Positions 1 to 64,000 of a stretch of 64,000 bases of DNA are shown here, piece after piece. The DNA comes from Pseudodesulfovibrio pelocollis (GTDB lineage: Bacteria > Desulfobacterota > Desulfovibrionia > Desulfovibrionales > Desulfovibrionaceae). The notes under the pieces were generated by a model. It was not told the DNA's origin and ran no database searches. It was given only the letters and a program-made list of their open reading frames with translations. Location: assembly GCF_030282845.1 (NCBI RefSeq), contig NZ_JASTWE010000002.1, positions 62,001 through 126,000 on the forward strand. Direction: 5' to 3'. Both the position numbers and the translations under genes were made by a program. The number at the start of each line of letters is the position of its first letter. The first letter of the stretch is position 1.

Positions 1-673
1 CTCGACGATCGGAGAGGGTCGCTCCCGTTTTGGCTTTGAACTGGTCTTTGATTTTTCCCAATACGTCTTTGACCCCGAAGGACAGCGACGTATAACTGTC
101 GGAGACGAGGCTGCCCCCATCGAGGACCATGACATCCAAGGTTTTGTATCCGATGTCGATGAGGCCGATTTCCTCATCTTCGTGGAAGTCGATCTCCTGA
201 AGCATCGCCATGCCCTGGGGAAAGACGACAACCTTGTCTGCTCTTGCGGTGTAGGGTGTTCCGTCAACGGAAAATTCAAAGAAATTGAATTGCTCCATTT
301 CCTTGACCTTTTCATTCTTTCGCTGGTCCAAAGGGACACCTATGCCGAGATATTCCAATTGAGTATCGGTCACTTTCCCACCCATCGATCCAAGATGATC
401 GAACATGGCCTTACACATCAGCGCATACCATTCCGGCGTACCGTGGAAATTGGCAGCCAGGTTCAGGGAGGAGCTGGAGTTGCCGCCGACGACATAGCTT
501 TTGCCTTGGCATATGCCGCCACACGTCATGACCGTTTCGTCCATCCCTCCTCCGAGCTTGATGCCCGTGGAGAAGGAACGATCAACGAATGACGGGAACA
601 AAAATTTGCCCCCTCTGTCGTCAACGACTTTGACCTGGGAGTACCCAACGTCAACAGCGAGTAACTTGGACAT
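1..673 (-). CDS. ParM/StbA-like actin-fold ATPase, possibly PRTRC protein D (partial)
   Basis: The leftward reading frame begins at ATG 671-673 behind AAGGAG and runs off the left edge, giving 224 codons. The N-terminus has an actin/Hsp70-type phosphate-1 loop (LLAVDVGYSQVKVV, residues 4-17) and a later phosphate-2 type segment (IGLIDIGYKTLDVMVL). Such proteins polymerise with ATP and segregate low-copy plasmids. PRTRC cassettes elsewhere include an actin-like protein D (from memory), and a PRTRC operon lies at the other end of this window, so this may be D rather than classical ParM. The 8-bp repeat array just upstream would suit a centromere or operator. A ParR-like partner, if present, would lie outside the window. 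Confidence 0.8.
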   Translation of the reverse strand, partial: MSKLLAVDVGYSQVKVVDDRGGKFLFPSFVDRSFSTGIKLGGGMDETVMTCGGICQGKSYVVGGNSSSSLNLAANFHGTPEWYALMCKAMFDHLGSMGGKVTDTQLEYLGIGVPLDQRKNEKVKEMEQFNFFEFSVDGTPYTARADKVVVFPQGMAMLQEIDFHEDEEIGLIDIGYKTLDVMVLDGGSLVSDSYTSLSFGVKDVLGKIKDQFKAKTGATLSDRR

Positions 674-826
674 AAAAACTCCTTGAGTGTTTTTGTTCTA
701 CCCTTTGGCTTTTCGCCCCCCTTTAAAAAAGAAAAAGAGGAGTTTTCAAAAAAAAACGCCCTCTCAGAAAAGCAATAATTCCAATCGATTTCAAAACTTT
801 GCGAGGCAACAAACCCTTTTGTCTAT

Positions 827-922
827 AAGACACTTGAACACAAAGACACTTGAACACTAAGACAGTAGGACAGTAAAACACTTGAACACTAAGACACTAA
901 GACAGTAAGACACTAAGACAGT
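827..922. repeat. 12-unit array of 8-bp direct repeats upstream of the parM-like gene
   Basis: Twelve consecutive octamers in perfect 8-bp register occupy 96 bp. The consensus is AAGACACT, with variants AAGACAGT, TGAACACT, AGGACAGT and AAAACACT. The array lies 154 bp upstream of the parM-like start, between divergent genes. Plasmid partition centromeres and iteron origins are typically short direct-repeat arrays beside the partition or rep gene, so a parC-like centromere that also acts as operator is the leading inference. Confidence 0.8.
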
Positions 923-1210
923 TTCGCGCAAAAAAGCCCGGTTTAACAGTGTTCCCGTGGCACCAAAAACAAGTAAAAAACGCGGACGCCCCCAAAATGG
1001 GAATTTGAGTCTTTCGCTATTTTACAGATAGCCCCCCTTCCTCAGTCTGTGGTATTTCATATTACAGATACCCACTTCCGAGTTCACCTTCATCTCTTCT
1101 CCTACCTAAAAACTCATTCTCCAAAGAAAACAAACCTTCTCGCAAATTTTTTGAATTTGACGTACCTCAAGAGAAAACATAATTGAGCCTAAACTCTGTT
1201 AGGATGAAAC

Positions 1211-2485
1211 ATGCCCAAAAAAACAAAAATAGAACTCCCCTATTCAGTGAGGGTTGAAGACTTGGAAGTAGGCATGTACATCCGGCTCCCTATGACAGGG
1301 TGGATGGACCATCCTTTTCTACGATCCAAATTTCTTCTGCGCACGGATGAACAAATTGCCATTCTCATGAGGAGTGGCGTGAGCGAGGTGCAGGTTGACC
1401 CGCTCAAATCCAAACTCATGCCGCGCAAATCCGCCGCCCGGTCAGTTCAAACTTCACAGCAACCGTCTGACTCGCTGAAACGGAAAATTGACGAACTTTG
1501 GAAATCAAAGAAGAGAATTCAGAGCAAGGTTGAAACCAGGAGGAAACAGTTTTCTAGGTGCCTGGAGTCCCACGTTCATCGGATATCCATGGCCAACGAA
1601 CTTGAGAAGATGATCCTGGCGCAAGCACCATCTGATTCAATTCAGGCCTACATTGACAGTCAATGGGAGAACCAACCCGAGACATCCGACCAAACGAACA
1701 TAAACATTTCAATCATCAACAACACGTCGAGCTCGCTACCTTATCATCATGGTGCCAACACTGCTGTTTTGAGCATCATTTTGGCACTCGAACTCGGTTA
1801 TGAGATGGATGAATTGAAGAGTCTGATGTTTGGCGCACTTCTGCATGACATTGGCCTGGAGGCTCTGCCTCAGGGGTTGAGAATATATAAAGAGAAGCGC
1901 CAGAAGTCCGAGAATAGGGCCAGAAATGCGCACATAAAATTAGGTGTGGAATTGTTGAAGAAGGCCAAGGTTCTGGACGAGGAAATGCTCAAAGTTGTCG
2001 AACAGCACCATGAGCATATAAACGGGATGGGCTTCCTTGGACTGAAAGGCGACTCGATCTCTGAATTTGCTCAGATCGTGGCCATCTGTAATCATTATGA
2101 CCGGCACATCAACAATCCGGTTGTGACAGAAAAACGAACCCCTCACCGTACAATCGTGGACATGTTCAATCTTTTCAGAGAGCGCTTCAACAATGAAAAG
2201 CTGAACAAGTTCATATATACGATGGGCATTTACCCTGCCGGTTCAATCGTAAAACTGAATGATGGGAATATGGGAATGATTACGGGGACGTTTCCAGACG
2301 ACATGAAGAATCCTGAGATTCTTTTGTATGACCCGGACCTTGACCCTCGTGACGCTTTGTTCTTCCGGATTAAAGAGTTGGGGGATTCGGTGGAAATCAA
2401 GGAAGACATAATTCCGCACACGATTCCTCTGTCGATCCGCTCCTATCTGAATTATACGGAGTCGCTGAACTACTCGCCTTTTTAG
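1211..2485 (+). CDS. HD-GYP-like phosphohydrolase with DUF3391-type N-terminus
   Basis: A 424-residue protein. Residues about 9-75 (YSVRVEDLEVGMYIRLPMTGW onwards) match the DUF3391 domain that precedes many HD-GYP domains. The HD pair is H212-D213 in LLHDIG, and the second signature begins HHE at 266-268. The GYP motif itself reads GMGFL, so the family hallmark is degenerate. Intact HD-GYP proteins hydrolyse cyclic di-GMP; whether this one does is uncertain. The gene stands alone, is preceded by a weak AGGAT ribosome site, and converges with the SprT-like gene, sharing 4 bp at the stops. Confidence 0.75.
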   Translation: MPKKTKIELPYSVRVEDLEVGMYIRLPMTGWMDHPFLRSKFLLRTDEQIAILMRSGVSEVQVDPLKSKLMPRKSAARSVQTSQQPSDSLKRKIDELWKSKKRIQSKVETRRKQFSRCLESHVHRISMANELEKMILAQAPSDSIQAYIDSQWENQPETSDQTNINISIINNTSSSLPYHHGANTAVLSIILALELGYEMDELKSLMFGALLHDIGLEALPQGLRIYKEKRQKSENRARNAHIKLGVELLKKAKVLDEEMLKVVEQHHEHINGMGFLGLKGDSISEFAQIVAICNHYDRHINNPVVTEKRTPHRTIVDMFNLFRERFNNEKLNKFIYTMGIYPAGSIVKLNDGNMGMITGTFPDDMKNPEILLYDPDLDPRDALFFRIKELGDSVEIKEDIIPHTIPLSIRSYLNYTESLNYSPF

Positions 2486-3213
2486 TTCCTGATCGCTTGG
2501 AACTCTCCCCCGCATTTTTTGCAGATGACTTCTAGAGCCGGTTTCCCCCACAGAGTTTGCTTGCACGGGCACATATAGGTCGTTTTCGCGTTGGGATGGG
2601 GCATAGGCGCGTTTTCGACCATAGGGAGGGCATCGGGGCCATCGTAACGGACAGACGCCGTTGGAACGCCCTGCTGGGCCGCTGGCTGGGCCTGCGGTTT
2701 CTGAATGCGGATGTCCATGGCCGTGGTGGGCACTTCGAATTTTACGACATAACCGGATTTGATGAGCTTGGTTGCAGCCTCTTCGAACCTTCCACCTTCA
2801 ATCACGTAGTCGGCCATGGTCTGACCGAGCATTGCCCCTCCGGGTTTTCCTGTGCTGGAGGGCATGAGCCCGATGGATTTCATTTTCCATGCAAACTCCT
2901 TGTTGTGGTATCCGGTGCGGGAGGGTTTCCCGAATGAGTATTGCCAGTGGTGGACCATTTCGTGGGCGATGGTCTGGAAAATTTCCATGTCGTCGCACTG
3001 GACGAACACCTTGGGATTGAGCGCAATTTCTGCGATTCGATGGACGGTTCTGACGCCACGGATGGCGAAAAATTTCTCTCTGTATCGTCCGTAGTATTTG
3101 CCTCGATACTGATAGGTGAAGAGCAGATCGGGCAATTTCCCTTCGAACAGCGTTTTGTTGAAGAATTCGAATGCCCGGTCCAGATTTGAGTATTCGGCTT
3201 GTGTGAAGCCCAC
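2482..3213 (-). CDS. SprT-like zinc metalloprotease
   Basis: A 243-residue protein with the zinc signature HEMVHHW (H84, E85, H88) in a SprT-like context: an N-terminal helix (NLDRAFEFFNKTLFEGKLPD), a beta segment, then HExxH followed by a Y-H-N-K-E-F segment. A proline-rich linker leads to a C-terminal zinc ribbon with a CPC pair and a CKKC pair near residues 210-238. This layout recalls SPRTN/SprT proteases, which act on DNA-bound proteins in other organisms; the substrate here is unknown. Translation starts at GTG 3211-3213 behind a strong AAGGAGGGG, and no suitable upstream ATG exists. Confidence 0.8.
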   Translation of the reverse strand: MGFTQAEYSNLDRAFEFFNKTLFEGKLPDLLFTYQYRGKYYGRYREKFFAIRGVRTVHRIAEIALNPKVFVQCDDMEIFQTIAHEMVHHWQYSFGKPSRTGYHNKEFAWKMKSIGLMPSSTGKPGGAMLGQTMADYVIEGGRFEEAATKLIKSGYVVKFEVPTTAMDIRIQKPQAQPAAQQGVPTASVRYDGPDALPMVENAPMPHPNAKTTYMCPCKQTLWGKPALEVICKKCGGEFQAIRN

Positions 3214-3473
3214 GCCCCCCTCCTTCTCTCGCGTCTGTGCTTTGGGCCGCGGGTCAAGCCGCGTTGCCCAGGCGTCATGATGTCGTTCAGGATGTTCAGT
3301 CGGAATTAGCGATGTAATTCACTGTGGCCAGTTTGTGTTTAGCTTGCCCCTCTCTGTTTTGTAAAGTACTATACAAAAAATTTAGGCGATATTTCGAGTC
3401 GTTGACAAAATGAACAAGCAGAGTTGCCTTTTCCAGTTGGCAAAAAGTGGCTAAAAAATAATAAGGAGTGGTC

Positions 3474-4382
3474 ATGCTGTTCGACATTTTCTGTGGCTGT
3501 GTAGAACGCCACTTGCCGGAACTTCGGGATCTCGTTGCCGAGGCAAAGCTGTTTGTGTTTGAAGGGGCACCTCATGAATTTTTGAAAGCGCGGCCCGGGT
3601 ATCATGAGAAATTTGATGAATCGCTTTTCTATCTCCCGTTTCCGGTGGTCGCAGTGGAAGATGCCGGTTCGCTGGTCATTCTTGCCGACGTGAACCGCGA
3701 CAACCACGTTGGGTTGAACAGGCCGCGCACGTTCATCGATGTGCAAGGCATCAATGTGGACAGGAGTAATTTTGAACACACCACTGATTTGCACGGAGAG
3801 GCGCTGGAATATCTGAAAAAAATGCAGAGGGATTACCCGAAGGCAATAACCGTGAATGTTGGCGAGCTGACGACAATGACACTCGACCAGGACATCAAAC
3901 GATTTAGAGGGGTCTTTCGCGCTGACCGCTCTGTCCTTGTCGACAAGAAAGCTGGAATACTTTTCGAGGATTCGCTTGGGTACTCAATGAAAGAAAGCAT
4001 GCGCCCTGCCGCGAGCAATGCGCAGGTGGCGATTGAGGAGCTGGCCATGCTCACGCGAGACAAGGACTTCGTGTTTGAGCAGACGCCGGCTAAATCACCG
4101 AAGGTGAAGAAGGGAGCTATTCCTCGCTCCCACGAACGACCGCAGTACACCATCCTGCAGCCGGACCAGATTCGGAAGATCATGGAAGTGAAAAATCCCA
4201 CGGAAGATTCTCAGGGGACAAAACGGGCTCCCCACGAGCGCCGCCGTCACTACAAGTGGCTGGTGCCGGGTGAGGGGAAGCCTTGGAAGAAGGAACAGCG
4301 GATCGTGGTCAATGCCTGCTGGGTTGGAATTTCGGAAAAGGAGATTCGGGGGAAAATCTATCGGGTTCGCCTCGATGTGTAG
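3474..4382 (+). CDS. Conserved hypothetical protein
   Basis: A 302-residue protein of unrecognised family. I start it at ATG 3474, because AAGGAG at 3463-3468 overlaps the alternative GTG at 3468 and is correctly spaced only for the ATG. The N-terminal half is mixed alpha/beta. The C-terminal quarter is basic and aromatic (RRHYKWLVPGEGKPWKKEQR, then a conserved-looking NACWVG), a pattern I associate with phage and plasmid orphans. It lies alone between the SprT-like and DnaB-like genes and is followed by a hairpin with a T-run at about 4446-4479. Confidence 0.7.
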   Translation: MLFDIFCGCVERHLPELRDLVAEAKLFVFEGAPHEFLKARPGYHEKFDESLFYLPFPVVAVEDAGSLVILADVNRDNHVGLNRPRTFIDVQGINVDRSNFEHTTDLHGEALEYLKKMQRDYPKAITVNVGELTTMTLDQDIKRFRGVFRADRSVLVDKKAGILFEDSLGYSMKESMRPAASNAQVAIEELAMLTRDKDFVFEQTPAKSPKVKKGAIPRSHERPQYTILQPDQIRKIMEVKNPTEDSQGTKRAPHERRRHYKWLVPGEGKPWKKEQRIVVNACWVGISEKEIRGKIYRVRLDV

Positions 4383-4445
4383 CGCCGACATTTATGACAC
4401 TGGGTATGACACAATTCTAAAGAAAGTTTAGAGTTCAGAAAAAGA

Positions 4446-4479
4446 TTGACCTTTCCAAATGTGAGAGGTCTTTTTTTGT
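4446..4479 (+). terminator. Rho-independent terminator
   Basis: A GACCT...AGGTC stem-loop is followed by seven T residues, about 65 bp after the preceding stop codon. It separates that gene from the DnaB-like gene. Confidence 0.55.
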
Positions 4480-4538
4480 TTCCCTTCCTTTGATACTTCA
4501 GAAGTAGGACACAACCTTTTAACGCAAGGAATATCATA

Positions 4539-5408
4539 ATGGAAAAACTGAGCGAATTCGGAATAAATGAAAAACTGGAAAAGCAAGTCTCTTCTCCTCC
4601 CAAGAATTACCACATAGAGACCACAATTCCTGAACTCGACCACCTGTTCGGGAATTTCAAAATTGGTGAAGTCTCGATTGTCACAAGCCCAGAAAGATGG
4701 TTGCTTGATGATTTTTACTACAACCTCATCGTCCTGCTCACCTACAACCAACGGGTGAACACGCTCTACTATCCCATGCTCAACGACAACACGGTAGAGA
4801 TGTTTCGCCGCCTGTTGTCTATCAAGAGCGGGACGCACACGTCTGCCATCGACCACCTGTCCATCACAAGCACTTACGACAACCTCAAGCTCTGTGATGA
4901 TGCGTACACCTTGGAGGCCATGCCGCTCTACATCTCGGAATCCCCCCACCTTCTGCAAGAGGATTTGGAAGATGACATTAAGAAGTTCAAAGGAGTTGAG
5001 TCGGATGGGTTTCGCCTGGTCCTTGTGGACAACCTCTTATTCATGAGGATGATTTCGGGTGTTTGTGGAGAACTTGTTGATCCTTGGCTCTATGCATTCA
5101 CGACCCTGAAAAGACTTGCCGAGCGGCATCAAGTCCACATCATTTTTTTCAGCCAGGATTTAATCGCGACCAATTACGCTCGTCTTTCTGATTTTATTTC
5201 GGTTTTCTGGCTGTACGAGCTCGAAGGCGAGTGCGAGGGAAGTATTATAACTTGCAGAAGGGAGCGCTTGGAGCGAAACGAGGATGACGTTAACTTCCAA
5301 TACGAGCCTGCAACCGGCGCCATGGCCGTTACCTACTACACACCGTTTGAACTTGAAAAAGCGCCGGAACAGATCGAATACGAACGTCGAATGCGAGCAG
5401 AGGAATAA
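4539..5408 (+). CDS. DnaB-type RecA-fold protein without Walker A (probable inactive helicase paralogue)
   Basis: A 289-residue protein whose core follows the C-terminal domain of replicative helicase DnaB in order. It has a helix with ELDHLFGNFKIGEVSIVTS (DnaB: ELD-LTGG--PGELIILAGRPS), then LYYPMLNDNTVEMFRRLLS (DnaB: FSLEMS..QL..RLL), LYISESPHL, a Walker B-like RLVLVDNLLFM, a sensor-like HIIFFSQ, and a terminal strand resembling the DADVV segment. The P-loop GKT/S is replaced by PERWLLDD, so ATP hydrolysis is unlikely. The DnaB N-terminal domain is missing. It may be a loader, decoy or replication regulator; this is inference. Confidence 0.65.
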   Translation: MEKLSEFGINEKLEKQVSSPPKNYHIETTIPELDHLFGNFKIGEVSIVTSPERWLLDDFYYNLIVLLTYNQRVNTLYYPMLNDNTVEMFRRLLSIKSGTHTSAIDHLSITSTYDNLKLCDDAYTLEAMPLYISESPHLLQEDLEDDIKKFKGVESDGFRLVLVDNLLFMRMISGVCGELVDPWLYAFTTLKRLAERHQVHIIFFSQDLIATNYARLSDFISVFWLYELEGECEGSIITCRRERLERNEDDVNFQYEPATGAMAVTYYTPFELEKAPEQIEYERRMRAEE

Positions 5409-5748
5409 GCCGCGGGGCCAGGGCCAAGAGCCTCACAAAGACGGTCCACTTTTGACAAGGCCCCTCTGTTTGCTGCAAAGCATAGCTCAGGGTGGAGCTC
5501 GAGAATCCTTTGCCATTGTGTGTGGTAGAGCATCTCAGAATCGAGCTTCACCCTTCTTTTCTTGCCCTCACCCCGGCCCCTGTCGTATACTCTTTCCAGA
5601 GCGGCAGGGGCCGCTTGTTTGGTTCGCCCCTATATGGTGAACGAAGCCTCCACACAGGCACCCCGTCTTCTTGCTTCAACGAGTTGTTCCCCATTGTGAG
5701 GGAGCTATTGCGAACCTGGCCATCCCTCAGAACATATGGAGGACAATC
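5409..5748. other. Intergenic region, no gene seen
   Basis: About 340 bp without a convincing gene. It contains an imperfect GC-rich inverted repeat (GGCCCCTGTCG near 5575, CGGCAGGGGCC near 5602) that could act as a terminator or processing hairpin, and short tRNA D-arm-like strings (AGCTCAGGGTGGAGC near 5484; GGTAGAGC near 5524) that do not fold into a tRNA. Confidence 0.4.
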
Positions 5749-6432
5749 ATGTCTGACGATCTCATTTTCCCCAACAATCGAAGCGTTAAGCGAGCCAAGG
5801 CTGATGCGAAGGCACTGGCCAAGGCCGAAGGGCTCAAACTGCACGAGGCCCAGGATCGCATTGCGGAGCAATACGGCATGAAGGACTTCACATGGGCCGA
5901 GGCCGTGGAGCATCTTTCAAAGAGGCTGACGATCACTTTGAAATGCCCTTGGTGCGGCCTTGACGGGAAGCTGCCTGTTGTCGGTGTGGCCAATTGGCAA
6001 GAACTGCCCAAAATGGCCGTGGAGTGTACCAAGTGCCAAAAAATGATCGGAGTGGTTCCGAGCTCGGGCACCGTCAACTGTGTCCCCCTGGAGACGAACA
6101 ATGACGGGGAACTGCATAAAGCCGTTGATGGCCCTATGCAAATGATCGTCATGCAAGACGCTGCGGAATACGAAATGGTCTTGGCCACTCCGAAGGAATC
6201 AGCCCCCATGGAAGGGAATTCAGGTGTCGCTTACTGGACCCGTCAAATCGAGTGGGTTGCCGAAGATCCAGAGGAACGGATGACGAAGCAAAGCACCAGC
6301 GAACAGATCATGTGCGCGTTTGCCCTTGGGCATTGGAATAAAGTGGGGCACTGGAAGGAATCCCCCGCTGCGTGGAAACGACTGGACGATAATCAGAGGA
6401 AAGCCGTTGAACGTTGGAGAAGGGAGAAATAG
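5749..6432 (+). CDS. Hypothetical zinc-ribbon protein
   Basis: A 227-residue protein started at ATG 5749 behind GGAGG; the frame is open further upstream but without a ribosome site. Residues 1-60 are a lysine- and alanine-rich helical region. It is followed by CPWC...CTKC (about residues 67-98), a four-cysteine knuckle that probably binds zinc, and a tryptophan-rich C-terminus. No family recognised. A strong terminator follows at 6447. Confidence 0.7.
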   Translation: MSDDLIFPNNRSVKRAKADAKALAKAEGLKLHEAQDRIAEQYGMKDFTWAEAVEHLSKRLTITLKCPWCGLDGKLPVVGVANWQELPKMAVECTKCQKMIGVVPSSGTVNCVPLETNNDGELHKAVDGPMQMIVMQDAAEYEMVLATPKESAPMEGNSGVAYWTRQIEWVAEDPEERMTKQSTSEQIMCAFALGHWNKVGHWKESPAAWKRLDDNQRKAVERWRREK

Positions 6433-6446
6433 AACGTATCAGAGAA

Positions 6447-6482
6447 AAATCCGGTTCCGCTTTGTGTGGAGCCGGATTTTTG
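6447..6482 (+). terminator. Rho-independent terminator
   Basis: A 12-bp stem (AAATCCGGTTCC paired with GGAGCCGGATTT, one G-T pair) runs into TTTTT. It ends the transcript of the zinc-ribbon gene, and the rtcB promoter begins directly after it. Confidence 0.8.
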
Positions 6483-6489
6483 CTATAAT
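6481..6489 (+). promoter_or_regulatory. Extended -10 promoter for rtcB
   Basis: TGCTATAAT is a perfect extended -10 element lying immediately after the terminator T-run, about 100 bp upstream of the rtcB start. No good -35 is visible, consistent with an extended -10 promoter. Confidence 0.55.
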
Positions 6490-6588
6490 TTGCTTCGCAA
6501 AGCTGAACTTTGAAAGGCACATGCGCCACATGATCTTGGGTATGAGATAGATCGTGTCGCAAATCATCTAAACCGGGAATCGCACACA

Positions 6589-7677
6589 ATGGATAATCGA
6601 CTCAAGCTCACCATTCCGGCAGAAGAAATTGAATCTGGCGCGATGGAACAGATCGAAGCCGCCTTGTCTCTGGACTTTTTGAAGACCTTGGCCATCATGC
6701 CCGATGTCCATGCCGGGTATGATCTGCCCGTGGGAGGCGTAGCCCTCCTGGATGGCCATGTGTGGCCCGGAGCCGTGGGGGTCGATATCGGCTGCGGCAT
6801 GTGCCACGTCACGACCTCTTTGACTTTGAAGGATATCCCGGTTCTTTCCGAACTCAGCTCCCGGATTGAGAAGCTGATCCCTGTCGGTTTTGCCGTCCAT
6901 GCCAAGCCGACCAAGCAATTTCCGAAGTTCCCGAACGCCTCCAAATATTCCGCTATGCGTTTTGCGGTGAATACCAAGGCGAGTGTTCAGCTCTCCTCGC
7001 TCGGGGGGGGCAATCACTTTGCCGAATATGGCGTTAATTCTCAGGGGTTTATAGGCATCACCATCCATAGCGGTTCACGCGGCTGCGGTGAAATGATCGG
7101 TGATTTCTATATGCGTCAGAGCGTGGGACCGATCCCTCTGGATTCGGACTTGGCCCAGGCCTACCTCGTGGACATGCTCTGGGCCCAGGACTTCGCTCTC
7201 AAAAACAGAGAAGGCATGATGCGGCGGTGTTTGCAGGCCATTGGCTTCGACGAGGATCAGACCAGGAAAGCGATGGAGTCCATGATCAACGAGAACCACA
7301 ATCATGCCGAAGTCTGCAAGGATGGCGTGCTGCACCGCAAGGGGGCGACTCCGGCTGAAGAGGGACAGCTTGGCATCATACCCGCCAACATGCGTGACGG
7401 CGTTTGGATCACTCGAGGCCTCGGCAACAAGGAATTCCTTTGCTCGGCTTCGCATGGAGCTGGCCGGGCCATGAGCCGCGGCGAGGCGCGCAGGAATCTC
7501 GACGCTGAGAAGTTTGCCGCCGACATGGACGGCATCTACATCAACAGTCTCGACGGCAAAATTGACGAAGCGCCAGACGCCTACAAGGACATCAAGGGCG
7601 TATTGGCCGCACAGGAGGAAGCCGGAATCATCGAATTGGTGGATCACTTCCGGCCTATCCTGGTCCTCAAGGGTTGA
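6589..7677 (+). CDS. rtcB: RtcB-family 3'-phosphate RNA ligase
   Basis: A 362-residue protein of the RtcB family, which joins RNA 3'-phosphate or 2',3'-cyclic phosphate ends to 5'-OH ends using GTP and Mn2+. Family motifs are intact and in order: MPDVHAGYDLPVGG, the metal-binding VGVDIGCGMC (C69), LGGGNHFAE, HSGSRGCG, ENHNHAE, the HRKGATPA segment and SHGAGRAMSR with H289 as the expected guanylylation site. It is shorter than E. coli RtcB (about 408 aa) and matches the compact phage/plasmid RtcB type. It is monocistronic, with its own extended -10 promoter. A GGQ release-factor-like gene is about 30 kb downstream. Confidence 0.93.
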   Translation: MDNRLKLTIPAEEIESGAMEQIEAALSLDFLKTLAIMPDVHAGYDLPVGGVALLDGHVWPGAVGVDIGCGMCHVTTSLTLKDIPVLSELSSRIEKLIPVGFAVHAKPTKQFPKFPNASKYSAMRFAVNTKASVQLSSLGGGNHFAEYGVNSQGFIGITIHSGSRGCGEMIGDFYMRQSVGPIPLDSDLAQAYLVDMLWAQDFALKNREGMMRRCLQAIGFDEDQTRKAMESMINENHNHAEVCKDGVLHRKGATPAEEGQLGIIPANMRDGVWITRGLGNKEFLCSASHGAGRAMSRGEARRNLDAEKFAADMDGIYINSLDGKIDEAPDAYKDIKGVLAAQEEAGIIELVDHFRPILVLKG

Positions 7678-7724
7678 CCTAAAACGAGCAGCCCCGCAGA
7701 GCCCTTTGAAAAAGGATAAAAAGC

Positions 7725-8045
7725 ATGGGAAAGCTTTGCACGAATTGCGGCCAGTGTTGTCTTTCCGGGCCATGCCCCATTGCCAAAGAAGCTGGGATAG
7801 AAGCTGGCCCCTGCCCCTACCTCATAGAAGCTGACGACAAGTTTTTCTGTGGTGTGTATGCGGCCTTGCCGGATGGCCCTGAGAAGCGCGCAGTCGGGAT
7901 AGTTCTGGGCGTTGTCGTGTGTGGCCCTGATTGCAGGACACAGCAAGTCCGTGGAATGAATTCGGCAGAGTTCATCAGCAACATGAAGGCGGAACGCGAT
8001 TTTTTGAGATCCCGTGTTTTAGAAATTCAACGCTTTGGGACATAA
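7725..8045 (+). CDS. Small cysteine-rich protein, YkgJ-like
   Basis: A 106-residue protein beginning MGKLCTNCGQCCLSGPCPI. The N-terminal CxxCGxCC cluster plus later cysteines (GPCPYL, FFCGVY, CGPDC) resemble the YkgJ/UPF0153 zinc- or iron-chelating family. Function unknown. The ribosome site is AAAGGATAAAAAGC before ATG 7725. It lies 47 bp after rtcB and could be co-transcribed with it. Confidence 0.65.
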   Translation: MGKLCTNCGQCCLSGPCPIAKEAGIEAGPCPYLIEADDKFFCGVYAALPDGPEKRAVGIVLGVVVCGPDCRTQQVRGMNSAEFISNMKAERDFLRSRVLEIQRFGT

Positions 8046-8089
8046 CGCTGTCGAATGATGGCGAAATCTTTACCGCCGGGAGAAACATC

Positions 8090-8401
8090 ATGCATAAGCA
8101 AGCAAACGACTCGTGGGAATGGGACAAGAGTGGCCAGCGGCTTTTCAAAAGAGATCCTGAATCCTTTTCGAGCGAAACCATCCTGCTGGTCCACGACGAA
8201 AGATTCAAGCCTGCCATGCCGTACGCACGTCAGATAGCCGCCGCGCCTGATATGGCCAGGGCACTGAAAATGATGTTGAAGGCCTTGGATGAACTCATGC
8301 CAGGAATCGGCAAGATTTGTGTGCAGGACTATGCCATACTCAACGATGCACCTCTGGCCGCAAAAGAAGCTCTGGCTAAAGCTGGAATTGAAATTGTGTA
8401 G
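8090..8401 (+). CDS. Hypothetical protein
   Basis: A 103-residue protein, MHKQANDSWEWDKSGQRLF onwards, started at ATG 8090 behind GGGAG. The middle region (PYARQIAAAPDMARALKMML) is typical of small phage proteins with an AAAPDM element followed by a helix. No catalytic motif. It belongs to a run of short same-strand genes with minimal spacing. Confidence 0.65.
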   Translation: MHKQANDSWEWDKSGQRLFKRDPESFSSETILLVHDERFKPAMPYARQIAAAPDMARALKMMLKALDELMPGIGKICVQDYAILNDAPLAAKEALAKAGIEIV

Positions 8402-8418
8402 AGTGTATAATTGGAGTC

Positions 8419-8670
8419 ATGAGCAAGTATTTCAAAACAATCAAGACTCGTGACGATGGGTATATCCAACTTGGATTCTGCCCTGATTGGCCTAGCGGTA
8501 TGGAGATGAAGAGCGGCAAGATCAAGTTTGCTGGAACTTGCTGGCACTGGTCAGATAATCGAAATCTTCTGGTGCATGGTCGTATATTTTGGATAGGCCC
8601 GTTCTCGCTTGCTGTCGCACGGACTCTCTATATAACAGATCACGCAATCAAACCCGGAGTTAACTCATGA
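8419..8670 (+). CDS. Hypothetical protein
   Basis: An 83-residue protein with a TTGGAG ribosome site and ATG 8419. It has several aromatic residues and no recognised domain. Its stop overlaps the start of the next gene (ATGA), indicating translational coupling. Confidence 0.55.
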   Translation: MSKYFKTIKTRDDGYIQLGFCPDWPSGMEMKSGKIKFAGTCWHWSDNRNLLVHGRIFWIGPFSLAVARTLYITDHAIKPGVNS

Positions 8671-8918
8671 CAAGGCAAATCACACTCGCCCAGCATCGTA
8701 TGGGGCCAATCCGGAAGCCTCTGTGCTTTGGCACCCGCAGGCCGCTGCTCAGGGATTCTCACAACGGGTACGCCTACAATTGGTGCGGAGAATGCGAACA
8801 TGTAGGCTATTGTGGCTTTGCCTGGCGTGAGGACCACATGAATCCCGGGCGCGCCCTGGCTGCGAGGAATCAGCCTCTTTATGCTGCTCTGGTCAGCATT
8901 TTATGGAGAGAACCATGA
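8667..8918 (+). CDS. Hypothetical protein
   Basis: An 83-residue protein coupled to the upstream gene by an ATGA overlap. A central WCGECEHVGYC stretch has clustered cysteines that could bind metal. Unrecognised family; its stop overlaps the next start. Confidence 0.55.
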   Translation: MTRQITLAQHRMGPIRKPLCFGTRRPLLRDSHNGYAYNWCGECEHVGYCGFAWREDHMNPGRALAARNQPLYAALVSILWREP

Positions 8919-9151
8919 AGGACTGCCCCTACTTTTATACCCTGCACCTCACTGGCGAAGCCTGTTGCCACCTTGATCTGAAAGACGACACGGGCTGCAA
9001 GGATTGCAGCGTTGGCGCAATGTGGGAAAAGCAGCAGAAGCAAGAGGCTGCTCTTCGGGAGTTGAGGGCTCTTGCTGAAACCAATCCTCATTGCTCTATC
9101 GGGCACGCTCTTGAGCACTGTGTCGACCTTTCCACGCTCAAGCTGAATTGA
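8915..9151 (+). CDS. Small cysteine-rich hypothetical protein
   Basis: A 78-residue protein started at ATG 8915 (MKDCPYFYTL), well spaced from GGAGAG at 8905-8910. The ATG at 8903 lies upstream of that site and is rejected. Seven cysteines are spread through the protein (CPYF, ACCHL, GCKDC, HCSIG, HCVDL), suggesting metal binding. Overlaps the preceding stop by 4 bp. Confidence 0.6.
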   Translation: MKDCPYFYTLHLTGEACCHLDLKDDTGCKDCSVGAMWEKQQKQEAALRELRALAETNPHCSIGHALEHCVDLSTLKLN

Positions 9152-9171
9152 GAAAACAAGGAGACAAATTG

Positions 9172-9699
9172 ATGGGATGGAAAAACGTAAAAGAGCACTA
9201 CCGGATTAAACATATCGTTCAAGTCCGGCCTGAAAAAGGGATTTGCATAGGCTCTCCCTATGTTTCAGAACTCATAGTCGTAGATTTGGATGGGCGCATC
9301 ACCAAAAGGTATGAAAAGAGGCCCGTAAATGCCGACCTGCATCGATACCAGCAAGAAATGAATGGCGATCCGGACAAACTCCGCATGCTCATCCAAACCC
9401 CTGATTCCTTCTCCAAGTCCATCCCCGTCTACACCTTTGACGGTGCCCAGATTCTGGAAAAGTACTGCGAGGAGTTGGGCTGGCCGAACATCACCCATGA
9501 TGGCGAACTGATGTACGACAACACCTTTTTCGAGAATCGTGCCGACGCGATCCAAAAAGCTGTCAGTGAGAATATGTCTTGGAGCAAGGCCCTGGACCTC
9601 TCCATAGCCGAAGCGGAAAAACGGCTCGAAGAACTGCGCGCAGAACGTGAACGGCAGGAAACGGACCAAGCGACCTTGGAGGCCATGCTCAACGAGTAG
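9172..9699 (+). CDS. Hypothetical protein with C-terminal coiled coil
   Basis: A 175-residue protein. I prefer ATG 9172 (MGWKNVKEHYRIKH) because AAGGAG lies just ahead, while the TTG at 9148 has none. The first about 50 residues look like a beta sandwich. The end (AEAEKRLEELRAERERQE) is a strongly charged coiled coil. It is the last gene before the terminator that insulates the CBASS pair. Confidence 0.65.
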   Translation: MGWKNVKEHYRIKHIVQVRPEKGICIGSPYVSELIVVDLDGRITKRYEKRPVNADLHRYQQEMNGDPDKLRMLIQTPDSFSKSIPVYTFDGAQILEKYCEELGWPNITHDGELMYDNTFFENRADAIQKAVSENMSWSKALDLSIAEAEKRLEELRAERERQETDQATLEAMLNE

Positions 9700-9743
9700 C
9701 GAAGGATCTGGGAAAAGCGCTCAAACAGAGCACCTCGGCCCCA

Positions 9744-9789
9744 AAAGCAAACGGTCATTCTACGGAAAAGAATGGCCGTTTGCTTTTTT
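9744..9789 (+). terminator. Strong Rho-independent terminator
   Basis: An 18-bp stem (9744-9761 with 9769-9786, one G-T pair), a 7-nt loop and T6 separate the small-gene operon from the defence pair. Confidence 0.85.
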
Positions 9790-9830
9790 GCTTTCCGTGC
9801 GTCATACCCAAAAAAAACACAAGGAGCTGT

Positions 9831-10799
9831 ATGCGAAAAATACTCAGCATTGACGGTGGAGGTATCAAGGGCGTTTTCCCTGCCGCCTACCTCGCAGAAA
9901 TTGAAGAAAAGCTTGGCGAACCCATTGTCGACTATTTTGACCTGATCGCCGGCACGTCCACTGGCGGCATTATCGCATTGGGGCTCGGACTCGGCTTTTC
10001 ACCCCGGGAAATCCTCGCCCTCTACGAGGACAACGCCGACAAGATATTCCCTCCGATTCCCAGAAAGCGGTTCTTTGGAAGTGCACGAGAATACTACCGC
10101 TGTGCATTTGAAGCAAAATACAGCACTAAACCCCTTCAAAGTATCCTAAGGAGAAAATTCCAAGGACGGCTACTCGGGCAGAGTTCGAAAAGGCTGATGA
10201 TCTGCGCCACCAATCTCATGACGGGAAGGGTAAACGTCTTCAAAACGTCGCACCATGAACGTCTCGAGACCGACTACCTCATTCCTGCCGAGGAAATCGC
10301 TTTGGCAACCTCCGCGGCGCCATTCCTTTTCAATCCGCATAAAATGCCGAATGGAATAAGCCTGGTTGATGGTGCTCTTTGGGGAAATAACCCTGTCGGG
10401 TATGCCGCCATTGAAGCCGTCAACTACCTGGGCTGGGCCAAGGAGGATGTCGTGATCCTGAGCCTGAGCTGCACAAGCGAAGCGCCCGAGTATGCAAAAC
10501 TGGCCGGCAAAGATATCGGCGGGTTGGATTGGGGCTTGAGTGTTGCGGAGTTGGCCATGGATAGCCAGAGTAGCGCTTCCTTGGGAATTGCCACGCATGT
10601 TCTGGGTGATCCCAAAATGGAGCGCATCAAACGCATAGACCTCACTGTGCCGTCCAAAATGTTCACGCTGACCGGCACGGATCGGCTTGAGCAGTTGTCA
10701 GCTCTAGGCCGCGACAAGGCCAAGTATGACAAGAAAAACCTTGAGGAAATGTTCTTCTCACAGAAAGCCGAACCCTTTGTCCCCTTCCGCAAACTGTAG
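9831..10799 (+). CDS. capV: Patatin-like phospholipase, CBASS effector (CapV-like)
   Basis: A 322-residue patatin-family protein started at ATG 9831 behind AAGGAG. The oxyanion loop is DGGGIKG (D8-G14), the nucleophile elbow is GTSTG with Ser43, and the catalytic aspartate is D180 in VDGAL. It is directly followed, 7 bp apart, by a CD-NTase. That gene order is the classic type I CBASS layout, in which a cyclic nucleotide made on phage infection activates the lipase, which degrades the inner membrane and kills the cell. No separate nucleotide sensor is visible, so ligand binding would be within this protein, as in known CapV. Confidence 0.88.
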   Translation: MRKILSIDGGGIKGVFPAAYLAEIEEKLGEPIVDYFDLIAGTSTGGIIALGLGLGFSPREILALYEDNADKIFPPIPRKRFFGSAREYYRCAFEAKYSTKPLQSILRRKFQGRLLGQSSKRLMICATNLMTGRVNVFKTSHHERLETDYLIPAEEIALATSAAPFLFNPHKMPNGISLVDGALWGNNPVGYAAIEAVNYLGWAKEDVVILSLSCTSEAPEYAKLAGKDIGGLDWGLSVAELAMDSQSSASLGIATHVLGDPKMERIKRIDLTVPSKMFTLTGTDRLEQLSALGRDKAKYDKKNLEEMFFSQKAEPFVPFRKL

Positions 10800-10806
10800 G
10801 TAAATC

Positions 10807-12384
10807 ATGCCCATGGACCCCACTTTCAAACGCAAAGCCAACGAGTATCTCCTGAAGATCGTAGACACTCTTGATATTACGGACACACAGCGCGGAATTG
10901 CCAAAAACCGATACAAGGCTCTTGGTGATTGGTTTCTCCGGGAAGCAAGCTCCTTGCGACGATATAACCCAACGGTTCACCCTCAAGGCTCTCTTCTCCT
11001 CGGCACTGTGGTGAAGCCATACGGGGCTGAGGATGAATTCGACGTCGACCTGGTGTGCGAGATCCAGATAGACAAGGCCTACATAAGCCAACATCAGTTA
11101 AAACAGCTCGTAGGAGAAGAAGTTAAGGGATACGCACAAGCCAACAACTTCAAGAGGGAAACCAAGGAAAGAAAGCGCTGTTGGACGTTGGAATATGCCG
11201 ATGAGGCCAAATTCCACATAGACGTCCTGCCGGCTATTCCCGACAGCGAAAATTTGCGTCTGTTGCTGGAAGCCAAAGGATTCGAGGGCATTCCCGATCA
11301 GACGGACAAGGCTATCTCTATAACGGATAATACGGATGTCAATTACTACCAAATCAGCCAGACTTGGCCGGTCAGCAATCCGAAAGGATATCATGAATGG
11401 TTTAAGAAACGCATGGAAGTCCGTTTCACGGCCAAACGTGCAATGCTGGCGGAATCCATGCAAGCTAATGTCGAGGACGTGCCGGAATACAAGGTAAAAA
11501 CACCTCTCCAGCAATGTGTGCAACTCCTCAAGCGTCATCGGGACATGATGTTTCAGAGCGACAGGGACAATAAGCCCATCTCGATCATCATTAGCACGCT
11601 GGCCGCTCATGCCTACAACAACGAAGACAATATCGTTGATGCGCTTCTGAATATTACGCAAAACATGCCACTCTACATGAAAGAGGTTGCAGGTCGAATT
11701 TGGGTCCACAATCCCGTAAACCCTGCAGAGAACTTCGCAGACAAATGGATTGATAACCCGAAGCTGAAAGAGAACTTCATTGCTTGGCTAAGTCGCGTGA
11801 GGATGGATTATGCCTACGCTCTCGAGTCGGCGGATCTTGACGGACTCGCAGACCGGCTTGGGCAGCCACTAGGCAAGGCTTTGACTACCGACACGCTCAA
11901 CGAAGTCAGGCCTAGTCTCGGACAAACCCTTCGCACCGCAATGGCGAGTGTGCTCATGCAACCGTGGAATCTGCCTAAATACACCTTCCGGCACAAGCAA
12001 ACCCCGCCCTGGGAGGAAAAGCTGGTGGGCACGGCCTCCGTCATCGGTCAGATTAACTACAAGGGAAGCTGGACTCCTTTTGACAGTGAAACAAAGAACC
12101 TGCCCAAACGCTGCAAGCTTCGTTTCACCGCAAAAACCAACATCGTACCGCCCTATACGGTTCATTGGCAGGTCGTGAATACCGGGTATGAGGCGGCAAG
12201 GAAAAAGCAACTTCGGGGAGAGATCAATCCTGGCAAAGGGGTGATGGGAGAGATTCTGGATGAAGAGACGTCATTTACGGGGATGCACTGGGTGGAATGC
12301 TTCGTTGTGCGAAATGGCGTCATACTCGCCCGAAGCGGGCCTTTCGATGTCAACATAGGCCAAAGACTCCAAAATCGCTTCTGA
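10807..12384 (+). CDS. CBASS CD-NTase with AGS-C-type C-terminal domain
   Basis: A 525-residue nucleotidyltransferase. The catalytic signature is GSLLLGT (from G61) followed by DEFDVDLV, with metal ligands D79 and D81 and a third at D139 in FHIDVLP. It carries a helical OAS/cGAS-type core and a C-terminal beta-rich domain (about residues 400-515, KCKLRFTAKTNIVPPYTVHW..., ending in SGPFDVNI) resembling the adenylyl/guanylyl-and-SMODS C-terminal sensor domain. It should make a cyclic di- or trinucleotide; the product cannot be read from sequence. No Cap2/Cap3 or HORMA/TRIP13 genes follow, so this is a minimal two-gene system. Confidence 0.88.
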   Translation: MPMDPTFKRKANEYLLKIVDTLDITDTQRGIAKNRYKALGDWFLREASSLRRYNPTVHPQGSLLLGTVVKPYGAEDEFDVDLVCEIQIDKAYISQHQLKQLVGEEVKGYAQANNFKRETKERKRCWTLEYADEAKFHIDVLPAIPDSENLRLLLEAKGFEGIPDQTDKAISITDNTDVNYYQISQTWPVSNPKGYHEWFKKRMEVRFTAKRAMLAESMQANVEDVPEYKVKTPLQQCVQLLKRHRDMMFQSDRDNKPISIIISTLAAHAYNNEDNIVDALLNITQNMPLYMKEVAGRIWVHNPVNPAENFADKWIDNPKLKENFIAWLSRVRMDYAYALESADLDGLADRLGQPLGKALTTDTLNEVRPSLGQTLRTAMASVLMQPWNLPKYTFRHKQTPPWEEKLVGTASVIGQINYKGSWTPFDSETKNLPKRCKLRFTAKTNIVPPYTVHWQVVNTGYEAARKKQLRGEINPGKGVMGEILDEETSFTGMHWVECFVVRNGVILARSGPFDVNIGQRLQNRF

Positions 12385-12421
12385 GGGCAACGCTGAGACT
12401 TCTGGAGGCGCCTCCACAAGA

Positions 12422-12454
12422 AAGCCCCCGGCACACTCATTGTGCCGGGGGCTT
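12422..12454 (+). terminator. Hairpin ending the CBASS operon
   Basis: A perfect 13-bp stem (AAGCCCCCGGCAC with GTGCCGGGGGCTT) lies 37 bp after the CD-NTase stop. The following sequence is only moderately T-rich. Confidence 0.7.
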
Positions 12455-12858
12455 GGCTATTCTTTTGTCCGGCGACCGCGAATGTCCAGGCGCGGATTTT
12501 GGTTTGCCGGATTGGCCGATGGTCTGGATTCAATCGGGAGCTCGAATTCTGGTCATTTTGGGGGTTACTCCTTGCCCGTCCCTACGCAGGGGGGCGATAC
12601 TTCCGAAAACAAGACAACGGCTGTCGGTCAGTTACCCACGCGGCGTCTGCCGTGCCGGTGGCGCCAAGGTTTTTCTACAGCATAAACACCACCTCCCTTC
12701 GATCATTTTGCATTTCAGCCTATCGATTCGGACAGGCCTCGGGCCTTCATTTTACCACACATGCCAGCGGTCCTGCCAACACAAAAACGCAAAATGCTAA
12801 ATAAAAAGAGCGACCGCAGCCGCTCTCATCTTCCAAATTATTTGCAGAGAAACCCAGA
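12455..12858. other. Intergenic region, no gene seen
   Basis: About 400 bp between the CBASS terminator and the leftward block. Short open frames occur on the plus strand, but none has a ribosome site or protein-like composition. I see no repeat, tRNA or attachment site. Confidence 0.4.
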
Positions 12859-13047
12859 CTAGCACGGCTCCACGTTCAGAACTTCAACATCACCATAACC
12901 GCCGTTGGCACAAGATTCATCGATAGCGAACCGCACATCGAACTCACCATAGCGAACTGCGTTTTCTGCAGCCTCCCGGGAGTCGGCATCCACGACAACG
13001 CTTATGGGCTGAATGACCGTTGCCGTGACAGTGTATTGCTTCCGCAT
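12859..13047 (-). CDS. Small hypothetical protein (DpnD/PcfM-like fold possible)
   Basis: A 62-residue protein started at ATG 13045-13047 behind GGAGGG. The pattern YTVTATVIQPISVVVDADSREAAENAV, two strands followed by a helix rich in Ala/Glu, resembles small DpnD/PcfM-type proteins; this is weak. It is the last gene of the leftward block. Confidence 0.55.
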   Translation of the reverse strand: MRKQYTVTATVIQPISVVVDADSREAAENAVRYGEFDVRFAIDESCANGGYGDVEVLNVEPC

Positions 13048-13078
13048 TCTATTTCCCTCCACATATTTTTCAGACGGG

Positions 13079-13585
13079 TCAGATCATCCACCTGTCCACG
13101 CCGGTCTGCTGAAACGTGCGTCTGACTTGCATCCACACTTGTCCGAGCCAATTGGAGCCCTGCCAGCTTTCCGGATTCTGGGCTCGCGGATCGTCCTTTG
13201 CCAATCCAATCCCCCAAACGGCATCGTAAGGGCTTGCTTCGGCAATGGGCCGTTCACCCGTTTTCAGAAGCTCGAGCAGCACGTTGATGTTCTGGGCGGC
13301 TTTGGCAAAATTGCCGAGGTAGGCAATGTACCGCGCCTTGGCCTCCCATTCCTCGATGTCGAAACGGGCGACCATCCGTCCCAGCTTTTTGTGTTCTTTG
13401 GGGTCGGCGGTGTGCATGATCTGCCCGGCTATCCCAATGTCACCAAACAGCATGGCCTTCTGGTGCATGAGATACTGTTCACCGCAACAATAATTCAGAC
13501 CACAGACATGGAAACCGATTGGCGCCCAATGAGAGAACACGTCCTCCTTTCGGAAAAACAGAAAGGGGTTCACGTTCTGGTCCAT
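13079..13585 (-). CDS. NADAR-family protein (YbiA-like)
   Basis: A 168-residue protein started at ATG 13583-13585 (MDQNVNPFLFF) behind GAGG. It follows the NADAR pattern from end to end: FFRKEDVFSHWAPIGF, GEQYLMHQKAMLFGD, KKLGR, a W-x-x-x-A-R helix, GNFAKAAQN, LLKTGERPIAEASPYDAVWGIG and a closing GSNWLGQVWMQVRR. NADAR proteins process N-glycosidic or ADP-ribose-linked substrates, and some remove ADP-ribose from guanine bases, placing them in toxin/phage conflict. No DarT-like partner is adjacent. It lies 1 bp from the upstream gene. Confidence 0.85.
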   Translation of the reverse strand: MDQNVNPFLFFRKEDVFSHWAPIGFHVCGLNYCCGEQYLMHQKAMLFGDIGIAGQIMHTADPKEHKKLGRMVARFDIEEWEAKARYIAYLGNFAKAAQNINVLLELLKTGERPIAEASPYDAVWGIGLAKDDPRAQNPESWQGSNWLGQVWMQVRRTFQQTGVDRWMI

Positions 13586-13586
13586 G

Positions 13587-14168
13587 CTACACCTCCTCGA
13601 CAGATGCGGCTTTGACGGCCTCGATGCCGTTCTCAAAGAGGGCCGACTGCACGAGCTCCCGGAGGGGGAAGTGGTATTGCTTCTCCACGGCCATCTTTGC
13701 GTCCCGCTCGCTTCTGGCCGGGACCGTCACCTTGAAACGGACAACGACCTCGGCTTCCACTTCGAAGTCTTTGACCTGACTCCCTTCGAGTTCTTCCTTG
13801 AGGCGGATCTGTTTCACCACTTCCGGATCACGGTAGTAGTTGGGCATGGCCGGTTTGAACGGGAAGCCGTTGCCCAGCTTTTCGATCTCATAGTCCGGGC
13901 CTACCAGCTCTTCACCGTAGATGTTCACGCACACCTCGGATTCGGGGAAGATGACGCAGTGGCTCCACCCCTGCCCTTCGTGAAATTCGACGGATTCGAT
14001 ATACCCCCTCTCATCCGGGCGGGTATGGCGTTCCACTTCGAAGTCGTTGGCGTCCCAGGTCATCACGCCGCAATCCATTTCTCCCTTCAGGGATATGATC
14101 CGGGAACCCACGGTCCATTTGCTGAAATTCTCGGAGCCTTCGGGCCACTCCATGCTGTTCGCTGTCAT
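13587..14168 (-). CDS. Hypothetical protein
   Basis: A 193-residue protein starting MTANSMEWPEG, with a GGAGAGAAACACA leader. The C-terminal 70 residues (VKDFEVEAEVVVRFKVTVPARSE..., then an alpha helix) look like the same strand-strand-helix unit seen in the 62-aa gene at 12859. The rest is unrecognised. It ends immediately upstream of the NADAR start. Confidence 0.65.
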   Translation of the reverse strand: MTANSMEWPEGSENFSKWTVGSRIISLKGEMDCGVMTWDANDFEVERHTRPDERGYIESVEFHEGQGWSHCVIFPESEVCVNIYGEELVGPDYEIEKLGNGFPFKPAMPNYYRDPEVVKQIRLKEELEGSQVKDFEVEAEVVVRFKVTVPARSERDAKMAVEKQYHFPLRELVQSALFENGIEAVKAASVEEV

Positions 14169-14217
14169 TGTGTTTCTCTCCTGTTTTTCCGGGTATGAAC
14201 GAAAGACGGTCGTCTGG

Positions 14218-14553
14218 TTATTGCAACCGTCTGATTTTGTCGTTTACGGCGAAGATCTTCTTCTTGGCGTCAGCCGTGTAGCCTTTGGCAGCTGCGACTT
14301 CTGGATCGGCAAGCACCAGTTCCGCGTGCTCAAGAGCGTCTTTCATTTCAGTCACGAGCGCGGTGGTGAAGCTGAATTCCGCAGTGGAGTACAGGTATCG
14401 TCCCTCAACGAGGTATTCCTCTCTGAGGATCTTCCAGATGGAAGGGCCTAATTCCTGCCCTTCCTTGGAGATGACGTGCTTTTCGATGTCTTCAGCGGAA
14501 GAGGAAACTTTCGTCTCGCACCTGTTGAAATCAACGAGGATGTGAATCTTCAT
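14218..14553 (-). CDS. Hypothetical protein
   Basis: A 111-residue protein, MKIHILVDFNRCET onwards. The N-terminal strand is followed by a helical domain with several conserved-looking acidic residues. No motif recognised. It is positioned 15 bp after the next upstream gene, consistent with an operon. Confidence 0.6.
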   Translation of the reverse strand: MKIHILVDFNRCETKVSSSAEDIEKHVISKEGQELGPSIWKILREEYLVEGRYLYSTAEFSFTTALVTEMKDALEHAELVLADPEVAAAKGYTADAKKKIFAVNDKIRRLQ

Positions 14554-14568
14554 CTTTCGATCCCCTCC

Positions 14569-14841
14569 TCAATCCCAATCGCCAGTGGGATCAAGTCCGA
14601 GTTCCTGAAACTCGACCGGCTCCGGATCACCCGCATTTGCGGCCGTGAAGCCGACGAAGAAGCCATCGATGTCGAGGGCAGGCCCGGAGCTGATCGCCAT
14701 GTTCAGCTTGTCGCAGCAGGCCTCCGCGAGCCCGTGCAGGGCTTCTTCCGCGAGCGACTTGAAAGAGTCGATCACGCCCGGGTTTACTCCCGCTTCCTTT
14801 GCGAGGGCATAGACCTCTTCAAAGTTCAACTGTTTGCTCAT
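14569..14841 (-). CDS. Hypothetical protein
   Basis: A 90-residue acidic protein started at ATG 14839-14841 (MSKQLNFEEVYALAKEAG) behind AAGGAGAGAATCA. A GTAAAATA -10-like box lies upstream near 14890 on the minus strand. Unrecognised. Confidence 0.6.
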   Translation of the reverse strand: MSKQLNFEEVYALAKEAGVNPGVIDSFKSLAEEALHGLAEACCDKLNMAISSGPALDIDGFFVGFTAANAGDPEPVEFQELGLDPTGDWD

Positions 14842-15005
14842 TGATTCTCTCCTTGTGAGTGGATTCGTGGCACACGGCGCCACAAGCGTATTTTACCACA
14901 CCAAGACGGATAACCACCACAATGAATTGAACTAAGGGCAAAAAAAGACCGCCCGGAGAGATAAAAGGCGATCTTGGCTGATGAAGCTGGGTTGTAATAT
15001 TTCGT

Positions 15006-15809
15006 TTACGGCAAGGGAGCCAGCCCAAAAATATCACGAACAGCCTCAATGGAATTCCTTTCAACGGCCTGAGGAAGAGCCTTGTGGAGCTTGGGCAGGT
15101 CAAGCCCGGCAAAAGGATATGAAAGTCGCTCCTTGGCCTTCTGAGGCAGAATTTCGGCCATCTTCTCCCGATAGGCCTTTCCCCCCAGCACAAGTATTTG
15201 AGAATACCCGCTCCAATCGATTGCCCGCACCTGTTCCATCAGGATGTCCATTGTCACGGTTCCGGAATCAGGCTTGAGAAAGGACGTATCGTAGTCCTCG
15301 ATGTAGGTATGCCCTTCCAGCGCAAGGCCGTACTTGGCGCTGAGAATGCGAAAAGTGTCCCCGAAGTGACGAGCAAAGGCGAGACTGAGTTTGAAGATCC
15401 TCGACGTATAGGCGGCCTGAGCCTGAATAAGCGTTGTGCCGTCTTCTGAATGGCGAACCATACCCTTTTGCAGGCTGGCTATGATGTTGGGCCTGGCGAA
15501 GGCTTTGCTTTTCCCGCAAGGGATGATGACAAAAACTGGTGCCGGAGCTGAGGTGTATTCTTCGTCTCTCAGCCTCGCCAGATCGCGTCGAAGGCTTTCG
15601 ATCTGTCTGGAACGAAGGGCCAGTTCTTCGACGAGGAGCCGCGATCCGAGTTCGCGATCCCGCGCCTGGGCATTTGCACCGTGGCCATCGTCAATGTTGC
15701 CATGCAGTTCATCCGGGAACCGCTGTCTGGCAGCTCGCCATGCAGCCCATTCGAGCTTGGCAATCTCTTGCCTGATCTCCTTCTGCTGAGAATTTGAAAG
15801 ATGACTCAT
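15006..15809 (-). CDS. DUF6884-type protein
   Basis: A 267-residue protein started at ATG 15807-15809 (MSHLSNSQQKEIRQEI), whose ATG overlaps the preceding stop (coupled). The N-terminal about 90 residues form a charged helical/coiled region. The rest matches the DUF6884 pattern: VFVIIPCGKSKA, an AYTSRIF helix, FRILSAKYGL, DYDTSF, and a Rossmann-like ILVLGGKAYREKM. The family is widespread on phages and plasmids and is distantly YaaA-like. Biochemical function unknown. Confidence 0.75.
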   Translation of the reverse strand: MSHLSNSQQKEIRQEIAKLEWAAWRAARQRFPDELHGNIDDGHGANAQARDRELGSRLLVEELALRSRQIESLRRDLARLRDEEYTSAPAPVFVIIPCGKSKAFARPNIIASLQKGMVRHSEDGTTLIQAQAAYTSRIFKLSLAFARHFGDTFRILSAKYGLALEGHTYIEDYDTSFLKPDSGTVTMDILMEQVRAIDWSGYSQILVLGGKAYREKMAEILPQKAKERLSYPFAGLDLPKLHKALPQAVERNSIEAVRDIFGLAPLP

Positions 15810-16195
15810 GCAACAGCCCCGAAACCGCTCCGATAGTGTGGAGACTTGCACAAAGCGGTCTTGTAGCCTTCCACAAACTCTCGGAAGGCCTTGAACACTT
15901 TGTCCGCCTCACTTTCAAAGTCGTGGACCAGGGCCGTCGAATCCGGCTTGAACTTGAACGTTCTGAAGCTGGCCACATTTTCCCCGTCGACCGTCAGCCC
16001 CACAATCAAAGTTGTTTGGAGTCCTTCGGCGGTGGTGGAAATATGCGGTTCAGACTCGTACCCGGCTTCCCGGGCAATCTCGTTGCAGGTCACACGCAGC
16101 CGTTCGTACTTGGCGGCATATTCCTTTTGCCAGAAGTCGCGCCACAGACGGATTCCGGAAGCACGTTTCCATTCATCCAAAAAAACAGAAGCCAT
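15806..16195 (-). CDS. Hypothetical protein
   Basis: A 129-residue protein started at ATG 16193-16195 (MASVFLDEWKRASGIRLWRDF) behind a perfect AGGAGG. The frame extends further upstream, but that part overlaps the next gene and lacks a ribosome site. Helical N-terminus and beta-rich middle. Coupled to the downstream DUF6884 gene. Confidence 0.65.
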   Translation of the reverse strand: MASVFLDEWKRASGIRLWRDFWQKEYAAKYERLRVTCNEIAREAGYESEPHISTTAEGLQTTLIVGLTVDGENVASFRTFKFKPDSTALVHDFESEADKVFKAFREFVEGYKTALCKSPHYRSGFGAVA

Positions 16196-16205
16196 CAGTA
16201 TCCTC

Positions 16206-16493
16206 CTACACGAGCGGGAGATAGACGTTTGTGTCTTCGGCCAGTTTGACAATGGTCTTTGCGAATTCGATCGTTGCCCGGTTCCTGCCGTCGACCATGC
16301 GGTTGTTGGCGATTTCCTGGAACACATGCAGGAAGCCCCGCATCGCACTCTGTTGAAGTGACGGGTGCATCCGGTTGAAGCCCTTGGCAAACCCCTGCAT
16401 GACGAGCCTGCCGTCTGCTCGGTTTATGGCCCGTTCCAGTTCTCGGGCCAATTCCAGGCCGACCTCTTCCGGCGTTCTGTCCTGAATTTCCAC
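16206..16493 (-). CDS. Hypothetical helical protein
   Basis: A 95-residue, mostly helical protein (MEIQDRTPEEVGLELARELE...). The start codon overlaps the stop of the upstream 299-aa gene by 1 bp. It is part of a four-gene coupled run. Confidence 0.65.
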   Translation of the reverse strand: MEIQDRTPEEVGLELARELERAINRADGRLVMQGFAKGFNRMHPSLQQSAMRGFLHVFQEIANNRMVDGRNRATIEFAKTIVKLAEDTNVYLPLV

Positions 16494-17392
16494 TAGCTCC
16501 CCTCCATGATTTCAACTTCACCCTGATAGAAGTAGATCACATTGCGACTGCCGAAGGCCTTGTCGAGCGGGTTGGGATTCTTGATTTCTCCCAGGTCCAC
16601 CCTGTAATCATACTTGCTGCTGTCGCAAGCAAGCACCGTCCCGACGTCCCCCTTGCGATAACGGCCACAACGGTCGTTAACCAAGACGCGGACCTGCCTG
16701 CCCTCATGAGGGGTCCGGCGCTTGCCCTGCAGGATTTCGCCAACCACAAAGTCACGGTTTCTAGCCTCGAACCACAGGCCGATATATTCGACGGTCGAGG
16801 TCGGATGGAAGTTCATGAAGGCTTCGTCAATGACGAGCTCGTCATACTCGTTGCCGGTGGTGGGCACATCGGCCAATAATTCCCAAGCGGCATACAAGGC
16901 ATTGAGGTTGGTGGTGAGGTCCTGGACCGGGCCGAAATTGCCAACGAGTTCTTCCAGACTGTTGAAGGTCTCATCGGCCCTGCCTTCGCGAGGATCGTCC
17001 CAGTACTGGCCTTCGGGCGCCCGGTAGAAGACGTAACCATCCATCGTCCTGACGATCATGTTTTCCACCCTGCAGATGTCTTTTCTCGAATCATTCTCAG
17101 AGTGGCAAAGGCTTGTGGAGGTTGTCGGTTTATCCATGGCCCGGGTTTGGGCGGCGAGACATATCCGAACGGCCTGACTGATCCCTTTGAGCCAGTACCA
17201 GATATCCCGCAGGCCTCCGGCTTCGGTACAGCCGGTTTCGGTGTCGTGGACGCGGTAGCAGTAGGCCTCACACTCGGAAGCCACATGGACCGGCAGCAAA
17301 GGCTTCAGTCCAAGCTGTTTCCGGCAGTCATTGATCTTGCCGATAAGAGCGTTGGACATATCCAGCACTCTTTTGTGTTCGTTGGTATTCAT
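16493..17392 (-). CDS. Hypothetical protein with C-terminal SH3-like domain
   Basis: A 299-residue protein. The N-terminus is helical with cysteines. The last about 70 residues (VRVLVNDRCGRYRKGDVGTV..., SSKYDYRVDLG, NVIYFYQGEVEIME) match almost the whole length of the stand-alone 81-aa protein at 24191, including the KYDY-x-x-DLG and N-I/V-IYFY landmarks. That domain looks like a small KOW/SH3-type beta barrel. The function of the fused N-terminal part is unknown. Confidence 0.7.
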   Translation of the reverse strand: MNTNEHKRVLDMSNALIGKINDCRKQLGLKPLLPVHVASECEAYCYRVHDTETGCTEAGGLRDIWYWLKGISQAVRICLAAQTRAMDKPTTSTSLCHSENDSRKDICRVENMIVRTMDGYVFYRAPEGQYWDDPREGRADETFNSLEELVGNFGPVQDLTTNLNALYAAWELLADVPTTGNEYDELVIDEAFMNFHPTSTVEYIGLWFEARNRDFVVGEILQGKRRTPHEGRQVRVLVNDRCGRYRKGDVGTVLACDSSKYDYRVDLGEIKNPNPLDKAFGSRNVIYFYQGEVEIMEGS

Positions 17393-17404
17393 GCTTTCCT
17401 CCCC

Positions 17405-17689
17405 CTAGCTCAGATTTTCCAGAACAACGCCCTGACACCCCTTGTCCAGGGCGGCAGCAAAGGCTTCATCAAGGCAGAACAATTCTGTCGGCGCGCTGTA
17501 GTAGAACAGGTTGTTTTTCTCACACCACGATTTGAAGGCCTCGGCTCCCTCGGACCAATCGGCGCCACGGCCGAAGAACGCGGCTTCCAGCTCCGGGGTG
17601 AAACCGGAAATGTAGATTTCGATGTCCCGGTGCTGGAATAGCCCGAATTTGTGCCCGTCTATCTTGATGACGCTTTCCTTGGTTGCCAT
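17405..17689 (-). CDS. Hypothetical protein
   Basis: A 94-residue protein, MATKESVIKIDGHKFGLFQ, with an AAGGAGAGAAAGCGC leader and a TTAAAATAA -10-like box upstream. A Trp-rich central helix is present. No family recognised. It heads the 16-17 kb leftward operon. Confidence 0.6.
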   Translation of the reverse strand: MATKESVIKIDGHKFGLFQHRDIEIYISGFTPELEAAFFGRGADWSEGAEAFKSWCEKNNLFYYSAPTELFCLDEAFAAALDKGCQGVVLENLS

Positions 17690-17804
17690 GCGCTTTCTCT
17701 CCTTGGCGTCTGCCGGATTGGTTGTAGTCCCGGCCCCTTATTTTAACATTTCTCAATGCACAGAGGAAAGGAAAAGAAAGAGAATGGCTGGAAAAACAAA
17801 AGAA

Positions 17805-17829
17805 ACACCCCGCCCGAAGGCAGGGTGCT
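17805..17829 (-). terminator. Terminator of the 18-19 kb leftward operon
   Basis: Stem CACCCCGCC/GGCAGGGTG with a CGAA loop. On the minus strand it is followed by a T-rich tract (TTTCTTTTGTTTTT). It lies just past the stop at 17860. Confidence 0.75.
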
Positions 17830-17859
17830 TCTTTATTACCGGGGGTCTTTTCTACTGGA

Positions 17860-18246
17860 TTATCCGAAGGCGAGAAGTGCTTGGCCGGATTTCATGCGGC
17901 ACTGCTTGCGCCAAGTGATTGCCTCCGGGTATTCAGTATCCGTGAGAAGGTTGAGGATACGGCTCGGGCAGTCGTAGTAGAAAGGTCCGACTGTCTCATC
18001 CATGACTTTGTAGAGGAAGTTCAGGCGACCATCCTGGGTCCACTCATAGAGCACGAGGACTGCGAAAACCTCGCCCGGATTCTTGTCGTTGCTCACGGCG
18101 ATGTAGTAGACGCCTTTTTTGCCACGGCTCCCCTTCTCGGGGACGTCGGACCATCCGTGCATGGTGAATCCTCTGCCCACGATCCAGCTCTTGATGAACT
18201 GCTCGTCGTTCTCGAAGTCATGGCGTTGAGTGTGAGTCCAACCCAT
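17860..18246 (-). CDS. Hypothetical protein of a phage/plasmid family
   Basis: A 128-residue protein, MGWTHTQRHDFENDEQFIKSW onwards. The MGWTHT start and the strand pattern (GVYYIAVSN...VFAVLVLYEW) resemble small phage proteins I have seen as DUF6927-like; this is not firm. Starts 2 bp after the upstream stop. Confidence 0.6.
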   Translation of the reverse strand: MGWTHTQRHDFENDEQFIKSWIVGRGFTMHGWSDVPEKGSRGKKGVYYIAVSNDKNPGEVFAVLVLYEWTQDGRLNFLYKVMDETVGPFYYDCPSRILNLLTDTEYPEAITWRKQCRMKSGQALLAFG

Positions 18247-18248
18247 GG

Positions 18249-18602
18249 CTACTTTCCCCCCTTGCTGAACATTGCATCAATCTGCTCATCGGCCTCGATG
18301 CGCCTCAAGATTTCTTCTTTTGGAACATACTGAGCATTCATCGACGAATACGAATCGCCATACGGCAGGTGGATCAGGATCGCTTTGCCGGTGGGCGTGT
18401 CCGCATACATGTACATGGCATAGCCATCGGCAACCGGCTCTTTGTAGATGCGCCCGGTGTTCTCGCCGGTGTAGCCAGCGTCTTTCAGGAATTGAAGCAG
18501 TTGAGTCTTGTGTTCTTCTTCGGCCTTGGAATAGCCCTCCGCAAAATACTTGGAGTAGTCATACGTGAACTCGAGCGAGGCGGGACAGGAGTATATCTTC
18601 AT
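18249..18602 (-). CDS. Hypothetical protein
   Basis: A 117-residue protein, MKIYSCPASLEFTYDYSKYF onwards, with many Tyr residues and a C-terminal helix. No recognised domain. It sits 1 bp from the upstream gene, in one operon with 17860 and 18604. Confidence 0.6.
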   Translation of the reverse strand: MKIYSCPASLEFTYDYSKYFAEGYSKAEEEHKTQLLQFLKDAGYTGENTGRIYKEPVADGYAMYMYADTPTGKAILIHLPYGDSYSSMNAQYVPKEEILRRIEADEQIDAMFSKGGK

Positions 18603-18603
18603 C

Positions 18604-19023
18604 TTAGGCCTCCCCTTCCACGGTTTCGACCTGGAAGTCTTTCGCGCAAAGGCCGTTCACTGCCGCGCCCAGGTTGTGAAGGGCGTTGAGGATGCACACC
18701 TTCTGCGAGTCCTCGCACTTGTCACCCTTGTCCGGCATGAGCCCGTTCACCAAGGCCAGCATGCCATCGATGGAGCCCTGCAAATTGGCGCGCAACGTGT
18801 CCTCGGGATCAGCCATGGACACGTTGCCGTTTTCGTCGTGCGCCAGCAGGGGGATGATCTCGGAAGGCGTGTGGGTCACGATCCTCAAAGACTCGCCCTT
18901 GTGCGGCTCGAAATTGATGCCCAGGGCTTCCACAATTTCGTCTTCGGCGGGAAACCAATCAGCCATGAACAGAAAAGCATCAGCGCCCCACCCGTGTTCG
19001 TGCATCGCGACATAGGTACTCAT
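18604..19023 (-). CDS. Hypothetical protein, paralogue of the 23168 gene
   Basis: A 139-residue protein started at ATG 19021-19023 behind AAGGAGAGAAACA. The segment EIVEALGINFEPHKGESLRI and the C-terminal ILNALHNLGAAVN helix align with KDVVEALGIDFEPHKGESITI and MLNALTELQKNVN of the plus-strand 23168 gene, so the two are paralogues. The promoter is an extended -10 (TGCTATAAT) on the minus strand near 19075. Function unknown. Confidence 0.7.
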   Translation of the reverse strand: MSTYVAMHEHGWGADAFLFMADWFPAEDEIVEALGINFEPHKGESLRIVTHTPSEIIPLLAHDENGNVSMADPEDTLRANLQGSIDGMLALVNGLMPDKGDKCEDSQKVCILNALHNLGAAVNGLCAKDFQVETVEGEA

Positions 19024-19120
19024 TGTTTCTCTCCTTGATACTTGGTTATTGAGGCCATGCGGCCCCTCATAATTATAGCAGTTTTCAAGGATTGAGAGAA
19101 CAAAATCAGCGGGAAATGAC

Positions 19121-19155
19121 ATAAAAAAAGGCTCATGCTTTCAAAGCATGAGCCT
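19121..19155 (-). terminator. Strong terminator of the 19-20.7 kb operon
   Basis: A 12-bp perfect stem (AGGCTCATGCTT/AAGCATGAGCCT) with a 3-nt loop is followed by T7 on the minus strand. Confidence 0.85.
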
Positions 19156-19179
19156 ACAAAATGGCAAAACAATCACTCG

Positions 19180-19494
19180 CTACGGCAGACCTTGCAGAAT
19201 CATCGCGCAATGCGTCTCGTTGTGGCCTTTTGCCCACTCAAAAGAATAGTCGAAAGCTCCCCTGAAAGAGTCAAAACGGTCCAGCGGGCGTGGGAAACCA
19301 TTCTCACAGTAGGTAACAACGTATTTACCCCGCCTCTGCGAGTCCTGGGACACGATTATGGCGTACTCGTCCATGCCGGTTTGCGGGATCTGGTTTTCCA
19401 GGTCGACGCAACTGTGATTCTCCAGAAAGAGAAAAGCTACCCTTCCTATCTTTTTGAAGCTATGACCTGGAACAGCCGGGCAATGCTTTACCAT
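19180..19494 (-). CDS. Hypothetical protein
   Basis: A 104-residue protein started at ATG 19492-19494 (MVKHCPAVPGHSF). The start overlaps the TAA of the upstream gene by 7 bp, indicating coupling. Unrecognised. Confidence 0.55.
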   Translation of the reverse strand: MVKHCPAVPGHSFKKIGRVAFLFLENHSCVDLENQIPQTGMDEYAIIVSQDSQRRGKYVVTYCENGFPRPLDRFDSFRGAFDYSFEWAKGHNETHCAMILQGLP

Positions 19495-19847
19495 GGGTCT
19501 TCCTCGTCCAGTTCGCGGTATTCGTGCTCCAGAAATTCCGGAGCAAATTGAGTCACAGGACAACCGTAGACCAAGAGGCCACGGATAAACCCGTCCTGGA
19601 ACTGAGCGCGAGTCATCTTCACGCGCCAAACAATGAAGTCACAATCGTATCCCCCGGCGGAAAGACCCCCATGAGAAACATACCGCTTGCGCTGCTCAAA
19701 GGACACTTCAACGGCCTGGGGCGTGGAGCCGCGAGCAATCCACTGCCGGTACTTCCAATGCTCTTCCAAAAATTCGAGGAAAAGCCTCTTTAATATTGCG
19801 GAGAGCCCATCTTTTGGCTCGCTCCACACGATCTTCTGGTTCGTCAC
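19488..19847 (-). CDS. Hypothetical protein
   Basis: A 119-residue protein (MTNQKIVWSEPKDGLSAILK) with an amphipathic N-terminal helix and an acidic tail ending EEDPW. A GGAGGCAATTGTG leader gives a good ribosome site. It lies between the 294-aa gene and the coupled 104-aa gene. Confidence 0.6.
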   Translation of the reverse strand: MTNQKIVWSEPKDGLSAILKRLFLEFLEEHWKYRQWIARGSTPQAVEVSFEQRKRYVSHGGLSAGGYDCDFIVWRVKMTRAQFQDGFIRGLLVYGCPVTQFAPEFLEHEYRELDEEDPW

Positions 19848-19857
19848 AATTGCCTCC

Positions 19858-20742
19858 TTAGGCCGAGAATCCCGGCAGCAAACATTGACCTACTTCCACC
19901 ACCCGGGGCAACTCAGTCAAGCCGTTGAAGAGCCTGGAACGCTTCCTGGCCTTGGCCAGCTCGTTCCGAACTATCCGGCCGCGTTGCATGGGGTACTCGA
20001 AGGAAGGACGCTCATGAACGGCAAGGATTGCGTCCACAAGCGCATTGATCCGCATAGTTTTGTACCGGGGGACACCCCTGACCATGGCAAGCCCACGCAA
20101 GGAGCGGTTGTTCATCCCTTCAAGCTCTTCTCTGGAAAAGCGCCAGTACAAGTTGTCGATGCGCGTAATCTTGAATCTGGAAATCGTCTCCTTGACCTTT
20201 TCAATGGCTTCATCCCGGTTCTGGGCTATCTGGTAAAGTGCGCCGTCCTCGATGGCCGGCCAGAAGGCCGTCCAACAATCCTGCCACTTGCCGTTGTAAC
20301 TCCACTGGACTGCAACGGTCACGCCGGACACCTCATGGACGTTGGTCAGGAGACGGCCATTGACGGGATGGTAGACCGGCTCACTCTGGGGGAGCCCTTC
20401 AAGACTGATCGGGTGATACATGGGGGCGGAGAGGTCGAAAGCCAATGCCTCCTCGATGAGCTGGCTCCAGTCTTCTCCATGCACGTATTCACCCTTCAGA
20501 AAGCGGAAGCACTCGCAGGAAATATGCGAAATCAGGTCACGAAGGTTCATGAGGAATCCAGCATCCCGCGTATCGAGATTTTTGGTGTCATTGACGCCAT
20601 ACCCACGCAAGACAGCCCTCACCTCCTCCACACGACTGAAAATGCGCGCATGATACCTTTCCGGCACCAGAAGGGCCACTTCCTCAAGCGGAGTCGTGTA
20701 CCAATTGACGCCGTAGTGTTGTTCGTATCCGATTCTGGACAT
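19858..20742 (-). CDS. Hypothetical protein with SAP/Rho-N-like segment
   Basis: A 294-residue protein started at ATG 20740-20742 (MSRIGYEQHYGVNWY) behind GGAGAGAACAGC; the longer frame upstream overlaps the promoter. Near residues 215-245, REELEGMNNRSLRGLAMVRG followed by a helix has the helix-turn-helix spacing of SAP or Rho-N nucleic-acid-binding motifs. The rest is unrecognised. An extended -10 TGTTATAAT precedes it near 20794 on the minus strand. Confidence 0.65.
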   Translation of the reverse strand: MSRIGYEQHYGVNWYTTPLEEVALLVPERYHARIFSRVEEVRAVLRGYGVNDTKNLDTRDAGFLMNLRDLISHISCECFRFLKGEYVHGEDWSQLIEEALAFDLSAPMYHPISLEGLPQSEPVYHPVNGRLLTNVHEVSGVTVAVQWSYNGKWQDCWTAFWPAIEDGALYQIAQNRDEAIEKVKETISRFKITRIDNLYWRFSREELEGMNNRSLRGLAMVRGVPRYKTMRINALVDAILAVHERPSFEYPMQRGRIVRNELAKARKRSRLFNGLTELPRVVEVGQCLLPGFSA

Positions 20743-20864
20743 GCTGTTCTCTCCAAAAAACGGTTGTCGCGGTGACACTTCCCGCAACGAAATTATAACA
20801 TTCCCAGGAGAGTACAGGGACAAAAAAATACGAAAAAGCCTCATAAAGAGGCTTGGAAGGATGG

Positions 20865-21275
20865 TTATTCTCTGTCGTAGTAATCGTTGGAGGCCCGGAT
20901 ATCCTTTTCGAACTGCAACATCTTCGCATATTCGGGAGAGGTTTTGAATTTCTCTATTACCAAGGCCAGAGCTTCATCCCCCATATCCAAGAGGGGCATC
21001 ATTCTGTTCAACAGAGCAACCATATCAGGCCAAACCTCAACCGTTTTCACGACGGGAACGATATGTGTATAGCCTTCATCGTCCTTAAACTGTTCCTCAC
21101 CCACCTCCACCTGATCGTAGGCGGCGTCCTCCACAGCGTCTACGGCGCGTTGAAGAAAGCTCCTCGCTTCTGCTAAAGCCTCTTCCCAAGTAATTCCCTC
21201 CTCGTTCAAATCAGTACCGAGCCACGACAAGGCTTCTTCAATGTACGCGGAAATACCAATAAAATCGGAATACAT
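20865..21275 (-). CDS. Hypothetical acidic protein
   Basis: A 136-residue, strongly acidic helical protein started at ATG 21273-21275 (MYSDFIGISAYIEEALSWLG) behind TAGGAGGGAG. Lies 10 bp downstream of the plasmid-related gene. No motif recognised. Confidence 0.65.
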   Translation of the reverse strand: MYSDFIGISAYIEEALSWLGTDLNEEGITWEEALAEARSFLQRAVDAVEDAAYDQVEVGEEQFKDDEGYTHIVPVVKTVEVWPDMVALLNRMMPLLDMGDEALALVIEKFKTSPEYAKMLQFEKDIRASNDYYDRE

Positions 21276-21285
21276 GCTCTCCCTC

Positions 21286-21624
21286 CTAATATTCAGAAGC
21301 AAACATGATGGTGGTGTAAGACCGATCGCGCTCAGTGATGATCCAGACTTTTTCGTAGTCTTTGGATTCATAGGCGCTCATGATTCGCTCGTTGTCGAGG
21401 AGGTCCTGGATATTCCGATCCGCGTCTTCCTCGGCCACGTCGCCCCAATCCCCATGCCGGTGTCTCTCCAGGCAGCGAAGAATGTATTTTTTGAACTCGA
21501 TATGCTGCGGTTCGAATTCGTTCCGTCCAACGCCGATGTCGAAGGCAACGCCCTGGCTGACCGTGACCTTCCCCAACTTCAGGGGAAGGATGTTGTTGAG
21601 GACGGGCTTTTTTTCCTGATCCAT
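21286..21624 (-). CDS. Plasmid-related small protein (family often misnamed type I restriction subunit)
   Basis: A 112-residue protein. The core HRHGDWGDVAEEDADRNIQD..., ERIMSAYES, KVWIITERDRSYTTIM matches a small family common on plasmids and integrative elements (H-x-x-GDWG, SAY, W-ITE-DRS-TT). Members are sometimes annotated as a type I restriction enzyme subunit, for which there is no visible support. Function unknown. An AAGGAGAGAGGC leader and TAAAATT box precede it. Confidence 0.75.
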   Translation of the reverse strand: MDQEKKPVLNNILPLKLGKVTVSQGVAFDIGVGRNEFEPQHIEFKKYILRCLERHRHGDWGDVAEEDADRNIQDLLDNERIMSAYESKDYEKVWIITERDRSYTTIMFASEY

Positions 21625-21956
21625 GCCTCTCTCCTTGATTGGTTACTTGGGTACACCCCCCGCAACGGAATTTTAGCACAGAACAGTGCCTAACTGCTAG
21701 GTTTTATCCCCAAAAGACAAAATCAAAAACACCGCCAGGAGCCGAACGGCGAGCTATCGCACCTGGCTTGCCACGGTGCCCCGGCCATGCGGCCCGAGCC
21801 CCGGCCCAACGGCCATGAGTGAAGGGAGTAGAGAGTCTTTCCCCGTCCCGAAGGGCGGGGAAATAGACCCTCTTCTCCTCTTGGTCTTCACCCCCCAGAA
21901 AGCGGATTACACCGATGGACAGGCAGCGCCGTTTGAGGACTGGCCTCCGAGCTTGG
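21625..21956. other. Hairpin-rich intergenic region
   Basis: About 330 bp without a gene. On the minus strand it contains a hairpin with a TTCG loop (about 21831-21871) and then two GC-rich hairpins ending in a T5 stretch at about 21725. These may terminate the ParB-like transcript or form a small structured RNA. Confidence 0.45.
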
Positions 21957-22474
21957 TCAGGATATGATGTGAAAGGTGAAGCCCAGAGCCTCAAGACGGG
22001 CAGGCATTTCAGGAAAAGCAGGGAGAGGAAAGGAAATATCCACAACCCCTCTTTCAAAATTTACAGAAGAAGACACATACCATTTCTCGCGGAGCCGAAT
22101 TGCAGAGTACTTTACAATGGCCAGCTCGTAATCCGGCACCTCAACTCGAACCCGGATACGAGAAAGATTGAGAACCCTGGCAGCAACAACCCTATGATTT
22201 CCATCAGTTCCTACCTGAAATTTGCCGTTGACCTTGTTGACGTAGACTCCGCTCAATTTTGTCCCTGGAGCCTGCCATTGGCCGCGTAGTAGTCAAGGAT
22301 GCGGCGAACACGGTTCAACCGGATGTCCTGCCGATTCGTGGAGATATTGCGCGGAGACACGTTGGCCCAATGCAGAGTCGAAGTCTCGATGCAGGCGGGG
22401 GCAGGCATGAACAGTTCGAACGGCTGAAAAGCACCCGCAATCTCGGCACGGATTGCATCATCTGAAATCATCAC
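21957..22474 (-). pseudogene. ParB-like protein, frameshifted paralogue of 32671
   Basis: Two leftward frames together reproduce the intact 171-aa protein at 32671. Residues 1-73 (MMISDDAIRAEIAGAFQPFELFM...RRILDYYAANGRLQGQN) end at TGA 22253-22255, and the rest (VYVNKVNGKFQVGTDGNHRVVAARVLNL...) continues in the -1 frame from about 22256. The ParB-like box is GNHRVVAARVL. The second frame has only a TTG at the junction and no ribosome site, so a single-base indel is the simplest reading. The junction CAAAATTGA is not a canonical slippery heptamer, but recoding is not excluded. Confidence 0.75.
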
Positions 22475-22542
22475 ATCCTCTCCTGCCCTCTCATACGAAA
22501 GATCGCTCGAAAATTTCGACTACGCGACCAAATCAAAAAGGG

Positions 22543-22579
22543 AAAGCTCACGCGGGAAAATGTCCCGCGTGAGCTTTTT
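22543..22579 (-). terminator. Bidirectional terminator next to mucR
   Basis: A 15-bp perfect stem (AAAGCTCACGCGGGA/TCCCGCGTGAGCTTT), loop AAATG, with T-rich tracts on both sides. It ends the mucR transcript leftwards. Confidence 0.8.
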
Positions 22580-22598
22580 GTTTGTTTGTGAGAGACAG

Positions 22599-22994
22599 CT
22601 ATTTTTTCTGGCGCTTGACCTTTTTCCACAACTCCATCTCATTCATCTTCTTGCGACGATCCCGCTGCAGGGATTTGCAGACCAGGGGGAGTTTCTTCTT
22701 GTAGCCGAACTTCTCCCGGTATTCTTCGGGGGTGAGGTCGTGGGTGGCCAGATGCTTCTTGGCCAGGATCTTGAAGGACTTTCCGCACACGCAACAGATG
22801 ATGGTTTTTTCGCGGATTGCCTTCTTCGGGTCCACGCTCGCTTCATCATCGCCGCCGACTTCACCGCCCTCCGCAACAGCTTTGATGCCCGAAGCCAGTT
22901 TTTGGACCATGGAGGTCAGTTCTTCTTCAGCCATGGTCCTGACACCGGCCTGCGCTTTGACTATTTCAAGCGCTTCCTTCAGATACTCATCCAT
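22599..22994 (-). CDS. MucR/Ros-family zinc-finger transcriptional regulator
   Basis: A 131-residue protein. The N-terminus is helical, and the C-terminal half is the MucR/Ros fold: ICCVCGKSFKILAKKHLATH gives the C-x2-C...H-x3-H zinc site, followed by DLTPEEYREKFGYKKKLPLVC. This family represses AT-rich and mobile promoters and is typical of Alpha- and Deltaproteobacteria. It sits at the divergence point between the leftward and rightward small-gene blocks, so it is a candidate regulator of them (inference). Confidence 0.9.
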   Translation of the reverse strand: MDEYLKEALEIVKAQAGVRTMAEEELTSMVQKLASGIKAVAEGGEVGGDDEASVDPKKAIREKTIICCVCGKSFKILAKKHLATHDLTPEEYREKFGYKKKLPLVCKSLQRDRRKKMNEMELWKKVKRQKK

Positions 22995-23114
22995 ATCATA
23001 GCTCCTTGTTTTACATAAACAGAGTTACACGTTCAATGAACGACATAAATACCAAACCAAACCCTATTGTCAAATACATTCCACAAACACTCCCTCTCCC
23101 TCTGCAAACCGTGA

Positions 23115-23120
23115 TATAAT
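23115..23120 (+). promoter_or_regulatory. -10 element of the 23 kb rightward operon
   Basis: GATATAAT lies about 48 bp upstream of the first start, the same type of -10 found ahead of many genes in this window. Confidence 0.5.
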
Positions 23121-23167
23121 CATGTGACCTTAAACAACATAAAAACACCAGCCACAAGGAGAAACAT

Positions 23168-23569
23168 ATGATTTCCTACGCCGAAACCCAGACCTACATA
23201 ATCACCCATGAACACCAGAACGGCGTCGATGTGTATACGGTCAGGTGCAGATGGTATCCCGAATGGAAAGATGTGGTGGAAGCCCTGGGCATCGATTTTG
23301 AGCCGCACAAGGGCGAATCCATCACCATCGACAGTTACGAGGAGTTCGGCGCTGTCCCCAGTATGATCCGCACGGAAGATGGTGAGGTGGAGGTGGTGGA
23401 TGAAGGCTTTCAGGACCGCCTGAACGTCTTCATCGACATCATGCGGCGTGAAGTGAATGAACGAGTCAAGGGCCAAAGCAACAAGAAGGCCAGCATGCTG
23501 AACGCCCTGACCGAGCTTCAGAAGAACGTCAACGCCATCGGTACCTCCGACCTCAAGGATGCAGGCTGA
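23168..23569 (+). CDS. Hypothetical protein, paralogue of the 18604 gene
   Basis: A 133-residue protein behind AAGGAGAAACAT. It shares VEALGIDFEPHKGESITI and a C-terminal LNAL helix with the leftward 18604 gene, so they are paralogues on opposite strands. The last base of its stop is the first base of the next start (TGATG). Confidence 0.7.
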   Translation: MISYAETQTYIITHEHQNGVDVYTVRCRWYPEWKDVVEALGIDFEPHKGESITIDSYEEFGAVPSMIRTEDGEVEVVDEGFQDRLNVFIDIMRREVNERVKGQSNKKASMLNALTELQKNVNAIGTSDLKDAG

Positions 23570-23991
23570 TGAAGACACTGTTTTGCGGCTTACTGCTTGT
23601 GTCCTTTCTGGGCGTGATCGGGTGCAGTTCTGCCCACAAATCCATCGTGGGGGCATCCCTGACTCTGGACGCCTCTCCGAATAAGTATTTGTGGGTTGTG
23701 AAGGAAGACATGTCCTACCGTGTGGGAAACATTATTTCCTTTGTTCGCTCAAACCAGGTGTACCGCTACACCAACATCTCTGACAAATTGGTGTTCATTA
23801 AGGTTGGTGATGGACACAGCTACAGACCAGTAGAGTCTTTTTCTCCGGGCCAGACTTTGGCTTTTGACCACGCATCGGAAGATGTTGTTGCCTTTCTGGC
23901 TTTGGATGGCTCAAAGACGGGGGTGTTAAAGTTTTGTCTTTGGGATGAGTCTTTTGTCCGCGCCTTCTCAAAGGAAAGTGGTTTGCCGTAA
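23569..23991 (+). CDS. Putative lipoprotein
   Basis: A 140-residue protein with a lipoprotein signal: MKTLFCGLLLVSFLGVIGC, lipobox V-I-G-C with Cys19. The mature part is beta-rich (YRVGNIISFVRSNQVYRYTN). Coupled to the upstream gene. Expected on the periplasmic side of a membrane; role unknown. Confidence 0.75.
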   Translation: MKTLFCGLLLVSFLGVIGCSSAHKSIVGASLTLDASPNKYLWVVKEDMSYRVGNIISFVRSNQVYRYTNISDKLVFIKVGDGHSYRPVESFSPGQTLAFDHASEDVVAFLALDGSKTGVLKFCLWDESFVRAFSKESGLP

Positions 23992-24010
23992 GGCTTTTGC
24001 ATGATATAAT
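23983..24010 (+). promoter_or_regulatory. Promoter for the 24.0 kb small-gene operon
   Basis: TTGCCG, 16 bp, TATAAT at 24005-24010. The next start is 23 bp downstream behind AGGAGG. Confidence 0.55.
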
Positions 24011-24032
24011 TGTGTGAACAGGAGGCATAAAA

Positions 24033-24197
24033 ATGTTCAAATACAATAAAAAAATATGTGTGACCATCTCCGCAATATGCCTCTTTTTGTGTGCGAGTCA
24101 GCTCTACTCAGCCTGGGGGACTGATTGCGCGTGGGGATGGGTTTCGGCCTGCATAGGATGGCTCTCGGCTACCCTCAATGAGGCTGAATTATGGTGA
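24033..24197 (+). CDS. Small exported peptide
   Basis: A 54-residue gene missed by length filters. ATG 24033 follows a perfect AGGAGG. The N-terminus (MFKYNKKICVTISAICLFLC) is a positively charged start with a hydrophobic core, likely a signal peptide cleaved near SAWG. The rest is tryptophan-rich and ends NEAELW. Its last codons overlap the start of the 81-aa gene by 7 bp (ATGGTGA), so they are translationally coupled. Confidence 0.6.
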   Translation: MFKYNKKICVTISAICLFLCASQLYSAWGTDCAWGWVSACIGWLSATLNEAELW

Positions 24198-24436
24198 GCA
24201 CCATCCCAAAAAGCAAAACCCTCCACGAGGGAGACAAAATACGGGTGAAGATCAACGATCCGTCCAACCGTTTCACAATAGGCGACACCGGGACACTCCT
24301 GCCCAACGATTCCGCGAAATACGACTACAAAGCAGATTTGGGCGCGATAGCCAAACCCACTCCCCTGGACATAATCAGCGGTGGCCGGAACATAATCTAT
24401 TTTTACGAAAACGAAATCGAAGCCGTAAAGTCTTGA
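24191..24436 (+). CDS. Stand-alone SH3-like domain protein
   Basis: An 81-residue protein (IRVKINDPSNRFTIGDTGT..., SAKYDYKADLG, RNIIYFYENEIEA). It is almost entirely the domain found fused at the C-terminus of the 299-aa protein encoded at 16493. The spacing of glycines fits a KOW/SH3-type barrel. Function unknown; it may be an adaptor. Confidence 0.65.
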   Translation: MVSTIPKSKTLHEGDKIRVKINDPSNRFTIGDTGTLLPNDSAKYDYKADLGAIAKPTPLDIISGGRNIIYFYENEIEAVKS

Positions 24437-24459
24437 ACGCAATCAAGGAGGCGAACCTC

Positions 24460-24753
24460 ATGCACACCCCCTCATACACAATTCCGACACGCCCCTGCCC
24501 CACAAGCTGCCCTTTTTGTGAAAGCCAAGATTGTGCTGTGTGTAATGAAAGCGAACAATTTGTCCGCCACTTCATGCATGGCCCCGTGGTCAAGCCCATG
24601 AGCAAGGAAGAACGCGAGTGGTGCATTGAGGAAGCGGACAGGGCGGGCGAGGGATCCTACCCTCGTGAGGAAACAGAACATCTCAACGACAAAGACCTGG
24701 CTTGGGCCACCTATAGGGCTTGGTGCGAATATGTCCGGTCTAACTGCCTTTAG
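24460..24753 (+). CDS. Small cysteine-rich hypothetical protein
   Basis: A 97-residue protein started at ATG 24460 behind AAGGAGG. The N-terminal PCPTSCPFCESQDCAVC has five clustered cysteines in CxxxCxxC-type spacing, likely metal-binding. The remainder is charged and helical. Confidence 0.65.
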   Translation: MHTPSYTIPTRPCPTSCPFCESQDCAVCNESEQFVRHFMHGPVVKPMSKEEREWCIEEADRAGEGSYPREETEHLNDKDLAWATYRAWCEYVRSNCL

Positions 24754-24793
24754 GATTGATTTTCCAAATAGACATTTAAAAAGGACGATCTGA

Positions 24794-25036
24794 ATGACTA
24801 ATATAATTACCCTCAAGTGCTGGTCTTGCGGCAAGAAACAGGTCGTGGAATCTCCCAAACCGCAACTCGGAGTGGATTTGGCAAAAGCAGCGCTTTCTGC
24901 TGGCATGTACCCTGTTCATGATTCACGGTATGGAAGGATGCTGGTGTTCTGCAGCGAGGAATGCATCAATGACCAAATGACCAAAGCCGGACACATTCGC
25001 TTACGCCCCAAAACCTGCGAGCGGCCATCCAACTAA
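24794..25036 (+). CDS. Small zinc-ribbon-like protein
   Basis: An 80-residue protein with CWSCGKK near the N-terminus and FCSEECIND near residue 53, an arrangement like treble-clef or MYND-like zinc knuckles. No specific family. Confidence 0.6.
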   Translation: MTNIITLKCWSCGKKQVVESPKPQLGVDLAKAALSAGMYPVHDSRYGRMLVFCSEECINDQMTKAGHIRLRPKTCERPSN

Positions 25037-25077
25037 CACCCTGCGCCAATGCGACGGGGTGAGAAACGAGGTACAAG

Positions 25078-25611
25078 ATGAAAGATTTATTTGCTCTGGA
25101 TGAAAGCGGCCTCAATATCATTTGTGGAGATGGAATGAGCTTGATGTCTTCTCGTGACAGGGCCGAGCAACGGATTCTCATCCGCCGCATCGTTGCCGCC
25201 TGGAACGCTTGCGCAGGAATCTCCACGGACGAGCTTGAGGCCGGGGCGGTTGAAGCGGCTTTGAAGGCCAGGGCTTCTGCATCGGGCTTGCTGGAATCGT
25301 TGGAGGCGGTGGTCGCTGACTACAAGGATCTGCCGGAGCCTGTTCTGGTGGAGGTGGCTCCCGACTGGCTCGGGGGTGCCCTCGCCGCCATTGCCAATGC
25401 CAAAAACGAAGGGGACCTGCCCGCCCCTCCCGATGCCGTGAGAACCCTTGTGTACGCGGCACAAGAGCTTATGGGGAAAAACCCCTTCTTTGAAAAAAGT
25501 GGAGGTGGTCAGGAATTTTGCAATGTTTGTCTTCGGGCTGGGGGAGAACATTTTTCGGATTGTGCCGTTGCTCGCCTTGGAGCTGCGCTCAAGCCTTTCG
25601 ACGGCAAGTGA
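25078..25611 (+). CDS. Hypothetical protein
   Basis: A 177-residue protein, largely helical and Ala/Glu-rich, with a C-terminal CNVCLRAGGEHFSDCAV segment that is a plausible zinc knuckle. ATG 25078 is preceded by GAGGTACAAG. Unrecognised. Confidence 0.65.
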   Translation: MKDLFALDESGLNIICGDGMSLMSSRDRAEQRILIRRIVAAWNACAGISTDELEAGAVEAALKARASASGLLESLEAVVADYKDLPEPVLVEVAPDWLGGALAAIANAKNEGDLPAPPDAVRTLVYAAQELMGKNPFFEKSGGGQEFCNVCLRAGGEHFSDCAVARLGAALKPFDGK

Positions 25612-25648
25612 AAGGCAAACTCCATTTTCCAAAAGCGAGAGGTATTCC

Positions 25649-26164
25649 ATGAGTGATTCAACTATGGGTTTGATTGCAATTTTGATCTTCACTTTTTTGG
25701 CTCTCTCGGCCGTAATGGTCTTGTTTTACGTGACCGACAAAATGAAACTGGAGGCCCTCAAAATGGCGAAAGATTTAGCAATTAAGATAGAAGAGCATGA
25801 TCAGATCAAGCCGACCCTCGCGCTTGAGGACGTGCAAAACCTCGTGGACAACCTCAAGGCCGAGAACGAGCGCCTAATAGCCGAGCGCAATCGTATTCAG
25901 GAGCTCTACGATAAGGCGCAGGATTTGATTTTTGGCACATACCAGCCGGAACTTGAGGCTTTGAAGGCCGAGCACCAATGGATCAAAGGCGAGAAGGATA
26001 AATTACTCCAAGCTATGAGGTGGGCCGCTGAGATCATCCGCGACTCTTACGGCGAAGACCCTGACGCGATGATCAGTTCAGATTGTCAGGCGGTCAACGT
26101 GCTGGAGCAGGCTATCAGAGATAACCGTGAAACCTCGGCCAAAGAGGTACATAATGCCGACTAA
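25649..26164 (+). CDS. Membrane-anchored coiled-coil protein
   Basis: A 171-residue protein started at ATG 25649 behind GAGAGG. One N-terminal transmembrane helix (MGLIAILIFTFLALSAVMVLF) is followed by a long coiled coil (residues about 35-110). It resembles phage spanin-like or scaffold proteins in architecture only. It overlaps the DUF5131 start by 11 bp. Confidence 0.65.
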   Translation: MSDSTMGLIAILIFTFLALSAVMVLFYVTDKMKLEALKMAKDLAIKIEEHDQIKPTLALEDVQNLVDNLKAENERLIAERNRIQELYDKAQDLIFGTYQPELEALKAEHQWIKGEKDKLLQAMRWAAEIIRDSYGEDPDAMISSDCQAVNVLEQAIRDNRETSAKEVHNAD

Positions 26165-27209
26165 AATAGAATGGACCGACGAACGCTGGAATCCCATAAT
26201 CGGATGCTCCAAAATCAGCCCGGCATGTGACAACTGCTACGCCGAGCGCATGGCCTGCCGCCTCGCCACCATGCCCGCCACGGCAGCCAGCTACGGGCAA
26301 GTTGTGGACCTGAGCACACGGGCGTGGAATGGCACCACCGCCCTGGTGGAGTCGGCCCTGGCCACCCCGTTGAGCTGGCGCAAGCCGCGCCGAGTGTTCG
26401 TCGGCAGTATGACCGATCTCTTCCACCCGACTGTGCCAGACGAGTGGCTGGACTGCGTGTTTGCGGTCATGGCCATTACACCGCACATCACCTACCAAAT
26501 CCTCACCAAGCGGCCCGAGCGGATGCGGGAGTATCTGTCGGAAGGCACCGATCCCTACATCACCGAGAGGTGGTGCAATGCCGCGATAGAGATGAAAATT
26601 GACGACATGGAGGACGACTGGGACAAGTTCCCCCTGCCCAACATCTGGCTTGGCGTCACAGCCGAGGATCAGCCCCGGGCCGAAGAGCGTATCCCTATAC
26701 TGATCAACACCCCGGCGGCGGTGCGGTATGTGAGCTATGAACCCGGCCTGGGGGCGGTGGACCTGGACCGCCTCCAAGAGGAAGGGGCCACCTACCACGC
26801 CTTAAGTGGTTCGGTCGGCGTCGAAGGTCGGGGCCAAGCACCCTATCGAAAGCTCGACTGGGTCATCTGCGGCGGCGAATCCGGACCAGGAGCGCGGCCC
26901 ATGCACCCGGATTGGGCGCGGAGACTGCGCGATCAGTGCCAGGAGGCCGGGGTTTCGATCTTCTTCAAGCAGTGGGGGGAGTGGTTCGTTCCCGAGGACG
27001 GCGCCCGCGCTTGCCGGGTGTGCGGATGCACCGAGCACAACGCCTGTGATGAGAGATGTTGGTGGGTCGAGGAGGACCTGTGCAGCTCGTGCGTGGGCAA
27101 GCCCGCTCCCGCTGGTGATCGCCCTGTCAAATTCCGCCGCATCGGCAAGAAGGCCGCCGGCCGCAAACTCGACGGGCGCGAGTGGAACGAGTTTCCGAAT
27201 AACTCCTAA
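26154..27209 (+). CDS. DUF5131 (phage Gp37/Gp68) family protein with inserted zinc knuckle
   Basis: A 351-residue protein started at ATG 26154 (MPTKIEWTDERWNPIIGC). It carries family hallmarks: IEWTD-x-x-WNP, GCSKISPACDNCYAERMA, RVFVGSMTDLFHP, TYQILTKRPERM, WLGVTAEDQ and ICGGESGPGARP. The cysteine cluster CxxxxxxCxxC recalls radical-SAM/SPL-like proteins, but activity is not established for the family. Near the C-terminus a cysteine-rich insert (ACRVCGCTEHNACDERCWW, then LCSSC) is added, probably binding zinc. Confidence 0.88.
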   Translation: MPTKIEWTDERWNPIIGCSKISPACDNCYAERMACRLATMPATAASYGQVVDLSTRAWNGTTALVESALATPLSWRKPRRVFVGSMTDLFHPTVPDEWLDCVFAVMAITPHITYQILTKRPERMREYLSEGTDPYITERWCNAAIEMKIDDMEDDWDKFPLPNIWLGVTAEDQPRAEERIPILINTPAAVRYVSYEPGLGAVDLDRLQEEGATYHALSGSVGVEGRGQAPYRKLDWVICGGESGPGARPMHPDWARRLRDQCQEAGVSIFFKQWGEWFVPEDGARACRVCGCTEHNACDERCWWVEEDLCSSCVGKPAPAGDRPVKFRRIGKKAAGRKLDGREWNEFPNNS

Positions 27210-27225
27210 ACCCTCAAAAACAGCC

Positions 27226-27594
27226 ATGCTCATCACCGCCCAATATCTGCGCGACCACCCGGATCACGTTTTCGTGTTCGGAGATAACGCGGTTCGTCGC
27301 GGCAAAGGTGGCGCCGCTGCCTTGAGGGACGAACCAAACACCTTCGGCTTCATCACCAAGAAACTGCCCATGCGCCACGATGAGGCCTTTTACAGACCCC
27401 AGGAGTACCAAACTGTCTTCCAGGGGGAGAAAATGCGCCTGGAGGCCGAAATACGCAAAAATCCGGGCAAGACCTACCTTGTCTCGAAGGTGGGTTCGGG
27501 GCTGGCCAGCCGGTTCGGAATTTGGGAGGAGGTAATCAGGGACGGCCTGAAGTCGCTCAAAGGCTATCCAAATGTGGCTTTTCTTTATGCATAA
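27226..27594 (+). CDS. Hypothetical protein of a phage family (VFVFGDN motif)
   Basis: A 122-residue protein, MLITAQYLRDHPDHVFVFGDN, then RRGKGGAAALRDEPNTFGF and TYLVSKVGSGLASRFGIWE. The glycine-rich G-D-N...R-G-K-G-G-A loop resembles small macro-like nucleotide-binding phage proteins I have seen with this signature. I cannot name a function. It starts 16 bp after the DUF5131 stop. Confidence 0.7.
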   Translation: MLITAQYLRDHPDHVFVFGDNAVRRGKGGAAALRDEPNTFGFITKKLPMRHDEAFYRPQEYQTVFQGEKMRLEAEIRKNPGKTYLVSKVGSGLASRFGIWEEVIRDGLKSLKGYPNVAFLYA

Positions 27595-27658
27595 TAGGTA
27601 TTTCGTGGTATACTGAGGTGGCGCGATCAGCGCACATAACACGACAAGGAAATTTTCA

Positions 27659-27907
27659 ATGAAGCTGAGATACTTAACGAAGGGTCGGAAGGGCGAGGTT
27701 GTTCTTTTTGAGGAAAAGCCCACATTTTCCAAAAAGGATGGCCGATGGACCGCAGAAACCGGGGCGAGAGAGATTGTTCAAAATCCCCCTGCCTTTGTCG
27801 AGCCGGGACACATGTGGGAGTTCTGCAACCACAAAGTGGACCCCTACAACGAGGGTGAAAAGCTGTGGAACGACTGCTGGTGGAGACCGTCGGAACCAAC
27901 CTACTAG
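27659..27907 (+). CDS. Hypothetical protein
   Basis: An 82-residue protein, MKLRYLTKGRKGEVVLFEEK, behind AAGGAAATTTTCA, with a GGTATACTG -10-like element upstream. Trp-rich C-terminus. No family recognised. The tRNA gene follows 19 bp later. Confidence 0.55.
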   Translation: MKLRYLTKGRKGEVVLFEEKPTFSKKDGRWTAETGAREIVQNPPAFVEPGHMWEFCNHKVDPYNEGEKLWNDCWWRPSEPTY

Positions 27908-27926
27908 CACAATCGATCGGGATCAA

Positions 27927-28003
27927 CGGGGCGTGGCGCAGTCTGGTAGCGCGCCTGCTTTGGGAGCAGGATGCCGGGGGTTCAAATCCCTCCGCCCCGA
28001 CCA
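27927..28003 (+). tRNA. tRNA-Pro (anticodon TGG)
   Basis: A complete 77-nt cloverleaf with 3' CCA encoded: acceptor CGGGGCG/CGCCCCG, D-arm with GGTAGCGC, anticodon stem CCTGC/GCAGG with loop TTTGGGA (anticodon TGG), and a TTCAAAT T-loop with GGGGG/CCCTC pairing. It is the only tRNA in the window, embedded among phage-like genes, as expected for a mobile-element tRNA. Confidence 0.95.
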
Positions 28004-28123
28004 AACAACAAGGGAGATCAAATATGAAAAGTTTTGTGATCACGCTGGGTATCGCTTTCATCAATTTGAAAACATGATATAATAATGTTGTGTAAACCAC
28101 TTCTAAGCTGAGGATACAGACCT

Positions 28124-28546
28124 ATGCAAACACTCGAAGAAAAGCTTGTCTCCCTGCACAGTCAGATGAACGAACTCCATTACTTCTTCGAACGGAACAA
28201 CCAGTTCGTTGACCAGATCGCCGCTGCCATGGGTGAATCCGAAGAAAGCCAGGTATGGGAAGAAATGCCCACCGCTCGCAAGGACAAGTGGCGCAGGCTT
28301 GCGAAAAGGGCTCTGACCGGAACCGGGATTGCAACGCTTATCCTGAACATAGCTCCAACCCCGGGAGCGGCTGACAAAATGAGAGCCATCATCACGCCCC
28401 ACCAAGACGGCTTCGAGGCGGTTGCCATCGACACGGACGGACATATGGCATGCACGCCACTGAATTTTCCGACCATCGATGAAGCCATGAAATGGGCTCG
28501 GAGGCTCGCACCGTGGCATGATTTCGATTTTGTCATCAAGGGATAA
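28124..28546 (+). CDS. Hypothetical protein
   Basis: A 140-residue protein. The N-terminus is a coiled-coil-like helix (LEEKLVSLHSQMNELHYFF); the C-terminal part has a FEAVAIDTDGHMACTP strand pair. A TATAAT at 28078-28083 gives it its own promoter. It is followed 2 bp later by the next gene. Confidence 0.6.
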   Translation: MQTLEEKLVSLHSQMNELHYFFERNNQFVDQIAAAMGESEESQVWEEMPTARKDKWRRLAKRALTGTGIATLILNIAPTPGAADKMRAIITPHQDGFEAVAIDTDGHMACTPLNFPTIDEAMKWARRLAPWHDFDFVIKG

Positions 28547-28548
28547 CG

Positions 28549-28941
28549 ATGTCCAAGAAAGCCCTTTCCGCTTACAGCCAAGCCGCCGAACTTGTGTGGC
28601 CAGGGCTGACCTTAATAAAGGAGCACATCGCAGCTCTGGAACAGGTTCGCGCCGCGGGAGAAAAAGGGCTCCCTCCACGGGAAATCAAGCGCGGGCTGGG
28701 AGAGGCCTTCCTTGCCCTCACAAATTCAAGAAAAGGCCCTACCGCCTTTAGCGATGAGGTTTGCGCAGCCATGAGCGGAGACATGGACCGGCGGGCAGAT
28801 ATTCAGGAAGAGAATGCGCTGATCCGCCTTGTACAGGACACGGACACCTACCACGAGGCATATCACCTGACCAGACTTGGTAAAAGACTCATGGAGGCGG
28901 CCAGGAGGCTTCCTTCCATAAGCGAAAAAGCTAGGCTATAA
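28549..28941 (+). CDS. Hypothetical helical protein
   Basis: A 130-residue, almost entirely helical protein (MSKKALSAYSQAAELVWPGL). It starts 2 bp after the preceding stop. Unrecognised. A TATAAT for the next gene overlaps its 3' end (28937-28942). Confidence 0.6.
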   Translation: MSKKALSAYSQAAELVWPGLTLIKEHIAALEQVRAAGEKGLPPREIKRGLGEAFLALTNSRKGPTAFSDEVCAAMSGDMDRRADIQEENALIRLVQDTDTYHEAYHLTRLGKRLMEAARRLPSISEKARL

Positions 28942-28985
28942 TTCGAACCGGCTTCACCCAAACCAAACTTTTGACAGGAGGCAGT

Positions 28986-29381
28986 ATGGGTTTCTTCAGT
29001 TGGAAAACAAGTGACACGGGTCAGAGTATCAGCAACAAGCACAGCAGCCGGGGAGCCCTGGAAGTGTGGATGTACCTGCCGGATGGCCGGATTATCCACG
29101 AACCCAGCTATGATGGGTATGGAGTCTTTGGCGGCATTGACGTTTACGAGTTTATTGCCGTCCACAACGGTCTTGGCGCGGGCGACTGTTCCACCAATGC
29201 GGTCAGGGCGGCGGCAATCGCTAAATTGTATGAAATTAGCCCGGACGGGGAATTTGCAGAAGCTGAAAAGGCGGGCATTCGGTGCCCGAAATTTGCCCGT
29301 ACCCCGGACAGTTGTTGGATGGCACTTAGGTTTCCCCGGGTATGCCCGGAACAGGGTTTTTTCTACGAAGATAAAGCCTAG
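28986..29381 (+). CDS. Phage/plasmid protein with MGFFSWKTSDTG start
   Basis: A 131-residue protein started at ATG 28986 behind AGGAGG. The beginning MGFFSWKTSDTGQSISNK, then a YDGYGVFGGIDVYEF core, is the signature of a small protein family frequent in phages. No function is known to me. Several C-terminal cysteines. Confidence 0.7.
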   Translation: MGFFSWKTSDTGQSISNKHSSRGALEVWMYLPDGRIIHEPSYDGYGVFGGIDVYEFIAVHNGLGAGDCSTNAVRAAAIAKLYEISPDGEFAEAEKAGIRCPKFARTPDSCWMALRFPRVCPEQGFFYEDKA

Positions 29382-29453
29382 CTATCGAGGGACAGCCATG
29401 ATTGAGCCATGGACACGCGGCCCGATCTTTTAAAAGAACCCCTCACCAGCCAC

Positions 29454-29469
29454 GCGGCCGCGAGGCCGC
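29454..29469. repeat. GCGGCC-loop-GGCCGC hairpin, copy 1
   Basis: A 6-bp GC stem with a GCGA loop lies directly ahead of the ribosome site of the 29483 gene. A near-identical copy lies ahead of the 30411 gene. Confidence 0.6.
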
Positions 29470-29482
29470 AATAGGGAGGCCC

Positions 29483-29818
29483 ATGCCGAGAGAAAACCCC
29501 TCTACCCCCTGCCCCGACTGTGGGGCCATGCCCGCGGAACTTCACCGAGACGAATGTGACGTGGAGCGATGCCCAGCGTGCGGAATGCAACGACTTTCCT
29601 GTTGTTGCACGGATAGCGAGAGAAACACGAACCGCATGCCCTGGACGGGCGAGTGGCCAGGAAGGGCAGAATGTCGTGAGTTCGGCATGTACGCCAAGTT
29701 TGTGTCGGGCAAGGGTTGGGTCGGGTGCCAACCTGACGATCCGGACGCGACGGAAGATCTGAACCGGCTGTTTATCGAGTGTCGATGGGACAAAAAGAAG
29801 CAAAGGTTTCTGAGATGA
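29483..29818 (+). CDS. Small zinc-finger protein
   Basis: A 111-residue protein started at ATG 29483 behind AGGGAGG. The N-terminal half has CPDCG...CPACGMQRLSCCC, paired CxxC knuckles of a zinc ribbon. It ends in an ATGA overlap with the next gene. Confidence 0.65.
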   Translation: MPRENPSTPCPDCGAMPAELHRDECDVERCPACGMQRLSCCCTDSERNTNRMPWTGEWPGRAECREFGMYAKFVSGKGWVGCQPDDPDATEDLNRLFIECRWDKKKQRFLR

Positions 29819-30039
29819 AATCAAGAAGTTCCACAGTGCGTGTACTCCGCATCCGCGACAACGAAACCGGAGAAGTCAAGCAGTGCATGGATGCACATGT
29901 CGCTAGCTATGACACGCTCTGCGGGTACGCTCTGGAAGACGAGATTTGCGAGGGCCGTGCCACTCTTATAAAACGGGGGGAAGGGCGTGTCACATGCCCT
30001 CAATGTCTTCAAATCATCGATGCTGTGCTCAATGGCTAA
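29815..30039 (+). CDS. Small hypothetical protein
   Basis: A 74-residue protein coupled to the upstream gene by an ATGA overlap. RIRDNETGEVKQCMDAHV resembles a beta hairpin, and a terminal CPQC suggests metal binding with earlier cysteines. Confidence 0.6.
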   Translation: MKSRSSTVRVLRIRDNETGEVKQCMDAHVASYDTLCGYALEDEICEGRATLIKRGEGRVTCPQCLQIIDAVLNG

Positions 30040-30068
30040 CCCCTACGTTTAACCCAAGGAGTTACTGC

Positions 30069-30353
30069 ATGAAATTCAAAGCAGGCGATACCGTGACGTG
30101 GACAAGCAAATCAGGGGGTTTCTCCAAAACAAAAAGCGGCAAGGTCATAGCGGTCGTTCCGGCCAAAACGCCTTTCGAAAAAGTCATTGACCAACACAAA
30201 ATCACCCAGGAGAACTTCAACCTCTCGCCGGCCAAGATGCCCGGGGCTCCTCGTGACCATGAGTCATACGTTGTTTTCGTTGAACCCGAGTCGAAACGGG
30301 CCAAGGGCCGAATCTACTGGCCGAACGTAAGCGGCCTGACTTCTCAGACATAA
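30069..30353 (+). CDS. Hypothetical protein, SH3/KOW-like
   Basis: A 94-residue protein started at ATG 30069 behind AAGGAG. The start MKFKAGDTVTWTSKSGGFSK matches a family of small beta-barrel proteins (hypervirulence-associated TUDOR-like, from memory) seen widely in bacteria and phages. Function unknown. Confidence 0.65.
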   Translation: MKFKAGDTVTWTSKSGGFSKTKSGKVIAVVPAKTPFEKVIDQHKITQENFNLSPAKMPGAPRDHESYVVFVEPESKRAKGRIYWPNVSGLTSQT

Positions 30354-30368
30354 GCCCTTGCCACGCAC

Positions 30369-30384
30369 GCGGCCGCAAGGCCGC
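30369..30384. repeat. GCGGCC-loop-GGCCGC hairpin, copy 2
   Basis: The same stem as the copy at 29454, with a GCAA loop, ahead of the ribosome site of the exported nuclease-like gene. Confidence 0.6.
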
Positions 30385-30410
30385 AACCCCTAGCCCCAAG
30401 GAGGACGTCT

Positions 30411-31397
30411 ATGCCCCACACCCGCCACATCGCCCTGCCCTTTCTCGCCCTGGCCACCCTGGTTCTGATCCTTATCCCCTGTTCTCCGGCCCAGGGCCAA
30501 CCCAAGACCGCAGGCGAACTCACCGTCACGACCTGGAACGTGCAGTTCATGTGGGACGGGGTACTTCCGGAGGAAGGCCAGCTCGTTCGGAAAACACCCG
30601 AGGAGGCCGCAAAACACATGACGGACATTTCCACCGTCATCCGCCAGATAGACCCCGACATCCTCAACTTGGTCGAAGTTGAGAATATCGACGCCCTCAA
30701 CCTCCTGAATTCGAGATACCTGAACGACCTTAGGTACTCCGCGTTTTTGGAGAACGGCACAGACACCTATACCGGCCAGGACGTTGGCCTGCTTACCCGG
30801 GTCAAACCAATCCAGGCCATCAAGCGCTATTCGCACCGGGGCAAGAGCGACGACGTGGAGAAATCCGTCTCGAAAAACTACTACGCCCTTTTCCATGTCG
30901 AGGACGTGCGGTTTGCGGTCATCACCCTCCACTTTCTGGCCATTCCGACGCACAAGGGCCGCGTGTTCGAGAGGCAGGCCCAGGCAGAGGCCATGGCCCA
31001 TTTGGCGAGATTCTTGATCGGCCATGGCTATGAAATCATCATGCTGGGCGACTTCAACGATTACGATGGCCAAGTGCTCGACCTCAATCAGAACAGGCCG
31101 ATCACGAAGGTCTTGGAGATATGCAAGCTCATGACGGACGACGATCCGTCCAACGACCTGACCAATGTGGCCATGTTCATTGAGCAGGATCAAAGATTCA
31201 CGGCCCACTACGACAAGAACAAGAACGGCAAGATTGACGGGAGGCGCGAGCTTTCTGCCATCGACCACATTCTGGTTTCTTCGGGGATTGTCGAGAGACT
31301 GCATAGGGTCTGGATACATCAACAACAAGACGCGATGAAAGCCAGCGATCATTTCCCTGTGAACATGACATTCTCAACCTCAAAACAAATGCACTAA
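30411..31397 (+). CDS. Exported endonuclease/exonuclease/phosphatase-family protein
   Basis: A 328-residue protein with a signal peptide (MPHTRHIALPFLALATLVLI, cleavage near AQG-QP). The EEP fold motifs are TVTTWNVQFMWD, a LNLVEVENIDAL metal-binding glutamate, GQDVGLLTR, IMLGDFND and a C-terminal SAIDHILVS with ASDHFPV. A DKNKNGKIDGR loop near residue 270 matches an EF-hand calcium loop. It is likely a periplasmic or secreted DNase or phosphodiesterase. AAGGAGG precedes ATG 30411. Confidence 0.82.
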   Translation: MPHTRHIALPFLALATLVLILIPCSPAQGQPKTAGELTVTTWNVQFMWDGVLPEEGQLVRKTPEEAAKHMTDISTVIRQIDPDILNLVEVENIDALNLLNSRYLNDLRYSAFLENGTDTYTGQDVGLLTRVKPIQAIKRYSHRGKSDDVEKSVSKNYYALFHVEDVRFAVITLHFLAIPTHKGRVFERQAQAEAMAHLARFLIGHGYEIIMLGDFNDYDGQVLDLNQNRPITKVLEICKLMTDDDPSNDLTNVAMFIEQDQRFTAHYDKNKNGKIDGRRELSAIDHILVSSGIVERLHRVWIHQQQDAMKASDHFPVNMTFSTSKQMH

Positions 31398-31548
31398 CAA
31401 CTGAAAGCACAGGTTAACAACCAATCTCCTTTTTAGTATTCTTATCTTATTTAAAGAGGAGGTATATATGAACTACTGAAGAATCGTCAGAATCATCATT
31501 TGAGTCATTCGGTTAATTTTGATTATCATCGAAATGATTTAAAACACT

Positions 31549-31566
31549 GGCCCTTCGGGGCCTTTT
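31549..31566 (+). terminator. Short Rho-independent terminator
   Basis: GGCC(CTTCGG)GGCC followed by TTTT. Ends the exported nuclease transcript. Confidence 0.6.
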
Positions 31567-31580
31567 GCCTTTTTCAAAAT

Positions 31581-31660
31581 AACCGCGACACTTCAGAAAT
31601 AACTGCGACATTTCATAAAACACTGCGACATTTCAGAAATTTCCGCGACACGACAAGCCA
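31581..31660. repeat. Four-unit 20-bp direct repeats (iteron-like or transposon-end-like)
   Basis: Units at 31581, 31601, 31621 and 31641 in exact 20-bp register, with consensus AACTGCGACATTTCAGAAAT; the fourth keeps only the CCGCGACA half. A 20-bp period (two helical turns) is typical of plasmid iterons. On the minus strand the edge reads TGTCGCGGAAATTT, also compatible with repeated transposase-binding sites at an IS21- or TniA-type end. No rep or transposase gene is adjacent. Confidence 0.75.
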
Positions 31661-31771
31661 ACCCACGGCTGTGAAGGTCTCTTTGCATGCATTTAATAGC
31701 CTTTGTGTGGTAGAATAGAGTGAGAAGCGTACCCTACCAGACAAAAGATCCCCCTATAGGAGGCCACTCAT

Positions 31772-32662
31772 ATGCGCAAAATCAGCAAGCCGGTCATAAA
31801 AAAACACAAAGAGGCCTGCGCCCTTCTGAAAAAAGAGGGGGCGCTGACCCAGGATGAGCGCATTTTCGTTTTCGAGAACTGGCATGAAGGCGTTGACCAT
31901 GACCAATCATGGGCTGGCGCCTTTTTTACGCCCTGGGACATGGCAGCCACAGGCTTTCGCATTGAAGCGCGTGCAGCCGGGCGTCGCGTGATAGACCTAT
32001 GTGCCGGAATCGGCATTCTTTCGTATGCCTCTTGCGTCTGGGCCAACTTCGACACAGCTTCTGAAATAGTCTGCGTAGAACGCAACCCTCACTACGTCGA
32101 GGTGGGCAAGAAGGTTCTGCCGGAAGCCCGGTGGATATGTGCAGACGTGTTTGATTTGCCCAAAGACTTGGGGCATTTTGACGTAGCCATATCCAACCCG
32201 CCTTTCGGGAGGGTGCCGAAAAACGGCACGGCTCCACGCTATACCGGCCCTGAATTCGAGTACCACGCTATGGACATTTCGGCGGACCTTGCTGACTATG
32301 GCGTATTCATCATCCCGCAAGAGAGCGCGAGCTTCAGATATTCAGGAGTGCCATATTTCATGGATAAAAGTGAAGGAAAGCATCTCAAATTTCAGGAACA
32401 GACCGGAATTCGCATTGATCCCAACTGCGGTATCGACACCTCAATGTGGTCGAAAGAATGGCGCAACACCATTCAAACCCCGGAAATCGTCGTGTGCGAC
32501 TACCAAGAAATGAGAGAGCATCAGCGGCACGAAACCGAAGAAGCGCATCTCTTCGAAACTGAACTCGAAGATTTGGCCGGAGTTGAGAACGAACCAGCTC
32601 TCCACATTAACTCTACACAGGGAAACCCCGTTCAGCTTTCCTTGTTTGACTGGGCGGCGTAG
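31772..32662 (+). CDS. N6-adenine-type methyltransferase with clamp-binding tail
   Basis: A 296-residue class I methyltransferase. The SAM motif is VIDLCAGIGILSY (D75), the acidic residue after strand 2 is in CVERN, and the catalytic NPPF is N142-F145. That signature is typical of adenine-N6 or glutamine-N5 methyltransferases; DNA is the likely substrate. The extreme C-terminus QLSLFDWAA (Q288-F292 core) matches the bacterial sliding-clamp-binding motif QL-[SD]-LF, and a clamp gene is on the same element. It sits immediately upstream of the ParB-like gene. Confidence 0.82.
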   Translation: MRKISKPVIKKHKEACALLKKEGALTQDERIFVFENWHEGVDHDQSWAGAFFTPWDMAATGFRIEARAAGRRVIDLCAGIGILSYASCVWANFDTASEIVCVERNPHYVEVGKKVLPEARWICADVFDLPKDLGHFDVAISNPPFGRVPKNGTAPRYTGPEFEYHAMDISADLADYGVFIIPQESASFRYSGVPYFMDKSEGKHLKFQEQTGIRIDPNCGIDTSMWSKEWRNTIQTPEIVVCDYQEMREHQRHETEEAHLFETELEDLAGVENEPALHINSTQGNPVQLSLFDWAA

Positions 32663-32670
32663 GAGGCATC

Positions 32671-33186
32671 GTGGAAATATCACAGGACCAGATTTCGGCC
32701 GAGGCCCAAAGAGCATTTAGCCCCACCGACTTTTTCATGCCTTTCGTCCCCTGGGAATCCCTGGATTGCAATGGATACTCGGCGTCAGTGTCCCCTCAAA
32801 ACATCTTCACATCCCGCAAGGACATCCGCGTTTCACAGGTGCAACGCATCATCGGATACTATCTTGCCCACGGGGAAATGCCCGCCAAAAAGCACATCTA
32901 CGTCAACAAGGTGAGCGGTTCCTACCAAATATCGCAGGACGGAAATCATAGGACAATAGCGGCACGACTACTGCGCTTGAAACGCATGCAGGTTAATGTT
33001 TCTGACGTGAGCTATGCCCGGGCTATACAGGAGAATATGGCGGCACGAATCAATGGGAAGTGGTATATGACGGACAAGTCCAGACTTGAAATGGGTGTTG
33101 TAAACATGTCTCACCCTATCCCTGGTATTCCAGGCATCTTAGACCGCCTTAAAATTTTGGGGTTTACTCTCATTGAAATTTCTTAA
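32671..33186 (+). CDS. ParB-like nuclease-fold protein
   Basis: A 171-residue protein with a GTG start at 32671 behind AGGAGG. The ParB/sulfiredoxin-like core is DIRVSQVQRIIGYYL, then KVSGSYQISQDGNHRTIAARLL (ParB box II type). No helix-turn-helix dimer module is seen, so it is not a full ParB. A frameshifted paralogue lies at 21957. It follows the methyltransferase by 8 bp. Confidence 0.75.
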   Translation: MEISQDQISAEAQRAFSPTDFFMPFVPWESLDCNGYSASVSPQNIFTSRKDIRVSQVQRIIGYYLAHGEMPAKKHIYVNKVSGSYQISQDGNHRTIAARLLRLKRMQVNVSDVSYARAIQENMAARINGKWYMTDKSRLEMGVVNMSHPIPGIPGILDRLKILGFTLIEIS

Positions 33187-33244
33187 CACTCTCTGCTCCA
33201 CAACAACACCCCACGAGAACACAAACCGTAGCACAAAACACCAG

Positions 33245-33273
33245 TTGGATTGATCGGAAACTTGAGGTATAAT
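33245..33273 (+). promoter_or_regulatory. Promoter of the 33-35 kb operon
   Basis: TTGGAT (33245-33250), 17 bp, TATAAT (33268-33273), about 40 bp upstream of the first start. Near-consensus sigma-70 spacing. Confidence 0.65.
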
Positions 33274-33316
33274 ATAGCTCAAGCATACACAAACAGAAAT
33301 GAGGGCAGGAATGGCC

Positions 33317-33649
33317 ATGAAAATCAAGTTCACTTTCAAAAAACAATCCCGATCAACGGGCCTTGCCGGCATCGGTGAGGGGTCACCCAATACGGACATC
33401 AAGCTCTGTGGCGTAGAGATCGGAATGATCTTCATCAACGACGGGGCATTCAATTCTGACGGGAAGGGATGGGGCGTCCGGGTTGAGGGCAACAACCCCA
33501 ACTATCCGCAGGAAAATTGCCCGTGGAAGTGGGTGCAGTTCAAGCCGAGGTTTGCCACCGAGCCGGAAGCTCGACAGTGGGTCCAGGCCCATGCGGAAGG
33601 GATTTTTGATATTTTGTTTGAAGAATACAAGACGCTGGTTCAGAAGTAG
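33317..33649 (+). CDS. Hypothetical protein
   Basis: A 110-residue protein. Three in-frame ATGs exist (33299, 33311, 33317); only 33317 is correctly spaced from CAGGA. The sequence is Gly/Asn- and Trp-rich (GWGVRVEGNNPNYPQENCPW). No family recognised. Confidence 0.6.
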   Translation: MKIKFTFKKQSRSTGLAGIGEGSPNTDIKLCGVEIGMIFINDGAFNSDGKGWGVRVEGNNPNYPQENCPWKWVQFKPRFATEPEARQWVQAHAEGIFDILFEEYKTLVQK

Positions 33650-33666
33650 CGCCGGAGGTGATGGAA

Positions 33667-33984
33667 ATGAAATACAAAAGCGATAAAATCTACCGGCTGC
33701 TGTTCGACCATATCGGGTTGGAGCGTGGCGACGAACTCACGACCAAAATGGTCGAGGAACACCTGTCCGAGTTCACCAGGGCAAGCGACGACCTCAAAAG
33801 AATCAAAGCTGAAAATAAACGCCTGCGCCACGGGGTGCGAATGGTGTGGACTGAAGCTCGCCACTTCGACGAGGGTGCCGATTGCGAGTTTGATGGGGGC
33901 GAGGCTCTGAATAGCATGCCACGCATTGTTGAGTATGTTCGCGAAGCCATGCCCGAAGTCGAGGAGGTGTCCAATGGGAACTAA
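33667..33984 (+). CDS. Hypothetical protein
   Basis: A 105-residue protein started at ATG 33667 (MKYKSDKIYRLLFDHIG), 8 bp after GGAGG. A charged helix (LKRIKAENKRLRHGV) could be coiled coil. It overlaps the next gene by 11 bp. Confidence 0.6.
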   Translation: MKYKSDKIYRLLFDHIGLERGDELTTKMVEEHLSEFTRASDDLKRIKAENKRLRHGVRMVWTEARHFDEGADCEFDGGEALNSMPRIVEYVREAMPEVEEVSNGN

Positions 33985-34360
33985 ACCCGAGCTCAGAGCA
34001 CGCGGGACACTCGGCCCAAGCTCCGCACCAGACCTTGCCGGGCCATGGGTTCTGGAGATGGTCGAAAATGGCAAGTCCCTTGCCCGAATGTCCGGATTCG
34101 GCTCTCCCGAACAGAAAAGCGATGCGCAGCGGATCGCAATTCTTTGGAACGAGTATCGCAATGTTTCTATGCAGGATCTTCCCGATGTGCTTTCTGGCAT
34201 TGTGGACTTGTTCGAAGACATGGCGGCCTGGACGGATATCGACGGCATGTGCCAGTTTTGCAGCAAGGAAACGGCACAGGGAGAGCACCATCCGGATTGC
34301 CGGGGCGTCCGCGCTCAAGAGATCATCGCCAAACTCAAGGGAGAGGACCATGGCGAATAA
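33974..34360 (+). CDS. Hypothetical protein with Cys/His cluster
   Basis: A 128-residue protein started at ATG 33974 behind GAGGAGG. The C-terminal CQFCSKETAQGEHHPDC arrangement is a likely zinc site common in phage proteins. Overlaps the following gene by 11 bp. Confidence 0.6.
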   Translation: MGTKPELRARGTLGPSSAPDLAGPWVLEMVENGKSLARMSGFGSPEQKSDAQRIAILWNEYRNVSMQDLPDVLSGIVDLFEDMAAWTDIDGMCQFCSKETAQGEHHPDCRGVRAQEIIAKLKGEDHGE

Positions 34361-34952
34361 ATCCAAAATTTCACCCTTGAACGCCACGGCGACCGTGGCG
34401 GCGGCCATCATGGCCGAACGGCAACGGCAACACCGGGTGCCGGTGAGAAATCCAGAAAAAGTTGCGCACTGCATACACCACGCGCCCATGGCCGTGGGGG
34501 ATGTTTTCTGGCTGCGGGAGCCGGGGTGGGTTGAAGATTATTCGCCCATAGATGGAGTCCTGACAGTAAAATATAAGGCCGATGGCATGATAGTGCCTGT
34601 TGAATGGCCCACGCGATTTTTATCCTCGAAGTGGGTCTTGAGACACCAGGGAATCCCAAACGGCATCTTCAAGGAGGCGGCCAGGACTTTCCGCGTAATC
34701 ACGCGGGTGCGCGTTGAGCGGATTCAGGGCATAGGCGAAGAAGACGCGATTGCCGAGGGATTCGAACCGGACACATGCATTGGCCTCTCGGCCTGCGGTG
34801 GCCCGTGCGACGATTGCAGGCCCAAAGGAAGCGCTCGGACTCAGTTTCGCGATCTCTGGGACTCCCTCTACCCCGGCTCCTGGGACCGCAATGACTGGGT
34901 GTTGGTCTACGACCTGGTTCCGTGCGAAAAACCGGAGGGGTGGCCGCTATGA
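34350..34952 (+). CDS. ASCH/PUA-like phage protein
   Basis: A 200-residue protein started at ATG 34350 behind GAGAGG. The middle and C-terminus follow a phage family pattern: GDVFWLREPG, RFLSSKW..., FRVITRVRVERIQGIGEEDAIAEG, a cysteine insert, then FRDLWDSLYPGSWDRNDWVLVYDL. These resemble ASCH-type RNA-binding domains (EEDAIAEG, FxxLWDS). Function unknown. Confidence 0.7.
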   Translation: MANKSKISPLNATATVAAAIMAERQRQHRVPVRNPEKVAHCIHHAPMAVGDVFWLREPGWVEDYSPIDGVLTVKYKADGMIVPVEWPTRFLSSKWVLRHQGIPNGIFKEAARTFRVITRVRVERIQGIGEEDAIAEGFEPDTCIGLSACGGPCDDCRPKGSARTQFRDLWDSLYPGSWDRNDWVLVYDLVPCEKPEGWPL

Positions 34953-35203
34953 CCACCAACCTTCCCGCCATCCACTCCCATGCCCTGGGCGGACTCCCGG
35001 CGATCCTCGCAATTGAGGCTGGCGAGTTCAACGAAATAGAACAGGCCCGAGTCGCGCTTATCGACTCAATGCGCATATGTCGGGCTTACGGCCAGCCTCT
35101 TCCTCGGCAAGCGAGACGTGAGGCTGGCAAGATATTTCTCCACACCAGGGCCACGAAAGCTGTGCTCAAGCTGAGGATGCTAATGATGCTACACAGGTCT
35201 TGA
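34949..35203 (+). CDS. Small hypothetical protein
   Basis: An 84-residue protein coupled to the upstream gene by an ATGA overlap. Helical with a basic C-terminus (RQARREAGKIFLHTRATKAVLK). Unrecognised. Confidence 0.55.
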   Translation: MTTNLPAIHSHALGGLPAILAIEAGEFNEIEQARVALIDSMRICRAYGQPLPRQARREAGKIFLHTRATKAVLKLRMLMMLHRS

Positions 35204-35258
35204 AAACCAGAAACGGGGTGACTCGTTCGGGGGTTCGCCCCCCTTCATCGACATTGCC

Positions 35259-35537
35259 ATGACCTCGTATGCCCCACGATATGACAATTTTCTTCACACA
35301 GGCTGCTTTTTCCAATGGAGAAAGCGTCTTGTTGACGTAGTACTGCACGAATGCGCTCACGCCATTGAGCACAGCATTTCGGCCAGCCAGATTCCCGCAG
35401 CTTTGGACGGCGTGAAGTTGGATTATAACCATGGAGAAGGGTTTAAAACAGTTCTGGCCCACCTCACGGAGCACACCCTGACTTTAGTACAGGCATTGTG
35501 CGATGATTCCCAAGAATTTTCAACCGCTCAAATGTAA
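35259..35537 (+). CDS. Mini metalloprotease-like protein (HECAH)
   Basis: A 92-residue protein containing VVLHECAHAIEHS (zinc HExxH at about residues 30-34) followed 22 residues later by NHGEGFKTVLAHL, a spacing like the HExxH plus HGxxF pair of SprT-like proteases. Only the catalytic helices seem present. No ribosome site precedes ATG 35259, so the start or expression is doubtful; it could be a remnant. Confidence 0.5.
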   Translation: MTSYAPRYDNFLHTGCFFQWRKRLVDVVLHECAHAIEHSISASQIPAALDGVKLDYNHGEGFKTVLAHLTEHTLTLVQALCDDSQEFSTAQM

Positions 35538-35542
35538 AGCAT

Positions 35543-35548
35543 GTTATA
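35543..35548 (+). promoter_or_regulatory. Extended -10 promoter
   Basis: TGTTATAAT lies 36 bp upstream of the 53-aa zinc-ribbon gene and overlaps the 3' edge of the preceding gene. Confidence 0.55.
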
Positions 35549-35584
35549 ATAGCTCCAGAAACACACACAAACAAGGAGCAACCC

Positions 35585-35746
35585 ATGACCACCATCAGAC
35601 AAACCAACCCGCTCTACCGCAACTATTACGAGTGCAGTTGCGGGCACACCTGGGAAGACGAATGGTCGTGCATGTGCAACGACCGTTGTCCGGAGTGCCG
35701 ACTGGAAATCGAACCATACGACTCCGAAGACCTGACGGATCGCTGA
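35585..35746 (+). CDS. Small zinc-ribbon protein
   Basis: A 53-residue gene not usually called because of its size. ATG 35585 follows AAGGAG, and the protein contains YECSCGHTWEDEWSCMC and CPEC, four CxC/CxxC cysteines of a zinc ribbon. Similar miniature zinc ribbons are common in phages. Confidence 0.65.
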   Translation: MTTIRQTNPLYRNYYECSCGHTWEDEWSCMCNDRCPECRLEIEPYDSEDLTDR

Positions 35747-35788
35747 TCTGTTTTCGCACGACTGAGCAACTCAAAAGGAGCATTCCCC

Positions 35789-35992
35789 ATGGAAAGACAG
35801 TGTTATGTTGATGTGTTTGGAGAAATCAACTTTCTTGACGACATGAAAGACTCCGAATTCGAGATCGTCCAGCAAAATGGGTTCAAGGAAGTTTGGATAC
35901 TGGGTCCGGAAATTGGGGGAGAACAGGAGGTCATAGAAGAGTACGAGCTTCACGAATCTCTCGAAGCCCTTCAAGCCCGTTTGGCGAGCTAG
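35789..35992 (+). CDS. Small hypothetical protein
   Basis: A 67-residue acidic protein (MERQCYVDVFGEINFLDDM) behind AAAGGAG. No motif. It immediately precedes the radical SAM gene, 8 bp apart. Confidence 0.55.
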   Translation: MERQCYVDVFGEINFLDDMKDSEFEIVQQNGFKEVWILGPEIGGEQEVIEEYELHESLEALQARLAS

Positions 35993-36000
35993 AGAGAAAC

Positions 36001-36705
36001 ATGTACCTCCAACTCACAACCCGTTGCCAAATGACATGCAGCCACTGCTGTTGGTCATGCACGTCTAGCGGGCAGGACATGCCCATGCAGGCGTTCAAGG
36101 AAGCAATCCGCGTTGCCGCCAGCTTGGAATTCCCAATGCCGATTACGCTGGGAGGCGGGGAGCCTACCCTTCACCCCTTGTTCTGGGACATGGCCGAATT
36201 CGCGTCTCAAAACCTCCCTGAAGGCCACGTTGGCATCATCACCAACGGGCATGATCCGGAACAGGCTTTTCGTGTCCTGGAATGGCACTTGGCGGGACGG
36301 TTGGACGCAAAGCTCTCGCAGGACAAATTTCATGCCCCGATCAGCCAAGAGGTCGTTTCCGCATTCCGAAAGCATGGCCTGATTTTGGAGTCTGGCGGCA
36401 AACTTGTGAAGGTGGGACGTGCCCTTCAAAATGGTATTGGGGATTCAGTAAGGCACGATGGCACCCCTATCTGCATCTGCGACGAATTTTTCATGCCGCC
36501 GTCCGGAGAAATCTTCAGTTGCGGCTGCAAGCTGATGTCCTTTGGGACCGACCCAAGCGCCTGGGAAAACGCCTTCGAAAGCTTCTTCCGAACCGAACTC
36601 TACTCCTGCGTTTCTGTGTCTCGCTGGAAGAGTGAAAGGCTACAACGGCTCATGAGCAAGTCAAAAGGCACGACATTGGTGCGCCCCGAAGCGGTGCCAC
36701 GGTGA
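36001..36705 (+). CDS. Radical SAM protein
   Basis: A 234-residue protein starting MYLQLTTRCQMTCSHCCWSC. The cluster-binding CxxxCxxC is C9, C13, C16. GGGEPTLHP is the SAM-binding GGE motif, and IITNGHDP follows. A second cysteine set near the C-terminus (TPICICDEFFMPPSGEIFSC) suggests an auxiliary cluster or SPASM-like region. The start is ATG 36001 behind GAGAGAAAC, not the longer upstream frame. The substrate cannot be deduced; no precursor-peptide gene is obvious. Confidence 0.85.
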   Translation: MYLQLTTRCQMTCSHCCWSCTSSGQDMPMQAFKEAIRVAASLEFPMPITLGGGEPTLHPLFWDMAEFASQNLPEGHVGIITNGHDPEQAFRVLEWHLAGRLDAKLSQDKFHAPISQEVVSAFRKHGLILESGGKLVKVGRALQNGIGDSVRHDGTPICICDEFFMPPSGEIFSCGCKLMSFGTDPSAWENAFESFFRTELYSCVSVSRWKSERLQRLMSKSKGTTLVRPEAVPR

Positions 36706-36781
36706 AACCATCAAGAAATAGCTTCAAAGCAGCGGCCAGAGTTCTCTGGACAAGGTTTGAAGGAAGCCGGAGGGGGAATAT

Positions 36782-37138
36782 ATGGAAAGCAAGAAAGCAG
36801 TTTTCAGCGTCACCAAAAAAGATTTCACGATCACCTATTTTTCCGGGACTGGCGCGGGTGGCCAACACCGAAATCGCCACATGAACTGCGTGCGAATCAA
36901 GCACAACGAGACTGGCATCCTCTACACGGGGCAGTCTCATCGCGAGCGCGAGGCCAATTTCAAGGAAGCGTTTGTGGCCCTGTGCAACGACAAGCGCTTC
37001 CTGGCCTTCTGCCAGATGAGACTCGTGGAACTTGAGCGCCGGGAAACCCTTGAAGAACGGGTGGACAAGCTCATGGACCCGGGTGCCTTGAAAATTGAGA
37101 TCCAGGAGAACGGCCGGTGGGTCGTTGAAAGTGAATAA
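36782..37138 (+). CDS. GGQ-domain peptide-chain release factor-like protein
   Basis: A 118-residue protein essentially consisting of a class I release-factor catalytic domain: ITYFSGTGAGGQHRNRHMNCVRI with GGQ at 26-28, then a TGQSHREREANFKEAF helix. The GGQ hydrolyses peptidyl-tRNA on the ribosome. It lacks the codon-recognition domains of RF1/RF2, so it resembles ArfB/PrfH-type rescue factors or small phage RF-like proteins. PrfH partners with RtcB in ribosome repair, and RtcB is encoded on the same element. A strong GGAGGGGG precedes ATG 36782. Confidence 0.85.
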   Translation: MESKKAVFSVTKKDFTITYFSGTGAGGQHRNRHMNCVRIKHNETGILYTGQSHREREANFKEAFVALCNDKRFLAFCQMRLVELERRETLEERVDKLMDPGALKIEIQENGRWVVESE

Positions 37139-37148
37139 GGAGAGCGCC

Positions 37149-37631
37149 ATGGACTATTGTATCCGTTGCCAGATGGAAAAATCTGACGTCTGTGATGGCA
37201 TCTGCCCGGAATGTCAGACGCAGATTGACAGAGAAACAGAGAAAGCCTTGGCGAGCGCCAACCCCAACCTCGGCCCATTCCGAGGCGACGTGGACATGCG
37301 CCGGGTCAACGGCAACCCCGGGACAAACGTGCCGTGGGAGATCGTTCACCATTCGCCCACGGGCTTCGAGTGGGGGTATGGGGGAAGCGGCCCGGCGGAT
37401 CTGGCCCTGAACATCCTCCACCAGTTTTTGCCCCCCGGGTGTGATGGGGAGTCCCCTGTCAACTGCCACAAGGGCCAGGCTTCTCGTGTGGCCTTTCGCC
37501 TTCACCAGGGATTCAAGTGGCACTTCTTGGCCACAACCCCGGCAAGCGGCACCAGGATCGCCAAGGAGGCCATTTGGGGGTGGTTGGCTGGCCAGGGGGT
37601 GCCAACCGACCAAATCACCGCTCAGGGCTAA
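37149..37631 (+). CDS. DUF6166-like protein with N-terminal zinc knuckle
   Basis: A 160-residue protein. The N-terminal CIRCQMEKSDVCDGICPEC looks like a fused zinc ribbon. The middle WEIVHHSPTGFEWGYGGSGP, followed by ADLALNIL, is the signature of a phage/plasmid family I know as DUF6166. Starts at ATG 37149 behind AAGGAG. Confidence 0.7.
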   Translation: MDYCIRCQMEKSDVCDGICPECQTQIDRETEKALASANPNLGPFRGDVDMRRVNGNPGTNVPWEIVHHSPTGFEWGYGGSGPADLALNILHQFLPPGCDGESPVNCHKGQASRVAFRLHQGFKWHFLATTPASGTRIAKEAIWGWLAGQGVPTDQITAQG

Positions 37632-37679
37632 AAATGGAAGGCAACGAAGTGTCTTTAGGGGGGAGGAGGGTTTGAACAC

Positions 37680-37709
37680 TTGGTCCCAACTTGGTCCCGG
37701 CTTGGTCCC
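37680..37709. repeat. Three TTGGTCCC direct repeats at 11-bp spacing
   Basis: TTGGTCCC occurs at 37680, 37691 and 37702, one per helical turn, 40 bp ahead of the 37749 gene. It may be an operator. Confidence 0.6.
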
Positions 37710-37748
37710 AACCTGGAGAAGGCACAAACCAAAGGAAGGCTGAACCAC

Positions 37749-38054
37749 ATGCCTGGTAATGATTTCTTGTCGAACTACCCCGTCCTCTTTGAGGGCAAAA
37801 ATCCGAACGCAGGCAATAAACGGTTGCTTTTCATGGCCAACGAACCGGATGCCGTGCGAATAGTAGACATTTCCTCTGACATCCAAGACGGGCGTCACAG
37901 CACGGTGATGGTCTTGGGGTTTGTAGAAGAAAAAGGGGAATGGGTCGCGAACCATGGGGAACGGCTTGCACTCAAGCTGCTGTTGGAAGAAAACGCGGCC
38001 TTGAAGGCCAAGGGTCTTCAGCTCCAAAGAGAAATAGAGGAGCTTGAGAAATAA
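37749..38054 (+). CDS. Hypothetical protein with C-terminal coiled coil
   Basis: A 101-residue protein (MPGNDFLSNYPVLFEGKNPN) ending in a leucine/glutamate coiled coil (EENAALKAKGLQLQREIEEL). Only a weak AAGGAAGG lies upstream. Last gene of the rightward block. Confidence 0.55.
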   Translation: MPGNDFLSNYPVLFEGKNPNAGNKRLLFMANEPDAVRIVDISSDIQDGRHSTVMVLGFVEEKGEWVANHGERLALKLLLEENAALKAKGLQLQREIEELEK

Positions 38055-38106
38055 AACGACCAACTTTCACAGTCTTTCAACTAAACTCCCCCGCCCTGAA
38101 CGAAAC

Positions 38107-38139
38107 AAAAGCCCGCCTTGGAATTCAAGGCGGGCTTTT
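38107..38139. terminator. Bidirectional terminator
   Basis: A 14-bp stem (AAAAGCCCGCCTTG/CAAGGCGGGCTTTT) lies between convergent transcription units. Confidence 0.85.
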
Positions 38140-38161
38140 CAAGATTCATTGCGCCACCCCA

Positions 38162-38887
38162 TCAAACAAGCTGCTGCAGAACCCACACGACCTGGCCAAC
38201 CATCCGTTTGGACATTTCTTCGGCAGGGATGGTCAAATCCATGTGTTTGTCATTGTCCGGTTTGAGCAGAAAGGTGTTCCCCTGCATGAACACCCGACGA
38301 ATGACCAAACCCTGGTGAGGAAAATGCAGGGCGCACAGGGCACCGTCCGGGTGTTCCAGTCGGGCCTGGTCAATCCCCACGAAAGAACCGAAGCCGATGG
38401 CAGGCTCCATTGCCGCAGAGTTTACCTTGACCACCGCAAGTTTCGGCGGGCAGAGAGACTCGGGCATGGACAGTTCCTCGGTGGGATTGGGCACCCAGAC
38501 TGTACCATCCTTGTCGGCCCCGGCCATTGTGGAAACCTGGACCACCCGACCGCGGCTGTTCATCCGAGAGGACGCCCCTGGGGCCTCGCGCAACAGAATG
38601 TCGGCCGGGATTTTGGCTTTGTTGTCGTGAATGTAGACCGGCTCGTTCCCCTCGGACAGCCAATCCGGATTGAGCCCGTGACTCCTGTACAGCCTGAGAA
38701 ACCATTCGGAAGGGATGGAGCAACGGCGCTTTGCATCCGAAATTGACGACTGACGCACATCAAGCACCTCGGCCAACTGAACCTGGGTGCGTGCGCCGGT
38801 AGCCTTTTTGATGCGCTCCATGGCGCTTTCGAACCATTTCAACTGCGCCTCATCACACTTGCTTTCTTTTCTTGAATATCTTGGCAT
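38162..38887 (-). CDS. CI-type repressor with S24-like domain, catalytic dyad apparently lost
   Basis: A 241-residue protein, started at the second of two tandem ATGs (38885-38887, MPRYSRKESK) behind GGAG. Residues about 10-75 match the phage CI N-terminal helix-turn-helix (RTQVQLAEVLDVRQSSISDAKRR, then IPSEWFLRLYRSHGLNPDWL). The C-terminal half follows LexA/CI S24 folds, but the serine-methionine motif reads NSAAMEPAI and the lysine position reads VIRRVF. Both catalytic residues therefore appear replaced, implying a repressor not relieved by self-cleavage. Confidence 0.8.
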   Translation of the reverse strand: MPRYSRKESKCDEAQLKWFESAMERIKKATGARTQVQLAEVLDVRQSSISDAKRRCSIPSEWFLRLYRSHGLNPDWLSEGNEPVYIHDNKAKIPADILLREAPGASSRMNSRGRVVQVSTMAGADKDGTVWVPNPTEELSMPESLCPPKLAVVKVNSAAMEPAIGFGSFVGIDQARLEHPDGALCALHFPHQGLVIRRVFMQGNTFLLKPDNDKHMDLTIPAEEMSKRMVGQVVWVLQQLV

Positions 38888-38903
38888 CATCACTCCACTT
38901 TCG

Positions 38904-40004
38904 TTAAATGTCTCCCCAAACATTGTACAACCATTCCAACTGCGTTGAATTATAACTCTTCCAAACCTCGGAAATCAATGATTCGAACTGACAAAAATCA
39001 GATTGATTGAGCCACATCCAAACCTCTGGCAGTTTAACCAGCACGTTATCCATTTTCACTGAGATGTCACACGGCCCTATGCCCGAATGATGACCATAAG
39101 ATGCGTCTGGAGTTGCGAAAGAACGTTCACCCACGGAAGTATTTGAAAACACCTGGAATGCGGGGGTGAAAATGACAAGAGCGTGGCGCAATGAGGACAG
39201 CAGGGAAAAATCTCCACTGACAAGCATGTCGTTGAGTTTTATCGCCCAGGATTGCCCGTCATTGGAAAGGGAATAGCTGAACCTCTCGTTCCACTGTAAC
39301 GGCACATCCTCGAAGTGAGGCCTGTAAATGCTTTTCCCAATTTCCATATCCTGGGAGGCCTCAAAACGCCCGGCCCCCACCATGTAGCAACGCTTGGCCA
39401 GCCGATACAGGTCAAGGTAGTATGGGCACAGACGATTTCTTGCATCCCGGTCGGTTGGGATACAGGTCGCTGAACCATTGAAGAAGCTGCCCAGACACCT
39501 AGAAACATAATCCGCCCAAGAGGCATTTACGTATTCCTCTCGCAGAGACGCAAAAGCCTTTGCCAGAGGATCTCCTTTCCCCCCGGAGAGGGCGTTCAGA
39601 TTCCCGTGGCAGTATTCTGTGTAGCCACTGTCAGGAGAGCATTCCAAGGCGACTTTCGCGGCCTCGAGGAGGGCGCGGGCATATTTGGTCTGGACCAAGA
39701 GATCGCCCTTTATGGCCATGTATTTTTGAATTTCGACAGCCAGAAACCGGATGTCCGATCTGCGAAGCCGTTCTCCCTGAACTATGGTCCAGAAAATCCT
39801 CGAGAATTTTTCGAATACGAGGTTTGGGTGCTCTGCTTGTTTAAGAAGAACCCCCATCATCCCCTGGACCCAGCCCGGCAGATCCCGAAGTTTTCTGTAC
39901 TTCCAGTTACGGACAGTCTCGGGAGGGGTGTTACTCACATGGGCAAACTCGGATTCGGACATCCCGAGCACATACAAAAGACGGGCAAATTGGTCGTAGT
40001 CCAT
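38904..40004 (-). CDS. Hypothetical protein with N-terminal helix-turn-helix
   Basis: A 366-residue protein started at ATG 40002-40004 (MDYDQFARLLYVLGMSESEF) behind GGAGGAG. The first about 60 residues (MSESEFAHVSNTPPETVRNWKYR) look like an XRE-type DNA-binding domain; the remaining 300 residues are unrecognised, helical then beta-rich. Upstream of and probably co-transcribed with the CI-like repressor. Confidence 0.65.
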   Translation of the reverse strand: MDYDQFARLLYVLGMSESEFAHVSNTPPETVRNWKYRKLRDLPGWVQGMMGVLLKQAEHPNLVFEKFSRIFWTIVQGERLRRSDIRFLAVEIQKYMAIKGDLLVQTKYARALLEAAKVALECSPDSGYTEYCHGNLNALSGGKGDPLAKAFASLREEYVNASWADYVSRCLGSFFNGSATCIPTDRDARNRLCPYYLDLYRLAKRCYMVGAGRFEASQDMEIGKSIYRPHFEDVPLQWNERFSYSLSNDGQSWAIKLNDMLVSGDFSLLSSLRHALVIFTPAFQVFSNTSVGERSFATPDASYGHHSGIGPCDISVKMDNVLVKLPEVWMWLNQSDFCQFESLISEVWKSYNSTQLEWLYNVWGDI

Positions 40005-40253
40005 GGGTTTTCTCCTCCGGTTCAAACTGCCTGTTGAATCAACACATGTCAAGCGTGTGTTAATTAGTGTTGATATTCAACGTTGAACAATCCGCATAAA
40101 TTTGCTGAGCATACAACAACAATGTGCTCTAAAAGCACTTGAATTAGTGAGAGTAAAAATATTACAAAATCCTTTCTTTTGGTAAGATTTCTTGATAGAA
40201 TGAAAATCATCAAGAGCTGGCAAGTCTCTGCCGGACAAAAGGAGGGTCGGAAA

Positions 40254-40829
40254 ATGAACGGAAAATACGCCATCATCGACAATTTCAGCGGGTTTTTCTG
40301 GGGTCAGGCGGAAGCCGAGGATGCAATGAGCGCTTGTCGCGCCTTGGACACCGAAATCGCCCCCGGAGATCCAGCCCAATACGAACGGTGCTACCCCCAT
40401 GATCTGGCCGCGAATGAGTCCGGCTACCACGTCTATCAAATATCGCCGGAACTCTTTGCGTGGCTGGCAGGCCAAGACGGTCAGGACCAGACGGTTATTG
40501 ACCGCATTGAGGCCGAGGGGCAGCACGAAGAGTCTTTTCGCACAATCCGCGGGGACAGGGTGACTGACTACTTCGTTGGTGAACTGAGAAAAGCCCTTTA
40601 CGCCACACGAATGGACCCTTCTGACGCAGACCTCTTCGCTATCTGGTACTACGAAAATACTACCGGGGCGGAAGACCACTCCATCGACGCCATCCTCAAG
40701 GAAATCGATCAAATCATCGACGATGCCAGCGCGGAGGGTCGGGAAAGCGCCGTCTACGAGATCCGGGCCTTCGAGGCCACTTCTGGAAAGCCGGAGGCTT
40801 TCAGCTTCACCTTTAACATGGAGGACTAG
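40254..40829 (+). CDS. Hypothetical acidic protein
   Basis: A 191-residue acidic protein started at ATG 40254 (MNGKYAIIDNFSGFFWGQAE) behind GGAGGG. No recognised family. It heads a rightward operon that diverges from the CI-like pair, so it may be repressed by it. Confidence 0.65.
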   Translation: MNGKYAIIDNFSGFFWGQAEAEDAMSACRALDTEIAPGDPAQYERCYPHDLAANESGYHVYQISPELFAWLAGQDGQDQTVIDRIEAEGQHEESFRTIRGDRVTDYFVGELRKALYATRMDPSDADLFAIWYYENTTGAEDHSIDAILKEIDQIIDDASAEGRESAVYEIRAFEATSGKPEAFSFTFNMED

Positions 40830-40832
40830 GCC

Positions 40833-41222
40833 ATGGCCATGCAGATTATCATCAACGAGACAGGGGCCACCGAGACGTTGACCATGATCAACCCGGACAG
40901 CGGCGTGGATTGCGTGGTTGATTTTATTGGCAACACTGGAGCATTGGCCAACGGTGAGATTGTTTGGGACGACGACCACGGCGCCTACCGTTGCGACCAG
41001 GACACTTACGACTGGTGGGAGAGAGTGATCGCGGCTCACGAGGCGATGGAGCAACGCATAGATGGATTGGAGATTGAGCACGGGAAGGATACTGTCCAGA
41101 AAGCCATCGGCAATTCCGCCGAGTGTGATCTTGAGGACGTGCCCACCTACGTCAACCGAGCTCTGAACGATGCCTTTGGCCTACCGACACTGATAAGGCC
41201 GATGGGCAAAAAAGGAAAATGA
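40833..41222 (+). CDS. Hypothetical protein
   Basis: A 129-residue acidic protein (MAMQIIINETGATETLTMIN) starting 3 bp after the previous stop. No recognised domain. Confidence 0.6.
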   Translation: MAMQIIINETGATETLTMINPDSGVDCVVDFIGNTGALANGEIVWDDDHGAYRCDQDTYDWWERVIAAHEAMEQRIDGLEIEHGKDTVQKAIGNSAECDLEDVPTYVNRALNDAFGLPTLIRPMGKKGK

Positions 41223-41223
41223 G

Positions 41224-41703
41224 ATGACCACCAACGGATCGGAAAAAGAAAAACGCGGCCGCACCAAACAGATGCCCACCGCCGGAAGGAGAATGGTTTC
41301 GTGTCGAGTTGACGAGGCGACACGGAAATGTTTGGCCGAGCTATTTCCAACACCGTCCGGGGGTGTCTCGTGGGTGGCGGACTGGGCCGCAAACGCGATT
41401 CATCGCTCCCTGCGCGAAGCCCTTACCAAGTTTACTCAAAACGAGAAACTGGCCTTGCTCGACATGCACAATGGCCATCACCTCATGCCCCGCATGTGCG
41501 GACCGGACCACCTTGCGCTGATGGTGAGGGACTCTGCTCCCGACGGCCTACCCGACAAGTGGGGGTATGACAGCGAGGAGCTGACCTTGAAGTGTGAAAG
41601 GTTGTCGTCCCTTGAGGCCATGGCCGTGGCCGTATGGTCTTGCGCCTTCTGGACGTCAGGGCACTGGGAAAAAATCAGTCCTGAAGAGTACACTGAAGGG
41701 TGA
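41224..41703 (+). CDS. Hypothetical protein
   Basis: A 159-residue protein. A basic N-terminus (KEKRGRTKQMPTAGRRMVSCRVDEATRKCLAEL) resembles a ribbon-helix-helix-type DNA-binding start. The remainder is helical with two Trp residues. Starts 1 bp after the upstream stop. Confidence 0.6.
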   Translation: MTTNGSEKEKRGRTKQMPTAGRRMVSCRVDEATRKCLAELFPTPSGGVSWVADWAANAIHRSLREALTKFTQNEKLALLDMHNGHHLMPRMCGPDHLALMVRDSAPDGLPDKWGYDSEELTLKCERLSSLEAMAVAVWSCAFWTSGHWEKISPEEYTEG

Positions 41704-41707
41704 TTTC

Positions 41708-42379
41708 ATGCCGCTTCCGAACAAAGGCAATCCTGTTTGCCCACATTGTGATAGTCACCCAACTAGAAAGATTGGAAAAGATCGCGAAGGAAGGCAGCGC
41801 TACCGCTGCAACAACTGTCTGAAGATATTCATCCTGGAGCCCAAATTCTGTGTCATTTGCAGCGCAGAGATTCCGCGTGACAGGTTGAACGGCAATACTT
41901 GCTCCGAAACATGTTGGGAAAAGAAGCGTCGGGACATCTGGCTTGAACACTACTACAGGCGTGTAGCATTGGACCCCGATCTGAACAGAAAACGACACGA
42001 ACAAGCCAAGGCGCGGCCAGGATTTGATGAGTCGATGGCGCGTCAGCATAAAAACAAGTGGGAGCGCATCAGGAGCGACCCGGAAAAGCACGAAAAAAGT
42101 AGGGAGAAGGCCCGACTCTGGTATGCTCAAAACAAGGAAAGGGTTCTAGCACAACGAAAAGAGCGACTTGATAAAATGTCTCCCGATGAGCTGAATAAGT
42201 GGATGGAGTCAGCGAGAAAACGAAACCAGGCGTACCGCAAAAAATGGCACAAGGAATTGCGCAGTAACCCAGAGCTCCACCAGAAGTATCTGGATCGCCT
42301 GACTGAATACCGTCGCCGCCGCGCACTGGCAGAACTGCTTTCCGTTGGCACAAAAATTCAGGAGAAATTTGATGAGTGA
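41708..42379 (+). CDS. IS1-like zinc-ribbon protein with long basic helix
   Basis: A 223-residue protein. The start NPVCPHCDSHPTRKIGKDREG, then RQRYRCNNCLKIF, is the InsA/IS1-type transposase zinc ribbon. A second knuckle (FCVICSAEIP...CSETCW) follows, then about 130 residues of very basic, coiled-coil-like sequence. There is no transposase catalytic domain, so this is a co-opted DNA-binding protein or a homing-endonuclease-like relative rather than a transposase. Confidence 0.65.
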   Translation: MPLPNKGNPVCPHCDSHPTRKIGKDREGRQRYRCNNCLKIFILEPKFCVICSAEIPRDRLNGNTCSETCWEKKRRDIWLEHYYRRVALDPDLNRKRHEQAKARPGFDESMARQHKNKWERIRSDPEKHEKSREKARLWYAQNKERVLAQRKERLDKMSPDELNKWMESARKRNQAYRKKWHKELRSNPELHQKYLDRLTEYRRRRALAELLSVGTKIQEKFDE

Positions 42380-43058
42380 ACTCGTAAACTGGAATATTCA
42401 GGACGTGGCCGAATTGGCTTCGGCCAGTACGACGCAGTTGAAGGAGGAGTTGGCGAAGGCTGTCACCATCACGGCCGAGACCCTCCAGTACATGGGGAGG
42501 ATCTGGCAGGAGCTTGAAAGACGTGGCGAAGACATGTCGGAGCTTCGTAGCGGCCTGGCCGCCTACCTCCCCGCCATTGCCTCCGGCCGCCTTCGCGCCG
42601 AGGCAGTGGTGCGGTTCGCGGGGAAAGCCATGCTTCTCAACAAAATGGCGGCCCTGCCCATCAACCAACAGGACGAGCTGCTCGCGGCTGGTGAAATTGA
42701 GGTGATCACTCCCAACTCGGACGGGGAAATGGATGCCCAGAGGGTGCCGCTGCACCGGGTGAGTTCGGAACACTTGCGTGTCGCGTTCGGCCCTCACGGG
42801 TTGAGAAACCTGAAACAGCAACGAGTGTTTGCCCTTCCGGTAGCGCGGCCCAGGAAGGCAAAGCGGGCAGTGGACACTACTCTCAACTTTGATGATCGTG
42901 GATTTCTTCGGAGCGGCAGGATGGCTGTCACAGCAAGAGGAGAGCGTATCGGGGTCAGAGAGATTGCCAGGGCCGTCGCGGATCACCTTGGAGTGGAAAT
43001 TGAACTTCCTGGAAGTGAAGACCGAGCCGACGACAGACCAGGGGAAATTGCTGGCTAG
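42372..43058 (+). CDS. Hypothetical protein
   Basis: A 228-residue protein started at ATG 42372 (MSELVNWNIQDVAELASAST), overlapping the previous gene by 8 bp. Helical N-terminus and a basic middle (KQQRVFALPVARPRKAKRAV). No recognised family. A hairpin with T5 at 43119-43144 ends the operon. Confidence 0.6.
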   Translation: MSELVNWNIQDVAELASASTTQLKEELAKAVTITAETLQYMGRIWQELERRGEDMSELRSGLAAYLPAIASGRLRAEAVVRFAGKAMLLNKMAALPINQQDELLAAGEIEVITPNSDGEMDAQRVPLHRVSSEHLRVAFGPHGLRNLKQQRVFALPVARPRKAKRAVDTTLNFDDRGFLRSGRMAVTARGERIGVREIARAVADHLGVEIELPGSEDRADDRPGEIAG

Positions 43059-43118
43059 ATGGGCTCTTTCCCTGGGCTCTCGACGTGTTGCTTTAACACG
43101 GAAAGCCCCGGCCAATTT

Positions 43119-43144
43119 CTCGCACCAGGAGTGCGAGTTTTTCT
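43119..43144 (+). terminator. Rho-independent terminator
   Basis: CTCGCAC(CAGGA)GTGCGAG followed by TTTTT, 60 bp after the last gene of the operon. Confidence 0.75.
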
Positions 43145-43351
43145 CTCACCATCAGCAGAGCGCAAACCTGCGGTCACACAAAACGGCTAGGGTTTACCCT
43201 CGTAAGTAGAAGCGGCAGTTGTTGCAAAATTTGCTACAACTGCCCATATGCGGACTGCCAGCATGTCATGCACGCTGACGAAAACGCTGCAATCAACATA
43301 GGGAGGAAGTGGGCCACACAGAAGTTGGCAGAAAGCGGCGAAATAGTCTAA
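43145..43351 (+). pseudogene. C-terminal fragment of a TnpB/Cas12-type nuclease
   Basis: A frame without any start codon encodes a stretch with TCGHTKR, then CKICYNCPYADC, then HADENAAINIGRKW, and stops at 43349-43351. That is the arrangement at the end of TnpB and Cas12 proteins: a CxxC-type zinc ribbon followed by the RuvC-III motif with its aspartate (HADxNAAxNI). Everything upstream of this domain is missing, so it is a remnant. A single CRISPR repeat lies 100 bp downstream. Confidence 0.65.
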
Positions 43352-43452
43352 AGCACGCCCCAAAGATTGCGGCAACGTTTGCTCAATCAGTACGTTGAAC
43401 GATGATATGAATTATACAGCCGCCCGGGCCACCTGCGCCTTGAGCATGGATA

Positions 43453-43484
43453 GTCGCGCCCTTCGCGGGCGTGTGGGTTGAAAT
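43453..43484 (+). CRISPR. Solitary CRISPR repeat (type I-C-like)
   Basis: A 32-nt element begins GTCGCGCCC, has a CGCCC-TTCGC-GGGCG hairpin and ends GTGGGTTGAAAT. Length, hairpin and the ATTGAAAC-type 3' end match type I-C repeats, and it differs at about seven positions from the Desulfovibrio vulgaris repeat as I recall it. No second copy exists within a spacer length on either side or elsewhere in the window, so this is a lone repeat, not an array. Confidence 0.7.
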
Positions 43485-43516
43485 CGTCCGCGACAATCCC
43501 CTAACACCCCTAACCC

Positions 43517-43557
43517 AAAAAAACGCCCCCCCGGTTGAGTGTAGATACCGGGGGGCG
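43517..43557 (-). terminator. Strong leftward terminator
   Basis: A GC-rich stem (AACGCCCCCCCGGT paired with ACCGGGGGGCGTT) is followed by T7 on the minus strand. It terminates the micro-ORF transcript coming from 43914. Confidence 0.8.
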
Positions 43558-43597
43558 TTCTCTATAGAGGCACGTTCTTCGCGTGCCTTGCAGGCTC

Positions 43598-43630
43598 TTA
43601 GCTCTGGTCGGGGGCTCGAATTCTCTGCAT
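43598..43630 (-). CDS. Micro-ORF 3 (10 codons)
   Basis: ATG 43628-43630 behind CTGGAGAAGCC encodes MQRIRAPDQS and stops at TAA. Third of three tiny frames on one leftward transcript. Confidence 0.3.
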   Translation of the reverse strand: MQRIRAPDQS

Positions 43631-43715
43631 GGCTTCTCCAGGGTTGATTGCCGGAATACGGCGGCTTTGACTTTCTGTGAAGGGCCGCCTCACTACCTAC
43701 TGCTGGCTAGAGTAC

Positions 43716-43745
43716 CTAGACGAATCCGGACGGGTATTGGCTCAT
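43716..43745 (-). CDS. Micro-ORF 2 (9 codons)
   Basis: ATG 43743-43745 behind CACAGGAGGC encodes MSQYPSGFV and stops at TAG. The ribosome site is strong and well placed. Confidence 0.35.
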   Translation of the reverse strand: MSQYPSGFV

Positions 43746-43841
43746 CGCGCCTCCTGTGGGAATATGTCCATGAGTGTTTTTTGGCCAATCGGGCAAGACA
43801 ACACTAAAAATCTCACCCTTGCCGATGCCGAGGCCATATTT

Positions 43842-43874
43842 TTAGATGTTGGGCTCATTCTTGTAAGTGTTCAT
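43842..43874 (-). CDS. Micro-ORF 1 (10 codons)
   Basis: ATG 43872-43874 behind AAGGAGGTG, a near-perfect anti-rRNA match, encodes MNTYKNEPNI and stops at TAA. Another in-frame ATG lies 6 bp upstream. Could be a leader peptide or the start of a decayed gene. Confidence 0.4.
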   Translation of the reverse strand: MNTYKNEPNI

Positions 43875-43920
43875 AGACATCACCTCCTTCACTAAATTTT
43901 GTTTTCCTTTCGGCAATTTA

Positions 43921-43949
43921 ATTATACCACATTCAACCGAGCCTACAAA
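43921..43949 (-). promoter_or_regulatory. Leftward promoter of the micro-ORF transcript
   Basis: On the minus strand: TTTGTA (43944-43949), 17 bp, TATAAT (43921-43926) with a TGG extension. The predicted start is near 43914, 40 bp before micro-ORF 1. Confidence 0.65.
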
Positions 43950-44196
43950 GGCAAATTTTGCAACATGCCAAGAATTTTTAAAACCACGTATAGGCAACAT
44001 CTTCGACACTAAACATCACAAGGCTCTCCGTTAAAGACAAACAGCAAAGCGCACATTTCTTAATAGAGAGGGGTTTTGGTGAGAAGGCTAAACTCAAAGA
44101 AAGTCACGCCCCACCTCTTGATTTTGAGAAAAAAGCACAGTATGGTGTATCTAGGTTGGGCTTTAGAAACAGAATACTTTGGATTACGAGGTTCCC

Positions 44197-44541
44197 ATGC
44201 CCCAAAAATCAAATGCAGCGAATGCCCTTACCACCACAGCCAGAGACAGGCTTGCCGAAATGGGAGGGAACATCCGCAAGGCCCGAACCAGAAGGGGGAT
44301 CACTCAAAAAGACCTGGCGCTCCGCACGTCAGTGAGCCCGGTTACAATCGGCAAACTTGAAAAGGGAGATCCAACGGTTGGGCTGAGCGTATTGGCCATG
44401 GCTCTCGACGTTCTTGGGCTTGTTGACGACATTACTCTGTTGGCCAACCCTAATACCGATTCAACTGGAAAGGCACTCGAAGAAGCCAGACCTGTCAAAA
44501 GAGTCCAGAAGCGCTCTCGCTCTAAGAATCTTGATTTCTAG
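44197..44541 (+). CDS. hipB: HipB-type XRE antitoxin
   Basis: A 114-residue protein started at ATG 44197 (MPQKSNAANAL) behind CGAGG. The helix-turn-helix is IRKARTRRGITQKDLALRTS, then VSPVTIGKLEKGDPTVGLSVL, followed by a basic tail (RVQKRSRSKNLDF). It sits directly ahead of the HipA start codon, the normal hipBA order. The antitoxin is intact although the toxin gene is interrupted. Confidence 0.85.
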   Translation: MPQKSNAANALTTTARDRLAEMGGNIRKARTRRGITQKDLALRTSVSPVTIGKLEKGDPTVGLSVLAMALDVLGLVDDITLLANPNTDSTGKALEEARPVKRVQKRSRSKNLDF

Positions 44542-44552
44542 GGGACAAAACC

Positions 44553-44621
44553 ATGCCCACAGACCAGACATATGTTTATCTCCATATATGGACCCGCCCT
44601 GATGGCAAGAGATATTTTTAG
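44553..44621 (+). pseudogene. hipA: 5' stub of hipA cut off by the IS element
   Basis: ATG 44553, 11 bp after hipB, begins MPTDQTYVYLH, the expected HipA N-terminus. After codon 11 (44585) the frame enters IS sequence and stops at 44619-44621. The continuation of HipA (YLDGDFVPVG) resumes in frame at 45958. Confidence 0.8.
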
Positions 44622-44825
44622 GCAAAACTGAATCAGATGCAGTCATATATCCGGCCTGTTTATGAGCGTTTTGTTGCTCTGGCCTTGATGGGAATCCGCG
44701 CTTTCGATCCTTATCACCTTATCGACTTTTCTAGTCCGTGGACATACCAGGTTCTTCGAAAGCCGGTCTGACCTGTTTGCCGTCAGCTATCTCTTGGGCA
44801 TCTTTTACGGAAATAACTTCTCTGG
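44622..44825 (-). ncRNA. IS1111 non-coding 3' region, candidate bridge/seek RNA
   Basis: About 200 bp between the transposase stop and the IS end holds no frame. IS110-family elements encode a guide RNA in a terminal non-coding region; in the IS1111 subgroup it lies downstream of the transposase, which is this segment. I have not established its fold; location is the only evidence. Confidence 0.45.
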
Positions 44826-45845
44826 TTATGCTGCTTGATAAAATTCTTCGTCTTTAGTCAATACTGCCCAAACTATTCGTGCTGTCTTATTGGCTTGAGC
44901 TACCACGGCTTTCATTGTTCCTCGCCGAGCTACAATGTCGGCAACCCAACGATTTCTGCTATCGATTTTTCCCTGACATCGATACACAACACTGCGTGCT
45001 CCATGAACAAGTAGTTTTCTTGCGTAACAATTCCCTCGCTTACTAATACCCATCAATCGATCTTTCCCCCCAGAAGAGTGTTGCCTTGGAGTTAGGCCAA
45101 GCCAGGACGCAAACTGCCGACCATTTTTGAAAACACTCGGATCTCCAACTATTGAAACAAGAGCTGTAGCTGTCAGCAAACCAATTCCGGGGATGGTGAG
45201 TAACTTTTGGCATTCTTTGGACTGTTTACAAAGCTGATGTAGACGGCTTTCATACTTTTCGATTTTTTCATCTAAATCACAAAGATCAGTATAAAGATCT
45301 GAAAAGAAATCTCTTTCTAGCAAAGTCAGACGATTGTCCAAATCTTCAACAATTTCAGGCAACATCTTTCTAATTGAACGAACACCTTGTGGTATGGATA
45401 TACCTGATTCAAGAAGTAAGCCTCGGGCCTGATTGACCACGCTAGTTCTGCCGCGAACCAGTCGTTCTCTGATCCGGTGCAGAGCTTGGAGATTGAGTTG
45501 CTCTTCACTTTTTATTGGAACAAAGCGCATATTGGGCCGAGTCACAGCTTCACAAACAGCTTCAGCGTCATTTGCATCGTTCTTATTGGTCTTGACGTAA
45601 GGCTTGACATACTGAGGCGGCATCTGACGAACCTCATGCCCCAACTTTTCTAATTCTCGAGCCCAAAAGTGAGATCCACAGCAGGCCTCAATGCCAATTA
45701 GGCAAGGCTTTAAGTTAACAAAGAATAACAAGAACTTGTTTCGAGTAAGTCGCTTTTTCAATACGACTTTACCGACAGAATCTACGCCATGAAGTTGAAA
45801 AACGTTTTTTGCCAGATCAATGCCGATGGTGGTAATGTCTTTCAT
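44826..45845 (-). CDS. IS110-family transposase (IS1111 type)
   Basis: A 339-residue, apparently intact transposase. The N-terminal RuvC-like DEDD domain has D10 in GIDLAKNVF, E53 in IGIEACCGSHFWAR and KTNKNDANDAEA with D90/D93. The C-terminal Tnp_20 domain includes LLTIPGIGLLTATAL, FASWLGLTPRQHSSGGKDRLMGISKRGN and the catalytic-serine-type HGARSVV segment. No frameshift, so the element could be active. It reads antisense to hipA. Confidence 0.93.
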   Translation of the reverse strand: MKDITTIGIDLAKNVFQLHGVDSVGKVVLKKRLTRNKFLLFFVNLKPCLIGIEACCGSHFWARELEKLGHEVRQMPPQYVKPYVKTNKNDANDAEAVCEAVTRPNMRFVPIKSEEQLNLQALHRIRERLVRGRTSVVNQARGLLLESGISIPQGVRSIRKMLPEIVEDLDNRLTLLERDFFSDLYTDLCDLDEKIEKYESRLHQLCKQSKECQKLLTIPGIGLLTATALVSIVGDPSVFKNGRQFASWLGLTPRQHSSGGKDRLMGISKRGNCYARKLLVHGARSVVYRCQGKIDSRNRWVADIVARRGTMKAVVAQANKTARIVWAVLTKDEEFYQAA

Positions 45846-47178
45846 TGGACCCGCTTCCTTACGTTTAAGCTTGCTACGTCATGTACAAGCTTGGTGGCAG
45901 CCTAGGCTGACCCCGGTGAAAAGCCAAAGAGCTTATCAAGGGGCGGGTCCATCCCATTACCTTGATGGGGATTTCGTGCCGGTCGGCCTGCTGACCATGA
46001 CTCAAACCAACGATGCTGTTGTGTCAGAATTTTCCTATGGCCGTCGTTATCTTGAAAGGAAAAACGCCGCTCCACTAGACCCGCTGCAACTCCCTCTAGC
46101 CAAGACGGATTATCAGGATGCAGGGGTGTTTCGGGTTTTCCAGGATGCCAGCCCGGATAGCTGGGGCCGTCATCTGCTTGATCGGGCTGCCGAGGAACAC
46201 GGCCTAGCTCCCACTGAGTTTGAGTATCTTACTGCTCACGATCAGGATAACCGGATTGGAGCCCTGGCGTTTGGTGCTGACCTCGACGGGCCTCGCCCAA
46301 ATCTTCCTTCTTGGCGACCTGAACACATTCCGGGAGAACACCTGGACTTCTCTGCCATGCTTGATGCCGTGGACAAGATACTGAACCACGAGGAACTTTC
46401 CCCGAGCCAGCGAAGATATTTTTTGCGCGGGTCCTCTCCTGTCGGCGGAGCCCAGCCAAAGGCCCTCGTTGATTATGACGGGAAAAAATGGATTGCCAAG
46501 TTTTCAAAAGAACTTGAGATACTGCCGACTTGCCGGATCGAGCTGGCTGCCATGAGACTGGCCGCCAAATGCGGCGTGGTGGTTCCCTCCTGCCAAGTTC
46601 TCGATGTAGGAGGCAGGGATGTTTTCCTCATCGAGCGTTTTGACAGAACAGAGAAGGCTGACAAACAGATTCGCAGGCACATGCTTTCGGCCACAAGCCT
46701 CATAGGCTCAGACGACCCACAAAAGGGGGCATACGGCGACGTGGCCATGGCCATCAGAAAATTTGGAATACCATCATTCATCAAGAAAGACCTTGAAGAG
46801 ATGTTTCGCCGGATGGTGTTCAATATCCTGGTCAACAACTGGGATGATCATCTGCGCAACCATGCCTTCCTGCTCGACCGAGCTGCCGGACAATGGCGCC
46901 TTTCGCCTGCCTACGACATTGTGCCGCAACCCATGAGGGATGGGGACGAGGCCAATCGGCTGACGTTGGTGGTTGGGAAGATGGGAGCCAGGGCGAGCTT
47001 GGATAATGCCCTGTCCAGGTGCGGGGATTTCTCTCTGAAGCTGAATCAGGCCAGAGACATCATCAAGGACATGACTCAAATTGTCCAGGATGAGTGGATA
47101 ACAGAAAACAAGGCTGCCGGGGTAAAGGTGGACAAGCTCAAAATGCTGGAGGAATCTTACCAACGTGCCTTGAAATAG
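45820..47178 (+). CDS. hipA: HipA-family kinase toxin, N-terminus replaced by IS-derived sequence
   Basis: The open frame starts at ATG 45820 inside the IS (antisense to the transposase 5' end), and true HipA sequence begins at 45958 (YLDGDFVPVGLL). HipA motifs are intact: SPDSWGRHLLDRA, the Gly-rich SSPVGGAQPKAL, KFSKE, the catalytic NNWDDHLRNHAFLLD (Asp near codon 342) and LSPAYDIVPQP. HipA kinases phosphorylate aminoacyl-tRNA synthetases and cause persistence. If expressed from 45820 the product would have 46 foreign N-terminal residues in place of the native 11. No ribosome site supports this start. Confidence 0.75.
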   Translation: MPMVVMSFIGPASLRLSLLRHVQAWWQPRLTPVKSQRAYQGAGPSHYLDGDFVPVGLLTMTQTNDAVVSEFSYGRRYLERKNAAPLDPLQLPLAKTDYQDAGVFRVFQDASPDSWGRHLLDRAAEEHGLAPTEFEYLTAHDQDNRIGALAFGADLDGPRPNLPSWRPEHIPGEHLDFSAMLDAVDKILNHEELSPSQRRYFLRGSSPVGGAQPKALVDYDGKKWIAKFSKELEILPTCRIELAAMRLAAKCGVVVPSCQVLDVGGRDVFLIERFDRTEKADKQIRRHMLSATSLIGSDDPQKGAYGDVAMAIRKFGIPSFIKKDLEEMFRRMVFNILVNNWDDHLRNHAFLLDRAAGQWRLSPAYDIVPQPMRDGDEANRLTLVVGKMGARASLDNALSRCGDFSLKLNQARDIIKDMTQIVQDEWITENKAAGVKVDKLKMLEESYQRALK

Positions 47179-47301
47179 CCAGCCAGTTCATCCAGGGGCA
47201 AGGGAGGAATGGGTCTCTGCGCCGAAGATTGATGAATCGAAGGGATTGAGATATGGCGTTTTGACGAAACTAAAAATAATCCACATAGAATGGAGGAAGG
47301 T

Positions 47302-48243
47302 ATGAATCGTGTGATTATGACTGGAGTAGTGGCCCTCTTGCTGCTTGTCTCCATCCCCTGCTTCGCCAATCAGGAAAAAGGTGACAATGCCCCGAAATAC
47401 GCAAACGAAACCGAAGCCTACAAAGCGTCCATCGAGGCTTGGGCCCAAAAAGTTGCCGTTGCCAGAACCAACGCCCTGAACACCTATCACGGTGTCCGTT
47501 TGACGGTTGAGAATGTCGTGTGGAAAAAAACGAAAGATCGCAAATTCCGATATGCTGGCAACACCTTTGACGACTACTCTATTTTGATAAAGCTGGGTGT
47601 AGTGAACACCAGCGCCGTGAACGTGACAATTTCCAATATCTTTTTTGACTTCCGGGATAGCACCGGAAGGCAAATCAAAAGTATTTATGGGCGGCAAAGC
47701 GTTGATCTCGCTCCCGGGCAGAGAGACAGTCTCGATCTCATTGCTCAAGTCTCTGAATTTGTCCCCAACCATGACCCTGCATGGGATGGCCAGCTTTCAC
47801 TTCAGATCGTTCACGATATTCATATCAGAGACGTCAACTACGACAAAGGCAAGCTCGCAGCCAGTGGATATCCTTTCGTGGGAGAACGGCCTCGTGATCC
47901 TTTCTGGCTTGATGAAAAGGAAATCAAGTACATCGTAGGTTCTGCCGAAATGGAAGCCGGAGTTTACGATCAAAATGTGGAGTTTCCTGCTCGTGGATGG
48001 TGGCCTATTCCCGGTCAAAACGGTTCTTTCTCTGGCACAACCCCCGGCCCTATGGCCAAGGCCCAGCCCGTAATCGTTCAGGAGTATCCGAGTTACTTGC
48101 AGAAGGGCACCGGAACATCTGAAACGGATGAAGAGGGCAATTCCGTGGAGGATTCGGTCGAGGCCGTGAAAACGACTGGAGAAGCTGCCCAAAGCCTCGG
48201 GCGCACCGTCAGAAGCATCAAAAGCATCTTTGGTGCGTTCTAG
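47302..48243 (+). CDS. Exported hypothetical protein
   Basis: A 313-residue protein started at ATG 47302 behind GGAGGAAGG. It has a clear signal peptide (MNRVIMTGVVALLLLVSIPC, cleavage after CFA). The mature part is beta-rich (LGVVNTSAVNVTISNIFFDF, then LAPGQRDSLDLIAQV), like a periplasmic beta-sandwich. The C-terminus is low-complexity with a helix. Function unknown. Confidence 0.7.
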   Translation: MNRVIMTGVVALLLLVSIPCFANQEKGDNAPKYANETEAYKASIEAWAQKVAVARTNALNTYHGVRLTVENVVWKKTKDRKFRYAGNTFDDYSILIKLGVVNTSAVNVTISNIFFDFRDSTGRQIKSIYGRQSVDLAPGQRDSLDLIAQVSEFVPNHDPAWDGQLSLQIVHDIHIRDVNYDKGKLAASGYPFVGERPRDPFWLDEKEIKYIVGSAEMEAGVYDQNVEFPARGWWPIPGQNGSFSGTTPGPMAKAQPVIVQEYPSYLQKGTGTSETDEEGNSVEDSVEAVKTTGEAAQSLGRTVRSIKSIFGAF

Positions 48244-48251
48244 ATTACGCC

Positions 48252-48419
48252 ATGACCAAATCCATTCCTTTGGAAAAGTGGATTGGAACCGAGTTGCAAC
48301 GCATTGAGTCCTTCGTAAGATTCTGGACGAAATCGAACAAAACCGATCCTGGGAAGCACCCTCTCAAGCTCAGTAAAAAGGAATGGGAGGAGCAGTTTAA
48401 AAACTGGATCGTGAAGTAG
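48252..48419 (+). CDS. Small hypothetical protein
   Basis: A 55-residue gene, MTKSIPLEKWIGTELQRIES onwards, ending EWEEQFKNWIVK. Basic and aromatic, uninterrupted, 8 bp after the exported-protein stop and followed by a terminator at 48440. Codon usage is like its neighbours. Confidence 0.55.
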   Translation: MTKSIPLEKWIGTELQRIESFVRFWTKSNKTDPGKHPLKLSKKEWEEQFKNWIVK

Positions 48420-48439
48420 GCTTTCCCATAGCTGAAACG

Positions 48440-48471
48440 AAAGGCCATCTGCTTGAGCGGGTGGCCTTTTC
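48440..48471 (+). terminator. Rho-independent terminator
   Basis: AAAGGCCA...TGGCCTTTT stem-loop 20 bp after the 55-aa gene. Confidence 0.75.
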
Positions 48472-48520
48472 ACTTGGCCTGTTTCTTAGAAAATGAGTTC
48501 TTTTGGCTTGTGAAAAATGC

Positions 48521-48526
48521 TATAAT
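48521..48526 (+). promoter_or_regulatory. Extended -10 promoter (shared type)
   Basis: TGCTATAAT, followed by a leader with CAACCAACCAAAGGAGAGAA ahead of ATG 48563. The same leader reappears at 49286. Confidence 0.6.
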
Positions 48527-48562
48527 TTCAAAGAGCTTTCAACCAACCAAAGGAGAGAAACA

Positions 48563-49120
48563 ATGATCCAGTTCCACCAAACCGTCATGGGCCACAGATT
48601 CTTTGAATCGCAGATTCCTCAGCTTATTCGTGTCCTGAAAAACATCGCAGAGAAGCTTCCTGAACCCAACGTGGCCACGCCAAGGGTTGTGGTCACGGTC
48701 GGTGAAAACGGCGTGGCCGAAGTATTCAGCGATCTGCCGGTGGAGGTTCTGATCGTCGATTACGATGTGCCGGACGACAGCCATGCCGGAGTGACGAAGG
48801 ATGCCAGCGGCCAGACATGCGCCCTGCACATGGAATCGGCGCTGACCGATCCTGAAACCGTGCAGCGGGAATACTCCAACTGGCAGAATCGCCAGAAAAC
48901 CGATGAGGAGCTTGTCGCCGCCTTTGCCAAGACCATCTGCGACCGGGGGTTTGACGAAAATGATCTTGATTTCGATGTTGACGAGATAGTCAGCAAAATT
49001 TCCACAGAGATCAACAATGGGGGACTGCATGCCCAGGTGGAATTCCTGCTTTCCCACATGGGGGAAAAAGGCATGCGGGAATGGGTCGAAGAGACTTACC
49101 CCGCACCAAAGGCCAGATAG
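48563..49120 (+). CDS. Hypothetical protein
   Basis: A 185-residue acidic protein started at ATG 48563 behind AAAGGAGAGAAACA. VVVTVGENGVAEVFSDLPVE forms a beta hairpin, followed by VLIVDYDVPDD and a helical C-terminus. No recognised family; it has its own promoter. Confidence 0.65.
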   Translation: MIQFHQTVMGHRFFESQIPQLIRVLKNIAEKLPEPNVATPRVVVTVGENGVAEVFSDLPVEVLIVDYDVPDDSHAGVTKDASGQTCALHMESALTDPETVQREYSNWQNRQKTDEELVAAFAKTICDRGFDENDLDFDVDEIVSKISTEINNGGLHAQVEFLLSHMGEKGMREWVEETYPAPKAR

Positions 49121-49227
49121 GCGAGAGACTTTCGATCCAAATAATCCGAATCAAGGTGGGCCGGTTTTCGGTTCACCTTTTTTCGTGCTTTTTCTCTACC
49201 GGCCTTACTGCCGCAACGGAAATTGTG

Positions 49228-49233
49228 TATAAT
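49228..49233 (+). promoter_or_regulatory. -10 promoter (shared type)
   Basis: GTGTATAATTAGG ahead of the CAACCAACCAAAGGAGAGAA leader of the 49286 gene; a hairpin (GCGAAATGCGTCATTTCGC) lies between them. Confidence 0.6.
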
Positions 49234-49285
49234 TAGGCGAGGCGAAATGCGTCATTTCGCAACAACCAACCAAAGGAGAGAAACA

Positions 49286-49624
49286 ATGAGTTCAAAGAGT
49301 GCTTCCGTCATGGCAGCATCCGAAAAAGTGGACAGGGCTTTTCAGATAGTGGATCTGCTTGCCAATTCCAAGAAGTACGGCACGGAGCTGGACCCGGCTG
49401 ACGTTGATCCTGACGATGCCGAACAGTTCGTCAACGGCCTCATCGACATGGCCCGGAAGATCACGGATGCCAAAACTGAAACCAACGACCCGTGGGAAGA
49501 ACACCCCGACTACACCGTTTCCGACTGGCAGTACGCAGTTGGTAACGGCGACACCCGTTCTGGCTATTGGGAATGGGTTGCCAACCAGACGGCCCAGACT
49601 GAGGAGGGATGCGAACCATCCTAG
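49286..49624 (+). CDS. Hypothetical acidic protein
   Basis: A 112-residue acidic protein started at ATG 49286 (MSSKSASVMAASEKVDRAFQ). Its leader is virtually identical to that of the 48563 gene, though the proteins are unrelated. Terminated at 49653-49680. Confidence 0.65.
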   Translation: MSSKSASVMAASEKVDRAFQIVDLLANSKKYGTELDPADVDPDDAEQFVNGLIDMARKITDAKTETNDPWEEHPDYTVSDWQYAVGNGDTRSGYWEWVANQTAQTEEGCEPS

Positions 49625-49652
49625 AAGGCAAATAATTAAGTTGCCCATCAGA

Positions 49653-49680
49653 CCAGCGTCATCACGGCGCTGTTTTTTTT
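49653..49680 (+). terminator. Rho-independent terminator
   Basis: CAGCG...CGCTG stem followed by T9, 30 bp after the preceding stop. Confidence 0.75.
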
Positions 49681-49764
49681 TGCTCCATGCACTTTAAAAA
49701 ACGCCCCGCTCGCTGCCAACAATCTACGGGCGGGCTGATCTGCCCCACAAAAATAGGAGGGCTA

Positions 49765-50031
49765 ATGACCGAGTACAAGCTGGTGAACTTGGCAATTGAA
49801 ATTCTCAAACTGGAGAGGAAAAAGCATCGCTTAGAGCTGCCGCGACAAATCGAGGAACGAGAATTGACCCGGCCCGAAATGGAAGAAGTGGAAGACTTGG
49901 AAGACGACATTTACAGATTTGGAGTTGAGCTTGCACAAGCTGTATATGCCCGTTTCACGCAGGTTCATATGATGCTTGAGGAGTGCGATCTTAAACTGTT
50001 GGCTATTGATTCAGAAAGGGACCCCGAATGA
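49765..50031 (+). CDS. Hypothetical helical protein
   Basis: An 88-residue charged helical protein (MTEYKLVNLAIEILKLERKK) started at ATG 49765 behind AGGAGG. No family recognised. Confidence 0.6.
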   Translation: MTEYKLVNLAIEILKLERKKHRLELPRQIEERELTRPEMEEVEDLEDDIYRFGVELAQAVYARFTQVHMMLEECDLKLLAIDSERDPE

Positions 50032-50102
50032 CCGAAGGTGCGCAGAAAATGAGGAAGTTGGCTTCTGTCGCTCAATTAGTTAGAGCAATATTGAATAGTT
50101 AG
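50028..50102 (+). CDS. Possible 24-residue peptide
   Basis: ATGA overlap with the preceding gene, encoding MTEGAQKMRKLASVAQLVRA and ending ILNS. Coupling and amphipathic character make it plausible but not proven. Confidence 0.3.
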   Translation: MTEGAQKMRKLASVAQLVRAILNS

Positions 50103-50140
50103 CGGCGCGCACTGGACATCCAAAATCGAAGGTAGGGAAC

Positions 50141-50175
50141 AAAAAAAAGCCACTCTGTGACAGGAGTGGCCTTTC
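50141..50175 (-). terminator. Leftward terminator of the DsbC-like operon
   Basis: GCCACTC...GAGTGGC stem followed by T8 on the minus strand. Confidence 0.8.
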
Positions 50176-50196
50176 TGTTTCAAAGGGCTACGGGGT

Positions 50197-50472
50197 TTAA
50201 TCGGTGCACACCCCGCCCTCACAATCCTTCCTGGAAGAGGAAGGGGTTGTGCGGGACAAAAGCACGCTCTGCCCCTGCTGGACAACAAGCACCTCCAAGA
50301 ACTTGTTCATCTTTTGCAACTCCTCCAACTGCTGGTCAAGTTTTTCAGCCACCAGCATCTGAGCCTCCATGAGGGTCTGCGGGGAGCTCGCCGGTTGAGT
50401 AGCTCCGCCCTGAGCCCGCACAGGGGAAACCGAAAAAACCAAAATGCAAAGCAATCCGAGAATAGCACGCAT
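50197..50472 (-). CDS. Small exported protein
   Basis: A 91-residue protein started at ATG 50470-50472 with a signal peptide (MRAILGLLCILVFSVSPVRA, cleavage before QGG). The mature region is a short coiled coil (LDQQLEELQKMNKFLEVLVV) ending in a Cys-containing tail (KDCEGGVCTD). It follows the DsbC-like gene, so its cysteines may be a substrate of it; a conjugation or pilus role is possible. Confidence 0.65.
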   Translation of the reverse strand: MRAILGLLCILVFSVSPVRAQGGATQPASSPQTLMEAQMLVAEKLDQQLEELQKMNKFLEVLVVQQGQSVLLSRTTPSSSRKDCEGGVCTD

Positions 50473-50508
50473 ACTTTTCTCCATATCTTTTGGGGGCGGG
50501 AGCGCCCG

Positions 50509-51486
50509 TTAACCGCCTATGAGTTTTTGCAAGGCGTCCTGATTGAAGCCGCGCAGGACTGTGCCTTTGACCTGGAAGAAGGGAGTCGCATTGAATCCCA
50601 AATTGTTGAGGGCTTGGGCATTCGTGGAAACCTTCTGGGAATATTTTGCATCAAGCAATGTGTAGAAAGCTTCTGCCGTGCCTTTGAATAGGGTCGGGAA
50701 CTGCCTCTGATACTGTCCGAGGACAAGCAGAGAAACGGCCTTCATGGTGTTTGCCTTGGGCGCTTCAAGCGCGCCATAGGTGAACTCCAAAACATCTTTC
50801 ACATCAAAGCCCTGCTCGATGGCATAGCAGATGACCCAAGTGGCCGCGGCACTTCCGGGACTTCCGGCTGACGGCATGTGGGCCACATTGAATTCCCCGA
50901 TCAAATCCAGGTGTTGAGAAAGGAACTGATATCCCTTTTTGCAGTAGTAACAAAAGGGGTCAGTGAGGAACACGATATCGGTCTGTCCGGTTCCCTTAAA
51001 GGCAAGTGACGCCAGCTCCTTGGGGATGGAGTTTTGCATCACGAGCTGTTTTTCTTCTGCGCTGAACATGGCATCACCGCCAGAGGCCAGAATGCCCACA
51101 AACGGCATAATCAGGGTACCGGTGGAATCGGTCGTGAAGATGGAATTTTCCGGGATACCATACCTTGCGACCCCGGCCACGTGAACAGTCACCCCAAAGA
51201 GGACCGTGGACCCGATCATCAGGGGCTTGACTTCTTTGATGGTGATGGAATTTCTGCCTATCAGAATATCCGGAACCGGCTCTTGGGTTTTGGCTGCGAG
51301 GGCATCCTGTCTTGCGGCCAGGACCTTGTTAATTTGTTGGGCCATGTTCTTTTGAACTGCGCCGACGTCCAAAATGACTTCCCCGGGAGAAGGGACAGTC
51401 GCAGGTTGGGGATCATTGGCATGTTTGCAGCCAACAAGCACGGCTGCCAAGAGGAGGAAAAGGACATAAGGCTTAATCGAAATCAT
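50509..51486 (-). CDS. DsbC/DsbG-like thiol-disulfide lipoprotein
   Basis: A 325-residue protein started at ATG 51484-51486 behind AAGGAG. The signal peptide ends in the lipobox LVGC (Cys20). After an N-terminal dimerisation-like region, the thioredoxin fold begins at FLTDPFCYYCKKG (C179-C182), with the cis-Pro loop NATPFF near the end. CYYC is within the DsbC/DsbG range (CGYC, CPYC). It is probably a periplasmic disulfide isomerase, as often encoded in conjugation regions (TrbB/DsbC type). Confidence 0.82.
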   Translation of the reverse strand: MISIKPYVLFLLLAAVLVGCKHANDPQPATVPSPGEVILDVGAVQKNMAQQINKVLAARQDALAAKTQEPVPDILIGRNSITIKEVKPLMIGSTVLFGVTVHVAGVARYGIPENSIFTTDSTGTLIMPFVGILASGGDAMFSAEEKQLVMQNSIPKELASLAFKGTGQTDIVFLTDPFCYYCKKGYQFLSQHLDLIGEFNVAHMPSAGSPGSAAATWVICYAIEQGFDVKDVLEFTYGALEAPKANTMKAVSLLVLGQYQRQFPTLFKGTAEAFYTLLDAKYSQKVSTNAQALNNLGFNATPFFQVKGTVLRGFNQDALQKLIGG

Positions 51487-51709
51487 CTGGGACTCCTTGT
51501 TGTATTTCACCTCTATGTTTTGCCCCTAGCCAATCAAAAAAACATCTCACCTAATTTGCGAAGGTTCAGCTCCCCGTGATAAAATCAACTTGCCGAGCCC
51601 TTTTTTTTTGTTTGTCCAGGCATGAGAAGAAAGAGACAGACAAGGTAAACTAGGGTGATGGCTGAAGCGTTGGGATTGTTTCGAATTCACCCAGAACAAC
51701 AAGGACATT

Positions 51710-52177
51710 ATGCCGCCTCTCAAGAAAATCACCTCTGTCTCAACATGCACCATCTGCAACTCCGTCTACGAAGGAATTGTTGAACCTGGGCAAATACTCC
51801 CCTGTGGCCATGAGGCAACCATCTTCGCGGTGGATACGGCAATCGTCGAAGCTCTTCAGACGAGCTTGGAGCCGGAGCGGCCTGCATCCAAAGCAAATGT
51901 GATGATGCTGATTGCCTTCGGGCGTGCCATGCAGATCCGCAGGATGAGCACTTGGCTGGGGTACATCCTGATTTTTGGTTTGACCATGCTCTACTACGCG
52001 ATTGAAGAGAGCTCGTTTCTGTTTGGCAATCTCTTTTTGGCCAGCAGCGTTGCCTGTGTTTTCATGGAGACGATGTACAAATTTCCGAGCGTGATGATCA
52101 CAGGCTTTTTGGCCGGCAAAATATGTCCTCCAAAAGCGTATGCTCGAATTCAAGCATACGTGGAGCGGGATTGCTAA
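51710..52177 (+). CDS. Hypothetical membrane protein with N-terminal zinc knuckle
   Basis: A 155-residue protein. CTICNSVYEG...LPCGHEA near the N-terminus resembles a zinc knuckle. Two or three transmembrane helices follow (YILIFGLTMLYYAI, LFLASSVACVFM, VMITGFLAG). Preceded by AAGGA. Function unknown. Confidence 0.65.
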   Translation: MPPLKKITSVSTCTICNSVYEGIVEPGQILPCGHEATIFAVDTAIVEALQTSLEPERPASKANVMMLIAFGRAMQIRRMSTWLGYILIFGLTMLYYAIEESSFLFGNLFLASSVACVFMETMYKFPSVMITGFLAGKICPPKAYARIQAYVERDC

Positions 52178-52198
52178 CGGGAAAGATCGGGAACGTCG

Positions 52199-52744
52199 TT
52201 GAAATATAGAAACCACACGGTCTTTGCTGTCGCCCTGGGCGTCGTGGCCAATGCTCCCATTCCAGCTCTGGCCGGCATCTCGTTTGGGAGTCTTTACCCT
52301 GACAAAATGGATGCTTTTCTTTCGGGGGGCTCGGAGCGCCTTTTCTTCCGTGTCCACCGCGGTTTTTCCCACTGGCCATGGACATACGTGGTCATTTTCA
52401 TGGGCATGCTGTTTTATCCGGACTTCATGCGGACCCTATACGGTCAATTCCTGATGGGCATCGCTGCCGGTTCAGCTCTACATGTTCTGGGTGACATGTT
52501 CACTCCGGGCGGGTGCCCGATATATCCATGGAGTCTCAGGAAGAAATTCGGATTCGGTTGGTTCAAGACCGGCACCGTGGCTGAGTATTTCTTTACGTAT
52601 TCCTTTGTTTTGCTATGCGGACTGGCTGTCGGAATTCAATACCTGTTCTGGGGGATTGTTCCGGATCTTCATATCGGTGCCACAATCATTGAGGCCAAAA
52701 ATGTCTATTGGGAGCTGAAAGAGGTTATAGTTCGGAATTTATAG
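52199..52744 (+). CDS. YdjM-family (DUF457) membrane metal-dependent hydrolase
   Basis: A 181-residue multi-pass membrane protein. It carries YdjM/DUF457 landmarks: KYRNHTVFAVALG, FGSLYPDKMDAF, RVHRGFSHWPW and SALHVLGDMFTPGGCPIYPW (H-x-x-x-D and H-R-G-x-x-H metal ligands). The only plausible start is TTG 52199. LexA-regulated in some bacteria; function uncertain. Follows the 155-aa membrane gene by 21 bp. Confidence 0.82.
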   Translation: MKYRNHTVFAVALGVVANAPIPALAGISFGSLYPDKMDAFLSGGSERLFFRVHRGFSHWPWTYVVIFMGMLFYPDFMRTLYGQFLMGIAAGSALHVLGDMFTPGGCPIYPWSLRKKFGFGWFKTGTVAEYFFTYSFVLLCGLAVGIQYLFWGIVPDLHIGATIIEAKNVYWELKEVIVRNL

Positions 52745-52825
52745 AAGCACCCCCCGCTTCCGGAGAAAGCACCTCTCCGAAGAAGCCTGACCAGGCGGTC
52801 GTTGTGCTCCTACGACCGCCAACAA

Positions 52826-52849
52826 AAAGGCCCCCACATGGGGGCCTTT
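52826..52849. terminator. Bidirectional terminator
   Basis: AAAGGCCCC...GGGGCCTTT stem-loop between the convergent YdjM-like and HU genes. Confidence 0.8.
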
Positions 52850-52876
52850 CCTTTTCACCAATCAACCAGCCCAGGG

Positions 52877-53149
52877 CTAGTTCACAGCTTCCTTGAGTTC
52901 CTTGCCGACGGAGAACTGAACGACCTTGCAGGCCGGGATTTTGATCTCGGCGCCGGTGCGCGGGTTGCGACCGGTGCGTCCTTTGCGCTCGGAAACTTTG
53001 AAAGAGCCGAAGCCGGTCAGGGAAATTTTGCCACCGTTTCCGAGCTCGGACTTGATGACGTCCTGGAGGGCTTCGAGATTCCGCAGGGCGTCGGCGTTGG
53101 AACCACCGGTTTTTTTAGCCATTGCCGCAATAAGTTCCTTTTTGTTCAT
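52877..53149 (-). CDS. hup: HU-family DNA-binding protein
   Basis: A 90-residue protein, MNKKELIAAMAKKTGGS onwards, with the HU core GGKISLTGFGSFKV, RKGRTGRNPRTGAEIKIPA and a FSVGKELKEAVN ending. Full length and typical of HU. The 5' leader contains an ACCAACC/GGTTGGT hairpin (about 53164-53183) just upstream of AAGGAG. It can compact and bend plasmid DNA. Confidence 0.93.
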   Translation of the reverse strand: MNKKELIAAMAKKTGGSNADALRNLEALQDVIKSELGNGGKISLTGFGSFKVSERKGRTGRNPRTGAEIKIPACKVVQFSVGKELKEAVN

Positions 53150-53193
53150 GACAAATCTCCTTGTTTCACCAACCAGCGTCGGTTGGTATTTGG

Positions 53194-53802
53194 TTAGTCG
53201 TTTCCTACGATATCCGCAACCTCATCCGGGACAAAGCCGGGAGGGATCGCGATATAACCTTTATCATCAAGACCTCTGAAGAAATTCATCAGGATTTCTT
53301 TCTTGGGCTTATTGGGTGGTGTTTGGGTCAGGATGTGCTCCATGTGATCGAACGATGCATGCAGCCCTCCCACAGGAATTCCGCGAGTGGACAGACGGGA
53401 AATCAGGACGCCGGTCAAGCGAGGAGTCCATCCTAGATCAAACAGCTTCGGCCAAAGCTTTTTGTAATCTTCGTCGCGCAACTCCAGCAAATCCCGGGCA
53501 ACCGTTTCGTCTCGGGATAATGGGGTGGAGGTTGGCTGGCAGGCCAAGCGCAGCTCGTCCAGGCAATCGAGCATGGGCCGTTTGAGTTCAATCCGGATTC
53601 CTTTGCCGTCATCACCGGTCAACATTTCCTTTTCGAGGAATCCGGCAGCTTCAGCTTTCCCCAGGATATCGCGCAACGTCCTGTACATGACGCCTGTTGA
53701 CGATTCAATTTTTTTGAACGTCGTCAGGTGGTTGCCCTTCTCAATGAGGTAGGCAGCAATTTTCTTGCGATTGGATGTGGAGAAAAAGGAAAGCGGGTCC
53801 AT
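53194..53802 (-). CDS. Winged-helix-type plasmid regulator
   Basis: A 202-residue protein started at ATG 53800-53802 (MDPLSFFSTSNRKKIAAYLI). The first about 75 residues (GNHLTTFKKIESSTGVMYRTLRDILGKAEAAGFLEKE) are a winged-helix DNA-binding domain of MarR/plasmid-regulator type. The C-terminal portion is unrecognised (RLTGVLISRLSTRGIPVGGL). Two TGACA-TGTCA inverted repeats lie directly upstream, probably its own operators. Confidence 0.7.
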   Translation of the reverse strand: MDPLSFFSTSNRKKIAAYLIEKGNHLTTFKKIESSTGVMYRTLRDILGKAEAAGFLEKEMLTGDDGKGIRIELKRPMLDCLDELRLACQPTSTPLSRDETVARDLLELRDEDYKKLWPKLFDLGWTPRLTGVLISRLSTRGIPVGGLHASFDHMEHILTQTPPNKPKKEILMNFFRGLDDKGYIAIPPGFVPDEVADIVGND

Positions 53803-53809
53803 GCACACC

Positions 53810-53871
53810 TGACATTTTTTAATTAATTGTCACTTGTTAGCCATTTTTTACACTGACAAAAATTAATGTCA
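53810..53871. promoter_or_regulatory. Tandem TGACA/TGTCA palindromes (operator candidates)
   Basis: TGACA-13 bp-TGTCA at 53810-53832 and TGACA-8 bp-TGTCA at 53854-53871, both AT-rich inside. They sit just upstream of the winged-helix gene, and another TTGTCA forms the -35 of the rightward promoter at 53949. Confidence 0.65.
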
Positions 53872-53948
53872 AGGACAAAAAACCACCGTCATACTTAGGT
53901 CGTGAAAATATATTTTTCACTTTCTATGCCATTTTTTCACTTTTCATA

Positions 53949-53978
53949 TTGTCAGAGGTCGCCGGGAGGGTGTATAAT
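53949..53978 (+). promoter_or_regulatory. Strong rightward promoter of the candidate RNA
   Basis: TTGTCA (53949-53954), 18 bp, TATAAT (53973-53978). The predicted start is near 53985. No gene with a ribosome site follows closely. Confidence 0.7.
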
Positions 53979-53984
53979 TGAACT

Positions 53985-54659
53985 GCGGCAGCGCCGGCCG
54001 ATAATCCGGGACGCAAGACCGACAAGCTCTTTGACATTTTCGGGTCTGTGGTGGCTGAGGCCAACACACACACTCTTGGCAAAGGAATACCTCATGAAAC
54101 ACCATGTTCATGCGAGACAGGAATCCTTTCAGCACCGCTCCGAACTGGACGGAGTAGGATTGAGCCGATCCTGAAACTGGCCGGGGAATACTCCCCCGGC
54201 CACCACAGCCCCGAAAAATATGGTTGACGACACAAGACAGATAATCCCTGAGGGACAGCACGCAGCGCAGAATGCGCCTCGATGCTGAAAGCAGGGGGCA
54301 CAGAATCCTCTCCCGCTTGATCTTTCGCTCCGGAGCGGAGTAACAAACTTGAAGGGGAACGAAGCGGATTCAGGAATCCATGGCAACCTGTATCCAACGT
54401 TTCCATAGGGAGCATGGGCCGCCCTTTGACCCCAGAAGGCCCGAACACATTCCCCTCACCTCCTCACCCCAAGCCTCGGGATGACCCGTCACTTGTTGAC
54501 GGGTCATCCCCCTGAGGACGGGAAGCACTTTTCGATTCAGGTTTCTCTCCACCTGATCCGGGGGAAGGTTATCCTCTCTCTAACCTTCTCCCAAATTTCC
54601 GCTCGTCGACCAACTTAAAAAAAGCCTCGCCTACCTCTCTCCGGGCGAGGCTTTTTTTT
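53985..54659 (+). ncRNA. Candidate large structured non-coding RNA (about 675 nt)
   Basis: The segment runs from a strong promoter to a strong terminator (10-bp stem AAGCCTCGCC/GGCGAGGCTT at 54622-54653, then T8) and has no convincing gene. It is full of hairpins: TGGCCGGGG/CCCCGGCCA (54178-54202), a 14-bp perfect stem GGGATGACCCGTCA/TGACGGGTCATCCC (54478-54510) extended by CCTC/GAGG, GAAGGTTA/TAACCTTC (about 54564-54588) and CGCTCCGGAGCG near 54326. CAGGAATCC occurs twice. Size, structure and mobile-element context resemble giant ornate RNAs such as GOLLD/ROOL, but homology is not established. Confidence 0.5.
54094..54174 (+). CDS. Possible 26-residue peptide inside the candidate RNA
   Basis: ATG 54094 follows AAAGGAATACCTC and encodes MKHHVHARQESFQHRSELDG and six more residues. 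Weak case; may be chance within structured RNA. Confidence 0.25.
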   Translation: MKHHVHARQESFQHRSELDGVGLSRS

Positions 54660-54702
54660 GCGCACAAACAGCTTAACACTCCACATTACCGAGCAAATTT
54701 GC

Positions 54703-54708
54703 TATAAT
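54703..54708 (+). promoter_or_regulatory. Extended -10 promoter (shared type)
   Basis: TGCTATAATTACTCG, 37 bp upstream of the GAGGAGAGAAAC ribosome site and ATG 54746. Confidence 0.6.
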
Positions 54709-54745
54709 TACTCGTCACCAATCAACCTTTAACGAGGAGAGAAAC

Positions 54746-55000
54746 ATGGGCCTTTATGAAGCACTGTCAAAAGTCGTAGCTGGCATGAAGCACAGGAGCG
54801 GAACGAAGTTCGAGACACTGAACAACTTCGATTTCAAGGCGGTTCGTGACGAAGTTCTGGAATCGGAAGGGATCTCCGTCGAGATGCTAATGGGGGAAGG
54901 ATCACCGTTTGCCCTTGAGGGAATATCCTTCTTCCCCTCCAAGCCCAACGAAGCGGCACATGTGGAGCCCGCCGACGACACGATCTGGGAAGCGGCTTAA
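54746..55000 (+). CDS. Hypothetical protein
   Basis: An 84-residue protein (MGLYEALSKVVAGMKHRSGT) behind GAGGAGAGAAAC, with its own promoter and terminator (55024-55046), so it is a monocistronic unit. No recognised family. Confidence 0.65.
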   Translation: MGLYEALSKVVAGMKHRSGTKFETLNNFDFKAVRDEVLESEGISVEMLMGEGSPFALEGISFFPSKPNEAAHVEPADDTIWEAA

Positions 55001-55023
55001 CCGCCCGCCTCTCCGGCCCTTCA

Positions 55024-55046
55024 ACCCCGCTTCTGGCGGGGTTTTT
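55024..55046 (+). terminator. Rho-independent terminator
   Basis: AACCCCGC(TTCT)GGCGGGGTT followed by TTTTT. Confidence 0.85.
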
Positions 55047-55174
55047 TGTTGACGGATATGCACCACAGTGTTTAGTGTCGGTCCAGAAACACCCAGATTA
55101 TCCTGTGTTGTTTCTCTCCTGAAGGCCTCTGGGGTGTGGTTAGCCCCGCAAGGAGGCCTTCGCTTTTGGAAAGC

Positions 55175-55209
55175 AAGAAGGCTCCGGGGTTTCCCCTGGA
55201 GCCTTCTTC
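55175..55209 (-). terminator. Hairpin ending the HU-like gene
   Basis: AAGAAGGCTCCGGGG(TTTCC)CCTGGAGCCTTCTT stem-loop 15 bp past the HU-like stop. Confidence 0.65.
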
Positions 55210-55223
55210 AGTTCTAGATCCAA

Positions 55224-55499
55224 TTAGCCATTGAGTGTGTTCTTCAGCTCTTTGGCAACACTGAATCGGACTTTTCTCCCGGGCGGGATTTCCATCGCCT
55301 CACCGGTTTTGGGATTCCTGCCCATTCGCTTTTTGGTGGGGACGGTTGAAATCGTGCCAATTCCGGCCAACCGCACCGCCCCTCCGCCGATGAGCTCCTG
55401 CCTGATGACAACCATGATTGTGTCAAGGGCAGACGTCGCCTGCATGAGGCTGATACCTGCGCTCTTCGACACTTCCTTGATAAGCTCGTTTTTTTTCAA
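55224..55499 (-). CDS. Second HU/IHF-like DNA-binding protein
   Basis: A 91-residue protein starting KKNELIKEVSKSAGISLMQA, with GGGAVRLAGIGTISTV, RMGRNPKTGEAMEIPPGRKVRFSV and KELKNTLNG. Divergent from the HU at 52877. The start is uncertain: TTG 55497-55499 is best spaced from GGGAG, with GTG one codon upstream as the alternative. Carrying two HU-like proteins suggests specialised nucleoid or partition roles. Confidence 0.85.
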   Translation of the reverse strand: MKKNELIKEVSKSAGISLMQATSALDTIMVVIRQELIGGGAVRLAGIGTISTVPTKKRMGRNPKTGEAMEIPPGRKVRFSVAKELKNTLNG

Positions 55500-55580
55500 C
55501 ACAATACTCCCGGTATGGAGTTGCACCTGAACACACACAGAAAGAATTATATAACAGTGAGAAGTTTATTGCTACCACCG

Positions 55581-55609
55581 TTGCTACTCCGCTTTTCTGG
55601 AGATATAAT
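55581..55609 (+). promoter_or_regulatory. Promoter that places its start at the ATG (leaderless)
   Basis: TTGCTA (55581-55586), 17 bp, TATAAT (55604-55609). Transcription should begin at about 55616, the A of the start codon. The -10 lies in a GGAGAT-ATA-ATCTCC palindrome. Confidence 0.65.
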
Positions 55610-55615
55610 CTCCAT

Positions 55616-56062
55616 ATGACAAACCCTAAAATGCCACTAGAGATTTCATTTTTGATCAGGTCTACCCAGAGGAGTCGTTTTTTTGACCCGCAGGCAATAT
55701 TTGAGGATAAGGCAAAAGCGCATTCCCTTGAGTTTGTAGAAGGCCCTTGTAACGAAGTGGACCTGTTCGAAAAAACACTCGCGCTGGCGGCACTGTTGGA
55801 TGAGTCCCTGGAGCTAAACTTTTGGGAAGGCTTCTATTTGACGAAACAACGCATCGCCAAACGACACTTCTGGATTAATTACGGCGAACGCCATATCTCC
55901 ATTAAAAGGGAAGACGCCACCCCAGAAACTCTTTTTTGGGGCATCCGAATCCCGGAAGCAATCCTGACCGTTTGTACGCTGAGTGCCCCCATTACAACAA
56001 GCCGCGGATGTCTGGATATACTGGCCACATTTCCGGATCACGAACTAGAACAATTAACCTGA
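55616..56062 (+). CDS. Hypothetical protein, probably leaderless mRNA
   Basis: A 148-residue protein (MTNPKMPLEISFLIRSTQRS) with alternating strands and helices and no recognised family. No properly placed ribosome site exists (GGAG is 13 bp away and inside the promoter), and the promoter predicts a transcript starting on the ATG. Terminator at 56080. Confidence 0.65.
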   Translation: MTNPKMPLEISFLIRSTQRSRFFDPQAIFEDKAKAHSLEFVEGPCNEVDLFEKTLALAALLDESLELNFWEGFYLTKQRIAKRHFWINYGERHISIKREDATPETLFWGIRIPEAILTVCTLSAPITTSRGCLDILATFPDHELEQLT

Positions 56063-56079
56063 ATGATGATTTCCACGTA

Positions 56080-56105
56080 AAAACCCCGCTCTTGGCGGGG
56101 TTTTT
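56080..56105 (+). terminator. Rho-independent terminator
   Basis: AAAACCCCGC(TCTT)GGCGGGGTTTTT, 18 bp after the preceding stop. Confidence 0.85.
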
Positions 56106-56145
56106 ACCCTTATTTGGCGCAGGCATTTCCTCTACATGAGGAATA

Positions 56146-56418
56146 TCAGACTCTTCTGGCCGGACGTCTTGTGGCCACGCCGGGCAATACGCCCTGCCCT
56201 CCCGACTTCCGGTACTTCTTAATATTCTGGAGATGACTTTCGGCCCTGGACAAAAAGAATTTGACCGAAACCCCCTTCTCTCCACGCAGAGTTTTTTGAA
56301 ACAGAACGAGCAAAACCGAGATGGGTTTATGCAGCCTTCCACACTCTCCACCGAGAAGAGCCGCCTGCAATTCTGCCTGGTACTCGACGGCGCGGGCAAT
56401 CTCGGATTTATATTGCAT
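56146..56418 (-). CDS. Hypothetical protein
   Basis: A 90-residue basic protein started at ATG 56416-56418 (MQYKSEIARAVEYQAELQAA) behind GGAGG, overlapping the upstream gene by 11 bp. Basic C-terminus (TRRPARRV). The overlapping two-gene layout could be a toxin-antitoxin pair, but nothing specific supports this. Confidence 0.55.
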   Translation of the reverse strand: MQYKSEIARAVEYQAELQAALLGGECGRLHKPISVLLVLFQKTLRGEKGVSVKFFLSRAESHLQNIKKYRKSGGQGVLPGVATRRPARRV

Positions 56419-56884
56419 CGGAACCTCCAAACTTTTCGCACACGGCCTTGATCTTGTCTTCATTACTTGGGAGCGTGGAAACCTGTTCAATGTATTCGAT
56501 CAGGACCAGACGTTCCCAAACGGAAAGCCCTTCAATTTTTTTGCAGAGAATTTGCCTATCAATCTGAAACTCATCATCGAACACATCCTCTGCTGAAGGA
56601 TCGTATATGCGGCTTTGCAAACCGTGATGCACCCAAAGGCGCAATTCTCGATTTGATATCCTCACGGCAAAAAGTCTTTGGAGGATGTACAAAACTTCGT
56701 TTGCGCTCATGGCATTTCGAAGCAAGGCCATTCCCTCCAGAATCAAGCGATCATATCTCGCGAGATCGGTTTCAACCCGCTCGGAAAAGCTGCTCCCCGG
56801 AAGAACCCGACTTTCTATCGCGGCGCAAACCGCAGGCAGCAGCGTGACTGTTTTTCGTTCCTTGTTTCTTTTCGGTTCCGGCAT
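56408..56884 (-). CDS. Hypothetical protein with basic N-terminus
   Basis: A 158-residue protein. The N-terminus (MPEPKRNKERKTVTLLPAVC) resembles a plasmid ribbon-helix-helix-type arm, followed by helical sequence with ISNRELRLWVHHGLQSRIYD. No family recognised. Partner of the 90-aa gene. Confidence 0.6.
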   Translation of the reverse strand: MPEPKRNKERKTVTLLPAVCAAIESRVLPGSSFSERVETDLARYDRLILEGMALLRNAMSANEVLYILQRLFAVRISNRELRLWVHHGLQSRIYDPSAEDVFDDEFQIDRQILCKKIEGLSVWERLVLIEYIEQVSTLPSNEDKIKAVCEKFGGSDAI

Positions 56885-56986
56885 GCGTCTGATTATGGTA
56901 AAATGTATGACACGACGATTCGTTTTACCTGGTCAATGTCATACTTACTGTCATATCAAGATAATTGCAAGGAGAACCGACTAAAG

Positions 56987-57157
56987 ATGCTCAAAAGAAT
57001 CATTTGCCGAGCCTTTGGAAATCAACTGCGCGGCCTGGATTCAGGGGTCACATTCAGACTTGATTCCATCCCCTTCCCTTTCCGTGTCCTCAGAGCCATC
57101 GGAAAGGTGTCCATCGATCACATTGGCCCGAATCGCTGGGCCATTCGCAAAGCCTAA
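56987..57157 (+). CDS. Small basic protein
   Basis: A 56-residue gene (MLKRIICRAFGNQLRGLDSG) started at ATG 56987 behind AAGGAGAACC. Basic, ending NRWAIRKA. Upstream 'TGTCATACTTACTGTCATATC' repeats suggest a regulated promoter. Unrecognised. Confidence 0.5.
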   Translation: MLKRIICRAFGNQLRGLDSGVTFRLDSIPFPFRVLRAIGKVSIDHIGPNRWAIRKA

Positions 57158-57179
57158 AACCACAATCCGCGGAGACTAC

Positions 57180-57440
57180 ATGCAGGGACTCAATCTTTTC
57201 CTCGAAACTCTGGCCCAGGGCGACGACAAAAACACCATCTTTCGGATCGTTGAAAACGGCAGAATAAAGAAGGTTACGTCCAAGGATGTTCGGGGGTGGC
57301 TGATTGAAATTGGCCGTCAGCAGATGATCGAAAAAACGGCCACGCAACTTGTCATGGCCAACCCGCAGGACGCGAAGGAAGCATACCTCAAGCTGGTATC
57401 GCTCGTCGGGCCGCAAAAAGAACAGAAACATGCGGCCTAG
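57180..57440 (+). CDS. Hypothetical protein
   Basis: An 86-residue protein (MQGLNLFLETLAQGDDKNTI) started at ATG 57180 behind CGGAGAC. Helical C-terminus. Immediately precedes dnaN with a separate TAAAATA -10 box between them. Confidence 0.6.
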   Translation: MQGLNLFLETLAQGDDKNTIFRIVENGRIKKVTSKDVRGWLIEIGRQQMIEKTATQLVMANPQDAKEAYLKLVSLVGPQKEQKHAA

Positions 57441-57510
57441 TTGTAGTTTTAGGCGCTGTTATTTGGTAAAATAGTTTAGCTAAAACCAACCATTCCAAGG
57501 AGAGAAGCAA

Positions 57511-58680
57511 ATGCAGTTCACCGTCATCAACAACAAGATTGTCACCACCATGAAGGCATGCCTCGGACTGATCGCTCCGCGTGACCCTTTCAATCTGGCC
57601 CGCCTGACCACCGAAGCCGGTTCCATCGAATTCAACTGCGCGAACATGAAGGTTTTCTGTTCGGCCAAGATTCCCGCAACCGTCGAAACATTCGGTGTTG
57701 CTTGCGTCGACCTAAAGACCATCTACAACGTGCTGTCCAAGCTCCCCATGGATGTGGACATCACGTTTGCCCTTGAAACCGGTGAACGCAGCGAACTTGT
57801 CATTTCGCAGGGTCGTCGCAGGTACAAGCTTCCTGTTTCCAACCAGCACCCGGAATTTTTCGACGCAACCCCCTTCCCCGAAGAGGAAGCCTTCCTCGAC
57901 GAGGAGCATGCCATTTCCAAGGCTCTCGACAAGGTGAAGCCGTATGTGTCCTCCGAGGAATCACTGGAAGCAATCTCCTGCGTCCTTCTCCGCGGAGAAG
58001 GAAACAGGTTGAGCGTGGTCGGCCTCAACGGACATCAGTTCGCCCGCGTCTCTCAGGAAACGGAATTCACCAACATCCTCAATGGCGACTCCCTTGTGGG
58101 TCTTCGTGGCCTTCAGGAAATCAAGGGGTGGTTGGGCAACGGCAAGGAAACGGAATACGCCTTCGACGAGAAAAGGATTTTCTTCCGGCAGTCCGTGGAC
58201 GGCATCGTCACCACTTTTTCGATGCTTCTCTCCAGCTACCAATACCCCCACTATGGCAACTTCATTGCCAGGGTCCAAGAATGCGAAAAGCCGGTCAAGC
58301 TGATCTGCGACCGCGCCGAAATGATTGACGCAATCAATCGCCTCTCGATCTTCGCCACCGATAACAACCGGCAAGTCCTCTTCAAGATCGACACAAAGAC
58401 CGGGGAATTCATCATGTTCAACTCCGGTTCGGAAACCGGGAACGGAGTGGAGCCGCTGGAAGTCGCGGTCGACGGCACCCTTCCCCCCATCAGCTTCCCC
58501 GCTGCTGGTCTGTCCTGCATACTCAACACCTTTTCCTCAAACAAGGTGTGCCTGACCATCACCGGGTCGGAGAGCCCTTGCCTCGTCGTCGGCATGGATG
58601 ATCTGGATAACGGAGTCGAAACGATCCTGATGCCCATGATGGTTCAAAAAGATACCTACTACTGCGAAGAAGCGGCCTAA
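57511..58680 (+). CDS. dnaN: DNA polymerase III beta sliding clamp (plasmid-encoded)
   Basis: A 389-residue protein, close to the usual about 366-residue clamp length, with three repeated alpha/beta domains: KIPATVETFGVACVDLKTIYNVLSKLP (domain 1), ISKALDKVKPYVSSEESLEAISCVLLRGEGNRLSVVGLNGHQFA (domain 2, the typical R/GhrLA position), and AEMIDAINRLSIFATDNNRQVLFKID, then a C-terminal MPMM motif as expected for the ring interface and protein-binding pocket. AAGGAGAGAAGCAA leader. Clamps are normally chromosomal, so this is a second, element-specific clamp. Confidence 0.85.
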   Translation: MQFTVINNKIVTTMKACLGLIAPRDPFNLARLTTEAGSIEFNCANMKVFCSAKIPATVETFGVACVDLKTIYNVLSKLPMDVDITFALETGERSELVISQGRRRYKLPVSNQHPEFFDATPFPEEEAFLDEEHAISKALDKVKPYVSSEESLEAISCVLLRGEGNRLSVVGLNGHQFARVSQETEFTNILNGDSLVGLRGLQEIKGWLGNGKETEYAFDEKRIFFRQSVDGIVTTFSMLLSSYQYPHYGNFIARVQECEKPVKLICDRAEMIDAINRLSIFATDNNRQVLFKIDTKTGEFIMFNSGSETGNGVEPLEVAVDGTLPPISFPAAGLSCILNTFSSNKVCLTITGSESPCLVVGMDDLDNGVETILMPMMVQKDTYYCEEAA

Positions 58681-58702
58681 CCAAGCACAGTGCCAGTCAT
58701 CG

Positions 58703-58740
58703 AAAGGCCCTCTCTGATCGTTCCTCAGAGGGGGCCTTCA
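58703..58740 (+). terminator. Rho-independent terminator after dnaN
   Basis: AAGGCCCTCTCTGA/TCAGAGGGGGCCTT stem-loop with a short T tail. Confidence 0.75.
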
Positions 58741-58777
58741 ACTTGCCACTCAGAAAATTTCAAGGCAAAGAAGCTCT

Positions 58778-59491
58778 ATGCGAATACTCCGATTCATAAT
58801 ACTCATGGTTCTTGTGATTCCCTTCGCCGCACTTGCGGAGGTCAAAGAGGATTTGACCCTGAAGGCAGACAAGGTTTGGTTCAGACAGGAAACTTTTTCA
58901 GTGAAAGGTGACGCGGATCATGGCCAGTATCGACAAGTAAAGTTCGTCATCCCTGAAGGCAATCTACTTCTCGGACTTGATGTCAAAGTCCTTGCGAGGT
59001 TCCCCGAAAACGAATCCCCTTTCTCTGCCCTGTCCACAACCGGTTGGCGTTTGACGCATATCGACAAATTTCCCGAATACAACTCTGGCGACCACCCGGA
59101 ATCGTCGTTTACGATTGAAATGTGGGCGCACAAGTATGGCAATTGGCATGCCCCCAGGCGAGCGGAGATTTCGTTGCAAGTTTCGTATGTCTATTACGAC
59201 CTGGCTGGAATTGAGGCAGTCGAATTCAATCTTGCCGTCGATGAAACCCTGAAAAACATCCACCCCATGCCGACACACATTACCGCGCAGGATGCCTTTG
59301 AAAAAATCGACCGGACGGACGGGCCTATCAAGGGGATAGAGGAAGTTACCCTCAGATCGGACGAGAGATGCTATTGGGGCTCTCAGCCAAGCTGCACGGA
59401 CTGCATGATGGTCAGGTATAACAACAGCACAGGAAAAAGAACTTTACGCTACTTCTACAACGCCCGTCCCGCAGACGGATTCTGCGAATAG
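58778..59491 (+). CDS. Exported hypothetical protein
   Basis: A 237-residue protein with a signal peptide (MRILRFIILMVLVIPFAALA, cleavage before EVK). The mature part is beta-rich, and the C-terminus has a cysteine cluster (RCYWGSQPSCTDCMM...GFC) probably forming disulfides. Own unit between the dnaN terminator and the terminator at 59522. Unrecognised. Confidence 0.7.
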   Translation: MRILRFIILMVLVIPFAALAEVKEDLTLKADKVWFRQETFSVKGDADHGQYRQVKFVIPEGNLLLGLDVKVLARFPENESPFSALSTTGWRLTHIDKFPEYNSGDHPESSFTIEMWAHKYGNWHAPRRAEISLQVSYVYYDLAGIEAVEFNLAVDETLKNIHPMPTHITAQDAFEKIDRTDGPIKGIEEVTLRSDERCYWGSQPSCTDCMMVRYNNSTGKRTLRYFYNARPADGFCE

Positions 59492-59521
59492 TCCTCAGAA
59501 AACTCCCCATAAAATACGAAT

Positions 59522-59547
59522 AACCCCACACAATCATGTGGGGTTTT
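59522..59547 (+). terminator. Rho-independent terminator before the PRTRC operon
   Basis: AACCCCACA(CAATCA)TGTGGGGTT followed by TTTT. Confidence 0.85.
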
Positions 59548-59631
59548 TGTTGCTTTTTGAATTTTTGCCTATTGTAGTAGGCAAAAGTTTGATAAAATTA
59601 CGCATCGATCAACCCTCAAGGAGAAGAAACC

Positions 59632-60354
59632 ATGTTTGCAGAATTGAAAGAAATCATTCCCGCCAACGGCACGTTGCAAATCACGCTCAAGGCGAAGGAC
59701 GGCAAGCTGAACGCTTCCATCCTGCCCGTCTTCCCCATCACCGATGTGACCATTCCCGGCAAGTCCACCTACGACAAGGAAAGCGTCACGGTGAACAACA
59801 TCACCCCGCTCCTGCTTTCCGGGTCCATTGAGGACTTCGACGCCGAGTTCATCAATGCGGTGCGCGACTACACCCCCGCCGTGATCGGATTCCAGAGCAA
59901 CGTCACCGAGGCCAAGGCTTCCTTCGACGCAAAGCTGGCCGAAATGAAGGACAAGGCTGATGCCAAGAAGAAGAATGGCTCCAAGTCCACCCCCACTCCC
60001 GAAGTGGACCGAACCGAGGGCGATGTGGACGAAGAAAAGGTCAAAACCCTGACCCATGTCCCCGCTTCGGACGGCAACTTCCTCAGCGCGATCAAGGACG
60101 CGAACCTGCCGACCTTGGAAGATGCCCTGACCAACAGAATGAGCCTGACCAACGCCGAAGCCATTGCCAAGGAGATCAAGAAGATCAACGGCAAGGACTT
60201 GGCAGAAACCCTGACCGGCCCCCTGTCGGCATGGTTCAAATCCGAAACGGACCCCGGGCAGAAGGACCAGATAGGCAAGCGGCTCGTCAAGATCACCGGC
60301 AAAAGCCTTGAGGAACTCAACCTCGTCGCAAAGACCCTGTCCCTTTTGGGCTAA
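59632..60354 (+). CDS. PRTRC system protein E
   Basis: A 240-residue protein starting MFAELKEIIPANGTLQITLKAKDGKLNASILP, the typical beginning of PRTRC protein E, with DVTIPGKSTYDKESVTVNNITPLLLSGS. It then has a charged Lys/Glu linker and a C-terminal helical region. PRTRC (ParB-related, ThiF-related cassette) is a plasmid-associated set of about six proteins of unproven function. First gene of the cassette here, behind AAGGAGAAGAAACC. Confidence 0.85.
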   Translation: MFAELKEIIPANGTLQITLKAKDGKLNASILPVFPITDVTIPGKSTYDKESVTVNNITPLLLSGSIEDFDAEFINAVRDYTPAVIGFQSNVTEAKASFDAKLAEMKDKADAKKKNGSKSTPTPEVDRTEGDVDEEKVKTLTHVPASDGNFLSAIKDANLPTLEDALTNRMSLTNAEAIAKEIKKINGKDLAETLTGPLSAWFKSETDPGQKDQIGKRLVKITGKSLEELNLVAKTLSLLG

Positions 60355-60366
60355 AGGAGAAAAGAA

Positions 60367-60591
60367 ATGGCTCTCGCAGTAGAATCTCTGCCCCGCAAGT
60401 TTGAAATCAAGATCGGCGGCAACACCATCGTTCTGGATGACCCGTTTCCCAACCTTGGACCGGAGGAAGTCAAAGACATGCTTCTCCAGCAATACCCTGA
60501 ACTGGCAAGCTCCAAGGTGGAAGGACCGAGACTGACCGCCGATGCACAGGTGTTCACCATGTCAGCCGGAAAGGTCGGCGTGAAGGGATAG
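60367..60591 (+). CDS. PRTRC system protein C (ubiquitin-like)
   Basis: A 74-residue protein, FEIKIGGNTIVLDDPFPNLGPEEVKDMLLQQYPELASSKVEGP onwards, the size and pattern of PRTRC protein C, thought to have a ubiquitin-like beta-grasp fold. The C-terminus KVGVKG has no diglycine. It lies 12 bp after E, behind AAAGGAGAAAAGAA. Confidence 0.85.
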   Translation: MALAVESLPRKFEIKIGGNTIVLDDPFPNLGPEEVKDMLLQQYPELASSKVEGPRLTADAQVFTMSAGKVGVKG

Positions 60592-60642
60592 TCCCATGCC
60601 GACCACCACGGAACTTATCAACGCTTGGAGAGAGGAAGGGCG

Positions 60643-61788
60643 ATGCGAAACGCGACCGCAAGAGCTTGGGAACCTGTCGGACTGCATGAAGGACAGTCAC
60701 AACCTGTTCAGTCGTGCGCTAATCAGTTCGGACGGCTCTTTGGTCCGGTCTGGCGCAAAACACAGGAAGAGGACGGTGGCTCCGTCCTCGCTCCTGGCTC
60801 CGCTTCTGTAGCCCTCCCCGATATATCCTCTCTGGACATATCTCTCTCTTCGCACACTGTGGGCCGTGAGCAGGAATGGCTTTCCAAGGTCATTCCTGCC
60901 CCGGAACGCTTTCTGTCCGACCTCTGGCCTTGTTTGCAATCAATCGGGATTGAGGAAAGGGATTGGCCTGTCGTAACAATCGCACATGAGATCGCCATAC
61001 ATTATTGGCGGGAACTTCATGCTTGGGCCAAGGATAACCGCTTCAACTATCAGATAGGCCTCAACGAGCAGGAATACAGCATTGATCTGGCTCTGTCGTA
61101 CAGTTCATTTCTTGAATACGACATGTACATCGTCCCCCTTGAAATTCTGAACAAATACGAATTCGCTGATTACGGCTTATGTCGATTCATCGGGCAAGGC
61201 ATGGCTCTCCTCAAGACCATCGGTTTTGAGGATGGGGATGATTGGGTGGAGTGGTATTTGGAGAATCAGGAAGAGTGGCTTGAGGAAGACGAGGAACCGG
61301 AAATATTTCTACAAGAGATTAAGCCGAGGATACAACAGCAACGGGCCTTTCACCAGGAATTGACCAAATTTTCCGACAACACCCGCTGTCTGTTTGAAAC
61401 ATATATCGCAAGCGAAGGCGTCGACTTGTTCTGGCAGGATTGGGGCAGAAAGATTTTGTCTGCTATCGATAATTTGGGCGATCTTGGTCAGTTCAACGCT
61501 GATGCCGATGAATGCGACGATGATTGCGACGACATGGACGAATACAAAATGTCTTTCCGTGAGCATTTTGCCGTGGGAAATGCTGAAAACGAAGTCTGGG
61601 ATTTCATGAATGACATGTTTCGGGACAAGATCTATAATGAGGGATTTTTCGAACCAACAGTCCAAATCCGACTCTCGAAAGGGAGTCTCGATGAAGCCCT
61701 CTTTTCTCTGAAACAGGTGTCGGAAACAGGTAGAATGTTGTACAATTTGGGTGAAGTTGCCTGTGATCTGTGCGAACTTTGTTCTTAG
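60643..61788 (+). CDS. PRTRC system protein F-like
   Basis: A 381-residue protein between C and B, the usual place of PRTRC F. I start it at ATG 60643 behind AGAGGAAGGG. Residues 90-180 (PAPERFLSDLWPCLQSIGIEERDW...YWRELHAWAKDNRFNYQIGL) and an acidic segment (DADECDDDCDDMDEY) precede a helical end. The first about 70 residues are low-complexity. A competing frame from ATG 60596 overlaps it and is probably spurious. Confidence 0.7.
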   Translation: MRNATARAWEPVGLHEGQSQPVQSCANQFGRLFGPVWRKTQEEDGGSVLAPGSASVALPDISSLDISLSSHTVGREQEWLSKVIPAPERFLSDLWPCLQSIGIEERDWPVVTIAHEIAIHYWRELHAWAKDNRFNYQIGLNEQEYSIDLALSYSSFLEYDMYIVPLEILNKYEFADYGLCRFIGQGMALLKTIGFEDGDDWVEWYLENQEEWLEEDEEPEIFLQEIKPRIQQQRAFHQELTKFSDNTRCLFETYIASEGVDLFWQDWGRKILSAIDNLGDLGQFNADADECDDDCDDMDEYKMSFREHFAVGNAENEVWDFMNDMFRDKIYNEGFFEPTVQIRLSKGSLDEALFSLKQVSETGRMLYNLGEVACDLCELCS

Positions 61789-61797
61789 GAGAGAGAA

Positions 61798-62490
61798 ATG
61801 GAATCATTCAGCGACTACACCCCGAAACAGGCCATTTTCATATACCGCAACAAGGCCAACAACGTCCATCTGAGGACACATGACCTGCATATTCAGGATA
61901 ATCGCCCGGTCCTCGGTGAAGGCCGGTCAATGAGCGACGAGGCTATCAAGGCACTGATCGTCGATCTGGGGAAGAACGTCATTACCCAACGCGGTGGCCT
62001 TCTCCCCAAGCGCGTCCTGTCCGTTCGGCCCAACGGTGACATCCTCTGGTGGGTCAAGGCAGCAAGGCGGCAACTCAATGTCCATGAATGTGTGGGCATC
62101 AAAAGCGGCATTGCGCCCTTCCCCGCCCTGCTCTTCGCTCTCAAGGACTCCACGCTCAAGGCGTTTGCTCTCAAAAAGACAGGCACTCCGACCGAGCAAA
62201 CCCGCCTGTACAGATTGCCCCTCTGGAATCTCATGGGAAGTCATGGTGGCATGTGCATGGGCTCGGCCGACTTTCAGACCGAAGGGACTTACCGGGAGAT
62301 TATCGAAAAGGCTGAAGATGGATTTTTCAATTCACAGTTCTCTCATGCCAATGAATCAGCCTGTAAGTCCGGGTCCATTTCGAAAATGTGGGCTGCTCTT
62401 GTTGGTACGGACAAACCCTTTCCCAAGGACGAATTGTTGCCCTGCGGTTATCACAACGTGGGCGAATTCATGAAAGCCAGCGGTTTCTAG
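61798..62490 (+). CDS. PRTRC system protein B
   Basis: A 230-residue protein behind AGGAGAGAGAA. It matches PRTRC B by context and by landmarks: LGEGRSMSDEAIKALIVDL, PKRVLSVRPNGDILWWVKAARRQLNV, PFPALLFALKDSTLKAFALK, TRLYRLPLWNL, GGMCMGSADFQ. The B protein has been proposed to be E2-like, working with the ThiF/E1-like partner (from memory of comparative studies, not proven). Confidence 0.88.
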   Translation: MESFSDYTPKQAIFIYRNKANNVHLRTHDLHIQDNRPVLGEGRSMSDEAIKALIVDLGKNVITQRGGLLPKRVLSVRPNGDILWWVKAARRQLNVHECVGIKSGIAPFPALLFALKDSTLKAFALKKTGTPTEQTRLYRLPLWNLMGSHGGMCMGSADFQTEGTYREIIEKAEDGFFNSQFSHANESACKSGSISKMWAALVGTDKPFPKDELLPCGYHNVGEFMKASGF

Positions 62491-62502
62491 GAGATCACGA
62501 TC

Positions 62503-63315
62503 ATGCGCCACTACATCGAACAGAAATTTCTCAACCCGGTCCACCCTGTCACCATCGTTGTCGTCGGGGCCGGTGGAACGGGGTCACAAGTCCTGACCAA
62601 TCTAGCCAAGATGTCCCACTCCCTTCGCCAGCTTGGACACCCCGGCCTCTATATCGTCGCGGTGGACGACGACACCGTGTCCGAAACCAACATTGGACGA
62701 CAGGCTTTCGGCCTTGGCGATTTGGGCCAGAACAAGGCGAGCATCCTCATTTCGCGCCTGAACGCATATTTCGGAACAGACTGGACCATAGACCCCATCC
62801 GTCTCGAAAAAGACCTTCCCAAGGCCATAGGCGGCATCAGTTGGGGTTATGTGGACATGCTCATAACCTGTGTCGATTCGGCCAAGGCACGAATTGAAAT
62901 CCTGTCTGGGATTTCGGCCCTACCTGACAACGAGAAGCCGACCTATCACTTGGATTTTGGGAACAGGAAAAAAAGCGGTCAGGCAATCCTCGGAACACTC
63001 AAGCCCGTTTCGCAGCCAGAAGGATTGGAAGACGCTGTAGACTCCCTTCCCACGGTTCTTGATCTGTTCCCTCACATTGCTGATATGGACGACGAGGCCG
63101 ATCTTCCGTCCTGCTCCACTCGCGAGGCTCTTGAAAAGCAAGACCTGTTCGTGAACTCAACCCTTGCCAATTTGGGCATGGACCTTTTTTGGACCTTGTT
63201 CCGTCAGGGATACATCGAGATTCATGGCGGCTTTATGAGCGTGAACCAGTTCACCGCAAGTCCTTTGCATATCAACTTTGCAACGTGGGAACGGTTCGGA
63301 TACAAGGCTGCGTAG
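62503..63315 (+). CDS. PRTRC system ThiF/E1-like adenylyltransferase
   Basis: A 270-residue E1-like protein. The nucleotide-binding GAGGTGSQ (G22-Q29), the acidic IVAVDDDTV, NIGRQAFGLGDLGQNKA (arginine and lysine of the adenylation site) and the LDFGNRKKSGQA stretch fit PRTRC ThiF. E1-like enzymes activate the C-terminus of a ubiquitin-like protein with ATP; protein C is the candidate partner. Starts behind AGGAG, 12 bp after B. Confidence 0.9.
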   Translation: MRHYIEQKFLNPVHPVTIVVVGAGGTGSQVLTNLAKMSHSLRQLGHPGLYIVAVDDDTVSETNIGRQAFGLGDLGQNKASILISRLNAYFGTDWTIDPIRLEKDLPKAIGGISWGYVDMLITCVDSAKARIEILSGISALPDNEKPTYHLDFGNRKKSGQAILGTLKPVSQPEGLEDAVDSLPTVLDLFPHIADMDDEADLPSCSTREALEKQDLFVNSTLANLGMDLFWTLFRQGYIEIHGGFMSVNQFTASPLHINFATWERFGYKAA

Positions 63316-63316
63316 C

Positions 63317-64000
63317 ATGTCAGAAAAAAGGCAACCAGAATTCATCTTCCAGGCGAACCGGAAAAACCCGGAGAAAGGTGGTAAACCCATCCACCTATCA
63401 GTCTTCGAGCTTTTCCCTGCGAAGCTTTGGAAGAATGTTCCGAAGGTGATTGAAAATTACGGACAACACGTTTCTCTGTTCGGCCTATACCGCCTGCGGA
63501 TTGACCGGCAGTGGTTTTCTTTTCATCCGAACTATCTTTTTTTGACCTTTCATGAGGCTTGGCGCGTCATTGGTTCAATGACCTCTCAGGCTATTCAGGT
63601 GCCGGTCAATTGGGATCATGACTATCACCATTTCGAGCGTGGTGATCGGGTTCGCGCCAAAAGAACTGAGTGGTTTGTCAAAACTGTAGTCCTGTCCTCA
63701 ACGATTGATGATTTTGGGATCGAATGGGTGAAGGTACATGGGCATCCCGACTTGATACCAGCCAACACCCTCTCTCCTTCTGAAAATCTGGATAGGAGCA
63801 AGGCCACATCATATTCCGAGGCCGTTGCCAAACTCTGCAAGGGCATGGCCCTCTGGCATTGGCCTGAACTTCCGTATCGCAAACAGCCTCTTCCTGAATC
63901 ATGGGAAGTCATCACCCAAGAGCAGTGCGCTCAAAGGGGCATTGACCCCAAACTGTCAACGGTCGTGGCTTTGCAGCTCGGCGGCATGTCAATGCACGAA
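63317..64000 (+). CDS. Hypothetical protein in the PRTRC operon (partial)
   Basis: An open frame from ATG 63317, 1 bp after the ThiF stop, runs off the window (228 codons). It begins MSEKRQPEFIFQANRKNPEK and has SVFELFPAKLWKNVP, a beta-rich middle (FERGDRVRAKRTEWFVKTVV) and a helical stretch. I do not recognise it as PRTRC A or ParB. Its tight coupling to the cassette suggests a linked function. Confidence 0.75.
   Translation, partial: MSEKRQPEFIFQANRKNPEKGGKPIHLSVFELFPAKLWKNVPKVIENYGQHVSLFGLYRLRIDRQWFSFHPNYLFLTFHEAWRVIGSMTSQAIQVPVNWDHDYHHFERGDRVRAKRTEWFVKTVVLSSTIDDFGIEWVKVHGHPDLIPANTLSPSENLDRSKATSYSEAVAKLCKGMALWHWPELPYRKQPLPESWEVITQEQCAQRGIDPKLSTVVALQLGGMSMHE

Follow-up and report, generated by a model that had tools for sequence, protein, structure and literature searches.

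A predicted structured RNA locus on a plasmid-like element

The sequence gives good support for a predicted RNA, discrete, highly structured and about 675 nt long, on a plasmid-like element of a sulfate-reducing bacterium, and the three hairpins at its 3' end present pyrimidine-rich loops complementary to a ribosome-binding site (RBS) that is a hallmark of the same element. The reading we prefer is that of an element-encoded anti-RBS RNA, with a 3' anti-Shine-Dalgarno (anti-SD) module that would damp translation of the element's own genes; we put its probability at about 0.45, a little short of even.

The window analyzed, 64,000 nucleotides in length, comprises bases 62001-126000 of a 130-kb contig whose GC content is 51.5%, as against 64.8% in 298 kb of the same genome's other contigs. 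Genes on the contig encode PRTRC proteins E, B and ThiF, a DnaN-like clamp and two HU-like proteins, along with a ParM-like actin recognized by reading translations. Comparison of the contig ends showed no overlap. To judge from its sequence, the contig is plasmid- or ICE-like. A perfect 15-bp hairpin at 22543-22577, with T-rich sides on both strands, is an apparent bidirectional terminator, and two different HU/IHF-like genes, both on the minus strand (52877-53149 and 55224-55526), flank the RNA region.

The predicted non-coding RNA occupies 53985-54659 of the plus strand, as delimited by a promoter and a terminator that enclose a strong fold and no gene. Its sigma-70-type promoter, TTGTCA-N18-TATAAT at 53949-53978 (+), matches the consensus at 11 of 12 positions and is the best of six promoter-like sites in 53000-55600, where 1.1 were expected; the 5' end of the RNA is placed 7 nt past the -10 element, near 53985. 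Terminator hairpin T (54617-54658, plus strand) has a perfect 15-bp stem (54617-54631/54644-54658) and the loop ACCUCUCUCC, followed by a T8 tail, U8 in the transcript. Both signals had been claimed in an earlier note on this DNA, made from the sequence alone, and both are present, the promoter as the top site of its region and the T8 tail behind a perfect stem.

Predicted fold

The minimum free energy of the predicted RNA is -270.6 kcal/mol, which corresponds to z = -8.9 against 20 shuffles. The same note had described dense hairpins and a 14-bp perfect stem; this z score bears out the first, and the second is found at 54478-54491/54497-54510 (hairpin 54478-54510, plus strand). With the three strongest simple hairpins taken out, z is still -4.0. 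Control windows from the same replicon (n = 142, 183 nt each) have a mean z of -0.4, a standard deviation of 1.2 and a minimum of -4.4. More telling than the 14-bp stem are two long-range closing helices that the earlier note lacks. The first, in which 54037-54060 pairs with 54194-54217 (24 nt, 88% complementarity, pair probability 0.94-0.96), closes a 5' domain of 181 nt at 54037-54217 (+), with z = -5.9 for 54036-54218. The second, a 10-bp helix joining 54221-54230 to 54603-54612 at a pair probability of 0.96, closes a 3' domain of 392 nt at 54221-54612 (+), with z = -5.1 for 54219-54613.

Short repeats within the RNA say less. The repeat CAGGAATCC, to which attention had been drawn earlier, is indeed present twice (54118 and 54371), but this is chance level, since about one repeat of 9 nt would arise at random in a sequence of 676 nt. 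AATCC is mildly enriched in the predicted RNA (5 copies, 0.8 expected) and GGA moderately so (18 copies, 9.9 expected). A further candidate, UCACCUCCU at 54457-54465, identical with the 16S tail, was discarded; 5.7% of shuffles equal it.

The GGA count would suit a CsrA (RsmA) sponge like CsrB, and the antisense strand of the RNA region, which also folds well (z = -6.1), would suit a functionless region that folds well by composition. CsrB/CsrC-type protein-sequestering RNAs resemble the predicted RNA in being large, with many hairpins and repeated short motifs. Multiple GGA motifs in hairpin loops are typical of CsrB and RsmZ, however, whereas here GGA occurs in one of 14 predicted hairpin loops and the repeated loop motif is pyrimidine-rich. 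Moreover, the shuffles preserved dinucleotides, so that composition is already controlled for. We consider a sponge or a null region improbable.

Coding potential and searches for relatives

That the region holds no plausible gene, as had been stated from inspection, agrees with our results: the open reading frames of both strands are without a match to any family or homolog. The largest frames, of 118 and 105 aa on the antisense strand, match nothing in Pfam or PHROGs; the 118-aa frame has no plasmid match and the 105-aa frame no phage match. When the whole window was searched against Rfam, nothing but one tRNA (27927-28000, 26 kb from the RNA) reached the gathering score. The models for GOLLD, ROOL and HEARO, a comparison that the earlier note had proposed, were missing both at the gathering score and at E <= 10, as was the OLE covariance model, and the relation to GOLLD and ROOL entertained there finds no support in this search.

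Searches for a second copy of the RNA by blastn in 98 relatives, 395 genomes of the phylum, plasmids and phages returned none. A covariance model of the 5' domain found no homolog in 288 genomes of the family, and neither did scans for exact motifs, two in viral contigs and one in genome contigs; all matches in the homolog searches were at chance level, and the covariance model confirmed none of them. In other PRTRC contigs (G271, G112 and G031), neither blastn nor the covariance model nor a comparison of strong hairpins turned up a counterpart. The collection of homologs suggested in the note yielded no second copy in any of these sets. Families of the GOLLD and ROOL type are defined by comparative evidence; with no second member found, a new class cannot be claimed here, and the fold and loops are without support from conservation or covariation. 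Of the note's central proposal, the large structured RNA is well supported by the sequence, while the new giant-RNA class is unproven. On this evidence the locus is best described as a real-looking orphan large RNA.

An orphan large, ornate RNA might nevertheless serve as a multimerizing scaffold in the manner of GOLLD or ROOL, each of which forms an RNA-only multimeric nanocage, and the CUCUC loops described below would then be kissing or assembly loops, or incidental. Its size, multi-domain long-range helices, location on a mobile element, and own promoter and terminator all fit such a scaffold: the predicted RNA is like GOLLD in being a large, multi-domain, mobile-element RNA, and like ROOL in its similar size, its ornate predicted fold and its free-standing state. 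GOLLD, however, is a phage RNA, encoded by phages and prophages and often near tRNA islands, whereas this element is plasmid-like and not a recognized phage, no tRNA island or nearby tRNA gene is seen, and the neighbors of the RNA are PRTRC, HU and DnaN-like genes. Similarity to GOLLD in sequence or covariance model, or to ROOL in covariance model, was lacking even at E <= 10, as were homologs or other comparative support, and there is an exact match between the loops and the element's RBS. We regard a scaffold of this kind as unlikely.

Three CUCUC-loop hairpins at the 3' end

The most informative feature of the locus was overlooked in the earlier note: the RNA finishes with two hairpins (54538-54555 and 54560-54592) followed by the terminator hairpin, and all three have CUCUC-containing loops. 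Among 100 shuffles, 90 contained no CUCUC-loop hairpin, nine contained one, a single shuffle contained two, and none contained three. Hairpin A (54538-54555, plus strand) carries the loop UUCUCUCC and hairpin B (54560-54592, plus strand) the loop UCCUCUCUC; both loops are fully unpaired in the ensemble (probability 1.0 for loop A), and loop T is unpaired at 0.91.

The best sub-threshold Rfam match of the RNA falls on these hairpins. It is a match to ar14 (RF02344) at 54554-54658, with 42.4 bits and E = 2.3e-6 against a gathering score of 58.8, and it is the best such match in 60 genomes. The ar14/NfeR1 RNA silences mRNAs by means of three redundant anti-Shine-Dalgarno hairpin loops that cover ribosome-binding sites (PMC10746234). 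That alphaproteobacterial "cuckoo" RNA and the predicted RNA both have three pyrimidine-loop hairpins, the last of which is the terminator, and the 3' 105 nt of the predicted RNA can be aligned over the full length of the model. The three loops of ar14/NfeR1 are identical, CCUCCUCCC, whereas those found here, UUCUCUCC, UCCUCUCUC and ACCUCUCUCC, are of the CUCUCUCC type and belong to an RNA of 675 nt encoded by a Desulfovibrionaceae mobile element; and whereas ar14/NfeR1 is directed against general host SD sites, the loops here match the RBS type of the element. Judged by score and loop sequence, family membership fails, and the likeness is a resemblance in design.

Ordinary genes of the genus are in a few cases also followed by a structured terminator whose loop is rich in C and U, so that loops of this kind exist outside regulators too. 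Terminators with CUCUCUCC loops were considered as a lineage trait and rejected, being rare, at a frequency about that of a reversed control pattern. On the G112 PRTRC contig (G112:C66), a terminator at L066:4349-4377 shares the CUCUCUCC loop, and its tail (GGCTTTTTTGCGC) is similar; it follows an 88-codon open reading frame, and the sequence ahead of it shows only a weak fold (z = -2.8 and -1.2). The PRTRC E gene of that contig has the RBS AAAGGAGAGAG. Three sequences of the same genus (L140, L141 and L146) show weak ar14-like matches just past apparent multihaem cytochrome coding sequences. In these matches the terminators and the leading hairpins bear loops of the CUCCUCC type, and they possibly represent 3'-UTR-derived anti-SD small RNAs.

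A ribosome-binding site peculiar to the element

Genes of the contig share a stereotyped RBS, GGAGAGAAAC(a)AUG. The 130-kb contig contains 15 copies of GGAGAGAAAC, 12 of them directly before ATG, where dinucleotide frequencies lead one to expect 0.44; a single copy occurs in the 298 kb of other contigs that served as a sample of the host chromosome. Within the window the ATG-proximal sites lie at 14172(-), 19025(-), 48552(+), 49275(+) and 54736(+), and seven more lie on the same contig upstream of it. The twelve genes with this RBS include the 84-aa gene just downstream of the RNA and, by inspection, an AAA-type ATPase. Among GGAG-type start sites, called by simple rules rather than by a gene finder, GGAGAGA accounts for 23 of 120 on the element and 5 of 248 elsewhere (odds ratio 11.5, p = 2.8e-8, values that describe the RBS enrichment and not the process of discovery, since the pattern was found after the loops had been inspected). 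It is the single GGAGNNN variant strongly enriched on the element.

Loop A contains GUUUCUCUCC (54541-54550), the exact 10-nt complement of GGAGAGAAAC. Loops B and T fit two genes of the PRTRC operon, 60643 and 61798, whose sites are of the GGAGAGAGGA type: each loop complements 9 nt of the RBS of 60643, and the complementarity to that of 61798 runs to 7-8 nt, with 8 nt for loop T. Three copies of GGAGAGAAAC are not ATG-proximal, and two of these are antisense and less than 570 bp apart, namely loop A and 55110-55119. Once places that are explained by an RBS on the other strand are excluded, the windows over these two are the strongest on the contig (by inspection of the window list). Measured against all 180 predicted starts, the complementarity is not exceptional (fractions of 0.12-0.44 when the loop cores, 9-10 nt, are permuted); permuted cores come close to the real ones, given the general richness of Shine-Dalgarno sites in G and A, and the argument therefore rests on the stereotyped, element-specific subset.

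The 84-aa gene (54736-55000, plus strand) has GGAGAGAAAC directly before its ATG at 54746 and is preceded by a promoter-like TCCACA-17-TATAAT, with TG before the -10, at 54680-54708 (+). Since the GGAGAGAAAC copy complementary to loop A sits 186 nt downstream, the RNA could be a cis-acting leader or attenuator of this gene, with hairpin A pairing with its RBS on a read-through transcript. Between the two, however, stand a perfect terminator and that separate promoter, and eleven other genes are preceded by the identical RBS; we think a cis-acting role very unlikely. The next intergenic region contains a structured stretch on the plus strand, at about 55050-55223 (z = -5.9 for 55060-55225), in which UUGUUUCUCUCCU at 55108-55120, on the same strand as loop A, is a 13-nt complement of AGGAGAGAAACAA. 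This stretch has a weak promoter at most (TTGACG, with a poor -10), and is possibly a second anti-RBS RNA.

The divergent winged-helix protein

Transcribed divergently from the RNA is a gene for a protein of 202 aa (53194-53802, minus strand), which the earlier note took for a winged-helix regulator with TGTCA sites overlapping the -35. AlphaFold2 (pLDDT 81) and Foldseek (best match NadR, E = 5e-4) agree, placing it as MarR-like. The sites are likewise real: the shared intergenic region contains two palindromes, TGACA-N13-TGTCA at 53810-53832 and TGACA-N8-TGTCA at 53854-53871, as candidate operators. They are two of the three TGACA/TGTCA palindromes that the window contains, where 0.74 would be expected, and the -35 itself is overlapped by a TGTCA half-site. 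Autoregulation together with control of the RNA is plausible from this arrangement. Close relatives of the protein were found in none of 85,000 species genomes or viral contigs. The relatives it does have correspond to the C-terminal half of plasmid proteins linked to ParA, so that it could instead be a replication or partition factor.

Such a factor, Rep- or ParB-like, would make the locus a replication or partition control region, with the RNA as a copy-control or primer RNA like ColE1 RNA II and the 71% AT stretch at 53808-53948, with its TGACA/TGTCA repeats, as the protein's binding region. The AT-rich, repeat-containing intergenic region and the adjacent HU gene are consistent with this, as is the position of the winged-helix relatives, which in plasmid records from Desulfovibrionaceae come directly after ParA where the record begins. 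A DnaA box and a GC-skew turning point were looked for here, however, and neither was found; a strong intrinsic terminator ends the RNA, which does not run into an origin; and no ParA gene adjoins. A replication or partition region thus seems quite unlikely.

Proposed function

According to the anti-RBS reading, the mobile element would make a highly structured transcript, free-standing and about 675 nt long, in which three consecutive 3' hairpins offer (U)CUCUCUCC loops able to pair with the GGAGAGA(AAC) RBSs of the element's genes. Pairing of loop and RBS would block 30S binding, and translation of many element genes would be damped together. The large 5' domains would probably provide stability or an assembly scaffold, and the adjacent winged-helix protein probably gates transcription of the RNA through the TGACA/TGTCA sites overlapping the -35. 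Promoter, terminator, fold, loop accessibility, complementarity and element-specific RBS enrichment were computed; we infer transcription, translational repression, gating and the role of the 5' domains. The 450 nt of 5' structure exceed what an anti-SD module needs, and this counts against the anti-RBS reading.

Known anti-Shine-Dalgarno RNAs, such as NfeR1, target scattered host mRNAs. Here, by a more speculative extension that we hold doubtful, the element would have a private RBS "dialect" (GGAGAGAAAC-AUG) with one or two cognate antisense RNAs, and host SD sites would be spared, the whole constituting a replicon-wide, self-specific translational switch. If this is true, one shared RBS plus complementary RNAs would amount to a simple on/off switch for a whole plasmid at the level of translation. 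Most giant bacterial RNAs are, to our knowledge, still without a function, and a large orphan RNA would in this case gain one that is directly testable.
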